Shown one piece after another: positions 1 through 64,000 of a DNA stretch of 64,000 bases. A model generated the notes under the pieces. The model was not told the DNA's origin. It worked only from the letters and a program-made list of their open reading frames with translations, and did no database searches. Both the position numbers and the translations under genes were made by a program. The DNA comes from an uncultured Thermotogae bacterium. Its GTDB lineage: Bacteria; Thermotogota; Thermotogae; Mesoaciditogales; Mesoaciditogaceae. Location of the stretch: assembly GCA_913056255.1 (NCBI GenBank), contig CAJXLN010000008.1, positions 1-64,000 of the forward strand. Direction: 5' to 3'. Numbering within the stretch: position 1 is the stretch's first letter; each line of letters begins with the position of its first letter.

Positions 1-114
1 TCTGGTGTTGTCGGTTTTTCAAGTGTTTATGCCTTTTTCAATGACCTCACTTTTCCCTTGTGTTAATTTCGTTACTTCCACGCACATTAGGAGTATATAT
101 ATACAAAATATAGA

Positions 115-143
115 TTGAAAAAATCTGCAATAAATGTTAGAAT
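115..143 (+). promoter_or_regulatory. Sigma-70 promoter of the feo operon
   Basis: TTGAAA (115-120) and TAGAAT (138-143) are separated by 17 bases. The -10 hexamer is preceded by TG one base away, giving an extended -10 (TGTTAGAAT). The identical TGTTAGAAT string occurs in the tRNA-Cys promoter of this window. Transcription would start near 150, just before the palindrome at 157-173. Confidence 0.75.
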
Positions 144-156
144 TTTATCGTAGTTG

Positions 157-173
157 TTGAGAGTGGTTCTCAA
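157..173. promoter_or_regulatory. Fur-box-like palindrome (probable iron operator)
   Basis: TTGAGA and TCTCAA form a perfect 6-base inverted repeat around a 5-base centre, ending two bases before the Shine-Dalgarno sequence of feoA. The arrangement resembles known Fur boxes of the TGAGAATGATTCTCA kind, with changes in the centre. It lies just downstream of the predicted transcription start, where a bound repressor would block initiation or elongation. The identity of the regulator (Fur or a DtxR-family protein) is inferred only from the shape and from the genes it precedes. Confidence 0.55.
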
Positions 174-188
174 TAAGGAGTTGATGAA

Positions 189-650
189 ATGATCATAGCA
201 CTTAGAAACTGTCCCGAAAACACGAAATGTACTTTGGTAGACTCTGAAATTCCTGAATCTCTCAAGAATCGCTTGATGGGGATGGGATGGATTCCCGGAA
301 AAACGATCCAAGTTGTACGCCGTGCTCCGATGGGAGATCCGACTATATACCTTGTAGATTCAACCAAAATATTTCTTCGAGAAGAAGAAAGCCGCCTTAT
401 AAGGGTTAAGCCTATTTATCCTGCTCCCCTGTCTGTAGTTGAAAAAGGTACATATGAGATCGTTAAATTCTTCGGTGGTGGGCCACGATTTGTTGAACGT
501 ATAAAAGTAAATGGCTTAGCGATAGGAAAAAGGATTCATGTACTTGATAATGTGCTTAAAGGGAAATTGACCGTCGAAATAGATGGTCATATTTTTAGGA
601 TCGGTAGGAGGCTCTCCGAGAAGATCTTTGTGGGGCCTGTAAATGCCTGA
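189..650 (+). CDS. feoA: FeoA-type protein with two tandem SH3-like domains
   Basis: Cytoplasmic accessory protein of the FeoB ferrous-iron transporter. FeoA proteins are normally about 75-85 residues. This one has 153, and it reads as two FeoA (SH3-like) domains in a row, about 1-72 and 80-150. The first carries the typical block with MGWIPGKTIQVVRRAPMGDP, and the second has a diverged GLAIGKRIHVLDN equivalent followed by GRRLSEKI. The start is ATG 189 after AAGGAG. The last 8 bases overlap feoB, so the two are translationally coupled. It lies under the promoter at 115-143 and the Fur-like palindrome. The family assignment is firm; the meaning of the duplication is unknown. Confidence 0.85.
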   Translation: MIIALRNCPENTKCTLVDSEIPESLKNRLMGMGWIPGKTIQVVRRAPMGDPTIYLVDSTKIFLREEESRLIRVKPIYPAPLSVVEKGTYEIVKFFGGGPRFVERIKVNGLAIGKRIHVLDNVLKGKLTVEIDGHIFRIGRRLSEKIFVGPVNA

Positions 651-2583
651 ATTAAAAGTTGCACTCGTGGGGAATCCAAATGTTGGCAAAACTGCTTTTT
701 TTAATGCCCTTACCGGAGCGCATCAACAAGTAGCTAATTGGCCAGGTGTTACCGTTGAGAAGAAGACAGGATTTTTCAAATGGAAAGACTACACGGTGCA
801 AGTTGTAGATCTCCCAGGAATATACACTCTTCAAGCACGTTCTGCGGACGAACGCGTTTCCAGAGATTTTTTACTCAAAGAACATCCAGATATCGTTTTA
901 AACATAGTGGATGCAACTAACCTCAGCAGGAATCTCTACCTTACCATTCAGCTTTCTGAAATGGGATTGAAAACCGTTCTTGTCCTTAATCAAATGGATG
1001 AAGTGAAGAACATGAACATAAGTCTAAATGCGTCTGAACTCTCCAAGAGATTAGGTATCAAAGTGGTGAAAACAGTTGCAACTAAAGGCGTCAATATAGA
1101 TGAAATAATGGAAGCATGCTTATCTAAGGCCCCAAGAGTGCGCTATAAGATATATCCTGAAGATTTTGAAGCATCTCTTAGAAATTTTGAGAAGATCATT
1201 GCCAATTCTAAGAAATTGAAGGATCTTCCATTGAGATGGCTCGGACTTGCATTTGCAGAGGGAGATGAACTGGCAAGATCCATTCTGGAAAAATCAGATC
1301 TTTTAGGAGAAGCGACAAAATCTTTCTCATTCGAAGATGAAAATATTTCTTTGATCGTGGCGCGTTCTCGATATGAATTCATATCTTCCGTATTGAAGCA
1401 AGTTGAAAAACGCCCTGTGAGAAGTTGGACGATATCTGATGCTTTCGATCACGTTTTTACTCACAAGATATTAGGGCTTCCGCTTTTTATATCGATTATG
1501 TGGATGATGTTTCAGTTCGCTTTTTCCGCATCAACACCTTTAAGCCTTCTCATAAGTGATGGTTTTGATCTTCTTGGAAAATACGCCCATGAAATTCCAG
1601 GATGGGCAGGTTCTCTCATTGGTGATGGATTGATATCCGGCGTTGGTTCTGTTCTTGTCTTCGTTCCACTGATTTTTTTCCTTTTTTTTGCCATGGGTTT
1701 GCTTGAAGACTCTGGTTACATGTCGCGTGCGGCTTTTTTGATAGACAGAATCATGCATAAATTCAAATTGAGTGGTAAGGCTTTCATCCCCATGATGCTT
1801 GGATTTGGATGCAATGCGTCGGCTATAATGACCACACGTACAATAGAAAGTGAAAAAGAAAGGCTGATATCCATTCTCATAAATCCATTTACGAGTTGCA
1901 GTGCGAGACTTCCAGTTTACGCTGTTATATCAGCCGCATTTTTTGGCAAATTCGCCGGGCTTACCATATTTTCGATTTACATCGTAAGTATCACTTTTGC
2001 GCTTACAACAGCCGTAATTCTCAACTTTATCCTTAGAAACAAAGAGAGCTCCCCTTTAACCATGGAAATGTCAAGATATCAGACACCAACTGCAAAAGGA
2101 CTTTGGCTGTATACCTGGTCAAAAGGAAAGCACTTCTTAAAAAAAGCAGGAGGCATAATACTTGGTGCAACAGTGCTGGTTTGGCTTCTTTCAAATATAC
2201 CAATAGGCGCCCCACTGGCGAACTCGTGGGCAGCTCAAATTGGTAAGACTATCGCGCCTTTATTTGCACCTCTGCATTTTGATTGGCATATAACACTTGC
2301 CCTCATATTCGGTGGAATAGCCAAAGAGGTAACCGTCACCACGCTCGGCACCTTTGCTGGAGGAAATATCACGTCTTTTCTTAAAGCAACGATCAATCCA
2401 GTTGACGCTTACGCATTGATGCTTTTCGTTTTAATATACATACCTTGCGTTGCTACTCAAGCGGTTATGAAAATGGAAACGGGAAGTTATAAGTGGCCGA
2501 TCTTTTCTGTTCTATGGAGCTTATCAAGTGCTTACGTTATTGCTTTAGGATTTGAAACAATCGCACATTTGGTGGTGGGATAA
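643..2583 (+). CDS. feoB: Ferrous iron transport protein B (GTPase permease)
   Basis: Inner-membrane Fe(II) uptake protein. The N-terminal G domain has G1 GNPNVGKT (residues 10-17), G3 DLPG and G4 NQMD, followed by a helical spacer. From about residue 270 come the hydrophobic membrane segments with the conserved blocks GFGCNASAIMTTR and NPFTSCSARLPVY, which belong to the Gate (nucleoside-recognition) domains. At 646 residues it is full length for the short FeoB type. It overlaps feoA by 8 bases, and its stop codon directly abuts the start of the next gene. FeoA and the small membrane protein that follows are the likely partners. Confidence 0.95.
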   Translation: MPELKVALVGNPNVGKTAFFNALTGAHQQVANWPGVTVEKKTGFFKWKDYTVQVVDLPGIYTLQARSADERVSRDFLLKEHPDIVLNIVDATNLSRNLYLTIQLSEMGLKTVLVLNQMDEVKNMNISLNASELSKRLGIKVVKTVATKGVNIDEIMEACLSKAPRVRYKIYPEDFEASLRNFEKIIANSKKLKDLPLRWLGLAFAEGDELARSILEKSDLLGEATKSFSFEDENISLIVARSRYEFISSVLKQVEKRPVRSWTISDAFDHVFTHKILGLPLFISIMWMMFQFAFSASTPLSLLISDGFDLLGKYAHEIPGWAGSLIGDGLISGVGSVLVFVPLIFFLFFAMGLLEDSGYMSRAAFLIDRIMHKFKLSGKAFIPMMLGFGCNASAIMTTRTIESEKERLISILINPFTSCSARLPVYAVISAAFFGKFAGLTIFSIYIVSITFALTTAVILNFILRNKESSPLTMEMSRYQTPTAKGLWLYTWSKGKHFLKKAGGIILGATVLVWLLSNIPIGAPLANSWAAQIGKTIAPLFAPLHFDWHITLALIFGGIAKEVTVTTLGTFAGGNITSFLKATINPVDAYALMLFVLIYIPCVATQAVMKMETGSYKWPIFSVLWSLSSAYVIALGFETIAHLVVG

Positions 2584-2964
2584 ATGGCAATTTTATCAAT
2601 TGCAATGACCGTTGGATATGTACTTCTCGGAACTTCAATGATATTAGGTGCGAATTACATGGATGCCTTTGTGGCTTTTAGCGTATCGTCTGTTTTTATA
2701 TTTGGATTGACTGATATCTTTTCCAGCAAGAAACGTGGAATGGCGCATGTTTTAACCGGCGGGCTGATGGGTACTATCTTCACTGCTTACTACGCGATCG
2801 AATATATTTCTTCTGGTTTTAACTCCTTAATTTCAAGTGGATTTTGGAGCAGTTCCAGTTTGATAACCTTTCTTGGTACAATAGTTTTAGGAGTGGTAAG
2901 TGTCGTGTGTTTGATAATATCAAAAAAAAGCTTCAAAAGTGCTAAAATGAAAAAAGGAGGTTGA
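2584..2964 (+). CDS. Small four-helix membrane protein downstream of feoB
   Basis: 126 residues with four hydrophobic segments (about 2-24, 29-48, 54-77 and 88-112) and a short basic C-terminal tail, KSFKSAKMKKGG. The ATG follows the feoB stop codon with no spacer, so translation is probably coupled. No family is recognised and it does not look like FeoC, which is a small soluble winged-helix protein. Position suggests a role in assembly or control of the iron permease, but nothing in the sequence proves that. Confidence 0.7.
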   Translation: MAILSIAMTVGYVLLGTSMILGANYMDAFVAFSVSSVFIFGLTDIFSSKKRGMAHVLTGGLMGTIFTAYYAIEYISSGFNSLISSGFWSSSSLITFLGTIVLGVVSVVCLIISKKSFKSAKMKKGG

Positions 2965-2969
2965 TCACA

Positions 2970-3194
2970 ATGAGAGTAGAACCCGTTAATTTTCCGTCGG
3001 TAAATAGAGTCATTCCCACCGTAGTCAATCCTGTGAGGTCTGTAACCCAGGCTCCAAAAAGTGGAATAAGACCTGAAGACTTCAACGATTTGCTGAAGAT
3101 GACTATGTATAACCGCAAAGGTCAGCTTCACGGGGGAATGACAACTACTCTTTCTGAGCTCTTTACCGGATCAAAAATGGATACCAGGGCTTGA
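2970..3194 (+). CDS. Small unknown protein, last gene of the feo operon
   Basis: 74 residues, no signal peptide and no membrane segment. The ATG at 2970 is chosen because AGGAGG (2955-2960) sits 9 bases upstream; an in-frame TTG at 2961 is too close to that site. The C-terminal half contains GIRPEDFNDLLKMTMYNRKG and LSELFTG, which suggest a short amphipathic helical protein. No family is recognised. The stop codon lies inside the -35 element of the following tRNA-Cys promoter. Confidence 0.6.
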   Translation: MRVEPVNFPSVNRVIPTVVNPVRSVTQAPKSGIRPEDFNDLLKMTMYNRKGQLHGGMTTTLSELFTGSKMDTRA

Positions 3195-3219
3195 CGTAAA
3201 AGCCTTAAAATGTTAGAAT
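3191..3219 (+). promoter_or_regulatory. Promoter of tRNA-Cys
   Basis: TTGACG (3191-3196), a 17-base spacer and TAGAAT (3214-3219) with an extended TG. The -35 hexamer overlaps the stop codon of the preceding gene. Spacing places the start of transcription a few bases before the tRNA. Confidence 0.75.
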
Positions 3220-3231
3220 CTTAGCAGATCT

Positions 3232-3308
3232 GGCGACGTAGCCAAGGGGTCAAAGGCGAGGGTCTGCAAAATCCTTATTCGTGGGTTCAAATCCCACCGT
3301 CGCCTCCA
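3232..3308 (+). tRNA. tRNA-Cys (anticodon GCA)
   Basis: The acceptor stem GGCGACG (3232-3238) pairs with CGTCGCC (3298-3304). The discriminator is T, as expected for tRNA-Cys, and CCA (3306-3308) is encoded. The anticodon GCA is at 3266-3268 in the loop CTGCAAA, and the T-arm contains GGTTCAAATCC. A terminator follows. Confidence 0.95.
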
Positions 3309-3337
3309 TTGTTAAACACAAGAATGATGTGAACCAT

Positions 3338-3366
3338 CCTCAGCTGAAGCTGGGGTTTTTGTTTTT
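3338..3366 (+). terminator. Rho-independent terminator after tRNA-Cys
   Basis: CCTCAGC (3338-3344), the loop TGAA and GCTGGGG (3349-3355) form a 7-pair stem with one G-T pair, followed directly by TTTTTGTTTTT. Confidence 0.85.
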
Positions 3367-3552
3367 CACAGATCATTGCCTTCTTAAACAGGTCTTACGT
3401 GAGCCACGCAGTGTTGAATTTCGTTGAATCCTGACATTTCCTCTTGCTCTCGAAGATCATTACATGATGTGAAAGCGATGTGAAAATTTCGAACCACTTT
3501 CTGAAGGTTAAGTCGAAAGTTATGATGAACAAAATTTTTGGAGGTGGTTTAA

Positions 3553-4242
3553 GTGAAAAAGTTTTTAGTGTTACTTTTAGTACCCCTGTTAATCTCAGCG
3601 GCTTTTGCTGGGAACATCACGCTCTCTCAAACAGCCAAGTTGGAACTTCAAACCAAGGTTCTCTATGCCATGAATTACTTGAAGTTTACCTCAACACAGG
3701 CTTCAGCCATTGCTCAAAATATGAAAAAATTCAAAGTAGCCGTGAATTCGCTTGAGAATGACAGAATTAAAGAGTTGACCATGCTGCGCGATGCTTTGAT
3801 CAAAAACGATGAAACGCAGATATCGATGGCGAAAAAGATGATCGCGGAAACTGATAAAAAATACGAAAAAACAACTCTCGATTTTGTTAATTCAATTAAA
3901 TCTATCATCACATTGGAACAAGCAGAACGCGCGAAAGCGATTTTTGAAAAGGAAAAACTACTTTTCTCGAGAAAACAAATGCCTTTCATGAATCAAATCA
4001 GAAATCCAAAGAATCAGAATCAACAACCGATGAATCAACTAAGAAATCCTGAGAATCAACCGAAACAACAACTTCCACACCCTTATGCAACAAAGCAGAA
4101 TCAGAGAACAATGAAAGCACGCTCTGCTACTGGTATCGAAGAATTCGGTCTCATGATGAGAAAAACGGAGTTCATACATTCATTAGTGAACTCTGACATT
4201 TACAACGTTTTGCTCAAAACGATTGAATTGAAGGCGAAATGA
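3553..4242 (+). CDS. Secreted Spy/CpxP-like (LTxxQ-type) protein
   Basis: 229 residues beginning with a clear signal peptide (cleavage probably after SAAFA, residue 19). The mature part is a long helical, charged region ending in ITLEQAERAKAIF, which resembles the LTxxQ motif of periplasmic Spy/CpxP chaperone-like proteins. A low-complexity stretch rich in N, Q and P follows, with imperfect repeats of the form MNQIRNPKNQ / MNQLRNPENQ. The start is GTG 3553 behind GGAGGTGG. The gene converges on the TPR gene, and their coding ends overlap by 29 bases. The function is inferred from overall architecture only. Confidence 0.6.
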   Translation: MKKFLVLLLVPLLISAAFAGNITLSQTAKLELQTKVLYAMNYLKFTSTQASAIAQNMKKFKVAVNSLENDRIKELTMLRDALIKNDETQISMAKKMIAETDKKYEKTTLDFVNSIKSIITLEQAERAKAIFEKEKLLFSRKQMPFMNQIRNPKNQNQQPMNQLRNPENQPKQQLPHPYATKQNQRTMKARSATGIEEFGLMMRKTEFIHSLVNSDIYNVLLKTIELKAK

Positions 4243-5830
4243 TCGATTCGAATATTTTTAGCTTCACTTGAGATGTTCCTATAGATTTGAGAAATTCGAG
4301 AGGATTTTTGTGCCCTTCCAACGCCAGAAATACCGATGTGAAAAACTCTGCGGCGTCTGGAGGGGCAGTTATTTTTTTTGGAGCACTTTCTTCAATATCG
4401 AAATGTTCTTCATCGATTGTTTTTACAATGAATTTTCCAAGTCTCCAGGATATGTCAGTTATGGATGCAGTCACATTTTCAAGACTCTCCGTGAAACCCA
4501 TTTTGAAAGCATTTACGTGTAGGTACATTCTATACAGAAAGATAAAAAGTGCGACAGTGTCGATTGAACCGGAAAATGCCATTGCGGCTTGTGTGAGACT
4601 CTTCTCAGCGGAATAAAAATGAGTACCGTGTATTTTCAAAATCTTTGTGAATATGTTCAGCATGGATTCGTCAAAGACCTCACCCTTGGGTACATTACCC
4701 TGCAGCACAAGTTCTACACGCTGGGCGAGTTTTTCGTTTTTAAGATCTAAAAGCTGTGAGAGTTCTGATATATCAATTTCTTTGTGCCAATTGTTTTCTA
4801 AATTCACGAGTTGCTTTCGAGATTCAAAGATTGAATCACTTCTTTCATCACAAATTTCCAGCGCTTTGTCTCTCATCCCATTAAAAGCGAAAACATCCAC
4901 AGCCGCTAACAGAAAGCCTTCTTCTTCGATATTCATTTCAAGACCCACTTCAACTGTATCGAGAGCCTCTTCGTAAAGACCCAACAACTTTTGCAATATA
5001 ACGAGTTCTGTGATGACTTCGGAAGAATTAACACCAGATTTCAACAAATTCTTAAGCAAGTCAAGAGCTTCGAAGAGCTTTCCAAGTCTGTAAAGTGAGT
5101 AAGAGAGATTGTACTTGGTTTGCCAACCACCCTCATTCTTCGCTATAGAAGCTTTTAACTCACGTTCAGCAAGCGAAAATTTTTGAAGTGCGTTGGCTGC
5201 CACACCTATTCTCCAATGAACGGATGGAATATTCGAATCAATTGATAGAGCCTTTTGATAAACCATGATGGCCGATCTCGCATCTCCAAGTTCCATGTAA
5301 GCGTCTCCCATTATGATGTATGAAAGTGTGAAGGATGGATCTCTTTCAATGACGCGCTTACACTCTTCTACAGCTTCATCGAGATCTCTTCTGGCAATGA
5401 GCGTTCGCGCTAGCTCAAGCCTCGCCGGGGAAAAATCCTCGTTCATTTCAAGTGCTTCTCTCAAAAGTACTTCAGAGATTTCGAGATTTTTATTTTCTCT
5501 TTCTATTATACCGAGATGGAAAGGATATCTGTAATCCTTCTTGTATTCACCAGCACGTTTGACGTAATTCCGAGCTTCTTCAAGTTTTCCGTGGTTCACT
5601 GCATCTCTTGCGCGATCGTAGAGTGCGGACAAGAGATATGACATGTAGTAATCGACTTTTTTCCCAACATGCACTTGAGCTTCCAAACCACGCAAGATCA
5701 CCTCTCGAGATAATTTGTTCTCTTCAATTACTTCTTTTAGATCTTCTGCAAGGATTGGAAGTTTTACAGGAAGATTAGACTCTTTTGCTTTTTTAGCATC
5801 AAGCGGAAGGTAAACAATGACAGTTTTCAC
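4214..5830 (-). CDS. TPR-repeat protein
   Basis: 538 residues, cytoplasmic, with no signal peptide. From about residue 70 to 290 it is built of tetratricopeptide repeats, with recognisable units around LGIIERENKNLEISEVLLREA, MGDAYMELGDARSAIMVYQKA and YSLYRLGKLFEALDLLKNL. The C-terminal 200 residues are helical and unassigned. The GTG start overlaps the stop codon of the preceding regulator gene (GTGA), so the two are co-translated and may act together. TPRs usually mediate protein-protein contacts, so it could be a partner of the degenerate NtrC-like protein. Confidence 0.75.
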   Translation of the reverse strand: MKTVIVYLPLDAKKAKESNLPVKLPILAEDLKEVIEENKLSREVILRGLEAQVHVGKKVDYYMSYLLSALYDRARDAVNHGKLEEARNYVKRAGEYKKDYRYPFHLGIIERENKNLEISEVLLREALEMNEDFSPARLELARTLIARRDLDEAVEECKRVIERDPSFTLSYIIMGDAYMELGDARSAIMVYQKALSIDSNIPSVHWRIGVAANALQKFSLAERELKASIAKNEGGWQTKYNLSYSLYRLGKLFEALDLLKNLLKSGVNSSEVITELVILQKLLGLYEEALDTVEVGLEMNIEEEGFLLAAVDVFAFNGMRDKALEICDERSDSIFESRKQLVNLENNWHKEIDISELSQLLDLKNEKLAQRVELVLQGNVPKGEVFDESMLNIFTKILKIHGTHFYSAEKSLTQAAMAFSGSIDTVALFIFLYRMYLHVNAFKMGFTESLENVTASITDISWRLGKFIVKTIDEEHFDIEESAPKKITAPPDAAEFFTSVFLALEGHKNPLEFLKSIGTSQVKLKIFESIISPSIQSF

Positions 5831-6984
5831 TTTTGTTTTTTACCGTCCAATCCGTAGAGTTTTAACTTATTTACAAGTGTTTTTGTGTTCACATCGAGAA
5901 CTTCACATAATTTTTTTCTGTTCCTTCCATGTATCTGAATGGCACGTTTTATCAGTTCTCGCTCAGCCTCTGCCGAAACCATCTTCGTGTATTCCTTCAA
6001 TTTTGGGATCTCTTTCACTTCATCTAATCGATGCTCTATTTTCTCCTCACCGATTGCAATTGACTTACAAAAATCGAAAAACTCCCTCCAATTGCCCCTC
6101 CATTCTGCCTTCTTTATTCTGTTAATTACATCTTGAGATATTTCGACATTTGCGATGAACATCTTCTGTCCTATCATTGAAATGAAAAACCTTAAAATCT
6201 CTGGAAGTGAATCGGCAATCTCACGAATGGGAGGAATTTTCACACGACTTGTACCAACGACTTGAAGTAACATTTCTGGTATATTTTTCGCATTTTCAAA
6301 ATGGAACAACGTTCGCGCTGCACATCTTTCTTTCATATCACTCAAGTAAGGAGAAAATATTCCAAGAGAAGAAGAACGCGCAATTTTAGAAATAGTTTGT
6401 TCTGAACAATTGTCACAGTTCATGAGTACTAAAATTCCATCTTTTGAAAGAAGTGGCGGATGATTATTGGTTCCAAAAATTCTTAACAACGCTTCTTCTT
6501 CAGATATAATACCAAAGTCCACAACTTCATAATTTCCAAGGATTGACGAAAGTATCCAATCTTCTAACAAACCGTCTTCTGCGATCACTATCGAAGTTCT
6601 TGAAGCTGAATATCGTGCCAATTCTCTGTAAACTCTTGCCATTTTAGGTTTCAGCATCACAGGTTCCATTAAAAGGCGTTGTTCTTTCTCTACAGCATCG
6701 ATCTTCTTTCGCTCTTCCATGATCTTACTCAGAAATTCTAGGGATAAGATCAAATCTTCCATACGACAGTTAAGCACGTTATCTACAGGCGTATCACTTG
6801 TGTTCACGATCAAGGTTCCAAACCTGGAAAAGCCCAAAGCCAATTTCACATCCTGAGGATTTTCCACCACTATGACATTCCAAAAACAGGAATAAATCTT
6901 ATCTTTCAAGTTTTCGTAAAGAACCGGTTCGAACTTGCTCAATTTTTTCCCAAAACTTTTCGGAGCCAGAAGATGAATGATCAT
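5827..6984 (-). CDS. NtrC-family regulator with a degenerate, probably inactive AAA+ domain
   Basis: 385 residues. The C-terminus (about 341-380) is a Fis-type helix-turn-helix. Residues 248-312 match the end of the sigma-54 activator AAA+ module, with RVKIPPIREIADSLPEIL and WRGNWREFFDFCKS standing for the RLPPLRER and WPGNVRELENV blocks. The Walker A region is replaced by EDGLLEDWI (136-144), no GAFTGA loop is visible, and the Walker B acidic pair is lost near LVLMNCDN (185-192). It should therefore bind DNA but neither hydrolyse ATP nor remodel sigma-54. AAAGGAGG sits only one base before the ATG at 6984; an ATT two codons later would have ideal spacing, so the start is uncertain. Confidence 0.7.
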   Translation of the reverse strand: MIIHLLAPKSFGKKLSKFEPVLYENLKDKIYSCFWNVIVVENPQDVKLALGFSRFGTLIVNTSDTPVDNVLNCRMEDLILSLEFLSKIMEERKKIDAVEKEQRLLMEPVMLKPKMARVYRELARYSASRTSIVIAEDGLLEDWILSSILGNYEVVDFGIISEEEALLRIFGTNNHPPLLSKDGILVLMNCDNCSEQTISKIARSSSLGIFSPYLSDMKERCAARTLFHFENAKNIPEMLLQVVGTSRVKIPPIREIADSLPEILRFFISMIGQKMFIANVEISQDVINRIKKAEWRGNWREFFDFCKSIAIGEEKIEHRLDEVKEIPKLKEYTKMVSAEAERELIKRAIQIHGRNRKKLCEVLDVNTKTLVNKLKLYGLDGKKQK

Positions 6985-6994
6985 TCCTCCTTTA

Positions 6995-7936
6995 TCAGTC
7001 AGGGATTATGAAGGTCCCAGTTTCTCCGTTAAAAGCTTCTGAAACTTTTTCCAGTGAGGTTATGATGCATTGTCGTTTTGTGGTCTGGACAAATGCTATT
7101 GCAGACTCGATTTTCGGTCCCATGGATCCCTTTGGAAAATGTCCATCTTCCATGTAAGCCTTTGCCTGTGTAACCGTTATTCTATCGAGTGCTTTTTGAT
7201 CGGCTTTTCCGAAATTGATATAAACTTTTTCCACTCCAGTCAGTATTACAAACACATCTACATCAAGCATACGCGCCAAAAGTGATGAAGCACGATCCTT
7301 ATCTATAACCGCTTCAACACCTTCAATACTGCCATCTTCCTTGATCATTACAGGAATGCCGCCTCCACCAACAGTTACCGTTATAATGCCTTTTTTCATG
7401 AGATCACTTATGAGTGATTTTTCCACCACATCGAGTGGTTGAGGCGATGGTACGACTCTTCTGTAGCCTCTTCCGGCGTCTTCCTTTATTTTCCAACCTT
7501 TTTCACGGGCGAGTGTTTCTGCTTCTTCCTTCGTGTAAAAAGGTCCAACCGGTTTCGTGGGATTAAGAAATGCCTCATCATTTGGATCAACGACAACTTG
7601 TGTGACGAGACCTGCACAGTTTCTGTTTATATTACGTTTAATGAGTTGATTTTCAAAAGCTTGAATGATGAGATAACCAAGCATTCCCTGAGTGTATGCA
7701 TCGTTTATGTCAATGGGTAAAGGAGGAATGATCTTTTTTGCATGATCTTGCTGGACCATGAGATTTCCAACTTGTGGACCATTTCCATGAGTGATTACGA
7801 CATTCAAATCATCCAACGCATCAACAAGATATGATGCCGTAGTTCGAAGATTCTTCCTCATGACCTCAGCTGTTGCAGGTTCTTTTGGCCCTTGAATTGC
7901 ATTCCCCCCTATAGCTATAACCGCGCTTTTTTTCAT
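6995..7936 (-). CDS. arcC: Carbamate kinase
   Basis: 313 residues, full length for the amino-acid-kinase fold family. Visible motifs are AIGGNAIQ at the N-terminus, THGNGPQVGNL, VTVGGGGIPV, EAVIDKDRASSLLA and FPKGSMGPKIE. The classical reaction is ADP + carbamoyl phosphate to ATP + carbamate. The start overlaps the end of the phosphate butyryltransferase gene (ATGA), so the two are translationally coupled. No arginine deiminase or ornithine carbamoyltransferase gene is nearby; the context is acyl-CoA and acyl-phosphate metabolism, which leaves the true substrate open. Confidence 0.9.
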   Translation of the reverse strand: MKKSAVIAIGGNAIQGPKEPATAEVMRKNLRTTASYLVDALDDLNVVITHGNGPQVGNLMVQQDHAKKIIPPLPIDINDAYTQGMLGYLIIQAFENQLIKRNINRNCAGLVTQVVVDPNDEAFLNPTKPVGPFYTKEEAETLAREKGWKIKEDAGRGYRRVVPSPQPLDVVEKSLISDLMKKGIITVTVGGGGIPVMIKEDGSIEGVEAVIDKDRASSLLARMLDVDVFVILTGVEKVYINFGKADQKALDRITVTQAKAYMEDGHFPKGSMGPKIESAIAFVQTTKRQCIITSLEKVSEAFNGETGTFIIPD

Positions 7937-8838
7937 TTTTTATCCTCTCTTTCTATTGCGAGTGCTCCAAGTGATATAGAAGCAAGTTTTGCCTTAGCTT
8001 TATCAGCCCTCGAAATTATGACGATTGGTGCTTTTGCACCAAGAACTATGCCACCTATGGTGTAATGGGCGCAATAATCCATAGACTTTCCAATGAAGTT
8101 CCCAGAGTGGATATCTGGAACCAAAAGAATGTCTGCGTGTCCGGCCACTTCACCGGTAACTTTTTTTATTCTTGCTGCTCTCGGATCGAGAGCATTATCG
8201 AATCCAAGTGGGCCATCCACGACACAATTAGTTATCTGTTTCCTTTTCCACATAGTTGCCAATTGAGCGGCTTCTACGGTTTCGGGCATACTTGAATTGA
8301 CAACTTCAACTGCCGCAATGCAGGCCACTTTAGGATTATCATTCCCCATTTTGTGAAAGAAGCCAACCGCGTTTTTTATTATTTCCACTTTTTGTTCAAG
8401 AGTTGGTCTTATGATCATACCACCATCCGTGATTCCTATAAATCGATCGTAATCTTTAGCTTCAGCTATTACCAAATGACTTAGCAATTTCCCACTTCTC
8501 AAACCCCAATCAGGATTAAGAACTGCTTTAAGTAGTATGCTTGTCTTAACTAAACCTTTCATAAGGATATCGGCTTTGCCGCTTGAAACGAGCTTTACAC
8601 CAGTCTCAGACGCAGAAGTCGCGCTACTTGCATGTACAATTTCGAATTTTCCTTTGATTCCGAGCTTCTTTAAATTGTCTGAGACTTTTTTCTCATCACC
8701 TATAAGTAATGCGTCTGCGATTCCTGCAGTTGCTGCCTCGTTGACGGCTTTAATACCCTCCAAGTCCTCTGCACCAACGAGCGCGATTTTTCTTTTTCTC
8801 TCTCTTACCTTATCGAAAATATCGTCGAAAGTTTTCAC
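7933..8838 (-). CDS. ptb: Phosphate butyryltransferase / phosphate acyltransferase
   Basis: Converts an acyl-CoA (butyryl-, propionyl- or a related CoA) and phosphate to acyl phosphate and CoA. The PTA/PTB family is recognisable from ADILMKGLVKTSILLKAVLN, GITDGGMIIRPT, VDGPLGFDNAL and DILLVPDIHSGN. GTG 8838 is preferred as start because GGAGAGGTGG lies about 7 bases upstream and family members begin with a similar KTFDDIF sequence; an in-frame ATG at 8886 has no Shine-Dalgarno. It overlaps arcC by 4 bases and follows the biotin-carrier gene closely. Acyl phosphate made here would feed a kinase for ATP synthesis. Confidence 0.88.
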   Translation of the reverse strand: MKTFDDIFDKVRERKRKIALVGAEDLEGIKAVNEAATAGIADALLIGDEKKVSDNLKKLGIKGKFEIVHASSATSASETGVKLVSSGKADILMKGLVKTSILLKAVLNPDWGLRSGKLLSHLVIAEAKDYDRFIGITDGGMIIRPTLEQKVEIIKNAVGFFHKMGNDNPKVACIAAVEVVNSSMPETVEAAQLATMWKRKQITNCVVDGPLGFDNALDPRAARIKKVTGEVAGHADILLVPDIHSGNFIGKSMDYCAHYTIGGIVLGAKAPIVIISRADKAKAKLASISLGALAIEREDKK

Positions 8839-8889
8839 ACGTTTTCCACCTCTCCAAAGTTTTCGTACATCGTTAAGACTTATCATTTA

Positions 8890-9372
8890 CTACTCAATCG
8901 TTAGAAGGGGTTGGTCTATATCAACCTGTTGACCATTTTTCACGAATATTTCTCTGATCTTACCGTTTCGAGGAGCAAGAATCTCATTTTCCATTTTCAT
9001 CGCCTCAATCACAACAAGAGTTTGACTATCTTTCACACTATCTCCAGGCTTCACGTTAACCTTGAGTACCGTACCTGACATAGGTGCAAGGACTTTCTCA
9101 GTTTCAGAAGTGCCCTCTTGAGATGAGGGAGATTGAGTCTTCTCCGTTGATTCTGTTGATTCTGCCTTCGCGATATTTGAAGCAGGTGGCTGTTTTACTT
9201 GTTGAGGCTGTTGAGGAGTCGATACAGTAGTAGTAGCAACTGGATTTTGAATTGGTTGAACTGCTGGCTGTTGTGCTAATTGAACATTTTGTTGCACGTC
9301 AGATACAGCCACTTCTTCAACTTCTACCTCATAAACTTTGCCGTTGACTTTTATCATGTATTTTTTGCTCAT
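8890..9372 (-). CDS. Biotin carboxyl carrier protein of a biotin-dependent decarboxylase or carboxylase
   Basis: 160 residues from the ATG at 9372. An N-terminal beta segment (YMIKVNGKVYEVEVEEV) is followed by a long Q/P/S/T-rich linker (about 25-85) and a C-terminal biotinyl domain with the biotinylation site EAMKMENE and the flanking VLAPMSGTVLKVNVKPGDSV. This is the architecture of gamma/delta-type carriers of methylmalonyl-CoA and oxaloacetate decarboxylases. The Shine-Dalgarno AAAGGAGG lies about 60 bases upstream and is separated from the ATG by a conserved hairpin; see the leader feature at 9373-9447. Confidence 0.88.
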   Translation of the reverse strand: MSKKYMIKVNGKVYEVEVEEVAVSDVQQNVQLAQQPAVQPIQNPVATTTVSTPQQPQQVKQPPASNIAKAESTESTEKTQSPSSQEGTSETEKVLAPMSGTVLKVNVKPGDSVKDSQTLVVIEAMKMENEILAPRNGKIREIFVKNGQQVDIDQPLLTIE

Positions 9373-9447
9373 AGAATTCGCGTCAAAGAAACTCTCCCAC
9401 CCTCGGGAAGAGGAATTGACGCATCCTCCTTTCAAAAAGAAAAATTA
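9373..9447 (-). promoter_or_regulatory. Promoter and hairpin leader bridging Shine-Dalgarno and start codon (copy B)
   Basis: Read on the minus strand: TATAAT just upstream of the leader, then TTTTTGAAAGGAGG, a hairpin with outer stem GCGTCAA/TTGACGC, a pyrimidine-rich internal loop and an inner stem closing on GAGGGT, then GAATTCT and the ATG of the biotin-carrier gene. If the hairpin forms, only about 9 unpaired bases separate GGAGG from ATG. A close relative precedes the gene starting at 20270. The 75-base unit is conserved while the two coding regions are unrelated. Confidence 0.6.
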
Positions 9448-9488
9448 TAGCCATCGGCACAATGAAATGAATGACAATACCGATAACT

Positions 9489-9578
9489 GATTCTTTGCAA
9501 AGTACCAATATTTATTTTGATGTTGAAACCGCCGCTTGTCCTTACTGTTACTTTGCTGCCAATGTAGATACCGAGCTC
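9489..9578 (-). pseudogene. Possible FeoA-like gene remnant
   Basis: One frame on the minus strand reads ELGIYIGSKVTV followed by SGGFNIKINIGTLQRIS, which resembles the central part of a FeoA SH3-like domain. A stop codon stands immediately before it, and the upstream part of the same frame (towards 9650) is interrupted by further stops. The similarity is short and was judged by eye, so it could be chance. Confidence 0.25.
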
Positions 9579-9770
9579 TCACCTTATTTCGGTATTTCTA
9601 TTTCCGATTTTGGAATAGAGCATGTTTTAGAATTGTAAAAGGATAACGTTGAAAAACAGCTGCCTTAACTTTCTTCAACAACTCCCTTGCTCTCGCTGAG
9701 TTTGCTGACGCCAAGATATTCTTGTTTATATCTAACATCACTACTTTTTGTATGATAAAAGGTCTCCTTT
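9579..9770. other. Intergenic stretch with no supported gene
   Basis: Between the OadG-like gene and the biotin-carrier leader. On the minus strand a frame of about 50 codons (containing KVVMLDINKNIL) follows GAAAGGAG but has no well-placed ATG, GTG or TTG, and no family is recognised. The beta subunit gene expected in a decarboxylase operon is not present here. Confidence 0.4.
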
Positions 9771-10226
9771 CTAATCTTCGTTTACACGACTATTTTTGCG
9801 GGAGGTAATTGAGCTTGTTATCGTTCGTCTTCTCACTTTTCCTATCCTCCAGGTAGTTCGAGGATTATGTAAACGCCACGAGTGACTGGTGACTCTTTTT
9901 TCTTCATTCACATGGTTTATTGAAACTATTTTGCCACCCATAGGTGCATATGCCATAATAGCCGCGCTCATTACTGCTACCAATTCTTCTTCTTCCTCAA
10001 TAGTTTCGACTTTTTCAGCTGTTTGTTGAATATCTTTTACACTTTTTTTTTGAATGATTTTCTTTTCTTCAACAATCGCCGGAGAAGAAAGAGACTTTGA
10101 ATTCTTCTTTCGCTCGGAATTTCTTTTGAAGAAGTGCCCAACTATTGCGAAAAATGTTGCTATAATTCCAAGTTCACCAACTGCAAACACGATCCCTATC
10201 AATGAAATGTTCCAAGTTTCGCTCAT
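9771..10226 (-). CDS. OadG/MmdD-like gamma subunit of a sodium-pumping decarboxylase
   Basis: 151 residues: a single N-terminal membrane helix (about 6-30, IGIVFAVGELGIIATFFAIV), a charged linker, then EEELVAVMSAAIMAYAP, the typical block of OadG-type subunits that anchor the biotin decarboxylase complex to the membrane. The usual short C-terminal SWK-type segment appears as SHSWRLHNPRTTWR, followed by a very basic tail. It lies 20 bases after the carboxyltransferase gene. The family assignment rests on topology and the EELVA...AAI pattern. Confidence 0.72.
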   Translation of the reverse strand: MSETWNISLIGIVFAVGELGIIATFFAIVGHFFKRNSERKKNSKSLSSPAIVEEKKIIQKKSVKDIQQTAEKVETIEEEEELVAVMSAAIMAYAPMGGKIVSINHVNEEKRVTSHSWRLHNPRTTWRIGKVRRRTITSSITSRKNSRVNED

Positions 10227-10246
10227 CGTTCTGATTCACTCCAATC

Positions 10247-11782
10247 TCATAGCGGAATATTTCCGTGTTTCTTTGTGGGTTTACCTTCCGCTTTTGAAGA
10301 GAACATATCCAAAGCACGTGTAATATACGATCGTGTCTCTGAAGGAAGTATAACGGTATCAACATATCCACGCGATGCGGCCACATAAGGATTTGAAAAC
10401 ATATCGGCGTATTCTTTTATCTTTTCAATACGTGTTTTTTCGGGATTCTCTGATGCTTTTATCTCTTTTCTGAAAACGATATTCGCAGCCCCTTCCGATC
10501 CCATAACGGCAATTTCCGCACTTGGCCATGCAAGCACAAGATCAGCGCCCAGGTGTTTGCTTCCCATCGCTATGTACGCTCCACCGTAAGCTTTACGTGT
10601 GATAATCGTCATCTTTGGAACAGATGCTTCACTGTACGCGTACAGCAATTTGGCTCCATGGCGAATTATTCCTCCGTACTCTTGAGCAGTACCTGGAAGA
10701 AAACCAGGGGTATCGGTAAAGGTTATCACGGGCAAATTGAAAGCATCTAAAAAACGTATAAAGCGCGCGGCTTTATCCGATGAATTTATATCCAAAACAC
10801 CGGCGAGGACTTTTGGTTGATTTGCCACGATTCCAATTGGACGTCCATTTATCTTACCAAATCCCGTGATCATCGAACGAGCAAACTTCGAATGAACCTC
10901 GAGAAATGTTCCAGGATCGATCACACGTTCAATAACATCCATCATGTCATAAGCTTTATGAGGATCATCTGGAATGATCGTGTTCAGAAATTCATCTGGC
11001 TTTACATCAATCGGATTGGATAATGGGGGTTCCTCCATGTTGTTAGAGGGAATGTAAGACAAAAGTTTTTTAACAATGGAAGCCGCATCTTTCTCATCTT
11101 TGGCCATGAAATGTGCCACTCCACTTTTGGAATTGTGAACTCTTGCTCCTCCCAAAGATTCTTGTGTAACGTCTTCACCTGTAACAGCTTTTATAACTTC
11201 AGGACCCGTTATAAACATCTTAGATGTTTTATCTACCATGATAACGAAGTCTGTGATCGCAGGTGAATAAACGGCCCCACCGGCACAAGGACCGGCAATG
11301 ACCGTTATCTGAGGTATTACGCCAGACGCAAGCGTGTTTCTGTAAAAAATTTCACCGTAGCCATACAACGAATCAACGCCTTCTTGAATTCGTGCACCAC
11401 CCGAATCATTTATTCCGATTATTGGAATTCCAAGCTTCATCGCTGTATCTTGAATTTTGGCTATTTTTTTAGCATGCATTTCGCCAAGCGAACCACCTTG
11501 GACCGTAAAATCCTGGGAAAATATCGCAACATCTCTTCCATCGATCTTTCCTAATCCCGTTACCACACCATCGGCTGGGAAATACTTCTTATCAAGTCCA
11601 AAATAAGTAGATCTGTGCCTTACATGATCGTCCACTTCTATAAAAGTTCCCGGATCGAGAAGAGCCGCGATACGTTCTCTTGCCGTGTACTTTCCTGCAG
11701 CGTGTTGTTTCTCCACTCTTTCTTTTCCGCCACCAAGTTTTATCGTTTCTCGACGTTTAATAAGATCCTCATTCTTATCCAT
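10247..11782 (-). CDS. mmdA: Carboxyltransferase subunit, methylmalonyl-CoA decarboxylase alpha / propionyl-CoA carboxylase beta type
   Basis: 511 residues, full length for the acyl-CoA carboxyltransferase family. The two crotonase-fold halves carry SQDFTVQGGSLGEMHAKKI, GINDSGGARIQEGV, AGPCAGGAVYSPAITDF, FTDTPGFLPGTAQEYGGIIRHG and RKAYGGAYIAMGSKHLGADL. It transfers CO2 between (methyl)malonyl-CoA and biotin. Neighbours are methylmalonyl-CoA epimerase upstream and OadG-like and biotin-carrier subunits downstream, with no biotin carboxylase; this favours a decarboxylase over a carboxylase. ATG 11782 follows AAGGAG. Confidence 0.9.
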   Translation of the reverse strand: MDKNEDLIKRRETIKLGGGKERVEKQHAAGKYTARERIAALLDPGTFIEVDDHVRHRSTYFGLDKKYFPADGVVTGLGKIDGRDVAIFSQDFTVQGGSLGEMHAKKIAKIQDTAMKLGIPIIGINDSGGARIQEGVDSLYGYGEIFYRNTLASGVIPQITVIAGPCAGGAVYSPAITDFVIMVDKTSKMFITGPEVIKAVTGEDVTQESLGGARVHNSKSGVAHFMAKDEKDAASIVKKLLSYIPSNNMEEPPLSNPIDVKPDEFLNTIIPDDPHKAYDMMDVIERVIDPGTFLEVHSKFARSMITGFGKINGRPIGIVANQPKVLAGVLDINSSDKAARFIRFLDAFNLPVITFTDTPGFLPGTAQEYGGIIRHGAKLLYAYSEASVPKMTIITRKAYGGAYIAMGSKHLGADLVLAWPSAEIAVMGSEGAANIVFRKEIKASENPEKTRIEKIKEYADMFSNPYVAASRGYVDTVILPSETRSYITRALDMFSSKAEGKPTKKHGNIPL

Positions 11783-11802
11783 TTCACTTTCTCCTTCCTC
11801 GG

Positions 11803-12228
11803 CTACCGCTTTTGGGAACTTCGCTCAACGAGTTCTATAAGAACACCATGCGTATCTTTTGGATGAATGAATGCCACCATTGTATTATCGGCGCCGGCGC
11901 TTGGTTCCGAAAGCACTCTGTAGCCATTTTCTTTCATCTTTTTAAGCGTTTCATTGATGTCATCGACCTCGAATGCAATATGATGAAGCCCTTCTCCACG
12001 TTTTTCGATGAACTTCGCTATCGTTCCGTTGACATCCAGATCTTCTAAGAGTTCAAGCCTTGATTTTCCGACTTTTATCATGATGATCTTCAATTTTCGA
12101 TCGTTAAGTATTTCCTCTTCAGTTTCTAAACCGAGTACATCGGAAAAAAGTTTTGCGGATTTTTCTGCCGATTTAACGGCAATTCCCACGTGATCTATTT
12201 TAAGTGTTTTCATGTGTTCTGTAGACAT
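11803..12228 (-). CDS. mce: Methylmalonyl-CoA epimerase
   Basis: 141 residues of the VOC (glyoxalase-like) fold with two beta-alpha-beta-beta-beta modules: KIDHVGIAVKSAEKSAKLF, HHIAFEVDDI and HPKDTHGVLIELVE. The metal-ligand His and Glu residues of the family are visible in those blocks. It interconverts the R and S forms of methylmalonyl-CoA. ATG 12228 is preferred because GAAGGAGGG stands about 8 bases upstream; a second ATG five codons later is possible. First gene of the minus-strand operon that continues to carbamate kinase and beyond. Confidence 0.92.
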   Translation of the reverse strand: MSTEHMKTLKIDHVGIAVKSAEKSAKLFSDVLGLETEEEILNDRKLKIIMIKVGKSRLELLEDLDVNGTIAKFIEKRGEGLHHIAFEVDDINETLKKMKENGYRVLSEPSAGADNTMVAFIHPKDTHGVLIELVERSSQKR

Positions 12229-12552
12229 TCAGGATTCCCTCCTTCGATAAATTACATATATTTCTAAACATTTGTATCTTGGCGTGAACTATCAATCAAC
12301 AACACACAGTATAAATTATATCACTCTATTAGGAGAAAACCCACCGCTTTTTGAATTTGATACTTGAAATTATCATATCCTTGATTCAAGTGTCCATAGA
12401 ATACGATAACAGTTCATCATCAGGCCTTCAAAAGATCTTTTTCGTGTTATCATAAAATATAGAACATCTGCGAAAGAAATGTAGCGTGATGAATTTCAAA
12501 AGTTTCTTCGAGAAAAAATAAGAGGAAGGGAACAGAATGGGGCGGTGTAAAA
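12229..12552. other. Divergent promoter region
   Basis: 324 bases between mce (minus) and the phosphoesterase gene (plus). On the minus strand GATATAAT near 12314-12321 is a candidate -10 for mce, and on the plus strand ATCATAAAAT near 12450-12460 is a candidate -10 for the phosphoesterase; neither has a convincing -35. No repeat, RNA or protein-coding signal was found. Confidence 0.35.
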
Positions 12553-13749
12553 ATGAAGAGAAGAAAGATGGAATTAAAGAGAATTATTTTCTCACTTTTG
12601 TTTTTTGTCGTGATCGTATCTTTGGGCTTTTCACAACAATTCAATTTTGTGGTTTTTGGAGATAACAGACCATTCAACAATGAAGATCCTCAACCTCAAA
12701 TTTTTAAAGAAATCGTTCAAAATGTTGAATGGATACACCCTGATTTCGTCGTAGACGTTGGGGACCTCATTTACGGATACGGTGCAGATGCTCAGCGTAC
12801 ACGACAAGAGTACATGGATTTTTTGAATGTTGTGAAAATTTTCAGCATGCCATTTTACACAGTTGTTGGAAATCACGATGTTGCTGGGATAGGTGGACAA
12901 AAATATTACGAAACACTTCTGAAGAAGACACTCTATTACTCATTCGATTATGAGAAAAGTCACTTCGTGATTTTGGACACGAATGTGAATTTTCCAAATG
13001 GGAAATTCACACAAAAACAGTACAATTGGTTGGTGAAAGATCTCAATTCTGCAACTTCAGCTCAAAACATATTTTTCTTCATGCACAAACCACTTCACGA
13101 ATATCAAGATTACAGCCAAAATGCGTGGGCCGATAAGTTCATGGCGAAAAAAGTCGATGATCTCATCACGCATTTCAATTCGAAACACCACAATATAAGG
13201 ATGGTTTTTCAAGGCCATGAGCATCTTTATTGGAGAACCGAATTCAACGGAATAATTTACATGATCACTGGTGGAACAGGTGCTTCTTTGGCTGAGGAGC
13301 CACAGAACGGTGGATTTTATCATTTTGTGCTTGTAACGGTTAACGGAACACACGTTAAAACGAATGTCCTTTTACCGGGATATTTCAGCGTGAAGTACCT
13401 CAACTCTAACTCAGGAACTTCTGACAAAGTCATGGTTGTCGTAGAAAACCATCTTCCATCCGTTTACGAGGGGTTAAGCGTAAAGGGATTGAAATTCGTT
13501 ATGCCAGAGGCATCATCTTACAAAGTTAGTGGAAACATACCTTGTAAGATATGGGAAATAACCCGTAACAGCGACGGAACAGCTGATGTGTGGGTTGAGG
13601 CAAATCTCGATTTTAATAGTCTCAGTGTGAAATCCGTGTTTAAGGCTGCACTTTCAGCGTTAATTCTTCACAAGATCCCAAATATCTCTTCCTTTGAGAA
13701 CATATCACGGCTAACTCAGGATATCATTACAGTTAGCGTTTCACACTGA
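12553..13749 (+). CDS. Secreted calcineurin-like metallophosphoesterase
   Basis: 398 residues with an N-terminal signal peptide (hydrophobic stretch about 11-26, likely cleavage near GFS/QQ). The metallophosphoesterase motifs appear in order: VVFGDNRPF, VVDVGDLIYG, VVGNHDVAG, MHKPLHE and FQGHEHLYWR, so the two-metal site is intact. The last 120 residues form an unassigned C-terminal domain. It should act outside the cytoplasm on a phosphoester substrate that cannot be named from sequence. It stands alone on the plus strand, and a GC-rich repeat follows it. Confidence 0.85.
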   Translation: MKRRKMELKRIIFSLLFFVVIVSLGFSQQFNFVVFGDNRPFNNEDPQPQIFKEIVQNVEWIHPDFVVDVGDLIYGYGADAQRTRQEYMDFLNVVKIFSMPFYTVVGNHDVAGIGGQKYYETLLKKTLYYSFDYEKSHFVILDTNVNFPNGKFTQKQYNWLVKDLNSATSAQNIFFFMHKPLHEYQDYSQNAWADKFMAKKVDDLITHFNSKHHNIRMVFQGHEHLYWRTEFNGIIYMITGGTGASLAEEPQNGGFYHFVLVTVNGTHVKTNVLLPGYFSVKYLNSNSGTSDKVMVVVENHLPSVYEGLSVKGLKFVMPEASSYKVSGNIPCKIWEITRNSDGTADVWVEANLDFNSLSVKSVFKAALSALILHKIPNISSFENISRLTQDIITVSVSH

Positions 13750-13905
13750 AAACAAATTCAAGGTCAGATACCGTAATAAAAGTCAAGCATAAATTGAATT
13801 CTTTTTAGTTTTTCACAAGTACAAGATGTAAAATTGTATTGTGAAGTCATCGTTGAATTTGAGAAGTGAGTGTGGAGGAGCCGAGAGAGCGGAGGAGTGG
13901 AGGTG
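13750..13905. other. Intergenic stretch before the GC-rich repeat
   Basis: AT-rich and featureless up to about 13870, then switching to purine-rich GAGGAGCCGAGAGAGCGG-type sequence that introduces the repeat at 13906. No gene is supported. Confidence 0.3.
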
Positions 13906-14068
13906 CCCTTTGGCACCATCTTTTCCACTTTTATGCCCGAGGCGGTAGCCGAGACCCGAGAGTGCCTGTGGGCACTCGTCACTTCGACATTCCCGACCAA
14001 GGCGATAGCCGCGACCCTTTGGCACCATCTTTTCCACTTTTATGCCCGAGACGGTAGTCGAGACCCGA
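13906..14068. repeat. GC-rich tandem direct repeat (two 54-base copies)
   Basis: Copies at 13906-13959 and 14015-14068 differ at two positions and start 109 bases apart. Each begins CCCTTTGGCACC and ends GAGACCCGA. The spacer includes a 39-base segment (13956-13994) that recurs in inverted orientation at 49139-49177. Base composition is clearly more GC-rich than the neighbouring genes. It fills the gap between a plus-strand and a minus-strand gene end, where a bidirectional terminator would be expected; GGTGCC/GGCACC can form a hairpin. Confidence 0.8.
13956..13994 (-). repeat. Dispersed hairpin repeat, copy 1
   Basis: 39 bases with 35 identities to 49139-49177 in inverted orientation. Both copies contain the perfect stem GAGTGCC/GGCACTC; three of the four differences lie in the 4-base loop. 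That pattern suggests selection on the stem or recent copying of a mobile palindromic unit. Confidence 0.75.
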
Positions 14069-14125
14069 CAGGTTGAGAAGCGGCAGCAGCGATCCAAGAG
14101 AGCGCACGGTATTTTTCTTTTTTCG

Positions 14126-15160
14126 TCAAAACTCTTCAGATATCTTTTTCACATCCTGTGTCGTTCCGCGTTTTATAACGAGGATTTTCTCATCGTTGAC
14201 CACGACTATGATATCGTCAAGATGTGCAATTGCGACTGTTTTGTTATCGGCGAACACGGCGCAGTTTTTGCTGTCTCTGAAAAGAGCTCTTTTTGAAGAT
14301 GAATAATTTCCATTTTCGTCTTTCTGAGAAAGTTCGAAAACGGCGTCCCAACTTCCAACATCACTCCATCCAAAATCGGATGGAATGACGAAAATGTTGT
14401 CGGCCTTTTCCATAACACCATAATCTATCGATATTGAATCAAGTGATGGATACACATTTGAGATGTCTTTAAGATCATGAATTTTTCTCAGTTTTTCAAA
14501 TGCTTTGTACAGATCGGGCATGTATTTTTTGAAGGCATTCCACATCGTCGATACTTTGAAGATGAACATTCCGGAGTTCCAGAAGAAATTTCCCGATTCT
14601 ACGTAAGAATAGGCCGTTTCAAGGTTTGGCTTTTCGTGGAATCTTTTCACACGAATAACACCTGGAGTGTCTGATTTTGAAAGGGAATTCTTTTTCACTT
14701 CTATGTATCCGTAACCTGTTTCGGCACTTTTGGGTTTTATCCCGAGTGTAACGATCGCTTCGTTTTTCAACGCAAAATCTGCCGCTACTTTGAGGGTTTT
14801 TACGTATTCATCAACGTCTTGTATGTAGTGATCGGATGGAAGAACAATTGCCAGATCGTCATTTTTAAATTTTGATATTCCCAGAGCAATCGCTGCCGCA
14901 GTGTTTTTGGCCATCGCTTCAAAGATAACGTTGTCTTTTGAAATGCTCAATTGTTCGAATATATGATGAGAATGATTTTTGTTAGTGACGATAAATATGT
15001 TCTCTTTCGGAACCAATTTCTGTATTCTTTGAAATGTCTCCTGAATCATGGTTAGCTCGTTTGAGGTGATCTTAAGAAATTGCTTAGGTTTTTCTTGTGT
15101 GGACTTGGGCCAAAATCTTGTACCTGAACCTCCTGCAAGGATCAGAGCTTTTATGTGCAC
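14126..15160 (-). CDS. manC: Mannose-1-phosphate guanylyltransferase
   Basis: 344 residues from GTG 15160 (an in-frame ATG at 15187 lacks a Shine-Dalgarno, while GGTGG precedes the GTG). It makes GDP-mannose from mannose-1-phosphate and GTP. The nucleotidyltransferase signature LILAGGSGTRFWPKS is followed by EKPKQFL, the block AMAKNTAAAIALG, VLPSDHYI, RFHEKP and FWNSGMFIF. It lacks the C-terminal phosphomannose-isomerase domain of long ManC proteins and matches the short bacterial type. Transcribed away from the sigma-factor cassette. Confidence 0.9.
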   Translation of the reverse strand: MHIKALILAGGSGTRFWPKSTQEKPKQFLKITSNELTMIQETFQRIQKLVPKENIFIVTNKNHSHHIFEQLSISKDNVIFEAMAKNTAAAIALGISKFKNDDLAIVLPSDHYIQDVDEYVKTLKVAADFALKNEAIVTLGIKPKSAETGYGYIEVKKNSLSKSDTPGVIRVKRFHEKPNLETAYSYVESGNFFWNSGMFIFKVSTMWNAFKKYMPDLYKAFEKLRKIHDLKDISNVYPSLDSISIDYGVMEKADNIFVIPSDFGWSDVGSWDAVFELSQKDENGNYSSSKRALFRDSKNCAVFADNKTVAIAHLDDIIVVVNDEKILVIKRGTTQDVKKISEEF

Positions 15161-15321
15161 GAATTCCACCCAACTTTCGCTTGTCATGATCTTACGTACC
15201 GATTATAACGCATTGTTGGCACAATTTTGTAGTGTTCTTTATGCACAGGATTAAAAATGTTTTCTTACACTATAATAGAAACGCCAAATTGGGCGACTTC
15301 ACTTTTAACCACCGTATTATT

Positions 15322-16194
15322 TTATTTGAAAACTTCGTTGATCCATTCCCTCAATTGATCCAACTTCATCTTCGTAATCAATACCATCTCGACATCATCT
15401 TTCTTTATAGAAAGCGCTGTGAATCCTTTTGATTTAAACTGTGCCGTAAGATCGCTTGTTGAGATGTCCTGCCCGCTTTGAAAAACGTATGCAACTATTA
15501 TTTTATTGAGATTCGTCTTCCCCGATACGATCACAACTGAAATATCTCTTATGGATATCGATGTAATACTCACATTGTCGAGCTTTGACACCAGTTTCCA
15601 AAGGTAAATTTCCATAGAGCTCGGAGGCTTTTTTATTATCTTGAACTTTTCTATCACAGCGTTAAAATATGAAAGTGGTATGGCCTTAATCCAATCGTAA
15701 TCTATCGTTATGCTACCTTTTTTATGATCAATCTTCAGATATCCAATGATCAAAGAAGGCTCTAAAATCATTGCGGTATAAGTAGCGTTGCGGCTTTTGA
15801 TAACGAGTTTGAGGGATTTTACTCCATGATAATACGTTGTGGAAGTGGACACAATCGTTGAAGCCTTAGAAACGTCTTTAATAAAAGTTTGCTCTGCATC
15901 GACTATGGTAGCCGGCGATAGCCTCATTTTATTTCCGAAAACGATATAGGTCTTTTCCCCTATAGAAGACCATTCGAATTGCTGAGGAGCCACGATTTTA
16001 ACGATTTCGTTGTATCCATTTCTCAAAATATTTTCATATCGAATCTTCGTCGTACTTCCCTTTTCTTGTTCAACGACTATCCTATGTCCTTCAATTACTT
16101 GTGAAGCGTAAGATGAAACGATATCTTTGATCAAAGATGAAAACGCGACTGATGCTAACAACAACAAAACGGACAAACTGAACAATTTTTTCAA
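15322..16194 (-). CDS. Secreted RseB/MucB-like (LolA-fold) protein of the ECF sigma cassette
   Basis: 290 residues with a signal peptide (1-19, cut after SVAFS). The first 190 residues resemble the LolA/LppX-type beta-sheet domain of RseB/MucB proteins, which sense envelope stress or lipoproteins and protect the anti-sigma factor; the last 90 form a second small domain. The TTG start overlaps the stop codon of the anti-sigma gene (TTGA). Position directly after sigma factor and anti-sigma factor supports the role more than the sequence does. Confidence 0.65.
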   Translation of the reverse strand: MKKLFSLSVLLLLASVAFSSLIKDIVSSYASQVIEGHRIVVEQEKGSTTKIRYENILRNGYNEIVKIVAPQQFEWSSIGEKTYIVFGNKMRLSPATIVDAEQTFIKDVSKASTIVSTSTTYYHGVKSLKLVIKSRNATYTAMILEPSLIIGYLKIDHKKGSITIDYDWIKAIPLSYFNAVIEKFKIIKKPPSSMEIYLWKLVSKLDNVSITSISIRDISVVIVSGKTNLNKIIVAYVFQSGQDISTSDLTAQFKSKGFTALSIKKDDVEMVLITKMKLDQLREWINEVFK

Positions 16195-16625
16195 AATTGA
16201 TCACTCGCATATTTTATCTTTACGAGATAATCGAGATTTGATTGAGAATTCACCTCTGTTGCAGGATTAGAATTGAGCATTTTTATCCCGCTTAATGCCA
16301 CTTTTTCATACATAACATCTTTGGTCGAGAAAGAACTCATCGTGTAAAACGTACCTAAAACTATTAACGCAGCTGTAGGAAGAGCAACTCTAAAAATCCT
16401 TTTTGTTGCATTTTTGAATTTCACTCTTGAGACGATCTTGTTTTTGAGGATGTTCGAAGCTCTGAATTCAGTTCGAAGTTTAATAAATTCTCTCATCTGG
16501 TTGTAGTTTTTTACAAAGGCACGACACTCCGCGCAATTTTTGAGGTGTTCTTTGAATTCACTCTGTTCTTTCTCGGTTAGTTCCTCATGAACGAACTTTT
16601 CCCTATAATCCTCACATTCCATCAT
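16191..16625 (-). CDS. Membrane-spanning zinc-finger anti-sigma factor
   Basis: 144 residues from ATG 16625, which follows GGGGAGAG; the start lies 14 bases inside the end of the sigma-factor gene. The N-terminus has the ZAS motif HLKNCAEC with an upstream CEDYREKF helix, which binds zinc and the sigma factor. One membrane helix (about 70-90, VALPTAALIVLGTFYTMSS) separates it from a short extracytoplasmic tail. Expected to hold the neighbouring ECF sigma factor inactive at the membrane until a signal is received. Confidence 0.85.
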   Translation of the reverse strand: MMECEDYREKFVHEELTEKEQSEFKEHLKNCAECRAFVKNYNQMREFIKLRTEFRASNILKNKIVSRVKFKNATKRIFRVALPTAALIVLGTFYTMSSFSTKDVMYEKVALSGIKMLNSNPATEVNSQSNLDYLVKIKYASDQF

Positions 16626-17199
16626 GATCTCTCCCCAACAATCCAAGATTATTTTCTAGTATTTCTTTAAGCCTTTCTCGTGCATAGTGCAAACGACTTT
16701 TCACCGTACCTATTGGTTTATTAACGATATCCGCTATATCAGCATAACTCATGTTTTCAATCTCTCTAAGTGTTATAAAAAGGCGATCTTCCTTTGTTAA
16801 AGAATCTATGGCCTTGTGTAGCTCCTCTGCCGATATTTCTTTCAAGAATTCATCAGAAGGACGAGTGTATTCAACTGGTTCTGGTAATGTTTTGTTATCT
16901 TTTTCTTCTACACCAAAAGTCGTCAAAATCTCTCGACGCTTACGCTTCTTCGAAAGCATATCTTTACATACGTTAACCGTTATCCGATAGACCCACGTTG
17001 ATAGCGCAGAATCTCCCCGAAACTTGCGAATGTTTTTATACACCCTGATAAACACTTCCTGGATAACATCCTCAACGTCATCTACTCCAAGATAGGACTT
17101 CGCAATTCTTCCGATCTTTTCTCCATACTCTGTGTAAAGTATCTCGTATGCTTCAGGCTTTCCATGCTTCAATTCGTCTATCAGATTAGAATTTTTCAA
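16612..17199 (-). CDS. ECF (RpoE-type) RNA polymerase sigma factor
   Basis: 195 residues. Region 2 (about 20-85) contains EDVIQEVFIRVYKNIRKFRG and STWVYRITVNVCKD; region 4 (about 130-185) contains LREIENMSYADIADI and GTVKSRLHYARERL. The start is TTG 17199 behind AGGTGG. It forms a three-gene cassette with the zinc-finger anti-sigma factor and the RseB-like protein, the usual arrangement for envelope-stress control. The S20 terminator separates it from rpsT upstream. Confidence 0.92.
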   Translation of the reverse strand: MKNSNLIDELKHGKPEAYEILYTEYGEKIGRIAKSYLGVDDVEDVIQEVFIRVYKNIRKFRGDSALSTWVYRITVNVCKDMLSKKRKRREILTTFGVEEKDNKTLPEPVEYTRPSDEFLKEISAEELHKAIDSLTKEDRLFITLREIENMSYADIADIVNKPIGTVKSRLHYARERLKEILENNLGLLGRDHDGM

Positions 17200-17261
17200 G
17201 GAAACCTACCACCTATTCTATTCGACTGAAAATCATTTATTAAGTTCAATAAAACCAAAAG

Positions 17262-17284
17262 ATCCCCGCTTATTAAACGGGGAT
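17262..17284 (-). terminator. Terminator of rpsT
   Basis: On the minus strand ATCCCCG, a 9-base loop and CGGGGAT form a 7-pair stem followed by CTTTTGGTTTT. It ends the rpsT transcript before the sigma-factor gene, so that cassette needs its own promoter. Confidence 0.8.
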
Positions 17285-17307
17285 TTTCATATCGCAACAT
17301 TCAAAAA

Positions 17308-17586
17308 TTATCTTGCTTGCTCTTGAGAAGTTAAAGCTTTAACCCTCTTGATCAGTCTTGACTTTCTACGAGACGCTTGATTTTTATGTATTGCACCGAT
17401 CTTGGCAGCTTTATCTATCTTGGAAAAAGCTTCACTGATCTTAAGAGGAAGATCTTCGCCACCATTTTCTGCGGAGATGATTACCTTTTTAACAGCCGTT
17501 TTAAATTTGGATTTCGCTATTTGATTTACAACTCTTTTCCTATCAGAAGATCTCACGCGTTTCCTGGCAGACCTTGAATTCGCCAT
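17308..17586 (-). CDS. rpsT: 30S ribosomal protein S20
   Basis: 92 residues, full length and very basic, with the S20 hallmarks ANSRSARKRVRSSDRKR near the N-terminus, the helical middle, and GAIHKNQASRRKSRLIKRV towards the end. It binds 16S rRNA in the body of the small subunit. ATG 17586 follows AAAGGAGG. It is a single-gene unit with its own promoter (17632-17659) and terminator (17262-17284). Confidence 0.97.
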   Translation of the reverse strand: MANSRSARKRVRSSDRKRVVNQIAKSKFKTAVKKVIISAENGGEDLPLKISEAFSKIDKAAKIGAIHKNQASRRKSRLIKRVKALTSQEQAR

Positions 17587-17631
17587 TTGCCAGCCTCCTT
17601 TCGTTCGCTTCTTTCAACTTTTACAAAGATC

Positions 17632-17659
17632 ATTTTAACACACGAAATTCAAAAATCAA
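17632..17659 (-). promoter_or_regulatory. Promoter of rpsT
   Basis: On the minus strand TTGATT (17654-17659), a 16-base spacer and TAAAAT (17632-17637) with an extended TG. It overlaps the last codons of the upstream peptidase gene. Confidence 0.6.
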
Positions 17660-20270
17660 AGTCAAATCCATATTTATATTTATTTTTGGTGATATCATAG
17701 CTCAAGTATCCATTCAATTCAAAACTTCTGTATAAAAACGAGTCAAATCCCAAACCGGATTTCACTCCAATTACGATATTCCCATTTTCGATTTGATACG
17801 AAGAAAATTGAGATATGTCAAGATACTTCAATCCATATTGACCTGTCACATCATACAGATCAATATGAAATCTCGGAAAACTCAGAGACTGAATGAATTT
17901 GATAGAATCATTTTTGAAATTCATTCCGATTTCCAAGACATTTGAGAAGAACGGGAGAGCACTTAACAAAGTGACATTGTAAGTCGGAGTTGACGGCTTA
18001 AGGACGGAAAAACTCCCTTTCCATTGCGAGTAAAGAGATTCTACACCTGTAGGATTGTTGGGAATAAAAGAAGGGTTCCACTCCAGGACTCCTGAAAACT
18101 CGAATTTATCACTCAGATGCGTTCCACTTGCTTCGATGGTGTATCCGAGTGTGGGATAAAAAAGCGCATCCCTTTCAAAGAAAAGAGTCGTTATCGGCAA
18201 CGAGAATTGTCCACTCAAAGATTTCAAATTTGTACTCAAAAAGCTTTGAACAGAAAGTACATACCTGTTGTAATTTATCATCCCAACGATCAAATTGTCA
18301 CTCGTTTTATCAGTAGAGATGTTTCCAAGAGCATAGAAGTTATTCTGACCGAGTCTGTCTCTTAAAATGTCAAATCCACTAAGTGAATATATTAAAGAAG
18401 TTCCATCGTAAGAGACCAAAGGCATGACACCGCTTCCAATAGTTTGCAGAGCGTCTAAATACGGTTTAGACTTTTTATTCACACTTAAATACACTTGTGT
18501 CATGTTTATTGAAGGATCGTACAACTTCTTTGAAAGTGTGAATCCCTTTACAAGTTTTGCCGATTGCTTCCATCTGTCTATCACGAACAAATCATATCCA
18601 CTTTTTGTATATCCGGCATAAAACAATTTATCACCGATCATTTTCGGAGAAAATGCACCTTCGGTGATATTCGTGATTTTGTAGAATTTTCCGGTTTCCA
18701 AATCCACAGTGTAAATATTGAAGATCCCATTACGATCTGGCTTTGAAGCGGAGAAAGTCAGATATTTGCCATCTTTGCTTACAACTGGATCACTTTTGAG
18801 AAAGTTTCCCGTTACGATCCTGTACAGCTTTCCTCCATCTAATTCGTAAATATCCTCAACACCATTTGCGTTGGCAGAAAGGTAAACTTTTCTCCCAAAA
18901 GTGCTCAAAGATGTGATAACTAAAGGAATAGGATGAACAAGTGTCTTGAAAGTGCCTTCCTTGAGTTTGTATTCTCCTATTGAATACAATCCTCCACTCT
19001 CCTTGGAATAAACTATCTCGTCATCCGAAAACCACGCTATAGAAATTGCACCCTCAAGCGGTAATTCTTTCACCGAATGATTCTCCAAATTCAGCAGAAA
19101 ACACTGTGTGTAATCATGAAAGCCGCCATCTTTAGCAACGAATCGAGTGAATATCAGGGATTTTCCGTTTGGAGAAACGGCAATGGATCTGACGTATCCA
19201 CCTTGATAAAGAAAACCTCCGGGTTCGTACACAGATGAAGAACGTGCACTTGAAATATCCAATCTTTTTATCTGTGCTACATTGTCACCACTTTCCGAGT
19301 AATAGTACACGTATTTATCACTTGCCACATTTGCAAGGGCTGTCCACCTGCCTGAATGTGTGATCCGAATACCTTCCAAGGGCTGATCAATTGATTTTAT
19401 TTTCTGGGACACATCATTTTTAACTTTGGTAATCCATTCTGAAACTATTTTCGAGAAAGGCTTCTTGATAACTTTTGAAAAAGCGTTGGCAACACCCAAA
19501 CTGTGATTTTCAGAAAGCACATCAACTGCCCTTTTAAGTGTTGTCGCACCGTAAGTTTCGACAATATATCTTATAAAACTCCCACCTATCATGTAAGGCG
19601 CGCCTATGGGGTACCAGCCGTCTGAACTGTACGTCGCAGCTCCGCCAAGACCTTTGAACCTTCCTGACAATACGAGTCCGCGCATGTACATTTCAAAAAG
19701 TGGGTCGTTTAGCCTACCGTGTCCATCGTTGAATGAAGTTTCTGAATATTCGGCAAGTCCTTCTTGGAGATATGCCGGAATGAACACGGAATTGTAAACA
19801 GTTGATAAAGGAGTACCGTATACTCTGACTTCTGACCTTCCACCGATTTGCGTTAGCAATATGTGGGTGAGTTCGTGTGTGAAAACGAAGTTAACCCAGC
19901 TTCTCATGGTTTGGGAAAAAAATCCGCGAGCTGATGAGTTCAAAAATATGAAGATCGTGTTGTCAACCGGATCTGCAAGAGAATTCACGATGTTGGTATC
20001 ATTTTCAAAAACGACCGTTAACTTCGAGAAGGGCTGAAAATTGTAAAAATCCGTGACACGTTCGTAAATTTCGTCTCCATCCTTCAAAAAAAGATTCACC
20101 GCGTATTCGCATCTGGGTTCGTACACCACATTTATATATTTGGTTGAAACAACTCGATATCCTACCCCTGGATTGGAAAACACCGGAATGAATGGATTCA
20201 TGGCCGAAAAAGCGGTAATAGCCACAAAAAACAAAGTCGCTACGACGAATGATTTCCACCAAACTTTCAT
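17649..20270 (-). CDS. Secreted zinc metallopeptidase with beta-propeller repeats
   Basis: 873 residues. A signal peptide (about 1-22) is followed by a gluzincin-like peptidase domain with HELTH at 132-136 and the downstream glutamate block YLQEGLAEYSE (168-178), matching the peptidase MA-like pattern. Residues about 300-600 are TolB/PD40-type propeller blades, with repeated patterns such as SPNGKSLIFTRF and SKDGKYLTFSAS. The last 250 residues are beta-strand-rich, end in an aromatic residue (GFDFDF) and resemble an outer-membrane barrel, which would tether it at the cell surface. The start ATG is preceded by the hairpin leader shared with the biotin-carrier gene. Confidence 0.8.
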   Translation of the reverse strand: MKVWWKSFVVATLFFVAITAFSAMNPFIPVFSNPGVGYRVVSTKYINVVYEPRCEYAVNLFLKDGDEIYERVTDFYNFQPFSKLTVVFENDTNIVNSLADPVDNTIFIFLNSSARGFFSQTMRSWVNFVFTHELTHILLTQIGGRSEVRVYGTPLSTVYNSVFIPAYLQEGLAEYSETSFNDGHGRLNDPLFEMYMRGLVLSGRFKGLGGAATYSSDGWYPIGAPYMIGGSFIRYIVETYGATTLKRAVDVLSENHSLGVANAFSKVIKKPFSKIVSEWITKVKNDVSQKIKSIDQPLEGIRITHSGRWTALANVASDKYVYYYSESGDNVAQIKRLDISSARSSSVYEPGGFLYQGGYVRSIAVSPNGKSLIFTRFVAKDGGFHDYTQCFLLNLENHSVKELPLEGAISIAWFSDDEIVYSKESGGLYSIGEYKLKEGTFKTLVHPIPLVITSLSTFGRKVYLSANANGVEDIYELDGGKLYRIVTGNFLKSDPVVSKDGKYLTFSASKPDRNGIFNIYTVDLETGKFYKITNITEGAFSPKMIGDKLFYAGYTKSGYDLFVIDRWKQSAKLVKGFTLSKKLYDPSINMTQVYLSVNKKSKPYLDALQTIGSGVMPLVSYDGTSLIYSLSGFDILRDRLGQNNFYALGNISTDKTSDNLIVGMINYNRYVLSVQSFLSTNLKSLSGQFSLPITTLFFERDALFYPTLGYTIEASGTHLSDKFEFSGVLEWNPSFIPNNPTGVESLYSQWKGSFSVLKPSTPTYNVTLLSALPFFSNVLEIGMNFKNDSIKFIQSLSFPRFHIDLYDVTGQYGLKYLDISQFSSYQIENGNIVIGVKSGLGFDSFLYRSFELNGYLSYDITKNKYKYGFDFDF

Positions 20271-20346
20271 AGAATTTGCGTCAAGGAAACTCTCCGATTC
20301 ATTGGAGAGAGGAATTGACGTATCCTCCTTTCAAAAAGGATAATTA
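20271..20346 (-). promoter_or_regulatory. Promoter and hairpin leader bridging Shine-Dalgarno and start codon (copy A)
   Basis: Read on the minus strand: CATAATTATCC, TTTTTGAAAGGAGG, ATA, a hairpin with outer stem CGTCAA/TTGACG, a symmetric 5/5 pyrimidine internal loop, inner stem CTCTCC/GGAGAG and loop AATGAATC, then CAAATTCT and ATG. The hairpin would leave about 11 unpaired bases between GGAGG and ATG. Compared with copy B, the outer stem is conserved while the apical stem and loop vary but still pair. Confidence 0.6.
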
Positions 20347-20411
20347 TGCCAATTGACATAAGGACTTACTTTCAATAATACCTCCGCATTTGTGCGGGAG
20401 GTGATTGATAT

Positions 20412-22481
20412 TTACTTCGTGGAAAGCTCAATTCGAAATACTTTTTCTCCATTTGGAGCCAATTCAAATTTCCAAGTGGGCGTAACGGACGTACCCTGGT
20501 AAACTTTCTCAAATCCACCTTCAGAGTAAGATATGGTGTATATAGGATATATCCAAAATTTTGCCCTCTCACTTAGTTTCATATTCACAAAAACCTTTTC
20601 ATATTCTGCCACAGCTGAAAGTTCATCGGAATCGAATTCTCCTTTGTACGATGCGAGATGCTTTTCTCCCCCATCCAAGTATCTGTCAGGTGCATCGCCA
20701 GCCATAAGATTTATGGTAAGTTCTGATCCGAAATGCAAAGGAACCACTCGATTTGATCTGTTGCGTATTTTGTAAGAAACGATGAGACTCTTTTCTCGCA
20801 ATTCAAAGCTTTTCTCCACATCCAACGACAACCACTCAGGCCCAATCCAAACGTGTCCGTGACGCACAAAGGTATGTCCATCAACGATTTCATACGGCTG
20901 ATTCACGAAGTCCCCTTGTTCTGAATATTTGGAAGCTGAATATCCATCCAAAGTGACATTGCTATCGAAAAAATGATCCATAAAGGCAAATCTCTCATAC
21001 CAGTCAAAGCTCAGATATTTATTCAATCCTTCTTCTTTCGTGAGCACAACATCGTGTATCGTCTTTGCCTGTCCCATTTTCTCCAATTGTTCATGAGTGA
21101 TAGCCTGAGACATAAGTTCATGATAAACTTCGTGTCTTCTGGTAAGGGAATTGATGAGGTTGTATTCCGGACTTTTGAGATCTATTTCCAGTACTCTTCC
21201 TCCATAATCCGGATCTACAACAATACTAAGTTCGTGATTTTTCATAACGATCTCTTCAAATCCATCTTTATCGTAGTCTAATCTTTCAACTTTGGTTTCG
21301 TGTGTTTCGTCAATTCTTTTCTCGGCGCGAATCAAATGCTTGTAAACCGCCGCTCTAAGATGCGGAAGATAAAGGCCGCCGAAAACTCCATGCCAATAGA
21401 CATCATTGCACTGTCCTTTCCAGTATTCATCTAAAGTTTCTGGAGAAATATTCTTGCTTTTTTTCATGAGTTCATGCAGGTAAAGCATCTTTTTGTGCAT
21501 GAGATTGGATTCGGTATATTTGGCAAGAAAGGTGCGCCAAAGACCACCTTTTAAAAACATTTCCATTGAATTGTATTTCCCATCTTTCTTGAGTTCAGAG
21601 ATCAACGTTTCGAAATCCGCGCGCGCCCGCGTTGGTAAAGCCCATTCCATCATCTCGCTGTAAGAGGCGATGGGAAGATACGTTCGGCCTAAAGAGCTCG
21701 AGGAGTCAACATACTGAGAAAAGCTCTTCATATGAAGCCAATCTTCATTTTCTTCAATCGCGTTGAAGAATGAATCCAACCATTTTTTATTGTAAACCTG
21801 TTCGTAAGTTCCTGGCCAGACCCCGAACTTTTCTCCATCGTCAAACATGACGAGTGCGTTTTTACCTTCTGGTGTGGCATGATCTTTCAACAGTTCTATT
21901 GTTTTCTTAGGATCTTCAAATGGGATGAGGTAACGAAGCTTCTTGGATATAGGGAAAACTTTCAGTGTGTAACCTTCTTCTTCAGTCGTGTAATAGCCAA
22001 CAAGCTCATCGTCATAATGTCCGGCACTTTTGAAATGTGTGTCATCCACAACGACATATTCTATCCCTGCCAAAACAAGAGATTTAACGATTTGAGGCTC
22101 CCAAACTCTTTCGGCAAGCCACATTCCTCGAGGCCTGCTCCCAAACATTTTTTCTACTTTATCTGAGAGTTTTTTTATCTGTCCAATTCTGTCGTCTTCT
22201 GGTATAACTGGAATTATGGGTTCGTAGAATCCACCTGTAAAAATTTCCACTTGTCCTTTTTGCACAAGATGGCGTAATCTTTCAATGTAATCGTGGTGTT
22301 TCTCATCTATTTTTTCCAGTAGCCAACCTGTAAAATGAATGGCAACCCTTATTTTCGGGTGAAGCTCAAGCATTTCTACGAATGGCTTGTACGATTTCTG
22401 AAAAGCGTCTTCGATCACAAAATCGAAATTTCCAACTGGTTGATGATTGTGAATGCCAAATAAAAAATTAACAGTGTTCAA
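20412..22481 (-). CDS. GH57 4-alpha-glucanotransferase / alpha-amylase
   Basis: 689 residues, similar in length and layout to the Thermococcus litoralis-type GH57 glucanotransferase. All five GH57 motifs are visible: HNHQP (11-15), GGFYEPIIP, WLAERVWEP with the nucleophile Glu124, MFDDGEKFGVWPG with acid/base Asp214, and the SEMMEWALP block. The C-terminal 300 residues form the beta-sandwich domain. There is no signal peptide, so it acts on intracellular maltodextrin or glycogen. The start is TTG 22481, seven bases after GGAGG, and 11 bases after the stop codon of the RNase gene. Confidence 0.9.
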   Translation of the reverse strand: MNTVNFLFGIHNHQPVGNFDFVIEDAFQKSYKPFVEMLELHPKIRVAIHFTGWLLEKIDEKHHDYIERLRHLVQKGQVEIFTGGFYEPIIPVIPEDDRIGQIKKLSDKVEKMFGSRPRGMWLAERVWEPQIVKSLVLAGIEYVVVDDTHFKSAGHYDDELVGYYTTEEEGYTLKVFPISKKLRYLIPFEDPKKTIELLKDHATPEGKNALVMFDDGEKFGVWPGTYEQVYNKKWLDSFFNAIEENEDWLHMKSFSQYVDSSSSLGRTYLPIASYSEMMEWALPTRARADFETLISELKKDGKYNSMEMFLKGGLWRTFLAKYTESNLMHKKMLYLHELMKKSKNISPETLDEYWKGQCNDVYWHGVFGGLYLPHLRAAVYKHLIRAEKRIDETHETKVERLDYDKDGFEEIVMKNHELSIVVDPDYGGRVLEIDLKSPEYNLINSLTRRHEVYHELMSQAITHEQLEKMGQAKTIHDVVLTKEEGLNKYLSFDWYERFAFMDHFFDSNVTLDGYSASKYSEQGDFVNQPYEIVDGHTFVRHGHVWIGPEWLSLDVEKSFELREKSLIVSYKIRNRSNRVVPLHFGSELTINLMAGDAPDRYLDGGEKHLASYKGEFDSDELSAVAEYEKVFVNMKLSERAKFWIYPIYTISYSEGGFEKVYQGTSVTPTWKFELAPNGEKVFRIELSTK

Positions 22482-22492
22482 TTAAGCACCTC

Positions 22493-23983
22493 CTAATTCT
22501 TTTTTTTCTTTTTCTTAGCGTTTTTTATTTTATACTTCAGCTCGTATTCGTATGGAATAGGATGATCGAAAGAAAGTCTAAGCTCCATTTTTAAATCTTT
22601 TGCCAGTGATTGCACTACTTTTTCGTCTATGTAATTTTTCAGAGTTTCATGTGCTTTTATTTCCACAACATCGAGCGTTCCATTCCCGTTTTTCAGATCC
22701 TCTATTTCGTGAATGAGGTTCCTTACGCGATGCAAAGGAGACAATATAGCACCATCGCCAGCACACATTGGACATTTAACTTTGTAAAATTCTCTTAACG
22801 GAGGCGAGATGCGCTTTCTTGTCATTTCCAAAAGTCCCAATTCTGAAAATTCCACAATTGAAGTGCGCACTTTGTCTTTCTTCAATTCTTCCTCGAGAAC
22901 GTGGATTACGAGTTGACGTTCAGATTCATTTGCCATATCTATGAAATCAACTATTATTATTCCGCTTTCATTTCTTAACCTTAACTGTCTTGGGATTTCT
23001 TTAGCACTCTCTATGTTAGTTCTCAATATGAGATCTTCAGAATCAATTCCAGAAGTGTTAGAGCCGGTATTCACGTCTATTACGAGTAGTGCCTCGGTCG
23101 GATCGAAATAAAGTACGCCTCCGCTCGGAAGCTTTACTACCCTGGAAAGGGAAGATATTATTTGTTTTTCAATTCCCAATTTTTCAAAAGCATAACCTTG
23201 TATCAGACGAATTATAGGTTTGTTATTAGACTTGAAGGAGGACACGAACTTTTGAACTAATTCGTATGTTTTTTGATCATCGGTTACGATTTCGTCTACG
23301 GTGTTATCCAATCTCTCCCTCAGTATGTATTCTAAAACACCCGGGTTTTCGTACAAAACTTGGGGTTTTCTTGCATGTCGAAACTTCTTTTGGATTTCTT
23401 CCCATCGTTTGCACAATACATCCATTTCTTTTTCCAATTCGGCTTCCTCGACGTTTTCAGCTGCCGTTCTGACTATGACTCCCCGGCCTTTCGAAATGGA
23501 TTTCGCTATGGAGTAAAGCCTCTTTCGCTCTTTTGGATTCTCTATTTTTCTGGAAACGCCTATGCTAGAAATCTGGGGCATGAATACTAAGTATCTGCCG
23601 GCTATACTTATGTAAGATGTCACCTGTGGTCCCTTAAGCCCCATGGCATCCTTTTTGACTTGTACCATGATCTTTTGTTTAGGTTTGAGCATCTCCACTT
23701 TAAGTACGCCTCCATTTCTTGGCTTTGAAGCGTACAGATCGCGCTCTCTGAGAAAAGCGTTTTTACCCTCACCGATGTTAACAAAAGCAGCCTGAAGATT
23801 AGGAACAACGTTTTCTACCCTTCCGAAATATATACTACCAGCAATGGATTCTTCATCCGCTTCTTCCAAATAAACTTCAAAAAGCTGTTCATCTTCCAAC
23901 ATTGCCAATCTCAAACCTTCAAATTTCGAATTGCTGATAACTATTCTTTTTAGGGAAGTTCTACTTGTGACTATGATTACCAC
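22493..23983 (-). CDS. rng: Ribonuclease E/G family endoribonuclease
   Basis: 496 residues: an N-terminal S1 domain (about 36-120), the catalytic domain with LLVIDVNTGSNT (magnesium-binding Asp) and IIIVDFIDM, and the zinc-link CPMCAGDGAI. A lysine-rich tail ends the protein. Acts in mRNA turnover and rRNA/tRNA processing. The start is unclear: the Shine-Dalgarno-like AGAGGTGG overlaps the GTG at 23983, and homologous sequence begins only near residue 11, so a non-standard start such as ATA a few codons on cannot be excluded. Confidence 0.9.
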   Translation of the reverse strand: MVIIVTSRTSLKRIVISNSKFEGLRLAMLEDEQLFEVYLEEADEESIAGSIYFGRVENVVPNLQAAFVNIGEGKNAFLRERDLYASKPRNGGVLKVEMLKPKQKIMVQVKKDAMGLKGPQVTSYISIAGRYLVFMPQISSIGVSRKIENPKERKRLYSIAKSISKGRGVIVRTAAENVEEAELEKEMDVLCKRWEEIQKKFRHARKPQVLYENPGVLEYILRERLDNTVDEIVTDDQKTYELVQKFVSSFKSNNKPIIRLIQGYAFEKLGIEKQIISSLSRVVKLPSGGVLYFDPTEALLVIDVNTGSNTSGIDSEDLILRTNIESAKEIPRQLRLRNESGIIIVDFIDMANESERQLVIHVLEEELKKDKVRTSIVEFSELGLLEMTRKRISPPLREFYKVKCPMCAGDGAILSPLHRVRNLIHEIEDLKNGNGTLDVVEIKAHETLKNYIDEKVVQSLAKDLKMELRLSFDHPIPYEYELKYKIKNAKKKKKKN

Positions 23984-24016
23984 CTCTTGTTGGAATATAT
24001 ATATAAAATTATACCA

Positions 24017-24784
24017 TCAAAAACTGTTCAAAATACCTGTAATTACAAGATCCCATCCGTTCGCCAATACGAAGAGCAAAAGTTTGAATGGTAATGATAC
24101 CATTACAGGGGGGATCATGATCATTCCCATTGCAAGCAGTATCGATGCGACAACCATATCGATCAAAATGAACGGTATGTACAAAAGCACACCAATTTTG
24201 AAGGCGATTTTCAATTCGCTTATGACGAAAGCTGGTATTAGCACAGAAGTCGGTATATCAGAAAGTTTTTTGGGATCAGGTAACTTTCTATACCTGGTAA
24301 AGAGCAATATTGAATCGCCATCTTTGTGCTTTATTATCTCCGAGTACATGAATTGTCTGAATGGTTGGACACCTTTTTCAAATGCTTGTTGATATCCAAT
24401 TTTTTTACTCATATAAGGCTTTAAAGCGTTGTTGTACGCGTTTGTGAAGGTCGGTTGCATTATGAAAAAAGTCATGAACAAAGCCAGACCTATTAGAATT
24501 TGGTTAGGAGGAGATTGTTGAGTTCCCAAAGCGCTTCTTAGCAACGAAAAGATCACGATTATTCTTGTAAACGACGTCATAAGCACCAGAATTGCTGGAG
24601 CTATAGATATAACCGTGATTATAAGCAATATTGCGAGAGTTGTCGTCAATTGACCATTCGTTGGAGTTCCTCCAACGGTAACCGTTACGCTCGGTAAATT
24701 CGGTAAAGTCGGGGGTTTAGGTCCCTGAGCGAAAACGCTCAAGTTAAAAAAGAAGAGAGGCAGAAACAAGATTTTTTTCTTCAT
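24017..24784 (-). CDS. fliP: Flagellar export protein FliP
   Basis: 255 residues with a signal peptide (1-19) and four membrane segments. Hallmarks are LTSFTRIIVIFSLLRSALG, QQSPPNQILIGLALFMTFF and the final GWDLVITGILNSF-type end. FliP forms the pentameric core of the flagellar type III export gate with FliQ and FliR, which are not in this window. The start overlaps the end of fliO (ATGA). Confidence 0.95.
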   Translation of the reverse strand: MKKKILFLPLFFFNLSVFAQGPKPPTLPNLPSVTVTVGGTPTNGQLTTTLAILLIITVISIAPAILVLMTSFTRIIVIFSLLRSALGTQQSPPNQILIGLALFMTFFIMQPTFTNAYNNALKPYMSKKIGYQQAFEKGVQPFRQFMYSEIIKHKDGDSILLFTRYRKLPDPKKLSDIPTSVLIPAFVISELKIAFKIGVLLYIPFILIDMVVASILLAMGMIMIPPVMVSLPFKLLLFVLANGWDLVITGILNSF

Positions 24785-25176
24785 TTCAATTCGTTTATCC
24801 TATCTATCTGACTTTTCAAAAAATTCTTCCCCAATTTGGAAAAAAGAATTTTTGAAAACTTCGAATCGGTTTCTTGAATCTCCAGATCTTTTATATCCTC
24901 TGGATCCTCTAATCTTCCAATGATATCTGTACTTGAAGGGGTACAAGCTATAAATACATACTCATCCTTCAATTTGACGAGATATAGAACCGTGCTTTTG
25001 CCAAGAGATAAAGAATCTAAAACTCTTATGTACTTGGATTGCATATGACGCACACCAAATTTTTTCACAAAATACAAGATAACGAGAAGAGCGATTATTA
25101 TGAGAACAGTAGAAATAAGAAATGCTAAGTTGGGAAAACTTCTAGCTATTCCCGATACCGGCGTGGCAGGAGGCAC
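24781..25176 (-). CDS. fliO: Flagellar biosynthesis protein FliO (FliZ-like)
   Basis: 131 residues with one membrane helix (about 16-38) and a small cytoplasmic beta-rich domain (IRVLDSLSLGKSTVLYLVKL, typical of FliO). It assists assembly of the FliP ring. GTG 25176 follows GAGGT. It lies between cheY and fliP, the same order as in Thermotoga-type genomes, and overlaps fliP by 4 bases. Confidence 0.85.
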   Translation of the reverse strand: MPPATPVSGIARSFPNLAFLISTVLIIIALLVILYFVKKFGVRHMQSKYIRVLDSLSLGKSTVLYLVKLKDEYVFIACTPSSTDIIGRLEDPEDIKDLEIQETDSKFSKILFSKLGKNFLKSQIDRINELK

Positions 25177-25188
25177 TTTTAACGTACC

Positions 25189-25551
25189 TCACTTACCAAC
25201 TTTTGAAAGCGCCTCTACCACTCTTCCTTGCTGGAAAGGCTTTACTATGAAATCTTTTGCTCCAGCTTGAATGGCTTCAACAACCATCATCTGTTGGCCC
25301 ATAGCACTGCACATGATAACATTTGCATTTGGGTCAATTTCCATTATTTTTTTGGTAGCTTCGATACCGTTCATATCTGGCATCGTTATGTCCATGGTGA
25401 CAATATCTGGTTTAAGTTCTTTGTACTTTTCAACAGCTTCAGCACCGTTTGATGCTTCACCAACTACTTCGTATCCTCCCTTGATTATTATATCTTTGAG
25501 TAGCATTCTCATAAAGGCCGCATCATCCACTATCAAAACTCTCTTCGCCAT
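25189..25551 (-). CDS. cheY: Chemotaxis response regulator CheY
   Basis: 120 residues, a single receiver domain. Visible features are the acidic pair in LIVDDAAFMR, the phospho-acceptor Asp in DIVTMDITMPDMNG, the conserved Ser/Thr in VIMCSAMGQQ and the Lys in FIVKPF. ATG 25551 is eight bases after AAGGAGG. Phosphorylated by CheA, it binds the flagellar switch. Confidence 0.95.
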   Translation of the reverse strand: MAKRVLIVDDAAFMRMLLKDIIIKGGYEVVGEASNGAEAVEKYKELKPDIVTMDITMPDMNGIEATKKIMEIDPNANVIMCSAMGQQMMVVEAIQAGAKDFIVKPFQQGRVVEALSKVGK

Positions 25552-25564
25552 CAAACATACCTCC

Positions 25565-26011
25565 TTAGTTCTCGTTGAGTTCGTCTTCTACAAACTTCGA
25601 TACGTCGATCAGAACAAGAACTCTATTCCCTTTTTGGATTATACCTTTAAAGTACTTTGACTCTTCCGCTTTGATCGATGAATTCAAATCGGATGGATCA
25701 ACCCACATAACTTCGGTTACACCATCTACAAGGAATCCTATCTCGTTTTTATCTACTTTTGTGACGATCACATCTGCTTCTTCATCATTTTCCACATTAA
25801 TGTTAAGAATATTTTTCAGTTTTATGACTGGAACGATCCTTCCTCTGAGATTCATTACTCCTTTAATAAAATCTTTAGAGTTCGGAACGGACGTGATATC
25901 AGTTTTTTCAACGATCATCTCGATTATCCCAATATCAATTGCGTACTCATGATCCCCGAATTTGATCCCTAACACTTCAAATGGACGTTCAAGTTGTTTT
26001 AAAGCCACCAT
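25565..26011 (-). CDS. cheW: Chemotaxis coupling protein CheW
   Basis: 148 residues, the two beta-barrel CheW fold with IDIGIIEMIVEK, KGVMNLRGRIVPVIKLK and GFLVDGVTEVM. It links CheA to chemoreceptors. No receptor gene is in this window. ATG 26011 lies just after GAGGTGA; a GTG at 26017 overlapping the cheA stop codon is an alternative start. Confidence 0.95.
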   Translation of the reverse strand: MVALKQLERPFEVLGIKFGDHEYAIDIGIIEMIVEKTDITSVPNSKDFIKGVMNLRGRIVPVIKLKNILNINVENDEEADVIVTKVDKNEIGFLVDGVTEVMWVDPSDLNSSIKAEESKYFKGIIQKGNRVLVLIDVSKFVEDELNEN

Positions 26012-26013
26012 TC

Positions 26014-28059
26014 TCACCTCTCAAGTGCCTTTTGAACAAGGGAAGGTACATCAATTATGAGAGCTATGGAGCCATTTCCAAGTATGGCGCCACCGCTAAA
26101 TTCTTTTGTTTCTCTGAAAAGCTTGCCAAGAGCTTTAATAACTATATCCTGTTGACCTATAAGTTTGTCAACAATAAAACCATACTTTCTGGATTTGTAA
26201 TTCGTAACGACTAATTCAGATTGCCCATCGAAGCTCTCTGCACCAAAATAAGAACGCAAGTCCACTACCGGAACGATCTCACCCCGTATGATCGCGGTTT
26301 TTCTTCCTTCAACATCTTTTATATCACTCTCTTTTAAAGAAAGCGTACTATCTATCGCGGATATTGGTATGGCATAAACGAATTTGTCAACTTCAACGAG
26401 TAAAGCTTGAATGATTGAGAGGGTAAGTGGAAGTCGTAGAATGACATTTGTGCCCTTTCCCTCTACACTTTCAATATACACAGAGCCATTCAAAGACTCT
26501 ATGACCTTTTTCACAACGTCCATTCCCACACCACGACCAGATATTTCCGTAGAATTTTCATTCGTTGAAAATCCCGGAGCAAATGTAAGATTCAAGATCT
26601 CCTCCTGACTCATCGTGGCCACTTCATATTCCTGTATAATTCCTTTATTCAAAGCTTTGCGGATGATCTTCTCTTTATTGAAACCGCGCCCATCGTCGCT
26701 AACTTCTATGACAACACTATCACCTTCTTGTCTGGCTGAGAGGGTCACTTTACCAACTGGCGGCTTACCAGCACCTATTCTTTCTTTTTCTGATTCTATT
26801 CCATGATCTATGGAGTTTCTTATCATGTGAACAAGCGGTTCTCCAATTTCATCCGCAACTGCTCTATCAAGTTCAGTATCCCTTCCTTCGATCACGAAAT
26901 TTATTTTCTTACCGAGGTTCTTTGAAAGATCCCTGACCATTCTTGGAAATCTATCAAAAACAAACGACACAGGTATCATCCTGATTTGCATGACTGTACT
27001 CTGTAAATCGAGTGTTATTCTGGCAAGTTGGGAAAGACTCTCGTCCACTTCTTTTATCTTGTACTTTTTCAACGTTTCTTCAATTCTGCTTCTACTGATC
27101 ACCAATTCTGCCATAAGATTCATAAGAGTATTCAGTTTTTCAACGTCCACTCTCACACTCTGTGTGAGTTTGACACGCCGCTTATCCGCTTTGCTTTGCA
27201 CTTTTTCCTTCTCTTCTTTTTGAACTGATTCAGGATGCGGATTCTCTTTCTTTTCTTGTTCCTCGCTCTTTTTATCTTCAAAAGGTTTGATGGTAACTTT
27301 TTGAACTTCAGAAACATTGATAACGAGATCATGAAGCTCATCCATTTTCATGGGAGTTATGGTAACAAGTCTAACATTCGTTTCAAAATTTTCCTTTTCT
27401 ATTTCCTCAACAGGTGGATCGGAATAAATAACCTGCCCGCCATTTTCCTCTATTTTGTGAAAAACTATGTACATTCTTGCGGATTTCATCACGGAATCCT
27501 TCATAAGCTCCACGTTTAAATCGTAGACATTCAAACCTTTTTGCATGGCTTTTTGTGCAACATCTCTGACGGCATCTGAAAAAACAACATCACTTTCTGA
27601 TTCCGAACTTTCCGATTCTGAACTCTCTTTCACATCGTCCTTCGATGGACTGGAGCTGGCCTTTTCTCCCTTTTCAGAAGATTCAGGTTTGTTGGATATC
27701 ATGTTTAAAATTTCTTCCACGTTCAAATCCGAATCGTCTCCACCATTCTCAATGCTGAGTATCACTTCATCGAGTTTGTCTATTCCCATAAAGAGCAAGT
27801 CGATGAGATTTTCAGTAAGCTTCGCCTTTCCGCTTCTTACCGAGTCAAGCAAGTTTTCCAATGCATGGCACATTTTAGACATTTTCCCAAAACCCATCGT
27901 AGCGGCTGAACCTTTGAGCGTGTGCATCAAGCGAAATATCTCGTCAATGGCATCTTTGGAACTCATATTCGATTCAAGTTCCATGACGGCATTGTTTAAA
28001 GCTTGGATGTTTTCTTTAGATTCTTCGACAAAAACTCCAAGGTATTGGCTCATATCCAC
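26014..28059 (-). CDS. cheA: Chemotaxis histidine kinase CheA
   Basis: About 681 residues from GTG 28059 (preceded by AAGGGGTG); upstream in-frame codons are less likely to be translated. Domains in order: HPt with the phospho-His in [13 protein letters not shown], a P2-like domain for CheY, a dimerisation domain ([20 protein letters not shown]), the HATPase with [18 protein letters not shown] and GRGVGMDVV, and the C-terminal CheW-like domain. First gene of cheA-cheW-cheY-fliO-fliP. Confidence 0.96.
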
Positions 28060-28156
28060 AACAAACACACCCCTTTTCCCAAAAATCAAATTGGGCTTTC
28101 ACTTAGTTTAAATTAAAACCTTCTTTTTAAGCGTGTGCAATTTCTTGAACATTATA

Positions 28157-28906
28157 TCATCTTACGAGAAAATTGGAAAGTTCCACAAAATTGTCCACTG
28201 ACAGTTCTTCGGCTCTTGCTTTTTCTGAAATTCCATTCTTTTTCAAAAAATAGGTCAGATCATTTAAACCCTTCAAGTTGTTCTTCAGCGTTTTTCTTCT
28301 GTGTGAGAAAGAAAGACGAACGATTTTATCAAGAAGTTTTTCATCCTTAACAAGTGAAAGCCATCGATTCGTTTGGGTTATTTTCAGTACAGTCGAATCC
28401 ACATTCGGAATGGGAAAAAACGCGTTGCGATCTACATCGAAAAGTTTCTTGACATCTGCTCTTAAAGCCACAAATACGCTAAGAGAGCTGTATGCTTTCG
28501 TCCTTGGCTTGGCAAAAAGTCTCTGAGCATATTCCCTTTGTATCATAATGGTTATGGAAGGAATTTGCATTTTAAAGAGTTTTTTCAGTATTGGAGTGGA
28601 GATGTTGTAAGGTATGTTGGAAACACATTTGTCTACTTTTATTCGTTCGTTAAAACTCAAAAAATCCTGGAAAATGAACTTCACTCTTTGACCATTGAAT
28701 TTCTTTTTCAATCCTTCGAAGAGATCACGATCTATTTCGAAAGATATGAGATTTGCACCCTTTTCAAGCAACGCCTCCGTTAGTATCCCTTTGCCTGCCC
28801 CTATTTCAAGGATCGTTTCACCTTGAGATACATCGGATTCCTCAACCATTCTTCTTGCTATGTATGGATCTGTCAAAAAAACCTGTCCAAAACGTTTTTT
28901 GGGCAA
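28157..28906 (-). CDS. rsmA: 16S rRNA (adenine1518/1519-N6)-dimethyltransferase
   Basis: 249 residues from TTG 28906, chosen because GGAGTG stands 8 bases upstream and KKRFGQVFLTD is the normal N-terminus; longer in-frame readings run into the tRNA-Ser gene. SAM-binding motif I EIGAGKGILTEAL, SNIPYNISTPIL and the C-terminal small domain are intact. It dimethylates two adenosines in helix 45 of 16S rRNA. It sits directly downstream of tRNA-Ser and its terminator. Confidence 0.93.
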   Translation of the reverse strand: MPKKRFGQVFLTDPYIARRMVEESDVSQGETILEIGAGKGILTEALLEKGANLISFEIDRDLFEGLKKKFNGQRVKFIFQDFLSFNERIKVDKCVSNIPYNISTPILKKLFKMQIPSITIMIQREYAQRLFAKPRTKAYSSLSVFVALRADVKKLFDVDRNAFFPIPNVDSTVLKITQTNRWLSLVKDEKLLDKIVRLSFSHRRKTLKNNLKGLNDLTYFLKKNGISEKARAEELSVDNFVELSNFLVR

Positions 28907-28924
28907 TTTCTCTACACTCCTATC

Positions 28925-28946
28925 AAAAAAGGGGCCTTTAAGCCCC
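28925..28946 (-). terminator. Terminator between tRNA-Ser and rsmA
   Basis: On the minus strand GGGGC and GCCCC close a short loop, followed by TTTTTT. The rsmA Shine-Dalgarno begins only a few bases later, so rsmA is expressed by readthrough or the element acts as an attenuator. Confidence 0.75.
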
Positions 28947-28952
28947 CAGTGT

Positions 28953-29042
28953 TGGCGGAGAGAGTGGGATTTGAACCCACGGAGCAGTTTCCCGCTCATA
29001 CGCTCTCCAGGCGTACGCCTTCGACCTCTCGGCCATCTCTCC
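28953..29042 (-). tRNA. tRNA-Ser (anticodon GGA)
   Basis: 90 bases, with the long variable arm of class II tRNAs. The acceptor GGAGAGA pairs with TCTCTCC, the discriminator is G and CCA is encoded. The anticodon stem TACGC/GCGTA is perfect around the loop CTGGAGA, giving anticodon GGA. The T-loop region GGGTTCAAATCCC is present. Confidence 0.96.
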
Positions 29043-29076
29043 GAATGTCAACCACATTTCAACTATGACGATGTTG

Positions 29077-29105
29077 ATTATACCTGAAAGGGAGTTTTTA
29101 GTCAA
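29077..29105 (-). promoter_or_regulatory. Promoter of the tRNA-Ser-rsmA unit
   Basis: On the minus strand TTGACT (29100-29105), a 17-base spacer and TATAAT (29077-29082). Transcription would begin about 27 bases before the tRNA. Confidence 0.85.
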
Positions 29106-29129
29106 GTAAACCTACTGTATCAAAAAAGA

Positions 29130-30074
29130 CTACACTGATACAAATTCAGCCACAAGTTTGATACTTTTTTTGACTGCCGGTGTTTTGAAAACCTTAGCCG
29201 TGTCGTCCAATCTTATAAGCCATCCATCTTTTTGGCGTTTCACCAAAAGGTAGTACATCTGGGAGAAATTGTCATCCGTGGCTACGACCTTTATGAGATA
29301 TCCATATTTTCCCTCAAAAATTCCCTTGAATTGAACGATCGAACCTGAATCCCTTAATTTACTCACAGAGAGTTCTTTGAGCTTTTCAAAATTCAGTTCT
29401 TTTAGGTGCGCATGCGGCACATAGCATCCCTCCAGAATTCTTTTCAATTCAAAATGACGTGGATGTACAACTATTGACCATGATTTCTTTCCAAAACTCT
29501 CCCACTTTCTTCCGTATTTCGTCGCTTTTATTGGTTTGAGCTGATGAACATCAAATGGTATTTCGAGTCGCTCCATGTTCTTCTCCGTCCACTTCAAATA
29601 ATATTGATCGTCTGTAACTATGACGAATTTGCCATGAAGTTTCAAAACAGTTGCCACACTCTTCAGAAAGTCATCTCCGAAAAGCCTACGCTTCGACTGA
29701 GATGCTTTCGGCCACGGGATTGGATAGAAAGCGAGAATGAGATCCACACTCCTGTCAGAAAAGATTTCACGAATCAAGAATCTGGCATCTCCCTTGATAA
29801 ATTTGATGTTTTTCAATCCAAGCTTGCCAGAACGTATAGAGGCTTTTTCACACGAAATTTCCGAATTTTCAATTCCCACGAAAAAGTCCTTCGACCTTAC
29901 TTTTGCCATACGTGTTATGAGCTCGCCATTGCCAAACCCCACTTCAACTACGAGCTTTCTTCCAATGTTCCAATCAATTGGCATTGGAGAGTCCGACAAT
30001 TCGAGAATGTAATTTTCAAGAAATCTGGTATTCTTCGAAGCTTTGGAGACGATAGAGTTTTGCGTATATCCCAT
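29130..30074 (-). CDS. trmB: tRNA (guanine46-N7)-methyltransferase
   Basis: 314 residues. The SAM-binding EVGFGNGELITRMA, GIENSEISCEKA, the catalytic stretch LILAFYPIPWPKASQSKRR and the TKYGRKWESFGK block identify TrmB. A C-terminal extension of about 100 residues beyond the usual 210 is present, as in Thermotoga-type TrmB. The first 59 bases overlap the end of the upstream ABC-transporter gene; no later start codon fits the N-terminus. Confidence 0.88.
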   Translation of the reverse strand: MGYTQNSIVSKASKNTRFLENYILELSDSPMPIDWNIGRKLVVEVGFGNGELITRMAKVRSKDFFVGIENSEISCEKASIRSGKLGLKNIKFIKGDARFLIREIFSDRSVDLILAFYPIPWPKASQSKRRLFGDDFLKSVATVLKLHGKFVIVTDDQYYLKWTEKNMERLEIPFDVHQLKPIKATKYGRKWESFGKKSWSIVVHPRHFELKRILEGCYVPHAHLKELNFEKLKELSVSKLRDSGSIVQFKGIFEGKYGYLIKVVATDDNFSQMYYLLVKRQKDGWLIRLDDTAKVFKTPAVKKSIKLVAEFVSV

Positions 30075-31962
30075 TTTCCTTCATCAACTCCTCATGACTG
30101 CCCTCTTCTACTATTTCACCATCGCTTATTACCACAATTCTGTCAACATTTCTAATCGTCGAAAGTCTATGTGCTATGAGCACCGTCGTTCTGTTCAACG
30201 TGAGTTTTTGAATGGCATGCTGAATCATAGACTCCGTCTCGACATCGACATTGCTGGTGGCTTCATCCATTATCACAACCTCAGGTTTTCTCACGAATAC
30301 ACGTACGATAGAGATAAGCTGTCTTTGGCCTGTAGAAAGATTAGTCCCGCTTTCTCTCACCTTTGTATCCACACCATTTGGAAGGGAATTCACGAATTTT
30401 TCAAGTTCAAGATCGTGAATTGCCTTCAAGACCGTATCACGTGATATTCTCTTATCCCACAGTGTGATATTCTCAAGGACAGTGCCAGAAAACAGCATCA
30501 CTTCTTGAAGAACTACGTTGACTTTAGTTCTCAGCTCTTCAATTGGGCATTTTTTTAGTTCCACTCCTCCGATTTTAACACTTCCACTTGAATAGTCGTA
30601 AAGCCCTGTCAAAATGGAGGATATCGTGGATTTCCCAGCACCTGTATGTCCCACTATTGCGATTTTTTCTCCACTCTTAACGTTCAGTGAAATTCCCTTC
30701 AGTGTCCATTCATCACTGTTGTAGGAAAACCAAAGGTTATCGATAACGATTTCACCGGAAAGAATACGTGCGCTTGATTTAGTAGGCCTTTGTGGAAGTG
30801 GTATATTCAAAAGTCCGCGTATTCTCTCAACGGAAACCATGGTAGACTGAAGGTTAGAAAAATTTTGAGCCATGTCATTTATGGGTTGGAAAATCATTCC
30901 AATGTACGTGATGAAGGCAAAAAGTGTCCCTATCTCAACGTTTCCAGCTATAATGGCATGTGCTCCGAACCAAACAAGTAGTGTAATGGCGAAGTACCTC
31001 GTGAAACTTGTTATCGGTCTGAAAATGGCATTAACGAGTATCATTTTCAATGTCGAGTGATAATAGTTATCGTTGATCTTATAAAATTCACGCGATTTTT
31101 CGATTTCTCTGTTGAACAGAAAAATCACCATTATCCCACTTATGTGTTCTGCCAAAAAGGCATTGACGGCTGCGAGCTTCGCCCTAATAACACGATAAAT
31201 CTTTCTTGAAAAAAACCTGAACAGATACGTGATCAACACAACCGCTAAAAAAACGGGGAGAACTACCAAAAAGAGATACCTATTCATGGTAAAGAGTACA
31301 TACAAAATTCCAATTATGAGAAAGGTATCTTTGAATATTGAAACCAATATTTTTGAGAACATGTCGTTTAAATTCTGAGTATCGTTGGTTACACGTGTTA
31401 CAAGCCTACCACTGATATTCGAATCAAAAAACTTCATAGGTTGTCTCAAAATATGATCGAAAAGTACATTTCGCACATCGTTAACGGTTTTTATAGCCAC
31501 CATTTGAGACGTCCACACTTGGGCATAGGAAGCGAAGAATATGATCAGATAGATGATGAAAATCTCGATCGCTATCATGACGACACCATTTATCTTCATA
31601 CTTTTTATGTCTTTTGCGCTAACTGGATATTCATGCCCCTCGCCTTTGATGAACGTTTTACTTCCTTCGTGGATCAATTTGTACTTTCCATTTAGTGACG
31701 GAATGAAATAAGTTGATCCGGATCTAATGGATCCCTGAGATGGGACCTGAGTTGTAGAATAATTGGTGGGGTAAAGATAAAGATTTATGGCATTTTTACT
31801 CAAATAAGGAGGAATGAGATTCATGAAGCTTGCAAACATCATGAGTGCAATCGATAAACTCAGTATTTTCCAATAGGGTTTAACGTGTTTGAAAATCCAA
31901 GAAAATAATTTCAAATTTTCAAGAAATGATACGTTGTATTCTTCTTTTTCAGCTTTGCCCAT
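30016..31962 (-). CDS. ABC exporter (permease fused to ATPase), half-transporter
   Basis: 648 residues: six membrane helices (about 30-370, with a 70-residue extracytoplasmic loop after the first helix) and an ATPase domain with Walker A GHTGAGKST, signature LSTGQRQL, Walker B EVVIMDEATSN and the H-loop AHRLST. Likely pairs with the second half-transporter at 33581-35296 across dnaA to form a heterodimeric exporter of the TM287/288 type. It shares one base with dnaA and overlaps trmB. Substrate unknown. Confidence 0.9.
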   Translation of the reverse strand: MGKAEKEEYNVSFLENLKLFSWIFKHVKPYWKILSLSIALMMFASFMNLIPPYLSKNAINLYLYPTNYSTTQVPSQGSIRSGSTYFIPSLNGKYKLIHEGSKTFIKGEGHEYPVSAKDIKSMKINGVVMIAIEIFIIYLIIFFASYAQVWTSQMVAIKTVNDVRNVLFDHILRQPMKFFDSNISGRLVTRVTNDTQNLNDMFSKILVSIFKDTFLIIGILYVLFTMNRYLFLVVLPVFLAVVLITYLFRFFSRKIYRVIRAKLAAVNAFLAEHISGIMVIFLFNREIEKSREFYKINDNYYHSTLKMILVNAIFRPITSFTRYFAITLLVWFGAHAIIAGNVEIGTLFAFITYIGMIFQPINDMAQNFSNLQSTMVSVERIRGLLNIPLPQRPTKSSARILSGEIVIDNLWFSYNSDEWTLKGISLNVKSGEKIAIVGHTGAGKSTISSILTGLYDYSSGSVKIGGVELKKCPIEELRTKVNVVLQEVMLFSGTVLENITLWDKRISRDTVLKAIHDLELEKFVNSLPNGVDTKVRESGTNLSTGQRQLISIVRVFVRKPEVVIMDEATSNVDVETESMIQHAIQKLTLNRTTVLIAHRLSTIRNVDRIVVISDGEIVEEGSHEELMKENGIYAKLYRLQSFEEYQIS

Positions 31963-33305
31963 TAGCTTACCGATTTTTCGCTTTCTGTGTGAAGAAGTTT
32001 CTGAAGGATCGATATCTTCTCTCTTATTTTAGAATTTCCCTTCCGGAGTGACTCATCGACTTTTTTATACGCGTACATAACCGACGAATGATCCCTTCCA
32101 AACCATTTTCCAAGCTCGGAAAAGGTCTTGTGCATATATTTTCTGGCAAAATACATGCCTACTTGTCTTGCCGATGAGAGCCTGGCCGTTCTCAATTTTG
32201 CGTCCAGTTCTGCTGGAAGTACATCAAAAACACTTGACAATGCTTGAAAGAATCTCTCTTTCTCCGAATTTCCAACTCTAACAGGTGTACGCTTTCCCAC
32301 AACGTCTTTGACAACATCCGAGATCAGAGAGTTATTCACAGTTCTTTTGACACTTTTGAAAACGAGTTTTGTCACTATTCCTTTGATCGTTCGTATGTTA
32401 TCGGAAGACATTGCTATTTCCTTTGCCATATCATTAGTTAAGAGTATTCCATTCCTTTTTGCAAAGGTTCGTGCGATCTGCATTCCAGTCTCTATGTCAG
32501 GCTTGTAGACTTTTACAACAAGTCCCATTTGAAAACGTGAAACCAAACGAGGTTGAAATTCAGACAATTGCGTAGGTGTCCGATCGCTACAGAGAACTAT
32601 TTGTTTGGAATGATCTATCAAATGATTAAGAGTGTGAAAAAGTTCTGATTGTATTCCGTTTTTCCCTATCAGAAATTGGATGTCATCTATTATCAACACA
32701 TCTATTTTTTCTCGAAAAGACTTCCTGAATTCCTGTGTTGTTCCACTCCTTATAGACATGACGAGATCGTTCATGAATTTCTCTGCAGTTACGTACAGTG
32801 CACGCATATCAGGGCTGTTTTTCAAAATGTAGTTACCCATAGAATGAAGAAGATGCGTTTTTCCAAGACCTACCCCACCGTATATGAAAAATGGATTCAT
32901 CTTACTCAAATTCTTGGCCACCTCGAGTGCTCCATCGTAAGCTTCTTCGTTGAATGGACCAACCACAAAATTTTCAAAGGTATACTCTTTGTTAAATTCA
33001 CTAAAAACAACGGGACGTTTTCTGATCAAGCGTTCCTTCTTCTTTTCCTTTGTCTGGAAAGATTTATCAGCCATTTCATCTTCTATGACGTATGGGATAT
33101 TCTTTCCCAAAACTTCTCGTATGGCTTCTTTAAACTTTTTATCGTATTTTTGACTAAGCCAATCTTTTATGAAAAGATTCCCAACGGTGAAAACGATCAA
33201 CGTATCCGTTGTGGATTTCACACTGAAGGTGCCGAACCACATTTCCCACGATTTTTTAGATATTTTGGATTTTAAAGCCGTAATGAGCTCTTTGGATACT
33301 TCCAT
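31962..33305 (-). CDS. dnaA: Chromosomal replication initiator DnaA
   Basis: 447 residues with the four DnaA domains: the N-terminal KH-like domain (about 1-75), a linker, the AAA+ domain with Walker A GGVGLGKTH (143-151), VLIIDDIQF and the box VII arginine region, and the C-terminal HTH with the DnaA signature GRDHSSVMYAYKKV. The gene is embedded between two ABC exporter genes rather than next to dnaN or rpmH. The 275 bases upstream contain no visible cluster of DnaA boxes. Confidence 0.97.
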   Translation of the reverse strand: MEVSKELITALKSKISKKSWEMWFGTFSVKSTTDTLIVFTVGNLFIKDWLSQKYDKKFKEAIREVLGKNIPYVIEDEMADKSFQTKEKKKERLIRKRPVVFSEFNKEYTFENFVVGPFNEEAYDGALEVAKNLSKMNPFFIYGGVGLGKTHLLHSMGNYILKNSPDMRALYVTAEKFMNDLVMSIRSGTTQEFRKSFREKIDVLIIDDIQFLIGKNGIQSELFHTLNHLIDHSKQIVLCSDRTPTQLSEFQPRLVSRFQMGLVVKVYKPDIETGMQIARTFAKRNGILLTNDMAKEIAMSSDNIRTIKGIVTKLVFKSVKRTVNNSLISDVVKDVVGKRTPVRVGNSEKERFFQALSSVFDVLPAELDAKLRTARLSSARQVGMYFARKYMHKTFSELGKWFGRDHSSVMYAYKKVDESLRKGNSKIREKISILQKLLHTESEKSVS

Positions 33306-33479
33306 CTATATCCCTCTCTGTCTTTGTGGAGAATGAACTACCCTCAATTTTAGCTGTGGGCTTCCTGTTTCGTAGATCATCGTCTTCTTCTTGGAGACAG
33401 ACCTTACATGATTTCAGCAGGCTTGAATTCCGGAAGTCCAAGCTGCATGGTTGTGAATTTACATGTACATCATTCTCAT

Positions 33480-33499
33480 CTCTCCATTGAAATGGAGAG
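33480..33499. repeat. Perfect inverted repeat upstream of dnaA
   Basis: CTCTCCAT and ATGGAGAG around TGAA form a perfect 8-pair hairpin. It lacks an adjacent T-run on either side, so it is not an obvious terminator. On its minus-strand 3' side, a frame reads LGLPEFKPAEIM and, after stops, STKQEAHS, faintly like the end of an IS605-type TnpB; this could be the scar of an insertion sequence. Confidence 0.5.
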
Positions 33500-33580
33500 T
33501 CTTCCCGTTCCCGAGCATAAAAAAACCATTTCTATGATATCAAAAAAAGCGGCAACGATTTGCGAAATTATTGTAAAGAT

Positions 33581-35296
33581 TTAGGTACCTATTTCTCGTT
33601 CTATCTGTTGAATCATGAAAAGCCTGTAATAGAAGCCTTTTTTCTTCATAAGGCTGCTGTGATCTCCGAATTCCACTATTCTACCTTTATCCATCACGTA
33701 GATCTCGTCACTGTCCTTAATTGCAGCCAGATTGTGGGTGATCACGATCAGTGTTACATTATCCAATTGACTGTACAGATCTCTCAATATCATTGACGCC
33801 GTCTCGGAATCTACCGCGGATAACACATCATCCAGTATAACGATACGGGCGCTCTTAAAAATTCCTCTCGAAAGAGTGAGACGTTGTCGCTGTCCTCCTG
33901 AAAGTGTTACGCCTCGCTCTCCTACCATTGTGTCGTAGGATTTATCGAACTTAACAACTTCTTCATGAAAATGTGCGATCTTGGAAGCCTTTTCCACATC
34001 ATCGAAATGAAATTTCTCAACTCCAAAAGCGATGTTCCTCGTTACAGTACTGCTGAATAAAAATGTATCTTGTGGTACGAGCAACACGTGTTCCCTTAAG
34101 CTCTTCGTTTCTATATCGTTTATATCCATGTCACCGTAAAATATGTGTCCGTCCTCTACATCATAAAGCTTCACCAAAAGCTTTGCAAGGGTTGATTTGC
34201 CACATCCTATTTTACCAACAATGGCAACCCTTTGGCCTGTTTGAACGGACATGTTAACATCGTTCAATACTTTGGTATTTCCGTAGGAGAATTCCAACGA
34301 TTTCAACCTCAAAGCTCTGGGATCTTTGGGAAATTCTAAGCCATCGGAATTTCTCTCGGATTCGTTCATTATTGCCGATAACCTTTCCATCGACGCCCTA
34401 CCGCGCTGTAAGACATTTACAACGTATCCAAGTGCTATAAATGGCCATACTAGCATACCAAGATAGGAAATAAACGCGATAAAGCTGCCTAAGCTTACCG
34501 TGCCATTTACGACCATGCGCCCACCGTAGAACAAAGCTATAGATGTTGTGGCTGCCGCAAAAAAGTCGATTATTGGGTCGAAGATCGCGGAAACTTTAAG
34601 TAAAGATACGTTGTTCTGGACAAAACGATTGCATTCTTTTGAGAAAAGTTCTTCGAAATTTTTTTCCACTCCGTAAGATTTTATGGTTTTAACGTTGGAA
34701 AAACTTTCCTGAGCTCGCTCACTGATCGACGAAAAAGATTTCTGGACTTTTTTAAACCTTTTATGTATCTTTCTACCAAATGTCCATGATGAAAGTGCCA
34801 CAAATGGAATAGGGATAAGCGAAATAAGAACGAGTTTGTAACTCACAGTCGTGAGCATGCCAAAAAAAACAAATGCTGTCATCGCAACGGCATCTGTAGA
34901 CATCACCACGCCCTGACTCAAAGCCATACGTACAGCCATGATGTCATTGGTGAAATATGCCATAAGATCCCCCACCCCTCTGGTATCAAAAAAAGAGATT
35001 GGAAGTCTGAGCAATTTTTCAAAAAGATTTTGGTGGGCGTATTTTTCGAACTTTCTGGAGCCGCCTATTATGAGTATTCTCCAGAAAAAGCGACCAATCA
35101 TGACAGCCGTGGCTATTGCAAAAACGCCAAGAGTGTAATACAAAATGAGCTTCGTATTTACAGAAGGCTCAGTTAACAAATTGACCGTTTTTCCGATCAG
35201 CTTTGGAACTAAAATTTGTAGATAGTCTACGACTACCAAAAAAACAATTCCTAAAGCATACCTTTGCCAGTGACTCTTCAGGAAATCTTTTATCAA
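33581..35296 (-). CDS. ABC exporter (permease fused to ATPase), half-transporter
   Basis: 571 residues: six membrane helices (about 12-300) and an ATPase domain with Walker A GKIGCGKST, signature LSGGQRQRL, Walker B RIVILDDVLSA and H-loop THNLAA. The acidic residue after Walker B is Asp (LDD) instead of Glu, which in heterodimeric exporters marks a degenerate catalytic site. The partner at 30016-31962 has the normal DE pair, so the two probably assemble. The start overlaps the preceding phosphodiesterase gene by 4 bases. Confidence 0.9.
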   Translation of the reverse strand: MIKDFLKSHWQRYALGIVFLVVVDYLQILVPKLIGKTVNLLTEPSVNTKLILYYTLGVFAIATAVMIGRFFWRILIIGGSRKFEKYAHQNLFEKLLRLPISFFDTRGVGDLMAYFTNDIMAVRMALSQGVVMSTDAVAMTAFVFFGMLTTVSYKLVLISLIPIPFVALSSWTFGRKIHKRFKKVQKSFSSISERAQESFSNVKTIKSYGVEKNFEELFSKECNRFVQNNVSLLKVSAIFDPIIDFFAAATTSIALFYGGRMVVNGTVSLGSFIAFISYLGMLVWPFIALGYVVNVLQRGRASMERLSAIMNESERNSDGLEFPKDPRALRLKSLEFSYGNTKVLNDVNMSVQTGQRVAIVGKIGCGKSTLAKLLVKLYDVEDGHIFYGDMDINDIETKSLREHVLLVPQDTFLFSSTVTRNIAFGVEKFHFDDVEKASKIAHFHEEVVKFDKSYDTMVGERGVTLSGGQRQRLTLSRGIFKSARIVILDDVLSAVDSETASMILRDLYSQLDNVTLIVITHNLAAIKDSDEIYVMDKGRIVEFGDHSSLMKKKGFYYRLFMIQQIEREIGT

Positions 35297-35769
35297 AGTT
35301 CTATCACTCTTGATTTTCGAGTTTCAGGATCGAGAAGCACACAAGTTGCTTTCCCCGTTAAATATCCACAACTCTCTCCCGGATTGATTGCCAAACTCTT
35401 CCCGTAACCCTTTATGGCAAGCCTGTGAGTGTGCCCAAAAAAGACAAAATCGTACTTTTGAGACTCAAGTGCAGGGTAAAGCGCACGTGGTTCGTGCATA
35501 AGGTATATTTTTTTGTCTTGAAATGTGATCCAGTTGGGCGATCTCAAAATACGTCCTTTAGCCTTTTCTTGTACAAAAAGTCGATCTCCATCGTTATTAC
35601 CAAAAACCCCAAAGAATTCGTACTCATCACTCAAAAGAATCGGAATCACGAATGGAGACACGAAATCACCTAAATGAAAAACGGCACTCACCTGATATTG
35701 ATGGGCGATCTTCACGGCATTACGAACTTTGTCAAGATTATCATGTGAGTCTGAAATGATCATCCACAC
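35293..35769 (-). CDS. YfcE/MJ0936-type metallophosphodiesterase
   Basis: 158 residues from GTG 35769, which follows AAGGAG. The compact calcineurin-like fold shows the motifs ISDSHDN, HLGDFV, FGNNDGD, LMHEP and FGHTHRL, the full two-metal set of the YfcE family. These proteins hydrolyse phosphodiesters in vitro; the physiological substrate is unknown. Lies between the YggS fusion and an ABC exporter in one transcription direction. Confidence 0.88.
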   Translation of the reverse strand: MWMIISDSHDNLDKVRNAVKIAHQYQVSAVFHLGDFVSPFVIPILLSDEYEFFGVFGNNDGDRLFVQEKAKGRILRSPNWITFQDKKIYLMHEPRALYPALESQKYDFVFFGHTHRLAIKGYGKSLAINPGESCGYLTGKATCVLLDPETRKSRVIEL

Positions 35770-35782
35770 AACGCATTCTCCT

Positions 35783-37486
35783 TCATGTTTTTTTGTAAGT
35801 TCTTTCACCAAATAATTTTGTTCCTATTCTAACGATGTTGGCTCCTTCTTCTACGGCAATTTTGTAAGAATTCGACATTCCCATGGAAAGGTATTTCATG
35901 TCCACATTGGAAATATTCATCGCTTTTAGTCGATCGAATATCTCTTTTGTGATCTTGAAGTACCGCCTCGATTCCTCAGGATTTCCCGTTCGTGGACCCA
36001 TTGTCATAAGGCCAAGAATCCGAATGTTTTTCAAAACGGATATATCTCTCACCAACTTTTCAACATCTTCAGGCATCACACCTGATTTTTGGGCTTCTCT
36101 ACCACTGTTAACCTCGATCAATATAGGCATGATTCTACCTACACGCGCACAACGCTTATCAAGCTCTTTTGCGATCTCAACGGAATCTATCGTCTCTATC
36201 ATATCGAATATGCGAATCGCTTTGTTTAACTTGTTTTTTTGAAGATGGCCTATGAAATGCCACTCTGCCTTTTCTTTCACATTTTGAAAAGCTTCCTCGG
36301 CTTCTTGAACGTAATTCTCACCTATTATTTCAACTCCTGCTCTTACAGCTTCATCTATCTCATCGGCCGTACGAGTTTTCGCAGCTGCAACGAGTTTTAC
36401 ATCTTTCGGAAGTTCTTGAAGTATTTTTTTCACATTTCTCGTTATGGAAGACATTTTCTTCACCTCCGTTCTTTTCGTTTCACTTTTCAACACGTTTTTT
36501 ATCTTTGAGAGTACAAAATACAGAAAATCGAGAAAACAAAAGAGTTTCAGAAAATTTTCTTTCGTACCGAAATTTATCGATATGCCATGTTCAATTGCAT
36601 GTCTGTTAAGATTATGATCGGTATCGTCATAGATAGAAAATTTCACCCACTTGTAGAAAGGTATTTCATTATTTCCTGTGATACTACTGATAATAGTTCT
36701 CATAACGGATTCCACGGTGACGAACTTTCTACTCTGAAATTTTATGAGATCTTCCATCTCATTTTCTGCGGGATTTGTCAACACGAGAAAATCCCACACA
36801 ACTCCTTCGGTTTGAGGTATAATCCCATATATGGCAAGTGCCAAATCATTTCTTGAGTAAGCCCTTATCACCGACTCAATGATGTTTTTTCGATGAGAAA
36901 AATACTCAAGTTCAAACCAACTTTTCGTAATCTTCCTGATCTCTGATCTCGTGAGTTTTTTGGAAAGAGCTGTGAATATTTCGTCAGATAAGGGCGCTTT
37001 TAAGTTTTTTGACCCGATCCTAGAAATAATACCGGGAGAAAGAAACCACTCCAACCTTGCTGCACTTCGCGCAAATTGATTTTTTTCGCCAAGTGCTTTC
37101 TTGTACTCTTCCAGTGCCACACCAAGCCTATCCATGAACCCACTCTTCCATCTTTCAACGGCATTCTGCCAACGTTGCTCAGAATCATTACTTCGTTTTA
37201 TCCTTAAAGCATTTCTGAAAGAGTTGTAGAAAGGTTTGTCTTCCTTTGGATTGTAAAGATCTTCGAAGCCATTGGCTTTGGCAAAAGCAAAAGACAGAGT
37301 TCTCAAATTTAACTCTTTGACCTTTTCAAGTGTCTCTTGAGAGATTTTCCCAATCGTCAAATGCTTGACTATCGAGAAGAAAAACGCTTTCGCTTTTTTC
37401 TCTTCGTTGGCCTTGTTGAATGTGAAATTGTCTATTTTCAAATCAACTGTAAATCTTCCGAGATTAGTCTCCCAAATGGTAAGCAA
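35783..37486 (-). CDS. HEPN-like domain fused in frame to YggS-type PLP protein
   Basis: 567 residues from TTG 37486, behind GAGGAGG (an ATG seven codons earlier lacks a Shine-Dalgarno). Residues 1 to about 330 are helical and end with LNRHAIEHG followed by FGTKENFLKLFCFLDFL, the NRHxxxHG pattern of HEPN-like bacterial proteins; R295-x4-H300 fits the HEPN RNase motif. Residues 345-567 are a complete YggS/PLPBP domain (VAAAKTRT with the PLP Lys, HFIGHLQKNK, SMGMSNSYKIAVEEGA, VRIGTKLFGER). There is no stop between them. GGAGGTG precedes the internal ATG at 36454 by 6 bases, so free YggS is probably also made. Confidence 0.75.
   Translation of the reverse strand: MLTIWETNLGRFTVDLKIDNFTFNKANEEKKAKAFFFSIVKHLTIGKISQETLEKVKELNLRTLSFAFAKANGFEDLYNPKEDKPFYNSFRNALRIKRSNDSEQRWQNAVERWKSGFMDRLGVALEEYKKALGEKNQFARSAARLEWFLSPGIISRIGSKNLKAPLSDEIFTALSKKLTRSEIRKITKSWFELEYFSHRKNIIESVIRAYSRNDLALAIYGIIPQTEGVVWDFLVLTNPAENEMEDLIKFQSRKFVTVESVMRTIISSITGNNEIPFYKWVKFSIYDDTDHNLNRHAIEHGISINFGTKENFLKLFCFLDFLYFVLSKIKNVLKSETKRTEVKKMSSITRNVKKILQELPKDVKLVAAAKTRTADEIDEAVRAGVEIIGENYVQEAEEAFQNVKEKAEWHFIGHLQKNKLNKAIRIFDMIETIDSVEIAKELDKRCARVGRIMPILIEVNSGREAQKSGVMPEDVEKLVRDISVLKNIRILGLMTMGPRTGNPEESRRYFKITKEIFDRLKAMNISNVDMKYLSMGMSNSYKIAVEEGANIVRIGTKLFGERTYKKT
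36454..36467 (-). promoter_or_regulatory. yggS: Internal ribosome-binding site for stand-alone YggS
   Basis: GGAGGTG (36461-36467), a 6-base spacer AAGAAA and ATG (ending at 36454) inside the long fusion frame. Initiation here would give a 223-residue YggS (35783-36454) of normal length. This is the strongest Shine-Dalgarno in the locus and suggests two products from one frame. Confidence 0.7.
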
Positions 37487-37596
37487 ACTGAATTCCTCCT
37501 CTACCATTTTACTACAAAAACAGTTCGTTTAGCATACCAATATCGTAGACGAGACCATTCTATATTCCAATTCATGATAAGCACCTTATTTCAGTC

Positions 37597-38559
37597 CTAT
37601 TCCTTTTTCAAAGGGCGGTTCATAAGCTTTAAAATCATTGCTTTAGGTGAGAAGTTTTCGTATACCAAAGAGTAAACAGCCTGAGCTATTGGTACCTCTA
37701 CATGAAGTTTTTTCGCCAATTTCAGTTCTGCCACAACAGTGTGAAGCCCTTCTGCGACGAAAGTACTTTCTTTTGGAAGATTTATTCCCTTCCCAATGAT
37801 CTCTCCAACTCTTCGATTTCTGCTATGCCGACTTGTGCACGTTACCACCAGATCGCCCAATCCTGAAAGTCCCATAAATGTCAAAGGGTTCGCGCCCAAT
37901 TTAACGCCTATTTGCGTGATTTCAGCAAGGCCTCGCGTCATAATCGCCGCTTTGGAATTGTCCCATCCACCAAGTCCATCCACCACTCCAGCCGCAATTG
38001 CTATGACATTCTTAAGAGCGCCACCTATTTCTATACCCGTGAGATCTTCACTTGTATAAACCCTGAAGCTTGTGGAGCTGAAAAGCTCTTGAACGACTTT
38101 AGAGAATTCAGAATTTCTTGAAGAAACAACGACGCTGGTCGGAATATCAGCTGCAACTTCTTCCGCATGACTTGGACCAGAAAGTGAAGCGTAATCGCTG
38201 TTTTTGATGTATTCAGAAAAAACCTCTTCCATGCGTTTTAAGCTTTTGATCTCCAGTCCCTTAGCCAAATTCACAATTCCACCTGCTTTGAAATTCACCC
38301 GCTCAAGTGTTTCACGAACATGTTGTGCGGGGACACCGAAAATCGCAATATCACATGAAGGAATTTCATCAAAATAAGAAAATTTCAAGGAATCGGGAAG
38401 TTTTACTCCCGGAAGGTGTTTTTTGTTTTCCCTGCTTTTTTCCATTTTTTCCGCATCACATCGTTGTCTTGCACAGAGCGTTACTTCGTGATCACCTTTG
38501 ATCAGTAATCTTGAAATCGCTGTTGACCATGCTCCAGCACCCACGATTGATATTTTCAA
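37597..38559 (-). CDS. gpsA: Glycerol-3-phosphate dehydrogenase [NAD(P)+]
   Basis: 320 residues. N-terminal dinucleotide-binding motif VGAGAWSTAISRLL (the usual GAGSWGTA form with Ala-Trp-Ser), FGVPAQHVRETL, NLAKGLE, SGPSHAEEV and the C-terminal catalytic block GALKNVIAIAAGVVDGLG with the Lys, and GLSGLGDLVVTC. It makes sn-glycerol-3-phosphate for membrane lipids. A short hairpin (CACTGC/GCAGTG, about 38580-38596) lies between its start and the divergent sugar-transport operon. Confidence 0.95.
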   Translation of the reverse strand: MKISIVGAGAWSTAISRLLIKGDHEVTLCARQRCDAEKMEKSRENKKHLPGVKLPDSLKFSYFDEIPSCDIAIFGVPAQHVRETLERVNFKAGGIVNLAKGLEIKSLKRMEEVFSEYIKNSDYASLSGPSHAEEVAADIPTSVVVSSRNSEFSKVVQELFSSTSFRVYTSEDLTGIEIGGALKNVIAIAAGVVDGLGGWDNSKAAIMTRGLAEITQIGVKLGANPLTFMGLSGLGDLVVTCTSRHSRNRRVGEIIGKGINLPKESTFVAEGLHTVVAELKLAKKLHVEVPIAQAVYSLVYENFSPKAMILKLMNRPLKKE

Positions 38560-38685
38560 TTTTTCCCACCTCCATAAGCACTGCGTAGTGCAGTGTTTAC
38601 CTAAAGCATTTCATGGTAGCGAATTACATCGCTCAAAGGAGTATAGTATAATCAGAAAATAATTCTAAAAAAAGAGGTGATCAAC

Positions 38686-39840
38686 TTGAAACGTACCTTT
38701 GTACTTGTGGGAGTGATGTTACTGGTAACGATCTTCTCTTTTGCCACTACCCTGACAGTTTGGTTCAGCTGGGAAGGACAGAAGGATTTTCAGTCGATCG
38801 TGAATGAGTTCAATCGATCGCATCCGAACATCAAGGTGAACCTTGTTTATGTACCAAACATGATTCAAAAATTGAGAATTACTCTCAGCACTGGAGAGGG
38901 TTTTCCGGATTTGGCTCTTGTTAGAAACAATGACATTGGGTTATTGGTTGATGCAAAAGCGATAATTCCAATTAAAAACGTGAAAACTACACCCTCGTTT
39001 TACAAATCATTTCTCATCAACAATGTCGAGTACGCGTATCCTTACTACGCAGATGTTCAAGTCGTTTACGTGAATAAAACTCTACTCAACGATATCGGAA
39101 TGTCCTTGCCTTCTACCGATTGGACGTTGTCTGATTTGGAGAACATGGCAAGCAGCTTCAAGAAAAGTGGACATATCGGCATTGTTTTCCAAAATAATTC
39201 TCCTTACTTTTTCAATCCGTTCAACGCAGCTTTTAACGGTGGAAATATACCGCAAAAAGATGGCATTCCCTTGGCAAACACAAAAGGGACCTTAAAAGCG
39301 GCACAACTTTTCAATTACCTTTTCAACGAAAAAAAGATAGCTGTTTCCTACAAAAAAATGGCATTCATAAACGCTTTCAAGTCCGGAAGATCTGGCATGA
39401 TGATGATGGGCTCATTTTTGATACCGGATTTCCTGAATTCTAAACTCGATTTTTCGATAGTTCCATACCCTTCACTTGATAACGGAAGTCCTATACCTCC
39501 CGTATTCGATTCTAAAGGTTTCGTGTTTTTTAAAAAAAGCCGTGCGGCTGAAAATTTCATAGACTACATCACTTCAACAAAAATAGAGGAAGAATTCTGC
39601 AAACAAAATTACAAACTTCCGGCGAATGAAAAAGCCATGCTGGCACTTAAAAGAAGTGATGAGCTTTTCAAAGTTATGAGTTTGAGCGCAGAAAAAGCTC
39701 TGATACTTCCAACGAGTAAAGTGTTCAAGGAGGCGTACGGAAAGGCGATTTCTACAGCTTTAAGCCTTTATTTGAATGACAAAGTCCCACTTGAAGAAGC
39801 TTTTTCAAAGGCACAAGAATACATATACCAGCATAAATGA
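38686..39840 (+). CDS. Extracellular sugar-binding protein of an ABC importer
   Basis: 384 residues from TTG 38686, six bases after GAGGTG. A signal peptide (about 1-20) precedes LTVWFSWEGQKDFQSIVNEF, the usual beginning of family-1 (maltose/sn-glycerol-type) solute-binding proteins. No lipobox cysteine is visible, so it may be free or held by its uncleaved helix. TATAAT near 38647 is the likely -10. It overlaps the fused permease gene (ATGA), and no ATPase gene follows. Confidence 0.85.
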   Translation: MKRTFVLVGVMLLVTIFSFATTLTVWFSWEGQKDFQSIVNEFNRSHPNIKVNLVYVPNMIQKLRITLSTGEGFPDLALVRNNDIGLLVDAKAIIPIKNVKTTPSFYKSFLINNVEYAYPYYADVQVVYVNKTLLNDIGMSLPSTDWTLSDLENMASSFKKSGHIGIVFQNNSPYFFNPFNAAFNGGNIPQKDGIPLANTKGTLKAAQLFNYLFNEKKIAVSYKKMAFINAFKSGRSGMMMMGSFLIPDFLNSKLDFSIVPYPSLDNGSPIPPVFDSKGFVFFKKSRAAENFIDYITSTKIEEEFCKQNYKLPANEKAMLALKRSDELFKVMSLSAEKALILPTSKVFKEAYGKAISTALSLYLNDKVPLEEAFSKAQEYIYQHK

Positions 39841-41879
39841 ATTTGTTTTTCACCGTTCTTCTTCTAAGCGCTGCTGTTTTTTTGTTGTTAGTGGCTAGGG
39901 CAAAACCAGCTTACACATTTGCCCTGGCCTCTTTGGTCTTTTTAGTGAGTTTTTTTCCATTCATTTGGGGGATTTCAATATCCTTTTTTGATTTTTCCCC
40001 TCCAAACATACAATTCGTTGGATTGAAAAATCTTTCTTTTGCGGCTACCGACCCCGGTCTCGCGCTTTCGGTCAAGATCACGGCCATATGGGCGCTTTCC
40101 GTTTTGGTAATGAAGCTCATCATATCTTATGCCCTCGCTCTTTCAATAGCATCGATGAAAAAATTAGCTAAATTTTTGTACATGTTGATACTCACACCCT
40201 GGGCAATTCCAGCGTACATAAGCATAGTTTCCTGGACTTCTCTCGTTGAGGGATACGGTGGCAATTCAATATTTTCACGCTTTTTGGGAATGAATTTCGA
40301 TCTTACCACAAATGCTCCAGCGGCCTTTTTCTGGACGGCATTCGTCAGCGCATGGCTTGGCATTCCACTCATGACAATGGTTATACTCAGTGCCCTGCAG
40401 ACGATCTCTCCACAATTGAAAGATCTTGCAAAAATGGAAGGAATGGATCCAATTGAAAAGGCCCTTAATCTGTACATTCCTCACACACTTCCGATCGTTT
40501 TTCCATACATCTTTCTCACTTTTCTTGGCTCTTTTAAGGAATTTACCACGATCTTCTTGATGACAAGTGGAGGTCCGAGTATGGTTTCAGGATTTGGGCA
40601 AAAATCGATAGTGGGCGCTACTACTCTGATTGGAATGTTCATATACGACAAATTTTATTCAACGAATAATTACGGTGTTTTGGGAGCGTATTCCACAGTT
40701 GTTGGAATAATAATGCTCGCATTGCTTGCAATTGGCTGGAATTATCGAAGATCTCGGAAGAAGTTTAGAATAATCGCTTTTACACTTGTAGTACATGTCT
40801 TTTTCGATCTGTGGGGAATGGGTTCTGGATTATTCAGCTTTGTCCCAATTTCATTTTATGTTGCGGCTCTCCTTAGTTATCTCATGAAATCTTCCAAATT
40901 CAAGAAAATATTCGTAATTGGAGCATTGTTGGATGCGGTTTATATGTTCGTAGGAGTGTCATTTCATGGCGTAAACGCCGTGAGTTTATCAAGCGTGATT
41001 TCCATCGTTGTGGCCTTAACTTTAGCTTTTGAAGGTCAGATCCACATAAATGTGTTCAAATTCCCAAACTCGGTGTGGAAATTCATAAAAGCCATGTGGT
41101 TATCATTTTGGAGTATCTTAGTTCTCCTCCCCTTGTGGAACATAATCATTATGGGATTTTCGAAGGAAAACTTGATTCCCATGAGTTTGATCCCGCATTC
41201 TTTAACATTTTCAAACTTTTTTGCTCTTTTCGAAAACTACGGTTTCTTTAACGCCATAAAGAACAGCTTAGAAATCGCAGCAATTGCCGTGATCATAACA
41301 CTTCTTACCGTTTTTCCTGCCGCTTGGGCTGGCGTAGATCACAAAAAAGCTTCTAATTTTGGGAATGTACTCGTGTTTGCGGCACTTTTTACCGGGATGC
41401 ACACACTTATTCCGTTGGTGATAACATTTAAATTCTTGAATCTTCTGAATACATTGGAAGGTGTTGCGATATCGGTGGCAATCCACAGTGCTGCGATAAC
41501 GTACTTTTTAATCTATCCATTTTTGCTTGCCCTTCCAAAGAGTTTAAATGAGGCGGCAAAAATAGATGGTGCTTCAGGATTTGTTCGAATGACTCGGATA
41601 TATCTACCACTTGCTTTGCCTTCTCTGATCACCGTGGGAGTGTTGGTTTTTGTAGAATCTTGGAATTCTTTCGTACTTCCACTTGTGCTTTTAAATTCTC
41701 AAAATTTGTATCCAGTGTCCATAATGCTGTACAATTTCATTGGAGAATATGGAACGTCTTACTCGATTTGGAACCTTTTCGGAGCGGGCTCCATATTTAA
41801 TCTCGTGATCATAGGAATACTTTTCTATATCGCAAGGAAAAACATCGTTAGTGGTGTTATATCTAGAGGAGGAGTTTAA
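39837..41879 (+). CDS. Fused MalF-MalG sugar ABC permease
   Basis: 680 residues that contain both permeases of a carbohydrate importer in one chain. The first half (about 1-300) is MalF-like with a divergent EAA loop, LAKMEGMDPIEKALNLYIP (197-215). About 310-400 is a linker of several hydrophobic helices. The second half (about 415-680) is MalG-like with a canonical EAA loop, NEAAKIDGASGFVRMTRIYL (571-590). MalF and MalG are normally separate proteins of about 290 residues. The start overlaps the binding-protein gene, and an ATPase must come from elsewhere. Confidence 0.85.
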   Translation: MNLFFTVLLLSAAVFLLLVARAKPAYTFALASLVFLVSFFPFIWGISISFFDFSPPNIQFVGLKNLSFAATDPGLALSVKITAIWALSVLVMKLIISYALALSIASMKKLAKFLYMLILTPWAIPAYISIVSWTSLVEGYGGNSIFSRFLGMNFDLTTNAPAAFFWTAFVSAWLGIPLMTMVILSALQTISPQLKDLAKMEGMDPIEKALNLYIPHTLPIVFPYIFLTFLGSFKEFTTIFLMTSGGPSMVSGFGQKSIVGATTLIGMFIYDKFYSTNNYGVLGAYSTVVGIIMLALLAIGWNYRRSRKKFRIIAFTLVVHVFFDLWGMGSGLFSFVPISFYVAALLSYLMKSSKFKKIFVIGALLDAVYMFVGVSFHGVNAVSLSSVISIVVALTLAFEGQIHINVFKFPNSVWKFIKAMWLSFWSILVLLPLWNIIIMGFSKENLIPMSLIPHSLTFSNFFALFENYGFFNAIKNSLEIAAIAVIITLLTVFPAAWAGVDHKKASNFGNVLVFAALFTGMHTLIPLVITFKFLNLLNTLEGVAISVAIHSAAITYFLIYPFLLALPKSLNEAAKIDGASGFVRMTRIYLPLALPSLITVGVLVFVESWNSFVLPLVLLNSQNLYPVSIMLYNFIGEYGTSYSIWNLFGAGSIFNLVIIGILFYIARKNIVSGVISRGGV

Positions 41880-41880
41880 A

Positions 41881-42612
41881 ATGAACAGATACAACATTCT
41901 AAAAAGGGTGGCAATGGAAAAAACGAAGGAAGCTAAAATTTCCGATTACGTTATGGGAGTATCTCTATGTGCAGTTGCTTTAAGTGATGGTAGAACCGGT
42001 GTTGCTTACACAGATAGGAAATCTATACCATGGGGCTGCTCTATCTATGATAAACTACCGAATACGGGAACTTTGGCAGAAGAATTCATAGATATGTTCG
42101 ACTCGAATGACACTTTAACACGTTCTTTGGGAATGGCAACGATAAATGCGTGTATAAATAATGAGGAAATTTTTGAAGCTGTTGATGTCATGGAAGAAGT
42201 TGAACTATCCAAATCCGACGTGGTGGGAATGGTCGGCTATTTTGAACCAATGAAAGATGATATAAAGAAACGATCGAAAGAGCTGTACATTTTTGAGCAG
42301 GAGAAAATGCCAGGGACGCTTTCACCAGACAGAATACCAGAGCTCCTTCCGAAATGCAGTGTTCTACTCATTTCGGCTACAACGATCATGAACAGAACGT
42401 ACGATTCTATCATTAAACATGCAAAAACCGATAGAGTGGTCATATTGGGCCCTTCCACCCCAATATGCCCCGAAGCTTTTCCGGAAGTTAAAGTTTTTGG
42501 TGCGACAATCGTGACACATGATGCGATCAAAGTCGTTTATCATGGTGGAGGTACCAGAAACTTGTACAAAGAAAAAGCAGGAAGAAAAGTGACATTGGTG
42601 GTAAAAAAATGA
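41881..42612 (+). CDS. DUF364/DUF4213 family protein
   Basis: 243 residues from ATG 41881, behind GGAGGAG. The N-terminal part (VSLCAVALSDGRTGVAYT) and the C-terminal Rossmann-like part with LLISATTIMNRTYDSII and VILGPSTPICPEAF match the DUF364 family, thought to be Rossmann-fold proteins linked to metal or anaerobic metabolism. The actual function is unknown. It directly follows the fused permease and may be co-transcribed with it. Confidence 0.75.
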   Translation: MNRYNILKRVAMEKTKEAKISDYVMGVSLCAVALSDGRTGVAYTDRKSIPWGCSIYDKLPNTGTLAEEFIDMFDSNDTLTRSLGMATINACINNEEIFEAVDVMEEVELSKSDVVGMVGYFEPMKDDIKKRSKELYIFEQEKMPGTLSPDRIPELLPKCSVLLISATTIMNRTYDSIIKHAKTDRVVILGPSTPICPEAFPEVKVFGATIVTHDAIKVVYHGGGTRNLYKEKAGRKVTLVVKK

Positions 42613-42636
42613 TGTTTTCCTATGATCGAAGAAGAA

Positions 42637-42657
42637 ATCCTGAATCAAATTCAGGAT
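42637..42657. repeat. Perfect hairpin between the DUF364 gene and rsmG
   Basis: ATCCTGAAT, loop CAA and ATTCAGGAT form a perfect 9-pair stem. No T-run follows, so it is more likely an mRNA processing or stability element than a terminator. It lies 22 bases upstream of the chosen rsmG start. Confidence 0.55.
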
Positions 42658-42678
42658 AATTATAAAAAAGGAGGTACT

Positions 42679-43323
42679 ATGGAATTACTCGTAGCGCTTA
42701 GAACAAACAATCTTGATATAGAATCAAAGTCGATAGACAGTTTAAGAAAATACATCAAATTCCTTGAGAAGTGGAACAAAGTTCATGCTCTTACATCGGT
42801 ATCTTCAAAGGAGATCCCTTATGTTTTCGTAGTTGAGCCTCTGTTGGCTGCCAAAGCACTTTCGAAATTTGTAAACCCGGCAAAGTGTCTTGACATAGGA
42901 ACCGGTTTTGGAAATCCAGGCGTTGCCATGTCGGCTTATTTTAAAAATACACGATTCATGTTAGTCGATTCGTCTCAAAAGAAGACCGCCTTGCTTAGAA
43001 GCGCCATCGACATGTCGGAAATTGGAAACATCAAAGTGGTAACCAAACGTATTGAAGAGCTAGCTAAAACACATAAAGGTACCTTTGATTTGGTGGTATC
43101 AAGAGGTGTAGGTTCCATTGAAAAGGTCACCAAATATGCTAAAGATTTTGCTAAACCCGGTGGAATCGTTGCAATATTCAAAGCACGAATTGATCAGAAA
43201 AAAGAGGTATCTGGAATCACTAACGATCTGAAGTTTGAACGCATTGTGAATCTTGATGTTTTTTATCCGTTGAAAAAAGTCCACAGATACATAATCATGT
43301 ACAAGAAGATGAGCTTGAATTGA
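42679..43323 (+). CDS. rsmG: 16S rRNA (guanine527-N7)-methyltransferase
   Basis: 214 residues from ATG 42679, preceded by AGGAGG. The RsmG pattern is clear: KWNKVHALTSVS near the N-terminus, the SAM-binding CLDIGTGFGNPGV, LVDSSQKKTALLR and DLVVSRGVGSIEKV. It methylates G527 of 16S rRNA. The stop codon overlaps the TTG start of the next gene (TTGA). Part of a plus-strand run continuing to rsmI. Confidence 0.92.
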   Translation: MELLVALRTNNLDIESKSIDSLRKYIKFLEKWNKVHALTSVSSKEIPYVFVVEPLLAAKALSKFVNPAKCLDIGTGFGNPGVAMSAYFKNTRFMLVDSSQKKTALLRSAIDMSEIGNIKVVTKRIEELAKTHKGTFDLVVSRGVGSIEKVTKYAKDFAKPGGIVAIFKARIDQKKEVSGITNDLKFERIVNLDVFYPLKKVHRYIIMYKKMSLN

Positions 43324-44078
43324 AGTGGTACATGATCAACCATGGTGCTTTTGACGGCGAGCGTAACATGTCAACTGATCTCGCAATGATGGATATAGCG
43401 CGGAATGGAATCCCAATTTTGCGCTTATACGAGTGGAGTGTTCCAACACTTTCGCTTGGAAAATTTCAAAATCCCGATGAAATAAACGTTGATTATCTGA
43501 AAAAAATGAAATTCGGTTTTGTGAAACGCCCAAGTGGTGGACGAGCCGTTCTACATTACGATGACTTAACTTATGCAGTTGCGGTACCAGAATACATGAT
43601 GCCTAAAGGCGTCATGAGGACTTACCTTGAAATTTCCAGGGCACTTGTGAAAGGTCTAAGGGAGGTTGGATTGGACTGTGAGATCGCTAAAGAACGTTCT
43701 GAAGAAAGATACACGAAATTCGCGGCATGTTTTGCAACTACAAGCATTCACGAAGTGACAATAGAGGGTAAAAAACTCATTGGAAGCGCACAAACGCGAA
43801 AGAATGGAGTTGTCCTACAGCATGGCTCTATTCCAATGAAATGTCATTTCACCGAGTATTCAAATAGTTTCAAAATTACGGAAGACCAGACAAAAATGCT
43901 TGAGAAAAGACTAAGAAAAACGACCACATGTATTTCCGAGTACGCCAGCGTTGGAACTGTAGATGTGAAAGATGCCATTATCAAGGGATTTCGCGACACT
44001 TTTGATACAGAGTTTGTGCCGTTTAACGAGGAAATAGATTGGAAAAAACACGTTGTGGATGTGAAGATATGGGATTGA
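43320..44078 (+). CDS. Lipoate-protein ligase / octanoyltransferase family protein
   Basis: 252 residues. The BPL/LplA/LipB catalytic fold is indicated by NMSTDLAMMDIA, LYEWSVPTLSLGKFQNPDEI, VKRPSGGRAVLHYDDLTYAV and GKKLIGSAQTRKNGVVLQHG with the conserved Lys. The gene cannot be placed firmly as LplA or the LipM-type octanoyltransferase from sequence alone. The TTG start at 43320 overlaps the rsmG stop codon; ATG 43332 is an alternative. It overlaps rsmI by about 10 bases. Confidence 0.8.
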   Translation: MKWYMINHGAFDGERNMSTDLAMMDIARNGIPILRLYEWSVPTLSLGKFQNPDEINVDYLKKMKFGFVKRPSGGRAVLHYDDLTYAVAVPEYMMPKGVMRTYLEISRALVKGLREVGLDCEIAKERSEERYTKFAACFATTSIHEVTIEGKKLIGSAQTRKNGVVLQHGSIPMKCHFTEYSNSFKITEDQTKMLEKRLRKTTTCISEYASVGTVDVKDAIIKGFRDTFDTEFVPFNEEIDWKKHVVDVKIWD

Positions 44079-44725
44079 AACTCGTTGGGACTCCGATTGG
44101 AAATCTTTTGGACATCTCCAAAAGAGCTTTAGAAGTTTTGAATGGGGTCGATGCGATATTGTGTGAGGATACACGGCAAACGATGAAATTGCTGAATCAC
44201 TACATGATATCTAAAAAAATGATATCTTTTAACGATCGAAATTCATCCAAAAAGATGCCTAAGATCGTGGAAAAAATGAAGAAGGGTGCAGAATACGCCC
44301 TCGTCAGTGATGCTGGAATGCCGGTAATCTCCGATCCGGGATTGAAATTAGTTGACCTTTGCCATGAAAGTGGTATTTCAGTAGATGTTATTCCAGGTCC
44401 AAGTGCCGTTGTGAGTGCAATAGCAGCAAGTGGCTTAAACGCTTCACACTTCGTGTTTTTAGGTTTTCTCCCACGCGGATCAAAACTTCGAAAAACTCTT
44501 AAAATGGTTTCGCAACTCAATATGGCAACTGTTTTCTATGAGTCTCCGTATCGTTTGAAGAGAACCTTGGAAGAAATATGTAACATTTGTCCTACATCAA
44601 GAGTCTTTGTCGCCAGAGAGATGACAAAAGTATATCAAACTTTTTACAGAGGCTTTCCATGTGAGTTATCCGATCTGGTAAAGCCTATTGGAGAGATGAC
44701 GGTTGTCGTTGAATGGAAAAGATAA
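44069..44725 (+). CDS. rsmI: 16S rRNA (cytidine1402-2'-O)-methyltransferase
   Basis: 218 residues from ATG 44069. The tetrapyrrole-methylase fold begins LKLVGTPIGNLLDISKRAL and has CEDTRQTMKLL, LVSDAGMPVISDPG, VIPGPSAVVSAIAASG, FLGFLPRG and YESPYRL. It methylates C1402 of 16S rRNA. With rsmG it forms a small cluster of 16S rRNA modification genes around the lipoate-ligase-like gene. Confidence 0.93.
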   Translation: MGLKLVGTPIGNLLDISKRALEVLNGVDAILCEDTRQTMKLLNHYMISKKMISFNDRNSSKKMPKIVEKMKKGAEYALVSDAGMPVISDPGLKLVDLCHESGISVDVIPGPSAVVSAIAASGLNASHFVFLGFLPRGSKLRKTLKMVSQLNMATVFYESPYRLKRTLEEICNICPTSRVFVAREMTKVYQTFYRGFPCELSDLVKPIGEMTVVVEWKR

Positions 44726-44745
44726 AACAAAGATGTTAATACCTG

Positions 44746-44775
44746 TTGACTTCATCGTTGAATTTTGTGTATAAT
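44746..44775 (+). promoter_or_regulatory. Promoter of spoVS
   Basis: TTGACT (44746-44751), an 18-base spacer and TATAAT (44770-44775). Only about 45 bases of leader precede the AGGGAGG Shine-Dalgarno. Confidence 0.85.
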
Positions 44776-44826
44776 ATTCAAACATAGTTCGTATCTTAAA
44801 AGCATCTACCAAGGGAGGCAGAAAAG

Positions 44827-45090
44827 ATGGAAGCTCTAAAGGTCTCATCAAAGTCTAGACTAAATGCTGTTGCAGGCGCACTTGCTGGAGTATTGAGAGA
44901 AAATGGTAGAGCAGAAATCCAGGCGATTGGCGCTGGGGCTGTTAATCAGGCAGTAAAAGCAATTGCCATCGCGAGAGGGTATGTTGCACCAAGCGGGATG
45001 GATCTGGTGTGTATCCCGGCGTTTGTAGACGTCGAAATCGATGGTGACACCAGAACTGCAATTAAATTTTCCGTTGAACCCCGCAAGTAA
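44827..45090 (+). CDS. spoVS: Stage V sporulation protein S (Alba-like fold)
   Basis: 87 residues covering the whole SpoVS family, including LKVSSKSRLNAVAGALAGVL, GAGAVNQAVKAIAIARG, CIPAFVDVEI and TAIKFSVEP. SpoVS proteins are small Alba-like, probably nucleic-acid-binding proteins and are common in non-sporulating Thermotogae and Deinococcus-Thermus members. Single-gene unit with a strong promoter and terminator, so it is likely highly expressed. Confidence 0.96.
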   Translation: MEALKVSSKSRLNAVAGALAGVLRENGRAEIQAIGAGAVNQAVKAIAIARGYVAPSGMDLVCIPAFVDVEIDGDTRTAIKFSVEPRK

Positions 45091-45113
45091 ACTAACGAAG
45101 TTTTTGGTTGCAA

Positions 45114-45135
45114 AGCGCCCTTTTGGGCGTTTTTT
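45114..45135 (+). terminator. Terminator of spoVS
   Basis: CGCCC, loop TTTT and GGGCG followed by TTTTTT. Confidence 0.85.
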
Positions 45136-45187
45136 GGCGAAATCTCACAAAAGAAATGGAGAATGAGGCCTTTAATGGCCTCATTCT

Positions 45188-46456
45188 CTACGCGTAAGCG
45201 TTCAAATCAAGTAAACCATGTCCACTGAAATTGAAAACTATTACTTTCTTCTCTCCAGTTTTGGTTGATTCTTTGGCATACCGAATCGCACCAGCAATTG
45301 CATGACTTGTCTCTGGTGCTGGTATAATTCCTTCCACAACACCAAAAAGTTTTGCGGCATCGAAAGCCTCTTTCTGATCAACAGCTATCGCTTTCACCAT
45401 TCCTTCGTGTACCAATCTACTGACTATTGGAGCTGCACCGTGATACCTCAATCCTCCTGCATGAATAGACGGAGGAACGAAATCTTTTCCCAATGTGTAC
45501 ATTTTTAACAGGGGAGTCAATCCTGCTGAATCGCCATAATCGTAGCGGTACTCTCCCTTTGTCAGAGATGGACACGCGACGGGTTCACAAGCAACTATTT
45601 CCAATTTGCTGTTTTTCAGTTTTTCAGGCATGAATGGAAGCATGAAACCACCAAAATTGGAACCACCACCAAAACATCCGATAAGAACATCTGGTTCTTC
45701 ACCAACTATATCCATTTGTTTTTTCGTTTCTTCGCCTATGATCGTTTGATGAAGCAAGACGTGATCAAGGACACTACCCAGAGAGTAATTAACATTGTCG
45801 GATTTGAAAGCGAATTCAACTGCCTCGCTTATCGCCATTCCGAGACTTCCAGTCGTGTTTGAATCTTGTTTTAGAAACATTTTTCCATTTTCCGTTAGAG
45901 AACTTGGACTCGGATGAATTTTGCCATCAAAAAAGTTAACCATGAATCTTCTGGCGGGCTTTTGTCCTAAGCTGACCTTTACCATGAAAACCTCCACACT
46001 CATGTCAAGAAGTCTGGTCGCGTATGCAAGGGCACTCCCCCATTGACCTGCCCCCGTTTCAGTTGAGAGATTGAAAACTCCGTCTTCCTTATTGAAATAA
46101 GCTTGAGCAATCGCCGTGTTAAGCTTGTGACTTCCCGTTGGACTGACAGATTCATTTTTGTAGTAAATATGGGCTGGTGTGTTGAGCGCACGTTCAAGTC
46201 CTACTGCGCGTACGAGAGGAGTTGGCCTGTAAATAGAATATGCTTCACGAACTTTTTTGGGAATGGGAATTTCCCTATCCAACGTCATTTCTTGTTCTAT
46301 CAACTGTTTGGGAAAAATCACGCTTAATTTTTCCGGTTCTATCGGTTTGTTTGTTTCTGGATCCAGTGGTGGATCGAGAGTAAATGGCAAATCAGCCTTA
46401 ACGTTGTACCAGTACTTCGGAATATCTTCACCTTTCAAATACACTCTTCTTTCCAT
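45188..46456 (-). CDS. trpB: Tryptophan synthase beta chain, TrpB2 type
   Basis: 422 residues from ATG 46456, which follows AGGAGG by 8 bases. The long N-terminus with [11 protein letters not shown] and [10 protein letters not shown], the PLP-lysine block [36 protein letters not shown] and the glycine-rich end NFSGHGLLD are features of TrpB2 rather than the TrpA-associated TrpB1. It condenses indole and serine to tryptophan. No trpA or other trp gene is adjacent. Expression is predicted to be governed by the Trp-codon leader peptide and attenuator immediately upstream, which supports a real role in tryptophan supply. Confidence 0.93.
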
Positions 46457-46479
46457 GAATACCACCTCCTATTTGATAT

Positions 46480-46518
46480 AAAAAAATACCGGAGATTCTT
46501 AAGAATCTCCGGTATTTT
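46480..46518 (-). terminator. Attenuator terminator (regions 3:4) of trpB2
   Basis: A perfect 36-base palindrome (46483-46518); on the minus strand it forms a long stem closed around TTCTTAAGAA and followed by a T-run (46480-46486). It sits 10-15 bases before the trpB2 Shine-Dalgarno. Its 5' arm contains the GCCAAAATACCGG segment that can pair instead with the antiterminator partner at 46559-46571. Confidence 0.9.
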
Positions 46519-46571
46519 GGCTTTTTAGCATCAATTAAAAAAACACGCGTCAAGTACGGCCAAAATACCGG
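46509..46571 (-). promoter_or_regulatory. Tryptophan antiterminator (regions 2:3)
   Basis: CCGGTATTTTGGC (minus strand, 46559-46571, inside the leader reading frame) is exactly complementary over 13 bases to GCCAAAATACCGG (46509-46521) in the terminator arm. The upstream segment around the Trp codons (GTACG...CC and ACGCGT) can pair with GGCCGTAC and ACGCGT, forming the 1:2 hairpin. The stop codon of the leader lies 7 bases beyond region 2, so a ribosome finishing the peptide would mask region 2 and allow termination. Confidence 0.88.
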
Positions 46572-46630
46572 TCGTACCACCACCACGCGTTGATTTCAGA
46601 AGATCTTCGGAATTCCATATTTTCTTTCAT
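46550..46630 (-). CDS. trpL: Tryptophan leader peptide
   Basis: 26 residues with three consecutive tryptophan codons (W16-W18, at 46577-46585) followed by YDRYFGRT and a stop. ATG 46630 is seven bases after GAGGAG; a second in-frame ATG lies at 46618. Stalling at the Trp codons when charged tRNA-Trp is scarce would free region 2 to form the antiterminator. The peptide is a sensor only; no other function is expected. Its Shine-Dalgarno begins one base after the tRNA-Val CCA end. Confidence 0.9.
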   Translation of the reverse strand: MKENMEFRRSSEINAWWWYDRYFGRT

Positions 46631-46643
46631 TTTCTATCTCCTC

Positions 46644-46718
46644 TGGTGAGTGCGGCAAGGATTGAACTTGCGACCTCTTCCGCGTCAAGGAAGCGCTCTC
46701 CCACTGAGCTACGCACTC
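46644..46718 (-). tRNA. tRNA-Val (anticodon GAC)
   Basis: 75 bases: acceptor GAGTGCG/CGCACTC, discriminator A and encoded CCA (46644-46646). The anticodon stem CTTCC/GGAAG encloses TTGACGC, giving GAC. The T-arm has GTTCAATCC. It has no terminator of its own; the RNA continues straight into the trp leader. Confidence 0.96.
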
Positions 46719-46735
46719 AACACCAAGTTAATGGC

Positions 46736-46765
46736 ATTATACCTTAAGTCTCTCATGCTTGTCAA
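46736..46765 (-). promoter_or_regulatory. Promoter of the tRNA-Val-trpL-trpB2 unit
   Basis: On the minus strand TTGACA (46760-46765), an 18-base spacer and TATAAT (46736-46741), both hexamers perfect matches to the consensus. Confidence 0.9.
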
Positions 46766-46975
46766 GATTTTTGTGTAGATTTTATGATCGAGAAGTGAAA
46801 GACTGAGAGTGTCACGACATTCTCGCTTCATGATCGAATTGACTGCCTTCCCCTCACGGAAGCGTACTTAGGGATTTCTCGCATACGACTCTTAATTGTA
46901 TAACTTTTTCTCCTAATGTGTGTGGAAGTAAGGAAAAGTGATAAAATTTTATGGGGAGAGAAGGAGGTGAGCAAA

Positions 46976-47722
46976 GTGAAACTCAAACCAACGGTAACTT
47001 CTTTCTTAATCAGGTATTTTATATTCACCTATTTTTTCCTTTGGGCGCTTTTTTCTTTGGCAATCAAAGATAAAATTGGTTTTGGATGGTATTTACTCAT
47101 TTGGATTTTAATGTCCCTTTTACCTGCCTTGCTTTATACCTTTAAAAGGGTGAATTTTGGGTGGTTTTTCTGGATCGGACTTCTGGACCTTGTAGCTTTC
47201 CTTCCAAAAATCAACTTCCTTTATTCTAGCATAGAAGCCCTTTCATCAAATGAAATTTATCGTGCGATCCTTGAATGGTTTCAAGGGATTTCGGAGATAA
47301 AAGTTTTTACAGTCGTTTCTCTTATAGGCATAGCTATCTCCCAGATTTACAGACTCACGTTCTCTTATGAAATGAATGAAAACGGCATCTCGTTAAAATC
47401 CGGCATATTTCATAGAAAAGATAGAACGATCATAAGTTCGCACATAACTGATATAGAAGTGGACAGAGGACTTTTGCAGAGAATTTTTGGCATAGGAAAT
47501 ATTATCCCTATCACCTCATCCGGTATGGGAGGCGGCGCCAATACGGTCTTTGGTGGTTTAGAAGGTCAGACGAAAGCCGGTGTTGGTGGAGTGATTGGAA
47601 GCGCACGTTCACAAAATGTTGCGATAAACGATCCGGCTTATGTTGTGTATGGAGTGAAAAACCCAGGAAAAGTTAAAGAAGAGATCATGTCGCTTATTCG
47701 AAAAACGAGCAACAGGCAGTGA
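46976..47722 (+). CDS. Membrane protein with bacterial PH (bPH2-like) domain
   Basis: 248 residues from GTG 46976, which follows GGAGG by 8 bases. Four hydrophobic helices in the first 130 residues are followed by a PH-like beta domain starting LTFSYEMNENGISLKSGIFHRKDRTII and ITDIEVDRGLLQRIFGIGNI, the pattern of DUF304/bPH2 proteins. A glycine-rich insert (SSGMGGGANTVFGG) interrupts the domain. Function unknown; such proteins are membrane-associated. Confidence 0.75.
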   Translation: MKLKPTVTSFLIRYFIFTYFFLWALFSLAIKDKIGFGWYLLIWILMSLLPALLYTFKRVNFGWFFWIGLLDLVAFLPKINFLYSSIEALSSNEIYRAILEWFQGISEIKVFTVVSLIGIAISQIYRLTFSYEMNENGISLKSGIFHRKDRTIISSHITDIEVDRGLLQRIFGIGNIIPITSSGMGGGANTVFGGLEGQTKAGVGGVIGSARSQNVAINDPAYVVYGVKNPGKVKEEIMSLIRKTSNRQ

Positions 47723-47727
47723 AAATA

Positions 47728-48546
47728 TCACTCTCCTTTTAAATATTCCATATCTTCGTCACTGAGCTCCAAGTCGCTCGCTTTCGCGTTTTCTTCCAGG
47801 TGTTTTTCACTCGTCGCTTTTGGTATTGCCAGAGCTCCTTTTTTAACTATCCACGCCAGGGCGATCTGTGGCAACGTTGCATTTTTGCGTTTTGCAACTT
47901 CTTCGAGTTTCTTTCTCAATGCGTGATCGAAATCCATTCTGTTCAACGGAGAGTAAGCTGTGATCGTCACATGATTCTCCTTACAAAAATCGAGCAAGCC
48001 ATTTTCTTCAATCGTTCTATCCTGAATGTTGAATTTAACTTGGTCACAAACAACGGGCGCTTTCGAGAATCGGATGGCTTCTTTGAGCTGATTTAGCGAG
48101 AAGTTACTCACGCCTATGAATCTTGTGTAGCCTTTTTTTAAGATCACATTCATCGTTTCCATCGTTTCCTCTATCGTCAATTCAGCTGAAGGCCAGTGTA
48201 CAAGATAAAGATCGACATGATCAGTTCCAAGCTTTTTTAAACTGATCTCTATGGAATTCAGTGCATCTTTTAATCTCAAGTGATCTGGCCAAATTTTGGA
48301 TGTTAAAAACACTCTGTCTGCGCCTATTTCTTTAAGCGCTTTCCCCACAATTTCTTCTGTGTGACCTGCTCCATAAAACTCGGCTGTATCAATGTGCGTC
48401 ATTCCTAAATCAACAGCTTTCACAAGTGCCTCAATGAAATCCCGATCCCTTGAATAATCGGCCTCAAATTTGCCACCCATACCCCAAGTACCAATGCCTA
48501 TTGCGGGAAGAAATTCATCTGTATTTCCAAGTTGAATTTTTTTCAC
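47728..48546 (-). CDS. Aldo/keto reductase
   Basis: 272 residues with the AKR fold hallmarks: GIGTWGMGG, HIDTAEFYGAGHTEEIVGKAL (catalytic Asp and Tyr), FLTSKIWP (Lys), DLYLVHWPS (His), FIGVSNFSL and the NADP-binding AIPKATSEKHLEENAKA. NADPH-dependent carbonyl reductase with unknown substrate. It converges on the PH-domain gene with a 5-base gap, where AGTGA/TCACT could form a small hairpin. Confidence 0.9.
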   Translation of the reverse strand: MKKIQLGNTDEFLPAIGIGTWGMGGKFEADYSRDRDFIEALVKAVDLGMTHIDTAEFYGAGHTEEIVGKALKEIGADRVFLTSKIWPDHLRLKDALNSIEISLKKLGTDHVDLYLVHWPSAELTIEETMETMNVILKKGYTRFIGVSNFSLNQLKEAIRFSKAPVVCDQVKFNIQDRTIEENGLLDFCKENHVTITAYSPLNRMDFDHALRKKLEEVAKRKNATLPQIALAWIVKKGALAIPKATSEKHLEENAKASDLELSDEDMEYLKGE

Positions 48547-49138
48547 CTTCGCTCATCTCCTTTAAGCAAAAAACAAAGTTATTATCCTCGTTAGATTTTT
48601 CCTTTTCTCGTGTAAATACAAAAAGTACGACGATCGTTGCAAACTGATAACTTCTATCAAATATCAAATTCAATGTTTAGATTTTGAGACATTACAAAAT
48701 CAAGTATATCATTAAATAAAATGGCTGATGAAGTTTTTCCGGTTGTGCTAGAAATCCTTGCCTTGTATTCGTGGCAATGAGACTTTTTTTGCTTGTTCTT
48801 TGAATATCGAAGCTACGGAACTCTCAACTTTGACATGTGTATGTATATATGCTAAAATTTCCTTTGAAAGTACTTAGAAGTTATTCCTAAACAAAAAGCA
48901 GAAGAAGCCAATATATACTAAATCTTTTTCAAATCCGAAATATAATTTAAATTTGACGGAGAGCAAATTGCCTTGCAGGTGACCTCCGCAGCACAGCGAG
49001 GACCAGACACCGAAAGGCGATTGCATCAAGTCAAATGACTTCACTTTTAAAGTTGGTTTAGTATAAAATACGGTGATGACAAATTCCACTCAAACAAGGG
49101 TGCTAGAAAGACGAGTCCCTCTGGGTGACTGCTTTGTT
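48547..49138. other. Long intergenic region with a GC-rich island
   Basis: About 400 bases of AT-rich sequence with no supported gene, then a GC-richer block (about 48955-49020) whose composition contrasts with its flanks. Short open frames here lack Shine-Dalgarno sites. Together with the repeat at 49139-49177 it looks like a dock for repetitive DNA upstream of nadA. Confidence 0.4.
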
Positions 49139-49177
49139 TGGGAATGTCGAAGTAACGAGTGCCAAAGGGCACTCTCG
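49139..49177 (+). repeat. Dispersed hairpin repeat, copy 2
   Basis: Matches 13956-13994 (inverted) at 35 of 39 positions and keeps the stem GAGTGCC/GGCACTC with a different loop. The surrounding sequence to about 49200 (GGGCCTCGGGGTG) resembles the flank of copy 1 more loosely. Confidence 0.75.
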
Positions 49178-49325
49178 GCTTGGGCCTCGGGGTGTGAACT
49201 AAAAGATGGACAAACGAGCGAATCAGTTTTGATAAGGCTTCGAAAAAACTCTATACTTGAGTTAAGATATTGTGATTATTTAAGGATGGGTTCTTAATGA
49301 CAACGGATCTAAGAAGGCGATAAGT

Positions 49326-50240
49326 ATGTGTCCATACACAACGGGATTATTAGGTGAATTGAAAAGATTGAAAAAAGCGCGCAACGCCATAATTTTAGCT
49401 CATAACTATCAAATTGCTGAAATTCAGGATGCGGCAGACTTCGTAGGTGATTCTTTCGAATTAAGTCGAAAAGCTGCCAAAACTGATGCTGACGTGATTG
49501 TTTTTTGTGGTGTAAAATTCATGGCTGAGAGTGCGAAGATTCTCTCACCGAACAAAACGGTCTTGCTGCCAGTTGAGGATGCCGGATGTCCGTTAGCTGA
49601 CACGATAGACGTAGAATCGCTCAGAAAGATGAAAAGAAAATATTCCAAGGCCAAGGTTGTAACTTACGTTAATTCCACAGCAGCCGTTAAAGCCGAAAGC
49701 TACATTTGTTGTACTTCTTCTAATGCCATAAAAGTAGTTGAATCCGTTCCCGCAAAACAAATAATCTTCGTTCCAGATAAAAATTTAGGTTATTACGTTG
49801 CGTCTCATACTGACAAAGAGATGATCGTTTGGAACGGATATTGTCCAACTCATGACACCGTTCAGGTCGAAGAAGCCAAGAGATTAAAAAGAGCCTATCC
49901 CGATGCGCCAATTGTGGTTCATCCTGAATGCAAACCCGAGGTGGTGGCTTTGGCTGATCATGTAGGCAGTACCTCGGGAATTTTACGTTACGCTAAAGAA
50001 AGCAATGCAGATACTCTGATTATAGGAACTGAAGAGGGATTAATTCATCGCTTGCAAATAGAAAATCCTGACAAAAAGTTCCTTCCGTTGAGAGAACGAT
50101 TCATCTGCCCCAATATGAAAAAAACCACTTTGGAGAAAGTGGTTAATTCCCTGGAAAAAATGGAATTTGAGATAAAAATCCCAGAAGATATAAGGATCAA
50201 AGCTTACAATGCTTTAGCCAGAATGTTAGAAGTGAATTGA
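49326..50240 (+). CDS. nadA: Quinolinate synthase
   Basis: 304 residues, the short Thermotoga-type NadA. It condenses iminoaspartate with dihydroxyacetone phosphate to quinolinate using a [4Fe-4S] cluster. The likely ligands are Cys88 (EDAGCPLAD), Cys173 (NGYCPTH) and Cys261 (RFICPNMKK), matching the spacing of the family. Other blocks are LAHNYQ, DSFELSRKA and THDTVQVEE. ATG 49326 follows AAGAAGGCG. Its stop codon overlaps the TTG start of nadB (TTGA). Confidence 0.96.
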   Translation: MCPYTTGLLGELKRLKKARNAIILAHNYQIAEIQDAADFVGDSFELSRKAAKTDADVIVFCGVKFMAESAKILSPNKTVLLPVEDAGCPLADTIDVESLRKMKRKYSKAKVVTYVNSTAAVKAESYICCTSSNAIKVVESVPAKQIIFVPDKNLGYYVASHTDKEMIVWNGYCPTHDTVQVEEAKRLKRAYPDAPIVVHPECKPEVVALADHVGSTSGILRYAKESNADTLIIGTEEGLIHRLQIENPDKKFLPLRERFICPNMKKTTLEKVVNSLEKMEFEIKIPEDIRIKAYNALARMLEVN

Positions 50241-51862
50241 CGTTGAATCAGGCAGCCAAAGCGAAAAACGCGAATTATTCAAAGTCTGATTTTATAGTGA
50301 TAGGTACAGGTATTGCTGGACTGTATGCCGCTTTGAATTTGAGCAAAATTGGTAGCGTTACCGTCTTGACCAAGAGGCATACAGAAGATAGTAACACCCA
50401 ATACGCTCAGGGTGGGATTGCCGTCTCTTTAGATAAAGATGATTCATGGGAATTACATATGAAGGATACCATCGAAGCGGGAGCGGGTCTTTGTAATTCC
50501 AGAGCCGTTGAAATACTTGTAAAAGAAGGACCTGAACAGGTAAGAAATTTGATGAAATTGGGAACCGAATTCGATCGTGTTGGAGGAAAACTGGATTTCA
50601 CCAAAGAGGGAGCTCATAGTAAACGACGTATTTTACACGCTGGCGGCGATGCAACCGGAAAAAGAATTAGAGAATCTTTAACAAATCTAATCGACAAGCA
50701 TGGAAATATTGAGATAAAGGAAGAAAATTTTGTGGTCGACTTGATACTAAAGAATGGCAGCAATGATCGAATCGTAGGAGTTTTGGTATGGGATAATCGT
50801 GCAAAAGAGTATGAAATTCATCAAGCATCGGCTGTCGTTCTAGCGAGTGGGGGTTGCGGACAAGTTTACGAGAATACCACCAATCCAGATGTTGCTACCT
50901 GTGACGGGGTGGCCATAGCTTACAGAGCTGGCGCTGAAATTACAGATATGGAATTCGTTCAATTTCATCCTACAACCTTGTACAATCCTGGTGGTCTCTC
51001 TTTTTTAATATCTGAAAGCGTCAGAGGTGAAGGCGCCATATTGCGCAACAGCAGCGGAAAAAGATTTATGCCATCTTATCACAAATTAGCTGAACTTGCC
51101 CCTCGAGACGTAGTGGCAAGGGCTATCTTGAACGAAATTGCACACGGAGATAAACCCTATGTATGGATAGATGTTACCCATTTTGATCCGGATTACATAG
51201 TACACCGATTTCCCACCATTTTTACAACCTTAAAAGATCGAGGATTCGATATGCGAAAAGAGTGGATACCGGTTGTACCTGCTGCCCATTACATGATGGG
51301 GGGAGTTAAAACGGACACTTTCGGAAGAACGAATTTAGAAAATCTTTACGCCTGTGGTGAAGTTGCCTGTACAGGCGTACATGGAGCAAATCGTTTGGCC
51401 AGTAATTCTTTACTTGAAGGCCTTGTTTTTGCCCATCGTATCTATCAAGCGATCAAGGCAAAAAAAGTTAGGAGAAACTACAAAATAGATGATCTTGTAA
51501 CTCCATCTATAAAACCATACGGCGTGTCCTCTTTAAACCTGGAAAGCATAAGAGAAAAGTTAAGGAAAAAAATGATGAATCAAGCAGGTATTAAAAGGAA
51601 TGAGAAGGGTTTAAAAGATCTGCTTGATTGGTCGCAAAAAAAGCTGGAACTATTCTCTGATACCGAATATGTTGACGAGAACTTGTGGGAATTGAAAAAT
51701 ATGCTAACGATAGGAAATCTTTGTGCGAAATCCGCGATTCTGCGCAAAGAGAGTAGAGGCGCACACTTTCGAATTGATCATCCACATCCAAATAAAGAAT
51801 GGGTCCATACTCATATAGTTTTGACAAAGAATAAGGATGAAGAATATGTATTGGAACAATGA
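50237..51862 (+). CDS. nadB: L-aspartate oxidase
   Basis: 541 residues. The FAD-binding GTGIAGLYAALNL, NTQYAQGGIA, the substrate-site blocks ILHAGGDATGKRI and EFVQFHPTTLYN, RGEGAILRN and HYMMGGVKTD are present, as is the C-terminal fumarate-reductase-like helical domain with RGAHFRIDHP. It oxidises aspartate to iminoaspartate for NadA. TTG start within the nadA stop; it overlaps nadC by 26 bases. Classic de novo NAD operon nadA-nadB-nadC. Confidence 0.95.
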   Translation: MTLNQAAKAKNANYSKSDFIVIGTGIAGLYAALNLSKIGSVTVLTKRHTEDSNTQYAQGGIAVSLDKDDSWELHMKDTIEAGAGLCNSRAVEILVKEGPEQVRNLMKLGTEFDRVGGKLDFTKEGAHSKRRILHAGGDATGKRIRESLTNLIDKHGNIEIKEENFVVDLILKNGSNDRIVGVLVWDNRAKEYEIHQASAVVLASGGCGQVYENTTNPDVATCDGVAIAYRAGAEITDMEFVQFHPTTLYNPGGLSFLISESVRGEGAILRNSSGKRFMPSYHKLAELAPRDVVARAILNEIAHGDKPYVWIDVTHFDPDYIVHRFPTIFTTLKDRGFDMRKEWIPVVPAAHYMMGGVKTDTFGRTNLENLYACGEVACTGVHGANRLASNSLLEGLVFAHRIYQAIKAKKVRRNYKIDDLVTPSIKPYGVSSLNLESIREKLRKKMMNQAGIKRNEKGLKDLLDWSQKKLELFSDTEYVDENLWELKNMLTIGNLCAKSAILRKESRGAHFRIDHPHPNKEWVHTHIVLTKNKDEEYVLEQ

Positions 51863-52700
51863 ACTGGTGAATGTGATCATTCAAAGAGCCCTTTTGGAAG
51901 ATGTGGGAATGGGTGATGTTACTACCGATAATTTGATCGAATCCGATCATCAGAGTGAGGGTTTTATCTTAGCTAAAGAAGAGGGGATCATCGCTGGGCT
52001 GAATGTAGCACAAATGGTTTTTAACCGATTAGATAAAGGCATAGAATTCAAGCCATTGCTCAAAGATGGTGATTCGGTTAAAGATGGTGATGAAATCGTG
52101 AAGTTAAGAGGACCCACCAGAACCATTCTCAAAGGTGAACGGGTTGCACTTAATTTTTTGCAAAGACTGTCTGGAATAGCGACAAAAACTCATCACTATC
52201 TTGCACTTGTTAAAGATTTTCCTGTCCGCATCACCGATACTCGTAAAACCACTCCTACTTTGAGGATATTGGAAAAATACGCCGTTACAATTGGAGGTGG
52301 CAACAATCACCGAATGGGTTTATACGATGCTGTTATGATCAAGGATAATCACATTATCGCAGTTGGCGGCATATTAAAGGCAGTCAATATCATTAGGGCT
52401 AAAATTCCCCATACCACTAAAATTGAGGTGGAAGTGGAAAACATGAACGAAGTCGAGGAGGCGCTGGAGGCGAAAGTTGATATAATCATGCTTGACAATA
52501 TGGATGTAAAAACGATGTTCGAGGCTGTAAATTACATAAACGGTCGTGCTATTGTAGAGGCTTCGGGAGGCATAACAGAAGAAAATGTAAGGGATGTTGC
52601 CAAAACCGGTGTGGATGTGATCTCCATTGGAGCGTTGACAACCCATGTTAAATCGTTGGATATCAGTTTGGAGTTGGAAAAACAGGGGGTCAGGTCTTGA
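51837..52700 (+). CDS. nadC: Nicotinate-nucleotide pyrophosphorylase (carboxylating)
   Basis: 287 residues. It converts quinolinate and PRPP to nicotinate mononucleotide. Blocks LLEDVGMGDVTTD, ERVALNFLQRLSGIAT, ITDTRKTTPTLR, GGGNNHRMGLYDAVMIKDNH, VDIIMLDNM and VEASGGI are all intact. ATG 51837 or 51846 may be the start. The last codons (GVRS and the TGA) lie within the left end of a RAYT-type repeat (GGGGGTCAGGTCTTGA), so the element supplies the present C-terminus and stop codon; the natural end was probably near DISLELE. Confidence 0.95.
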   Translation: MKNMYWNNELVNVIIQRALLEDVGMGDVTTDNLIESDHQSEGFILAKEEGIIAGLNVAQMVFNRLDKGIEFKPLLKDGDSVKDGDEIVKLRGPTRTILKGERVALNFLQRLSGIATKTHHYLALVKDFPVRITDTRKTTPTLRILEKYAVTIGGGNNHRMGLYDAVMIKDNHIIAVGGILKAVNIIRAKIPHTTKIEVEVENMNEVEEALEAKVDIIMLDNMDVKTMFEAVNYINGRAIVEASGGITEENVRDVAKTGVDVISIGALTTHVKSLDISLELEKQGVRS

Positions 52701-52836
52701 TTCTTGAATTGTTTTATGTTATGGTCTTTTCTTGAACAGACCATTGAGAATAGAACTTGATGGTGTGCTTTACCATGTAACCTCAAAAGAAAACAGGAAA
52801 GAAAAATAAACAAAACTTGCATTTCAAGACCTGGCC
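52685..52836 (+). mobile_element. Miniature REP/RAYT-derived element
   Basis: Bounded by GGGGGTCAGGTCTTGA (52685-52700) and the inverted TTTCAAGACCTGGCC (right end, to about 52836). Between them lies only the first part of a RAYT transposase reading frame (52732-52809), which jumps directly into right-end sequence, so the element is an internal-deletion derivative. A second right end occurs at 53444-53483. Confidence 0.75.
52732..52809 (+). pseudogene. Truncated REP-associated tyrosine transposase (RAYT, TnpA-REP)
   Basis: 25 codons from TTG reading NRPLRIELDGVLYHVTSKEN, which is the characteristic N-terminus of Y1-type RAYT transposases (RPLRIEYPGALYHVTSRGN pattern). The frame then ends at TAA on entering the right-end repeat; the HUH and Tyr motifs are missing. 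It cannot encode an active enzyme. Confidence 0.8.
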
Positions 52837-53005
52837 ATAAAGTAATGTTTGCAATTGGTTAACCTCATGTTAGCGCATGAGACGAATAGATGGAGACGGT
52901 CTTTGAATTGTGACGACCTTCTGAAGTTCATTCCCAACGATTTGTCAATGACCCTTCATTTTCCTCTTAACCACGCTGTTTATTTTTTGGACAGTCTAAA
53001 CATAT
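52837..53005. other. Intergenic stretch after the miniature element
   Basis: No gene or clear repeat; leads into the promoter at 53006-53034. Confidence 0.3.
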
Positions 53006-53034
53006 TTGGTTTTTAAAAAGGTATGTGATAAAAT
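53006..53034 (+). promoter_or_regulatory. Promoter of the FN3-protein gene
   Basis: TTGGTT (53006-53011), a 17-base spacer and TAAAAT (53029-53034) with an extended TG one base upstream. Confidence 0.55.
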
Positions 53035-53069
53035 TTTGGTAATTAAACTTTTTTGAAGGGGGAATATGA

Positions 53070-53441
53070 ATGTCAAATTTAGTTACTGTGATAGTAGCTA
53101 TCGGGGTATTTTCTGTTGCTTTATTGTTCATAGGTGTCATCAATGCCCCATCTGTTTCAGGGCTCTTACCTCCGCAAAATTTCATCGCAAAATCTATTGC
53201 TTCTGATGCGATATTGCTTTCGTGGACATATTCAAAACCGGACAATATCAAAGGTTTCTTAATCTATCGCCGTATCAATAACGGAAAATGGAATTTACTA
53301 ACCACTATCAAAAATCCATATATCACATCTTATTTAGACCTAAACATCAAATCAAATACGAAATACTCTTATTATATAGTGACTCATAAAGATGTATTCT
53401 TATCCAAACCTTCGACCATTTTGGAAGTATCTATCCCATGA
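53070..53441 (+). CDS. Membrane-anchored fibronectin type III-like protein
   Basis: 123 residues: an N-terminal membrane helix (about 4-32) and one FN3-like domain (about 34-122) with LLPPQNFIAKSIASDAILLSW, IKGFLIYRR and NTKYSYYIVTHKD. ATG 53070 follows GGGGG. It is isolated, flanked on both sides by right ends of RAYT-type repeats (52798-52833 and 53444-53479), and may have been carried in with them. Its role outside the membrane is unknown. Confidence 0.7.
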   Translation: MSNLVTVIVAIGVFSVALLFIGVINAPSVSGLLPPQNFIAKSIASDAILLSWTYSKPDNIKGFLIYRRINNGKWNLLTTIKNPYITSYLDLNIKSNTKYSYYIVTHKDVFLSKPSTILEVSIP

Positions 53442-53443
53442 GA

Positions 53444-53483
53444 AAAGAAAAATAAACAAAACTTGCATTTCAAGACCTGATCC
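53444..53483 (+). repeat. Second RAYT/REP right-end copy
   Basis: The 36 bases 53444-53479 are identical to 52798-52833, and the following ATCCC completes an inverted match to the left end at 52685 with one mismatch (GGGATCAGGTCTTGA read backwards). A larger element 52685-53483 enclosing the FN3 gene is therefore possible. Confidence 0.8.
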
Positions 53484-53485
53484 CT

Positions 53486-53518
53486 AAAAAAAGATTCCGA
53501 CTTGAAATCGGAATCTTT
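53486..53518 (-). terminator. Terminator of the oxidoreductase operon (bidirectional hairpin)
   Basis: AAAGATTCCGA and TCGGAATCTTT form a perfect 11-pair stem. On the minus strand a run of seven T follows, ending the transcript of the gene at 53541-55445; in the plus direction it could also stop the FN3 transcript. Confidence 0.85.
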
Positions 53519-53540
53519 GAATTTCAGGGAGTCATTCTGG

Positions 53541-55445
53541 CTAGATATCAAACGCTACCGCGTATCCATCACGCACGGCTTCAACCAATTTCGCGACTTT
53601 CAGTCCATCTCCAACCACGTGAGTGGGAACGGGAAGGGGCTCGAATTCACGCGGTTTTCCACCAAAAGCTACGATAAAGTGATCAAATGGAATTCTTTTA
53701 TCTTTGCCATCATTCTCTATCTTCACAGAATTATCAGAAATTTCTTTTATTTTAGACGATTTCAAAATTCTAACATTGCTTTCCCTCAATTCGTTAAGCA
53801 AGTAATTTCTGCTTATCGGTTCCATCTCAATCGCAATGTCAGGAAGCATTTCAACGATCGTTACTTCATTATCAGATTTTGCAAGATGAAGTGCTGTTTC
53901 GCATCCAACCAATCCTCCGCCGCCAACGACTACTCTTTCACCACTTGGAGATTTACCTTTAAGAACCTCCGAATAAAGCATTATGTTAGGACCTTCAATC
54001 CCTTTTATTGGAGGAACAAGTGGTTCCGCTCCAAGAGCGAGTATAACTTCATTTGGCTTCTCGCTCATGACAACTTTTGCATTTGCATTTACAGATGTCC
54101 TAATATCAACTTTTAATTCTCTAAGGATTTCTTTGTAATAATCTATAAGCCAGTTCATCTTGTCCTTTCCGGGCGGTACAGCTGCCAACCTGATAGCTCC
54201 ACCGATTTCCTCTTCCTTTTCAAATACCACAACTTTGTGACCTTTAAGCGCGCTTATCCGTGCAGCCTTCAATCCAGCCGGCCCACCTCCAACGATCACT
54301 ATCTTTTTGGGTTTTGCGGTAGAAATCAAAAATTCGTAATTCCTATCTTTTCCAACGTTAGGATTAACTCCACATCTTATGGAAGTTCCCGCAGCGTGTC
54401 TTGAAATTATACATTCCGAGCAGCCCACACATTTTCTGATCGTTTTCTCTTTTCCATATTTGGCTTTAATCGGCCAGTCTGGATCGGCAATTAAGGTTCT
54501 TCCCAAAGCGACGAGATCCGCACTCTTCTCTCTAAGCAATTTTTCGGCGACGGCCGGTTCTCGAATGACTCCAACTGCTATTACAGGAATTTTAACCCCA
54601 TTATCCTTTAAAATCTTGGCAAGATTTGATCTCCATGCTTGAGGATAAGCCATCGGTTCGAGTCTCTTTTCTTTGTTTCCAAAGCCAACATCAGCGTGAA
54701 TTGCCGCATAACCATACTCTTCAAATTTCTTAGCTATTTTTACTCCGTCTTCTTCTGGCTTTATTCCTTCATCAACGTAATCTATAACTCCAAGTCTTGC
54801 GGTAATCGTGTAGTTTTCTCCACATTTTTCTCTGATTTTATCGATAATGAGCTTTGCAAACCTTGTGCGATTATCTACGCTTCCACCGTACTCATCCGTT
54901 CTTTTGTTTGCGATAGGGGACAAAAACTCGTTTACAAGTAAACCATGAGCTGCTTCAATTTCCACACCATCAAAACCAGCTTTTTTTGCTATAAATGCTG
55001 CTTTTGCAAATTTTTCTGCCACCTCTTCTATTTCTTGAAAATTCAAAACGTGTGGATGCACACCATCAGGTCTCAGAGAAACATCCGATGGCGCAATTGC
55101 GGGTAAATGTGAAGCAAACAGACCTTGATGGGTAAGTTCGACAAAGGCTAAAGCGCCATATTTATGTATCTCTTCGACCAAATAGCTCAAGCCTGGTACA
55201 AATCTTTTGTCATCTAACCTTGGCTGAGTTGCACCTTCCATTGTAGCTGGATAGTCGATACAGGCATTTTCTACAGTAATAAGTGCTGCCCCACCCTTAG
55301 CTCTTCTGGCGTAGTGATAAGCAAATCTGTCTGTGATTTCTCCATTAGTCCCTGCAAGATTAGTTGAAATTGGTGGAAAAATTATTCTGTTTTTTAATCT
55401 CAAGCTTCCAATCTTTAATTCGGAAAAAAGCGTGTTAAAGCCCAT
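53541..55445 (-). CDS. Old-yellow-enzyme-type NADH:flavin oxidoreductase (2,4-dienoyl-CoA reductase-like)
   Basis: 634 residues. The N-terminal FMN TIM barrel (about 1-340) has RLKNRIIFPPI, the HQGLF block and GVEIEAAHGLLVNEFLSP. It is followed by an iron-sulfur cluster motif CVGCSECI with a later RCGVNP, then an FAD/NAD(P) module with VIVGGGPAGLKAARISALKG and VVGGGGLVGCETALHLA. This is the architecture of 2,4-dienoyl-CoA reductase, trimethylamine dehydrogenase and related enoate reductases. The substrate cannot be named. It lies one base downstream of the DUF134 gene. Confidence 0.9.
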   Translation of the reverse strand: MGFNTLFSELKIGSLRLKNRIIFPPISTNLAGTNGEITDRFAYHYARRAKGGAALITVENACIDYPATMEGATQPRLDDKRFVPGLSYLVEEIHKYGALAFVELTHQGLFASHLPAIAPSDVSLRPDGVHPHVLNFQEIEEVAEKFAKAAFIAKKAGFDGVEIEAAHGLLVNEFLSPIANKRTDEYGGSVDNRTRFAKLIIDKIREKCGENYTITARLGVIDYVDEGIKPEEDGVKIAKKFEEYGYAAIHADVGFGNKEKRLEPMAYPQAWRSNLAKILKDNGVKIPVIAVGVIREPAVAEKLLREKSADLVALGRTLIADPDWPIKAKYGKEKTIRKCVGCSECIISRHAAGTSIRCGVNPNVGKDRNYEFLISTAKPKKIVIVGGGPAGLKAARISALKGHKVVVFEKEEEIGGAIRLAAVPPGKDKMNWLIDYYKEILRELKVDIRTSVNANAKVVMSEKPNEVILALGAEPLVPPIKGIEGPNIMLYSEVLKGKSPSGERVVVGGGGLVGCETALHLAKSDNEVTIVEMLPDIAIEMEPISRNYLLNELRESNVRILKSSKIKEISDNSVKIENDGKDKRIPFDHFIVAFGGKPREFEPLPVPTHVVGDGLKVAKLVEAVRDGYAVAFDI

Positions 55446-55446
55446 T

Positions 55447-55872
55447 TTAATTCCTCCTCTTTAACTTACCATTGTTCATTTCAATAACTTCAATGTTTTT
55501 TGCATGACATTCAGGACACCTGTGTTTGTCATAATTCAGAGGAACTCTCCATATCTTGCCGCAACTTGCACATTTTATCAATTTAACATTGCGGCACTTC
55601 TCATTTTTACCTATTCTGAGTTCTTTTGTGTTTATAATGGCATCGGCGATCTTCGTGTGAGCAGATTTTATGATTCTACCAAATGTTTGTCTAGAAACAT
55701 CCATAACACGTGCAGCGTTTTCCTGATACATATTTTCAACATCAGCAAGACGAATAGCTTCCAATTCATCTATTGTCAGTTCAACATAACCGTTGATTTT
55801 TCTATTTGGTTTGAATTTTGTAGGCTTCAGGAGGTACTCAACGATCCTGTATTTCTTAGGCCTTCCTATCAA
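55447..55872 (-). CDS. DUF134 family DNA-binding protein with zinc ribbon
   Basis: 141 residues from TTG 55872 (GGAG five bases upstream; GTG 55878 is an alternative). The family pattern starts with GRPKKYRIVEY and has ELEAIRLADVENMYQENAARVMDVSRQTFGRII, a sigma-like helix-turn-helix. The C-terminus adds a zinc-ribbon with CASCGKIW and CPEC. It is probably a redox- or metal-linked transcriptional regulator of the adjacent flavoprotein gene, with which it forms an operon. Confidence 0.85.
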   Translation of the reverse strand: MIGRPKKYRIVEYLLKPTKFKPNRKINGYVELTIDELEAIRLADVENMYQENAARVMDVSRQTFGRIIKSAHTKIADAIINTKELRIGKNEKCRNVKLIKCASCGKIWRVPLNYDKHRCPECHAKNIEVIEMNNGKLKRRN

Positions 55873-55988
55873 TATCACTCCACATCATTATGGTCTTATG
55901 CTAATTATAAACTTACTCTTAAATGATTTCATTTACATGAAATATAAGTAAAAAATTTGTGCGGTGGTAATTCTATAAATTGTAAATC

Positions 55989-56117
55989 CTATCCTCTTAT
56001 TACCGACAAATTCAAATCGAGATGATTGTAATCCACACCACTGTCCACCACGGCAACAATGATGGTGTTGTCTCCTTTTTCTGAATTCCATCCTGATGGC
56101 ATGTAAATGTTTGAGAT
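55989..56117 (-). pseudogene. Fragment of a subtilisin-like (S8) serine protease gene
   Basis: A 42-codon open stretch between two stop codons reads MPSGWNSEKGDN followed by TIIVAVVDSGVDYNHLDLN, an excellent match to the catalytic-Asp region of subtilases (VAVIDTGVDYNHPDL pattern). Neither the His nor the Ser catalytic regions are found nearby, so only this internal piece survives. Confidence 0.75.
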
Positions 56118-56193
56118 TTAGAAAGAGCTTTCTCATTAAGATTCGTGGTACAATTCAAATAAGGAGCTGAAACCTTTTAAGGAGGTGCCGATT

Positions 56194-57234
56194 TTGAAAC
56201 TGCTTGAAAAATACTTTAGCCTGCTGCCGGTTACACCTTTAACTCCTCTTATTTCTCTCGGAGAGGGTTTCACGCCTCTCATTCGAGTGCGAAAAATCAG
56301 TGAAATTCTGGGAGTGAACTTGTATTTGAAGTATGAAGGAATGAATCCAACAGGTTCTTTTAAAGATAGAGGAATGGTGATGGCGATCGCGAAAGCCATT
56401 GAATATGGAGCTAAAAGTGTTATATGTGCATCCACAGGAAACACTTCCGCTTCTGCTGCGGCTTACGCGGCGGCATTCGATCTAAAGGCGATCGTTGTCA
56501 TACCAGATGGAAAAATAGCATTGGGAAAACTTGCGCAAGCAATGATATATGGAGCCAAGGTGGTTAAAGTAGATGGCAACTTCGATGATTGCCTGAAACT
56601 CGTTAAAAAAGTGAGTGATGATTATCCTGTTGTACTTGTGAATTCTTTGAATCCTAACAGAATTGAGGGACAGAAAACAGCGGCTTTTGAAATTGTAGAT
56701 ACACTTGGTGATGCTCCCGATTACCATTTTCTTCCAGTTGGAAATGCTGGGAATATAACTGCTTACTGGATGGGCTACACTCAGTACCAAAAAGAAGGAA
56801 AAGCAAAAAAGCTACCAAAAATGATGGGTTTTCAAGCAGAAGGTGCGGCACCAATAGTGCATGGCCATCCCGTTGAACATCCGGAAACTGTTGCCACGGC
56901 AATCCGTATAGGAAATCCAGCAAGTTGGAAGCGCGCCATTGCCGCTCGTGACGAATCCAAAGGTTTTATAGGCATGGTGAGTGATGAAGAAATACTCAGC
57001 GCACAACGTCTTATCGCTTCAAAAGAAGGAATTTTTTGCGAGCCTGCATCGGCTGCGTCCGTTGCCGGTGCTATAAAGATGGCAAAATCTGGAACCTTCA
57101 AAGGTGGTGAAACAGTGGTTGCCACGCTTACGGGGAATGGCTTAAAAGATCCAGATATCATTTTAAGAAAGATGGATAAAATTTCCACCATTCCAAATGA
57201 TGTGAATACGCTTGTAAAAGAGATGGGACTTTGA
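56194..57234 (+). CDS. threonine synthase thrC: Threonine synthase
   Basis: 346 residues from TTG 56194, behind GGAGGTG. PLP-dependent fold II enzyme that converts O-phosphohomoserine to threonine. Visible are ISLGEGFTPLIRV, KYEGMNPTGSFKDRGM with the PLP Lys, CASTGNTSASAAAYAA, LPVGNAGNITAYWMG and FCEPASAASVAG. The stop codon overlaps the TTG start of thrB (TTGA). Confidence 0.95.
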   Translation: MKLLEKYFSLLPVTPLTPLISLGEGFTPLIRVRKISEILGVNLYLKYEGMNPTGSFKDRGMVMAIAKAIEYGAKSVICASTGNTSASAAAYAAAFDLKAIVVIPDGKIALGKLAQAMIYGAKVVKVDGNFDDCLKLVKKVSDDYPVVLVNSLNPNRIEGQKTAAFEIVDTLGDAPDYHFLPVGNAGNITAYWMGYTQYQKEGKAKKLPKMMGFQAEGAAPIVHGHPVEHPETVATAIRIGNPASWKRAIAARDESKGFIGMVSDEEILSAQRLIASKEGIFCEPASAASVAGAIKMAKSGTFKGGETVVATLTGNGLKDPDIILRKMDKISTIPNDVNTLVKEMGL

Positions 57235-58064
57235 GAAAGGTATCGGTGTCAGTTCCGGCAACTGTGGCGAATCTTGGAAGCGGTTTTGACACGCTGGGAA
57301 TTGCACTGAATCTCAGAAATGTCGTGACAATTGAAGAAAGTGATCACTTCGAAGTGATTGAAAGGGGAATTGGCCTTTCGGGAGAAGATCTGATTGCGAA
57401 AACCGTGAAGGTTTTCCTGAAAGAAAATGGAGAAGACACGAATGTTCGTATTGTAAAGCACAGTGTAATACCTATTGGTAAAGGTTTAGGCTCAAGCGCT
57501 GCAGCAGTAGTTTCTGCATTGGGAGTATCCATGGCTTTTACGGGTTCAATCGATCCAAATCTCCTTTTCACTGAAGCTGTTGAAATAGAGGGACATCCCG
57601 ATAACGTTGCGCCGGCTGTTTACGGTGGCATGAGAGTTAGTGCATCTACTCCTGAAGGATATACTTCGCTCGGAATTGGCGTTCCTTTTAGATCTTTGAC
57701 CGTCTTTGTGCCACCTTTTAAAACCTCAACCGATGAGTCGAGAAAAGCACTTCATAAAGAAGTTTTGCTTTCTCAGGCTGTTTTCAATCTTCAGAGATTG
57801 GGAATTTTACTCGCCGGGTTTGCAAGAGGGGAAATCATCAAAGAAGGTTTTGAAGACGAATTACACCAAAATTTGCGTCTTTTACAACATCCAGAGGCGA
57901 AAGAGTTTTTCGAATATCTGAACTCTCATTTTAATCTTCCAACATTTTTATGTGGTTCTGGTCCATCTATCGGTGTTGTAGGTGATGTTAATCCAAAGAT
58001 TCCAAATGGTTGGAAGAAATTGGAACTCGATGTCTCTGAAAAAGGCTTAAAAATAGAAAATTGA
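57231..58064 (+). CDS. thrB: Homoserine kinase
   Basis: 277 residues, GHMP kinase family: SVPATVANLGSGFDTLGIAL at the N-terminus, the ATP-binding PIGKGLGSSAAAVVSALG, EGHPDNVAPAVYGGM and the C-terminal LCGSGPSIGVV. It phosphorylates homoserine for ThrC. TTG start inside the thrC stop codon. The Nif3-like gene follows after about 20 bases. Confidence 0.95.
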   Translation: MRKVSVSVPATVANLGSGFDTLGIALNLRNVVTIEESDHFEVIERGIGLSGEDLIAKTVKVFLKENGEDTNVRIVKHSVIPIGKGLGSSAAAVVSALGVSMAFTGSIDPNLLFTEAVEIEGHPDNVAPAVYGGMRVSASTPEGYTSLGIGVPFRSLTVFVPPFKTSTDESRKALHKEVLLSQAVFNLQRLGILLAGFARGEIIKEGFEDELHQNLRLLQHPEAKEFFEYLNSHFNLPTFLCGSGPSIGVVGDVNPKIPNGWKKLELDVSEKGLKIEN

Positions 58065-58082
58065 AGTTTGGAGGACAACAAA

Positions 58083-58853
58083 ATGCTGATAAGAGAATTT
58101 TTGGATGAATTAGAAAAGATCGCACCTCTTTCACTTCAAGAAAACTATGACAATTCAGGTGTCCAGGTAGATGGTCCAAATGTAAACCTATCAAATGTAC
58201 TTGTAAGTCTTGATCCAACACCGCAGGCTCTGAAAATGGCTGTTGCCAATGAATGTCAGTTGGTTTTAACACATCATCCTCTCCTATTTGAGGGAATAAA
58301 ATATTTGACCACAAAAAACACAACAGGTGATATGATATACACGGCAATCATGAATGGTATCACGATTTACGCGGCACATACCAACTACGATTCCGCTGCT
58401 GGGGGATTGAACGATGTGCTGTCAAAGAAGTTGAAAATGTTCAACGTTACTCCACTCGTACCTAATACATTTGGAGATGATTCTGGTATAGGACGTGTTG
58501 GGGAAATTAAACCTATGGATATACGCGAATTCGCTCGTTTCGTTAAAAATGTGCTTGAATCCAGAATGGTAAGACTTGCTGCCGTTGGGCCACATGAAGT
58601 TCGTAGGGTGGCGATTTGTTCTGGTTCTGGTTCGGAATTCATTGAAAAAGCGTTGGAAGCAAAGGCGGATGTGTATGTAACCGGTGATGTGACATACCAT
58701 AAAATAATAAAAGCTGTCGAAGCTGGTCTTTCGCTTATCATCGTGGAGCACGACGAAAGCGAAAAATTCTTTGAGAGTGAGATGGTAAGGTTTGTAGAAT
58801 CCTTTGGGATCAAAGCGATCAAATACCATGAAAATTTTTATACGTATTTGTAA
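58083..58853 (+). CDS. Nif3-like dinuclear metal-centre protein
   Basis: 256 residues from ATG 58083, behind GGAGG. Typical blocks: LIREFLDELEKIAPLSLQEN-type start, NYDNSGVQV, LTHHPLLFEGI, YAAHTNYDSAAGGLNDVL, ICSGSGSEFI, VTGDVTYHKI and IIVEHDESEKF, with the His and Asp/Glu ligands of the two-metal centre. Annotated in many genomes as GTP cyclohydrolase 1 type 2 homologue; the true role is unsettled. Confidence 0.88.
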   Translation: MLIREFLDELEKIAPLSLQENYDNSGVQVDGPNVNLSNVLVSLDPTPQALKMAVANECQLVLTHHPLLFEGIKYLTTKNTTGDMIYTAIMNGITIYAAHTNYDSAAGGLNDVLSKKLKMFNVTPLVPNTFGDDSGIGRVGEIKPMDIREFARFVKNVLESRMVRLAAVGPHEVRRVAICSGSGSEFIEKALEAKADVYVTGDVTYHKIIKAVEAGLSLIIVEHDESEKFFESEMVRFVESFGIKAIKYHENFYTYL

Positions 58854-58949
58854 CTGTACCCGTTGAGAGCGTTTGGGCTTTTTGATAGAGCAGTTATGAT
58901 AAAATAACGTTGTGATTATCTTCGTCGGAAAACATTAAAAGGGGGAAAT

Positions 58950-59234
58950 GTGGTAGATTCGTTTTTCTCTTACAAAAAGAGAAGAGAAAGAAAAGCTGTC
59001 GCTGATTTCAACATCCTTATTGACACCATGATAGATAGGATCATGGATAAGGTTTTTGAAAGATTGTCAAGCGAAAAGGTGACATTTTCAAAAAAAAATT
59101 CCCATAATAATTCCGATAATCGGACATTTAGAGAAATCCTTGAGGAAGAGGTATCCAAGTTTGACTCAATCGAAGAAGTTCAATACCTTGGAAAGTATCT
59201 TGTGGAATATTGGAAAAAAATTCATTTGAAATAA
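58950..59234 (+). CDS. Small unknown helical protein
   Basis: 94 residues, charged and helical, with no signal peptide or membrane segment. GTG 58950 follows GGGGGAAAT. The sequence FREILEEEVSKFDSIEEVQYLG suggests amphipathic helices. No family is recognised. First of three small genes in a row before the aminopeptidase gene; an extended -10 (TGATAAAAT, 58897-58905) lies upstream. Confidence 0.6.
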   Translation: MVDSFFSYKKRRERKAVADFNILIDTMIDRIMDKVFERLSSEKVTFSKKNSHNNSDNRTFREILEEEVSKFDSIEEVQYLGKYLVEYWKKIHLK

Positions 59235-59250
59235 ACTCGGAGGTGTATCG

Positions 59251-59841
59251 ATGTCTCGTTACAAGCGGTTTTTATGGATATTGGTGGCAGTTTTAGGCGC
59301 TGTTATGGTCTATCAGTTTTTCATGATGAACAAGAACAAAACGACTTATAAACAAACGTATTACAAATCGGAGTACATTTTCAGTAATGATTCCACATCC
59401 GTTTCTATACATACCGTTGCCGGTTTTCTTTTTAAAAAGCCGGAAGATTTAAAAAAAGCCATGGATCAATTTAAATCTCTTAGCAATAAGGACAAATTAA
59501 AAGCTTACAATAACATGTTTACAAAATTATCAAAATCGATAAAAAAGCCAATTAGAGCTTTGAGCTATCAGTCTACCATGACAGCTGAAAGTACAACTGC
59601 GCTTAAAATAGAAGAAAACGGTGTTGTATCTGGACTTGTTAGTTCAACAGACGATCTTGTGAAGATCTCCATGGGAAAAGTTGATATGAAGCTGGATAAA
59701 AATTCCAAGGTGATATTCAGTATTCCCAAAGGAAGCAAGCTCATTTCTGTTTTGCCGACTCCCACAAGTGTAGATGGGAACGAATTGATATGGAAAGGTC
59801 CGATGGACCTTAAATTTCCGGAGGTCGATTATAAAAAGTGA
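59251..59841 (+). CDS. Membrane-anchored protein of unknown function
   Basis: 196 residues: one N-terminal membrane helix (about 7-24) and an extracytoplasmic domain rich in K, S and T. ATG 59251 follows GGAGGTG. No family is recognised. It overlaps the next gene by GTGA and shares operon structure with the unknown genes on both sides. Confidence 0.6.
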   Translation: MSRYKRFLWILVAVLGAVMVYQFFMMNKNKTTYKQTYYKSEYIFSNDSTSVSIHTVAGFLFKKPEDLKKAMDQFKSLSNKDKLKAYNNMFTKLSKSIKKPIRALSYQSTMTAESTTALKIEENGVVSGLVSSTDDLVKISMGKVDMKLDKNSKVIFSIPKGSKLISVLPTPTSVDGNELIWKGPMDLKFPEVDYKK

Positions 59842-60365
59842 ATGCTTTCCTTTGGTTTGTGTGTGGCGTGGCAGTTGGAATTTTTCCTGTGATAATAGTC
59901 CTTGTTGTATTTCCGAGAAAACGTGAGAATGTGAATGTTTTCAACACTGATGATATATCTGAATTGATCGGTAAGATTCAACATGTTACAAGTGTCAATG
60001 TTGACACCGCTGAGCGCAAGATCGTACAGTTAAAATCGGCAATCCGTAGTGCCAATGCTGAATATATGAAACTCAATGAGGCCATTTCGGACGCCAAAAA
60101 TCTCTTTTCCAAGCACATGTCTTCCGCTTTCAAAGGAGAAAAAAAGAACGATGTTGAGATTGAAGATCGTACATTGAGCGCCAATCAGGGTAGTGAATTG
60201 AAAGAAAAAGTTATCGCAAAACCTCTTACAAAAGAAGAAAAAGTGATAGATTTAAAAAGAAAAAATTGGAATGTGGAGAGAATAGCAGAAAGTTTAAATA
60301 TGGGTATAGGTGAAGTTAAGCTCATAGTGGATCTGGATTCTCATATGAATAAAATTCAAAAATAG
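59838..60365 (+). CDS. Membrane-anchored coiled-coil protein with C-terminal HTH-like motif (DUF6115/DUF2802-like)
   Basis: 175 residues: an N-terminal membrane helix (about 3-25), a coiled-coil stretch (about 45-85), and a C-terminal helix-turn-helix-like element, VIDLKRKNWNVERIAESLNM followed by GIGEVKLIVDL, as in Firmicute DUF6115/DUF2802 proteins found near flagellar or cell-surface genes. GTG start inside the preceding stop codon. Function unknown. Confidence 0.6.
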   Translation: MNAFLWFVCGVAVGIFPVIIVLVVFPRKRENVNVFNTDDISELIGKIQHVTSVNVDTAERKIVQLKSAIRSANAEYMKLNEAISDAKNLFSKHMSSAFKGEKKNDVEIEDRTLSANQGSELKEKVIAKPLTKEEKVIDLKRKNWNVERIAESLNMGIGEVKLIVDLDSHMNKIQK

Positions 60366-60404
60366 CTTTTTTTACCACAAAAAAAATTGAGAGGAGGAAG
60401 CAAA

Positions 60405-61802
60405 ATGTCAAAAAAAGAATATGAAGATCTGAAAAAAAAGTTTGAGTTTTTACCGCGAAATGCGTGGAAGGGACTTAACGAAGGGGTAGTAAACAAATTT
60501 TCCTCTGAGTACATGAGTTTCTTATCTAAGGGAAAGACGGAAAGAATTGTAGTTGAAGAAACGGTCAAGCTTCTCGAAAAAGCGGGATACGTTCCAATAG
60601 AAAAAGCGGATTTTAAAAATGAAGTTAAAGCTTACAAGGTTTACAGATCAAAAACAGTGGCGGTTTACCGAATACCGAAGAAAATTGAAAAAGGTTTTAA
60701 CGTTATAGCTTCCCACATTGACTCACCCAGAATAGATCTTAAGCCAAGACCTGTCTATGAAGATACAGGTATTGCTCTTGCTAAAACGCATTATTATGGT
60801 GGGATAAAGAAATACCAATGGTTTAACATTCCACTTGCGATGATAGGAGTCGTTGTCAAAGAAAGTGGAGAATCTGTGAAAATCAATGTTGGAAACGATC
60901 CGAAAGATCCTGTATTCGTGATAAGTGATCTATTGCCTCATTTAGAAAATGATCCTAACAAGAAGCTCAGGGATATAAATGGAGAAATGTTAAATCTTAT
61001 AATTGGATCGAAGCCAATAACCTTTGATAAGATCGACTCTTCGATAAAATTGAATGTTCTTAAGGTATTGAATGAGAAATATGGAATCGTGGAAGAAGAT
61101 CTTACCAGCGCTGAATTGGAGTTAGTTCCCGCAACAGAGCCCAGAGAGATGGGATTCGATCGCAGTATGATCGCTGCTTATGGGCAAGACGATAGGATCT
61201 GTGCCTATACAAGCTTGAAGGCCATTCTGGATGCCAAAAGCATTTCCAGACCAACGGTTGTCGTATTCTTCGATAAGGAAGAAATTGGGAGTGATGGCAG
61301 CACAGGAGCAAAGAATCAATTCTGGATTTTGCCGATCAAAAAAGTTTTGAGTGCGCGCAATCAAGACTTCAGCCTGCTTTTAGAAGATTTTATAGAGAAC
61401 ACTGCCGTTTTATCTTCAGATGTCAGCGCAGCAGTCAATCCAACTTTCAAAGAAGTTCATGAAATGAACAACGCGGCGTTGTTAGGACACGGTATAGTCT
61501 TGACAAAATATACGGGTAGTCGGGGCAAATTCGGAGCAAATGATGCCGATGCCGAGTTCGTTGGAAAAATAAGAAGACTATTCAACGACAACAAAATCGC
61601 ATGGCAACCAGGGGAGCTTGGAAAAGTGGACATCGGTGGTGGTGGAACTGTTTCAAAATACTTTGCAGAAGAGGGCATGCACGTCATCGATACAGGCCCA
61701 GCACTTCTTGGAATGCATTCTCCCTATGAGATAGTATCAAAAGCCGATCTTTACCATTCTTACCTCGCTTACAAAGCATTTATCGAAAAATTTGAAATGT
61801 AA
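60405..61802 (+). CDS. apeA: M18 family aminopeptidase
   Basis: 465 residues from ATG 60405, behind GAGGAGG. The metal-binding and catalytic blocks of M18 peptidases are visible: ASHIDSPRIDLKPRP, KTHYYGGIKKYQWFNIPLA, DDRICAYTSLKA, VVFFDKEEIGSDGSTGAKN and DTGPALLGMHSPYEI. Cytoplasmic dodecameric aminopeptidase that removes N-terminal residues in peptide turnover. A strong terminator follows. Confidence 0.93.
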   Translation: MSKKEYEDLKKKFEFLPRNAWKGLNEGVVNKFSSEYMSFLSKGKTERIVVEETVKLLEKAGYVPIEKADFKNEVKAYKVYRSKTVAVYRIPKKIEKGFNVIASHIDSPRIDLKPRPVYEDTGIALAKTHYYGGIKKYQWFNIPLAMIGVVVKESGESVKINVGNDPKDPVFVISDLLPHLENDPNKKLRDINGEMLNLIIGSKPITFDKIDSSIKLNVLKVLNEKYGIVEEDLTSAELELVPATEPREMGFDRSMIAAYGQDDRICAYTSLKAILDAKSISRPTVVVFFDKEEIGSDGSTGAKNQFWILPIKKVLSARNQDFSLLLEDFIENTAVLSSDVSAAVNPTFKEVHEMNNAALLGHGIVLTKYTGSRGKFGANDADAEFVGKIRRLFNDNKIAWQPGELGKVDIGGGGTVSKYFAEEGMHVIDTGPALLGMHSPYEIVSKADLYHSYLAYKAFIEKFEM

Positions 61803-61820
61803 TTTTTCAGTATGGATAAA

Positions 61821-61850
61821 AACAGGCCGACAATTGTCGGCCTGTTTTTT
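61821..61850 (+). terminator. Terminator of the aminopeptidase gene
   Basis: AACAGGCCGACAA/TTGTCGGCCTGTT is an almost perfect palindrome followed by TTTTTT. Confidence 0.9.
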
Positions 61851-62064
61851 GCGTGATTCTTCATAAAAAAAGCGTACCTCTCAAGAAACGCGCATCGCTT
61901 GTCCCATCATGGTCACAATGTTAACGTTGTTTTTTTCTCTTTACTCAATAGCACTTTTTACCACTTTTTCATACAGAATTGGGGCTTTTTTCTTGATTAT
62001 TTACATCTGTATTTTTGTTATTTCAAAAATCGCTTCTTAAAGTTGAAAAAATCCTTACTCATCG

Positions 62065-62092
62065 AAAAAAAGGGCAACAGACCACTGCCCTT
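62065..62092 (-). terminator. Terminator of the thiolase gene
   Basis: On the minus strand AGGGCA and TGCCCT form a stem that starts within the stop codon, followed by TTTTTTT. Confidence 0.8.
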
Positions 62093-63296
62093 ATACTCTT
62101 TTTAAAATAACTGCCGTTCCCATCCCGCCACCTATGCAAAGTGTGGCGAGGCCAAATTCCAAATCTCTTTTTATCATTTCATACAACAACGTTACCGTGA
62201 TTCTGTTTCCAGAACAACCTAACGGATGACCAAATGCGATTGCCCCTCCATTTACGTTTGTTCTTTCCATGATGTAATCTTTTGTTACAGAATACATTCG
62301 CTCCCAGTTTCTCATCACACCCAAAGTTTGAACCGCAAAAGCTTCGTTGGCTTCAAAAAGCCCTATGTCTTTGAAAGATAGCTTTGCTTTTTTCAACGCA
62401 TTATCAGTTGCTGGAACTGGTCCCAACCCCATGATCATCGGATCGACACCACCTTGTCCCCAGGATATGATCTCAGCCAATGGCTTCAAACCGTGAGCTT
62501 TGACGTAATCTTCACTTGCCAGAATTACCGCGCTTGCAGCATCATTTATGGTGGAAGAATTTCCGGCAGTTACAGTACCATCTTTTTTGAAAGCTGATCT
62601 TAATTTTGCAAGCTTCTCCAGGTTTGTTTCCCTTGGGCCTTCATCAACGTCGAATATGCGCATTCCTTTCTTTTCTTTCACTTCAATTGATACTATCTCG
62701 TCTTTGAGTTTTCCGGCGGCTATCGCCTTACGCGCTCTATTTTGACTTTCTAAAGCGTATTCATCCTGCTCCTGACGTGATATTTTCAGACGCTTTGCTA
62801 TTTCCTCAGCCGTGATTCCCATGTGTACCTGGTTGAATACATCCGTTAATCCATCGTAAATCATATGATCGACGAGTTTCATGTCTCCAAATTTTGCGCC
62901 AAATCTCACTTTCGCGGGCAAGAGATACGGAGCTTGAGACATATTTTCCATGCCGGCCGCTACAACCAAGTCAGCCTCTTCGGCTATTATGTCAGTTGCT
63001 CCTATCATAATAGCTTTCATTCCACTTCCACATACCATATGAACGGTGAAAGCCGGAACCTCAGCTGGTATTCCAGCATACATCGATGCTTGCCTTCCTG
63101 GCCCCATGCCTTGTCCGGCCATGAGCACGTTACCCACGATAGTTTCATTCACTTCTTCTGGAACTATTTTTGCCTGTTCAATTGCCGCTTTTATAGCCGT
63201 TGCTCCTAATCTGGGCGCCGGTATGTTTTTCAAACTTCCTCCAAAAGCGCCTATTGCCGTTCTTTTCGCTCCTACGATGTAAACTTTCCTCCTCAT
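62091..63296 (-). CDS. Acetyl-CoA C-acetyltransferase (thiolase)
   Basis: 401 residues from ATG 63296, which follows AGGAGG. Thiolase fold with the acylated Cys in VHMVCGSGMKA, VAAGMENMSQAPYLLP, NEAFAVQTLGV, the His block NVNGGAIAFGHPLGCSGNR and the second Cys in TLCIGGGMGTAV. Condenses two acetyl-CoA to acetoacetyl-CoA or the reverse. Preceded by a CoA-transferase remnant and a FabG/PhaB-like reductase, which suggests a C4 acyl-CoA pathway. Confidence 0.94.
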   Translation of the reverse strand: MRRKVYIVGAKRTAIGAFGGSLKNIPAPRLGATAIKAAIEQAKIVPEEVNETIVGNVLMAGQGMGPGRQASMYAGIPAEVPAFTVHMVCGSGMKAIMIGATDIIAEEADLVVAAGMENMSQAPYLLPAKVRFGAKFGDMKLVDHMIYDGLTDVFNQVHMGITAEEIAKRLKISRQEQDEYALESQNRARKAIAAGKLKDEIVSIEVKEKKGMRIFDVDEGPRETNLEKLAKLRSAFKKDGTVTAGNSSTINDAASAVILASEDYVKAHGLKPLAEIISWGQGGVDPMIMGLGPVPATDNALKKAKLSFKDIGLFEANEAFAVQTLGVMRNWERMYSVTKDYIMERTNVNGGAIAFGHPLGCSGNRITVTLLYEMIKRDLEFGLATLCIGGGMGTAVILKRV

Positions 63297-63307
63297 AAAA
63301 GTACCTC

Positions 63308-63448
63308 CTAATATCTGATAAGATTGTACTTGCGTGCTTTTTTTGTCAATTCCTCTCTGAATTCTGGTTCGGCAACGGAGATTAGCATTTTGGCACATTC
63401 TTTCACATTTTTATCTAAGGTGAGCAGCACCGTTTTTGAGAACGTGTA
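63308..63448 (-). pseudogene. C-terminal remnant of an acetyl-CoA hydrolase / CoA-transferase gene
   Basis: The minus-strand frame between stop codons at 63449-63451 and 63308-63310 reads KECAKMLISVAEPEFREEL followed by TKKARKYNLIRY, close to the C-terminus of acetyl-CoA hydrolase and 4-hydroxybutyrate CoA-transferase proteins (LISIAHPDFREEL pattern). Only about 45 codons remain. Its stop codon overlaps the thiolase Shine-Dalgarno, as in an operon. Confidence 0.5.
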
Positions 63449-63584
63449 TTATCGTAGTTCTTACATGAAATATCCGGATTGAGAAATTCTTGTTTCTTAA
63501 AATCATTTATCCATCTCGTTGTATGCACTGTCAAAAATCTTTCAAAAAGATTTGCAGTCCTTAAGACGTTGGAACTCTTAGCAA

Positions 63585-64000
63585 TCAAATCACCAATCCT
63601 CCATCTACGCCAAGTACTTGACCAGTTATGAAAGAAGCCTCATCGGATGCGAGAAAAAGGTAGGTGTTTGCTATTTCCACAGCCTCTCCCATTCTTCCAA
63701 GAGGTGTTTTGGAATTCATATAATCTATGACCTTTTGTGGAACTTTAGCCGTCATAGGTGTTTTTACAAATCCAGGAGCAACAGCGTTTACACGTATTCC
63801 ATATCTTGCAAACTCTTTTGCCCATGTTTTCGTCATGCCTATGACTCCAGCTTTGGATGCAACGTAATTCGTTTGGCCTATGTTACCGTACACTCCAACG
63901 ACAGACGATGCGTTGAGGATGACTCCTCTCTTTCTTTCCATCATGTTTTCAACAACCACTTGTGTAACGTTGTACACACCTTTGAGATTTACAGATATGA
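63585..64000 (-). CDS. FabG-like short-chain dehydrogenase/reductase (5' end outside the window)
   Basis: The C-terminal 138 residues of an SDR; the N-terminal Rossmann glycine motif lies beyond base 64000. Visible are ISVNLKGVYNVTQ, the catalytic Ser in ILNASSVVGVYGNIGQ, YVASKAGVIGMTKTWAKE with the Tyr-x3-Lys, RVNAVAPGFVKTPMT and ITGQVLGVDGG. Probably a 3-oxoacyl-ACP or acetoacetyl-CoA reductase, to judge by the downstream thiolase. Confidence 0.9.
   Translation of the reverse strand, partial: ISVNLKGVYNVTQVVVENMMERKRGVILNASSVVGVYGNIGQTNYVASKAGVIGMTKTWAKEFARYGIRVNAVAPGFVKTPMTAKVPQKVIDYMNSKTPLGRMGEAVEIANTYLFLASDEASFITGQVLGVDGGLVI

Follow-up and report, generated by a model that had tools for sequence, protein, structure and literature searches.

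A probable miniature IscB derivative carries a Shine-Dalgarno motif and a hairpin to the start codons of unrelated genes in a Mesoaciditogaceae bacterium

Introduction

IscB, considered ancestral to Cas9, is under study for use as a genome editor; to our knowledge, the survival of its host elements when they land in dense genomes has been little discussed. HEARO elements, as Weinberg is said to have reported in 2009, integrate 5′ of ATGA or GTGA. Miniatures of IS200/IS605 elements (MITE/PATE type) are internally deleted and multi-copy, end in hairpins and have no coding capacity. In phage T4 gene 38, a hairpin lying between the Shine-Dalgarno (SD) motif and the AUG would restore their spacing, and mobile promoters and other dispersed regulatory repeats are portable expression signals 5′ of genes. 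PMC9755519 places HEARO RNAs in the 5′ regions of the IscB-type nucleases, and PMC9581776 gives NTGA as the target-adjacent motif of IsrB, a close relative of IscB.

Here, we analyse a repeated unit in a 64,000-nt stretch of DNA (the window) from the genome of an uncultured Thermotogae bacterium, hereafter G000. We consider it probable that this unit is a miniature, non-autonomous derivative of an IscB element (ISC/HEARO, IS200/IS605-like) whose right-end SD and hairpin keep the downstream gene translatable.

Results

Two copies in the window

A reading of the sequence alone had proposed that an SD motif, a hairpin and an ATG follow each other at a peptidase gene, and that a matching unit precedes an unrelated biotin-carrier gene. 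Both observations hold, and the features are as follows (all on the minus strand).

20267..20408 (-): copy A, whole unit, probable miniature IscB derivative; match of covariance model R1 at 20267-20408 with 153 bits (copy A is in the R1 training set) and blastn matches to 17 other places
20352..20408 (-): copy A, left half, putative relic of the element's left end; two small hairpins and a likeness to the 5′ end of the HEARO omega-RNA
20324..20331 (-): copy A, SD motif AAAGGAGG, identified from the sequence; counterpart of the E-R-R codons near the iscB 3′ end in relatives
20279..20320 (-): copy A, right-end hairpin, supported by folding, an outer-stem test and covariation over 35 right ends
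20267..20270 (-): copy A, ATGA, that is, the peptidase start codon and a fourth base; also the right flank of the element and its presumed target-adjacent motif
17649..20270 (-): gene downstream of copy A, encoding an 873-aa peptidase-like protein (so named in the sequence-only reading), present in 10/10 genomes of the family
9369..9453 (-): copy B, right half of a second unit whose left half has decayed; R1 match at 9369-9474, ATGA at 9372-9369
8890..9372 (-): gene downstream of copy B, encoding a biotin-carrier protein of 160 aa (PF00364, E 2.7e-21)

In copy A, the SD (20331-20324) stands 53 nt from the ATG (20270-20268), which is the first start codon of its frame (ORF 17649-20270), and only 11 nt from it when the hairpin is skipped. 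The outer stem pairs CGTCAA (20320-20315) with TTGACG (20284-20279) and the inner stem CTCTCC (20309-20304) with GGAGAG (20295-20290), the half-loops TTCCT and TTTCC between them forming a symmetric internal loop. Three nucleotides separate the SD from the outer arm, and the 8 nt CAAATTCT separate the other outer arm from the ATG. Copy B has its SD at 9432-9425, an outer stem identical to that of copy A, its ATG at 9372-9370 and the same effective spacing of 11 nt. The span first singled out, 20271-20346, is thus a real feature, but it takes in no more than the right half; the full unit extends from 20408 to 20267 and is flanked by the stop codon of the upstream gene (20412) and by the peptidase ATGA.

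A dispersed family at start codons

The search for further copies that had been suggested for this genome revealed a repeat far beyond chance. Indeed, an 18-nt core allowing up to 3 mismatches gave 19 genome matches against 1 for the reversed control, and dispersed copies of the unit, each of about 140 nt, numbered 18 by DNA similarity (blastn) and 20 by R1, the model being trained on 16 of these 20 so that the remaining four are its independent finds. All copies but one have a right end (19/20), the exception being C26:234-320, a left part only, close to a contig end. Exact-pattern scans of named genomes and viral contigs, from which G000 itself was possibly excluded, gave 0 matches.

In 15 of these 19 copies, the right end leads straight into a start codon, each time that of an unrelated gene. 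The right flanks read ATGA (17), GTGA (1) and ACGA (1), in keeping with the NTGA target-adjacent motif. Among the four remaining right ends, L027 is followed by ACGA, L036 by GTGA opening a 35-codon frame, and L037 and L015 by ATGA opening 17 and 11 codons. Counting both strands, ATGA occurs 790 times in the window, and 15/19 at start codons has P < 1e-12 even if 70 genes all started with ATGA. Pfam recognises 13 of the 15 downstream products, many of them from their first residues on, including SNO glutaminase, FolD, HisS, Ham1, a metallophosphatase, a GH38 mannosidase, a sigma-54 activator and an ABC permease; no Pfam match was obtained for the product of L034 or for the peptidase-like protein downstream of copy A, of which the first 501 aa were searched. 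As a separate observation, the degenerate unit L037 (G000:C41:8342-8474) lies, by eye, just 5′ of an apparent tRNA-Leu gene and has lost its SD.

In relatives, both sites compared are empty. A bare gene junction with a short spacer and no unit was found at the peptidase locus in 9/9 and at the folD locus in 8/8 of the other genomes with a match, and the R1 search found no unit in the two genomes of the same genus. At these two sites the unit is an insertion relative to the relatives, whose spacers differ among themselves so that the exact unit ends and any duplications are unreadable from the empty sites. No ortholog of the biotin-carrier gene turned up in the stretch of G002 examined, so copy B has no such comparison.

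It is also conceivable that the unit owes its spread to transcription start signals that it carries along, as a mobile promoter would. A TATAAT-like string is seen by eye 5′ of the SD in many copies, but a consistent -35 element is not, and the exact ATGA positions are explained by targeting of the IscB type; we hold this reading to be very unlikely.

The right end corresponds to an iscB 3′ end

R1, built solely from the units of this genome, was run on 103 genomes in a phylum search that served as a blind test. Beyond G000, seven weak matches were obtained, spread over six genomes (E 5e-4 to 0.04 per genome); in six of them the matched sequence is the 3′ end of an iscB ORF or fragment, after which comes the ATGA of a host gene. 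These six iscB ends have GAAAGGAGG near the end of the ORF and a hairpin that differs in its stem but shares the TTCC/TNTCC internal loop. The iscB C-termini of relatives read ...CERREASF or WERRENSAF, their E-R-R codons being the equivalent of the SD, and the iscB identity of the ORFs is given by NF040563 and PF14239 in 4/4. R1 moreover locates the right end in 21 of the 28 IscB loci offered. The right end of the unit is thus homologous to the iscB 3′ end together with its right-end hairpin. The seventh match, L085 (G102:C23:5426-5541), has a hairpin readable as AIPPTVEIVGFLA, followed by GTGA, with no iscB; a sub-threshold match to cspA RNA lies close by.

In another genus of the family, three genomes possess iscB, and its right ends mostly abut start codons there too, while iscB was not found in G000, G001 or G002. 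Since the unit, at about 140 nt, encodes no IscB, it is presented as a derivative and not as a full element.

The identity of the left half is weaker than that of the right end. In pairwise comparisons with the HEARO 5′ ends of 23 IscB elements, the unit consensus shows a position-by-position likeness, and for 17 of the 23 at most 2/500 shuffles scored as high. When the left halves of two units were searched by cmscan, the HEARO model gave no match, and among 25 IscB loci a left-half model, R2, matched only one exactly where HEARO starts (E 0.27). HEARO lies upstream of iscB in 20/20 of the named loci searched, out of 80 fetched, and also at L081, L086, L108, L110, part of L109, L082 and L087. 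The left half may well be a relic of the HEARO 5′ end. The strongest link between the units and IscB elements is L114, an element of about 236 nt in a genome of the sister genus, in which a HEARO 5′ end (33 bits, E 0.0011) is followed by a deletion and an iscB 3′ end. It sits between two genes and ends at the ATGA of a CbiQ/EcfT-type gene; as both its ends are recognisable, it represents an intermediate miniature.

Pairing and folding

The sequence-only reading expected further copies to keep the stem. In 18 copies of this genome, with arms read by eye and L015 left out owing to the deletion of its hairpin, 105 of the 108 outer-stem pairs form. Thirteen pairs are changed, of which 10 are still paired, 3 of these through double changes; column shuffles matched the observed values in 56/20000 (pairs) and 41/20000 (double changes). 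For the whole structure, the 16 units of alignment A3 did no better than column shuffles (202/500 for pairs), these copies being too much alike. A wider alignment comprised 35 right ends: copy A, three further loci, and 31 of the 37 named loci that were eligible. In it, 86.7% of cells pair, a level inflated by the parser that chose the named loci, since it required a stem; 103 cells show double changes, compared with 29.9 in shuffles (0/500) and no more than 27 after sliding of the alignment.

RNAalifold predicts little beyond the right hairpin for the whole unit. In predicted folds of copy A, the SD pairs with an upstream U-run, and a strong local hairpin, UAUCCUUUU-UGAA-AGGAGGAUA (window 20321-20342), could hide it; in the consensus, it pairs with UUCU before the AUG. 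Such folds would inhibit translation, not help it, and the module could dampen translation.

Evidence bearing on translation

We examined the right ends of IscB loci with a parser that handled 52 of 80 loci (28 were dropped, several ending at contig ends or masked). As it accepts only [AG]TGA ends and stems of 4 pairs or more, both the share of ATGA (50/52) and the pairing level are biased upwards. An SD-like motif is present in 49 of the 52 parsed right ends, and the SD spacing has a median of 10 nt (IQR 8-13) with the hairpin skipped, against 55 nt raw. The GG of the SD occurs in all three iscB codon phases (33/5/11), one frame dominating and related loci not being independent. Furthermore, ATGA opens an ORF of at least 60 codons in 28/52 right ends against 316/1062 control [AG]TGA sites downstream in the same loci (P 3.5e-4).

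In G000, the SD is kept in 15/15 copies at start codons against 1/4 elsewhere (P 0.004), and the identity of the SD-plus-hairpin part is higher in the start-codon copies (P 0.017); these contrasts are small and post hoc, and the only 4 non-start copies may simply be older. The left half is at or near background identity (median 0.62, 95% 0.71) in five to seven start-codon copies, and in two of these it has been displaced by a second repeat. We infer from these sequences that the SD-hairpin has a role in translation, the stem bridging the SD and the ATG.

The same structures could be read otherwise, the unit being a miniature IscB element in which SD and hairpin serve only transposition and the iscB protein, and the genes being expressed through upstream coupling or despite the insertion. 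PMC6006769 describes subterminal end structures recognised by the IS200/IS605 transposase, the SD falls in one codon phase in most IscB loci (33/49), and predicted folds can also hide it. Against this, the SD is found in all three phases with an effective spacing near 10 nt, and it is kept at start codons, whereas decay affects the left end in copies at those sites, although transposition requires this end just as much. We thus regard a purely transpositional role as unlikely, even if the right-end hairpin is also, and probably was first, a transposon end.

Translation could also start at an ATG directly after the SD (GGAGGATG), giving a leader peptide whose TGA overlaps the ATGA of the gene and couples the two by termination and reinitiation. 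By eye, the consensus reads M-R-Q-F-L-S-P-M-N-W-R-V-S-L-T-Q-I-L-stop with the ATGA overlap, and the frame is a relic of the iscB C-terminus. Copy A, however, has ATA in place of the ATG, several copies show frameshifts or stops (by eye), and the ATG lies 0 nt from GGAGG, which is too close for normal initiation. Such a peptide is accordingly quite improbable.

Finally, the unit had been suggested to respond to temperature or a ligand, and one may imagine a regulatory leader (riboswitch, thermometer or attenuator) common to a regulon and spread by recombination. The upstream part does fold, and in silico there are alternatives that sequester the SD. This upstream part is the sole candidate sensor, and it is at background identity, or lost, in several copies that keep SD and hairpin; the downstream genes share no function, relatives including the two of the same genus lack the unit, and the Rfam matches within the window are tRNAs only. 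We therefore rejected the riboswitch or regulon reading, to which we give hardly any credence. The other suggestion, that of a portable module, fares better: the SD-hairpin-ATG arrangement does precede unrelated genes with its outer stem kept, but the sequence-only reading had not recognised this module as the right end of a miniature derived from IscB.

Discussion

Our results favour a unit derived from IscB, and the following origin can be proposed. The first ~50 nt of the omega-RNA end would have been joined to the last ~30 iscB codons and the right-end hairpin, with ~1.4 kb missing. Like full IscB elements, the miniature lies directly 5′ of ATGA, a sequence that often serves as a start codon where genes are densely packed, and an insertion there would cut the gene off from its own ribosome-binding site. 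The element end in turn carries AAAGGAGG and a hairpin whose feet stand about 3 nt from the SD and about 8 nt from the ATG. In the folded mRNA, the SD would be brought to about 11 nt from the ATG, and the downstream gene could still be translated.

The unit was presumably moved by Y1 transposition. A full mover was not found in G000 (an assembly 89% complete), which has no iscB and, as Y1 transposase, only a 114-aa frame, L200 (G000:C3:62316-62543). A copy of the second repeat lies about 100 nt downstream of L200, which recalls REP/RAYT systems. This second dispersed repeat is more abundant than the unit, its 114-nt query giving 41 matches in G000 (for instance C21:11259-11372 and C12:45731-45843), 40 in G002 and 6 in G001. 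It interrupts or adjoins units on C12, C17 and C26, and several contigs start or end in it.

On a larger scale, we lean towards the view that IscB elements across several phyla carry a right-end SD and a spacing hairpin that make insertion before ATGA translation-neutral, and that the miniatures are portable ribosome-binding sites now driving housekeeping genes, hisS and folD among them, selection keeping the SD-hairpin half while the other end decays. If true, a built-in ribosome-binding site with a bridging hairpin explains the frequent exact start-codon positions of IscB elements. Moreover, the 15 genes form a natural multi-copy set on whether an mRNA hairpin restores SD-AUG spacing. In a literature search made up mostly of search results, and to which Weinberg 2009 and Kapitonov 2016 did not belong, no paper linked IscB ends to a built-in SD and a bridging hairpin. 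New in our account are the family of miniatures, its retention in the role of a portable ribosome-binding site, and how generally SD-hairpin-ATGA occurs at the right ends of IscB elements.

Among known systems, the unit shares with IscB/ISC elements and their HEARO omega-RNA (RF02033, NF040563) a right-end hairpin with a TTCC/TNTCC loop, AAAGGAGG before it and ATGA after it, as well as a left end that resembles the HEARO 5′ end; it differs from them by its length of about 140 nt, with neither iscB nor a full omega-RNA, and by its 20 copies in one genome. Like MITE/PATE-type miniatures, it is internally deleted, multi-copy, hairpin-ended and non-coding, but it comes in all probability from an IscB element, lies at start codons and has a built-in SD. 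T4 gene 38 likewise has a hairpin that, by lying between SD and AUG, would restore their spacing; in our case, the hairpin originates from the end of a transposon and recurs in front of 15 unrelated genes. Lastly, the unit is, as mobile promoters are, a portable expression signal upstream of genes, while the signal for which we find support is one of translation and not of transcription.

Follow-up and report, generated by a model that had tools for sequence, protein, structure and literature searches.

Layout of the trpB2 locus

The window (the whole 64,000-nucleotide stretch of DNA analyzed here) carries a stand-alone trpB2 gene that is preceded by a short leader reading frame and an intrinsic terminator. 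Read along the minus strand from 46765, the order is a putative promoter, a tRNA-Val(GAC) gene, the leader ORF, the antiterminator, the terminator with its T-run, and trpB2. The individual features are:

46736..46765, minus strand: putative promoter of the sigma70 type (TTGACA-18-TATAAT), 5' of the tRNA gene (consensus match only, 12/12 positions)
46644..46718, minus strand: tRNA-Val(GAC) gene with encoded CCA, flanked by the promoter on one side and the leader on the other (ARAGORN; Rfam RF00005, 68 bits)
46638..46643, minus strand: leader Shine-Dalgarno (SD) GAGGAG, immediately 3' of the tRNA CCA (from the sequence)
46550..46630, minus strand: leader peptide ORF of 26 aa, MKENMEFRRSSEINAWWWYDRYFGRT (from the sequence; equivalents at 37/42 trpB2 loci)
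46552-46550, minus strand: leader stop codon TGA (from the sequence)
46577..46585, minus strand: three tandem Trp codons, TGGTGGTGG (TGG TGG TGG), in frame at 36 trpB2 loci
46542..46591, minus strand: protector hairpin 1:2, with the Trp codons inside it (leader MFE fold)
46559..46571, minus strand: antiterminator 5' strand (region 2), CCGGTATTTTGGC, inside the leader ORF (13-bp helix; both sides vary in relatives)
46509..46521, minus strand: antiterminator 3' strand (region 3), GCCAAAATACCGG, sharing 10 nt with the terminator 5' arm (pairing with region 2)
46483..46518, minus strand: intrinsic terminator, 16 bp with a loop of 4, a perfect 36-nt palindrome (T-run 46486-46480)
45188..46456, minus strand: trpB2, stand-alone tryptophan synthase beta of the TrpB2 family, 422 aa (model cut-offs)

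The leader ORF and its Trp codons had been proposed in a sequence-only reading of this DNA, whose coordinates and counts are right to the base. The 13-base antiterminator helix that it described is present as an exact pairing (46571-46559 with 46521-46509), and so is the perfect 36-base terminator palindrome with its T-run (46518-46483). Its view that the element fits the enteric trp model holds in the window for 2:3 and the terminator, and for 1:2 as seen in the MFE fold, but not for the position of the stop codon, since region 2 here lies inside the ORF and upstream of the stop. It did not notice the tRNA-Val gene that seems to be cotranscribed from the upstream promoter, the absence of the other Trp pathway genes, or the apparent class-wide regulon. 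Because they overlap by 10 nt in the window, antiterminator and terminator are mutually exclusive. None of 200 shuffles was as stable as the leader RNA fold (z = -4.5) and none of 300 matched the strength of the window antiterminator. The bare TGGTGGTGG motif is not rare in the window (4 observed vs 0.22 expected in shuffles), and the case was therefore built on conservation. Of the three places in this genome where TGGTGGTGG is followed by TTTT, one, the trpB2 leader, has the shape of an attenuator as judged by reading; the same whole-genome pattern search found no other such element.

The trpB2 product exceeds the cut-offs of TIGR01415 (642 bits, cut-off 519) and NF009057 (680 bits, cut-off 366) and falls below that of the trpB model TIGR00263 (151 bits, cut-off 392), which assigns the gene to the TrpB2 family; the closest solved chains are those of tryptophan synthase beta.

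No promoter-like site was found in the gap between tRNA and leader, and a promoter-like site occurs at the same place as the window promoter in three related loci (L003, L004, L009). tRNA-Val, leader and trpB2 thus appear, by their arrangement, to lie on one transcript, and we infer a constant tRNA output with trpB2 as its regulated extension. The closest other sequence to tRNA-Val(GAC) in this genome is only 85% identical, so that this is probably its sole tRNA-Val(GAC). Among the nine trpB2-bearing members of the family Mesoaciditogaceae, the tRNA precedes the leader in five and is absent there in the other four, indicating that the attenuator does not need it; one genome (G005) has a 99% identical tRNA on a separate contig.

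Conservation of the leader and covariation of its arms

TrpB2 was detected in most of the 61 genomes searched. At 37 of the 42 trpB2 loci of the class with readable upstream DNA, an equivalent leader was found, carrying WWW in 36 cases, spread over eight families, and WYWW in one (L043), which represents a ninth family. Conservation of the Trp codons and complementary arms in relatives had been set beforehand as a test of the sequence-only reading; it was run here and did not refute that reading, an equivalent leader being present at 37/42 loci and the arms staying complementary across diverged sequences. The Thermotogae-like origin that it assigned to the DNA is also correct, the nearest named records being Mesoaciditogaceae. 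In every case a start codon stands in frame with the Trp run, and an SD is recognizable in most or nearly all leaders. Between families, the peptides have only the Trp run in common and their length 3' of the run varies widely. Counted from the first nucleotide of the Trp codons, the 5' strand of the antiterminator begins at a distance of 13-16 nt in most loci, a spacing compatible with how far a stalled ribosome would reach. In the window as in related loci an intrinsic terminator sits between leader ORF and gene. The five readable loci at which no leader was found are L010, L011, L012, L015 and L041; by genome, the trpB2 leader is missing from the Thermotoga-type genomes and G022. The first four of these loci belong to Thermotoga-type genomes that have kept the trp pathway.

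The arm sequences diverge between groups (e.g., CCGGTATTTTGGC, CCCTGATGCTGAA, CGGCAATTGTCC and GCCCCAATTCGGCG) with complementarity retained. Arms were aligned poorly by MAFFT across families, and we therefore used arm swaps instead of a single alignment. The mean duplex energy was -26.5 kcal/mol for arms paired with their own partners vs -12.8 for arms swapped between groups, and the observed duplex sum of 12 group representatives was reached by none of 100,000 permutations. Two-sided pair changes are seen within one family (U-A / U-G / C-G and A-U / G-C) and within a second (A-U / G-U / G-C and U-A / C-G). Within-family covariation, with six sequences each, exceeded the shuffles only mildly (18 and 27 of 500), so that the arm-swap test carries most weight. 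The simple terminator/helix finder missed four loci (L003, L016, L018, L020) that the arm-swap set contains, and the latter set misses L033. The antiterminator of the WYWW leader is a clear failure, having no support in either the helix search or the arm swaps.

A covariance model built without any sequence from families f1 or f3 still recovers several f1 and f3 leaders. The same model has matches in 49 of 103 class genomes, at least two of them by chance: on reading, one (L208) is a terminator 3' of a reductase-like gene and another (L210) lies inside a sugar-transporter-like operon. A search of eight genomes for TGGTGG plus a T-run was too noisy for use. Outside Thermotogota, a WW-type leader within 500 nt upstream was found at one of 45 trpB2 loci (L083). 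This locus is recorded as Tissierella, with gene content that looks actinobacterial; its trpB2 is preceded by a WWWLA leader and by a hairpin resembling a terminator, and the leader is perhaps convergent.

Folding and the proposed switch

Folding with a leader ribosome, a check that the sequence-only reading had put forward, was done for 23 loci of families f1, f2, f10 and f11. With the RNA masked through a ribosome at the first Trp codon and region 4 still unmade, the antiterminator forms in 22 of the 23 loci with 12-20 region 2:3 pairs (17 in the window); the corresponding number in L040 is 9. A ribosome at the stop codon was modeled by masking all RNA to 12 nt past the stop; the loss of 2:3 pairing in this fold follows from the masking itself, which removes region 2, and is not independent evidence. 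Folding of the full-length leader favors the terminator over the antiterminator, and deletion of region 1 does not change this. Since the terminator is favored once region 4 has been made, antitermination must be kinetic and decided before that point.

The following sequence of events is proposed. Transcription would start at the putative promoter upstream of tRNA-Val and run on into the leader. When Trp-tRNA is ample, the ribosome would clear the three Trp codons, reach the stop and cover region 2, leaving region 3 free for the terminator, and the transcript would end after tRNA and leader. When Trp-tRNA is scarce, the ribosome would stall at the Trp codons, holding the 1:2 hairpin open and exposing region 2; regions 2 and 3 would then pair before region 4 exists, and RNA polymerase would continue into trpB2. 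TrpB2 would join scavenged indole and serine, thereby refilling tryptophan. If the leader is untranslated, the 1:2 hairpin would form and termination would follow.

The geometry of the window, where the stop lies 33 nt past the start of the Trp run and region 2 occupies nucleotides 14-26, is such that a stop-codon ribosome of the usual footprint would cover most of region 2. The stop is 42-51 nt past the start of the run in families f3, f7 and f10, so that the ribosome there may sit downstream of, or clear, region 2; termination in these families may rest on ribosome release and re-forming of 1:2.

Seven T (46543-46537) follow the 1:2 hairpin, the two together spanning 46591-46537 in the window, and L002 and L003 are similar. 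Hairpin and T stretch could form a second, upstream terminator if the leader is untranslated.

Probable indole salvage, rival readings and known systems

In 29 of the 37 leader-bearing genomes, trpA, trpC and trpF are jointly missing, and 22 of these 29 are at least 95% complete; the TrpA, TrpC and TrpF models all match in 14/14 control genomes. All three genes are also missing from the genome of the window, which is 89% complete, so that the absence there leans on the relatives too. As this genome and most leader-bearing relatives are without the three genes, condensation of indole with serine is the most likely reaction, and TrpB2 in these genomes is best read as an enzyme that salvages indole to tryptophan. 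The leader is found mainly in species without the rest of the pathway, which suggests that the enzyme rescues tryptophan from scavenged indole under shortage.

Similar leaders precede other genes. WW or WWW leaders stand ahead of trp operons in seven genomes (G002, G003, G006, G008, G025, G027, G059) and also in G009, and less clearly in G012 and G060. In G047, which is without trpA, trpC and trpF, a WWW leader (L209, contig C2) precedes a lone TrpB1, whose TIGR00263 score is over the cut-off; this TrpB1 probably fills the same role with the other TrpB type. In G061, a WWW leader (L215, contig C87) is followed by a tandem pair of genes for TrpX-like substrate-binding proteins, together with a permease gene, the best NCBIfam match of the TrpX-like pair being NF041285 at 230 and 251 bits, below the cut-off of 390. 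The targets, namely TrpB2, trp operons and TrpX-like ABC transporter genes, belong to the pathway of the amino acid whose codon is repeated.

Taken together, we consider it highly probable (roughly 0.9) that trpB2 is under a ribosome-mediated, Trp-sensing transcription attenuator and that its product most likely serves indole salvage. The alternative that fares best accepts the attenuator and gives TrpB2 a main job other than making tryptophan from indole, such as serine deamination. The role of TrpB2 has been discussed as an open question and a serine deaminase role was once proposed, but the TrpB2 enzymes of T. maritima and S. solfataricus have poor serine deaminase activity (PMC1854888). 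The same kind of leader is common to trp operons and TrpX-like genes, which points to Trp supply, and a lone TrpB1 occupies the same place in G047. Moreover, the TrpB2 of Thermococcus kodakarensis reportedly salvages indole (Hiyama 2014, as cited in PMC11085991), a likeness to the reaction inferred here; T. kodakarensis differs in being an archaeon, and the cited passage names no leader, whereas the genomes here have leaders and are mostly without trpA, trpC and trpF. We therefore regard a non-indole role as unlikely.

An arrest peptide resembling TnaC, in which the nascent chain senses free tryptophan or another ligand rather than codon starvation, is a much weaker candidate. The peptide is Trp-rich and lies ahead of a Trp-related gene, and a GNCPPPL stretch recurs in the f10 leaders, polyproline being able to stall ribosomes. 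Against this, no residues beyond the Trp run are common between families, the length after the run varies, the GNCPPP codons double as pairing arms, and a synthase would not be expected to be induced when Trp is ample.

It is weaker still to suppose that the palindrome does no more than end tRNA-Val transcription and that the WWW ORF arose by accident. The tRNA gene is the immediate upstream neighbor and seems to be cotranscribed, and the palindrome would terminate it, but dozens of genomes keep leader, antiterminator and terminator without an upstream tRNA, and the covarying arms are contrary to a plain tRNA terminator; conservation largely refutes this reading. Control by a T-box, TRAP or riboswitch, the first two of which act on trp genes in Firmicutes (both mentioned in PMC3766115), is scarcely credible, given that at gathering score tRNA is the sole Rfam family in the window with none in 11 related loci, that the T-box model has no match in the window or those loci, and that the transcript holds only 9 (G/U)AG triplets, 5 of them in the tRNA, with no regular spacing.

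The attenuator that we prefer shares with E. coli trpL a short tandem-Trp leader ORF, a 2:3 antiterminator, a 3:4 terminator and a Trp biosynthetic gene as target, and in the window fold also a 1:2 protector. It differs in having three tandem Trp codons vs two, a single stand-alone trpB2 as target, a tRNA gene between promoter and leader in Mesoaciditogaceae, and the antiterminator 5' strand inside the leader ORF, whereas in E. coli that strand lies 3' of the leader stop. Rfam RF00513 (Trp_leader) has no match in the window at gathering score or E<=5, and none in 11 related loci. Actinobacterial trp attenuators likewise have double or triple Trp codons and terminator/antiterminator pairs, and include a second trpB among their targets (trpB1EDGC and trpB2A in C. 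diphtheriae; PMC1262725), the likeness of that trpB2 being by gene name. Their targets are operons with more trp genes, unlike the lone trpB2 here, and their arms, gGCC-rGCy-GGCC (PMC1262725), are not those of the trpB2 leaders. A 2010 paper added Firmicutes to Proteobacteria and Actinobacteria, the only groups from which it knew leader-peptide attenuation (PMC2965389). A survey of 2013 that used Rfam motifs, the Trp leader among them, suggested that attenuators of this sort arose in the gammaproteobacteria (PMC3766115). The mechanism is classical; the phylum, the target and the auxotroph context appear to be undescribed. No earlier description of a trpB2 attenuator was found in the literature searched; Lopatovskaya 2010, reportedly a comparative survey of bacterial attenuation, was outside that search and might list some.

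Across the phylum there appears to be a Trp regulon without Rfam match, comprising trpB2, trp operons, lone trpB1 and TrpX-like genes. On balance we lean toward a wider interpretation: an undescribed, Thermotogota-wide Trp attenuation regulon would have stand-alone trpB2 in pathway-less genomes as its most widespread member and TrpB2 as a starvation-induced indole-salvage synthase, tied in Mesoaciditogaceae to a tRNA-Val unit in which one strong promoter would yield the tRNA at all times and trpB2 only when Trp runs short. If true, this would fix the physiological role of TrpB2 as a starvation-induced indole-salvage tryptophan synthase and extend the range of leader-peptide attenuation beyond Proteobacteria, Actinobacteria and Firmicutes (cf. 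PMC2965389, PMC1262725). Retention of a Trp-sensing switch across a deep-branching phylum, mostly by pathway-less genomes, makes the open TrpB2 role directly testable, the prediction being growth on indole only via trpB2.

Two further leaders were seen in G012. An attenuator-shaped WWW leader (L206, contig C43) precedes genes for a TIGR04076/ferredoxin protein, a second ferredoxin and an aldehyde:ferredoxin oxidoreductase, which, speculatively, could possibly make tryptophan from indole acids. An attenuator-like leader with M-I-M-C instead of a Trp run (L207, contig C72) stands ahead of a homocysteine biosynthesis gene (PF01837) and may be an attenuator built in the same way for methionine/cysteine.
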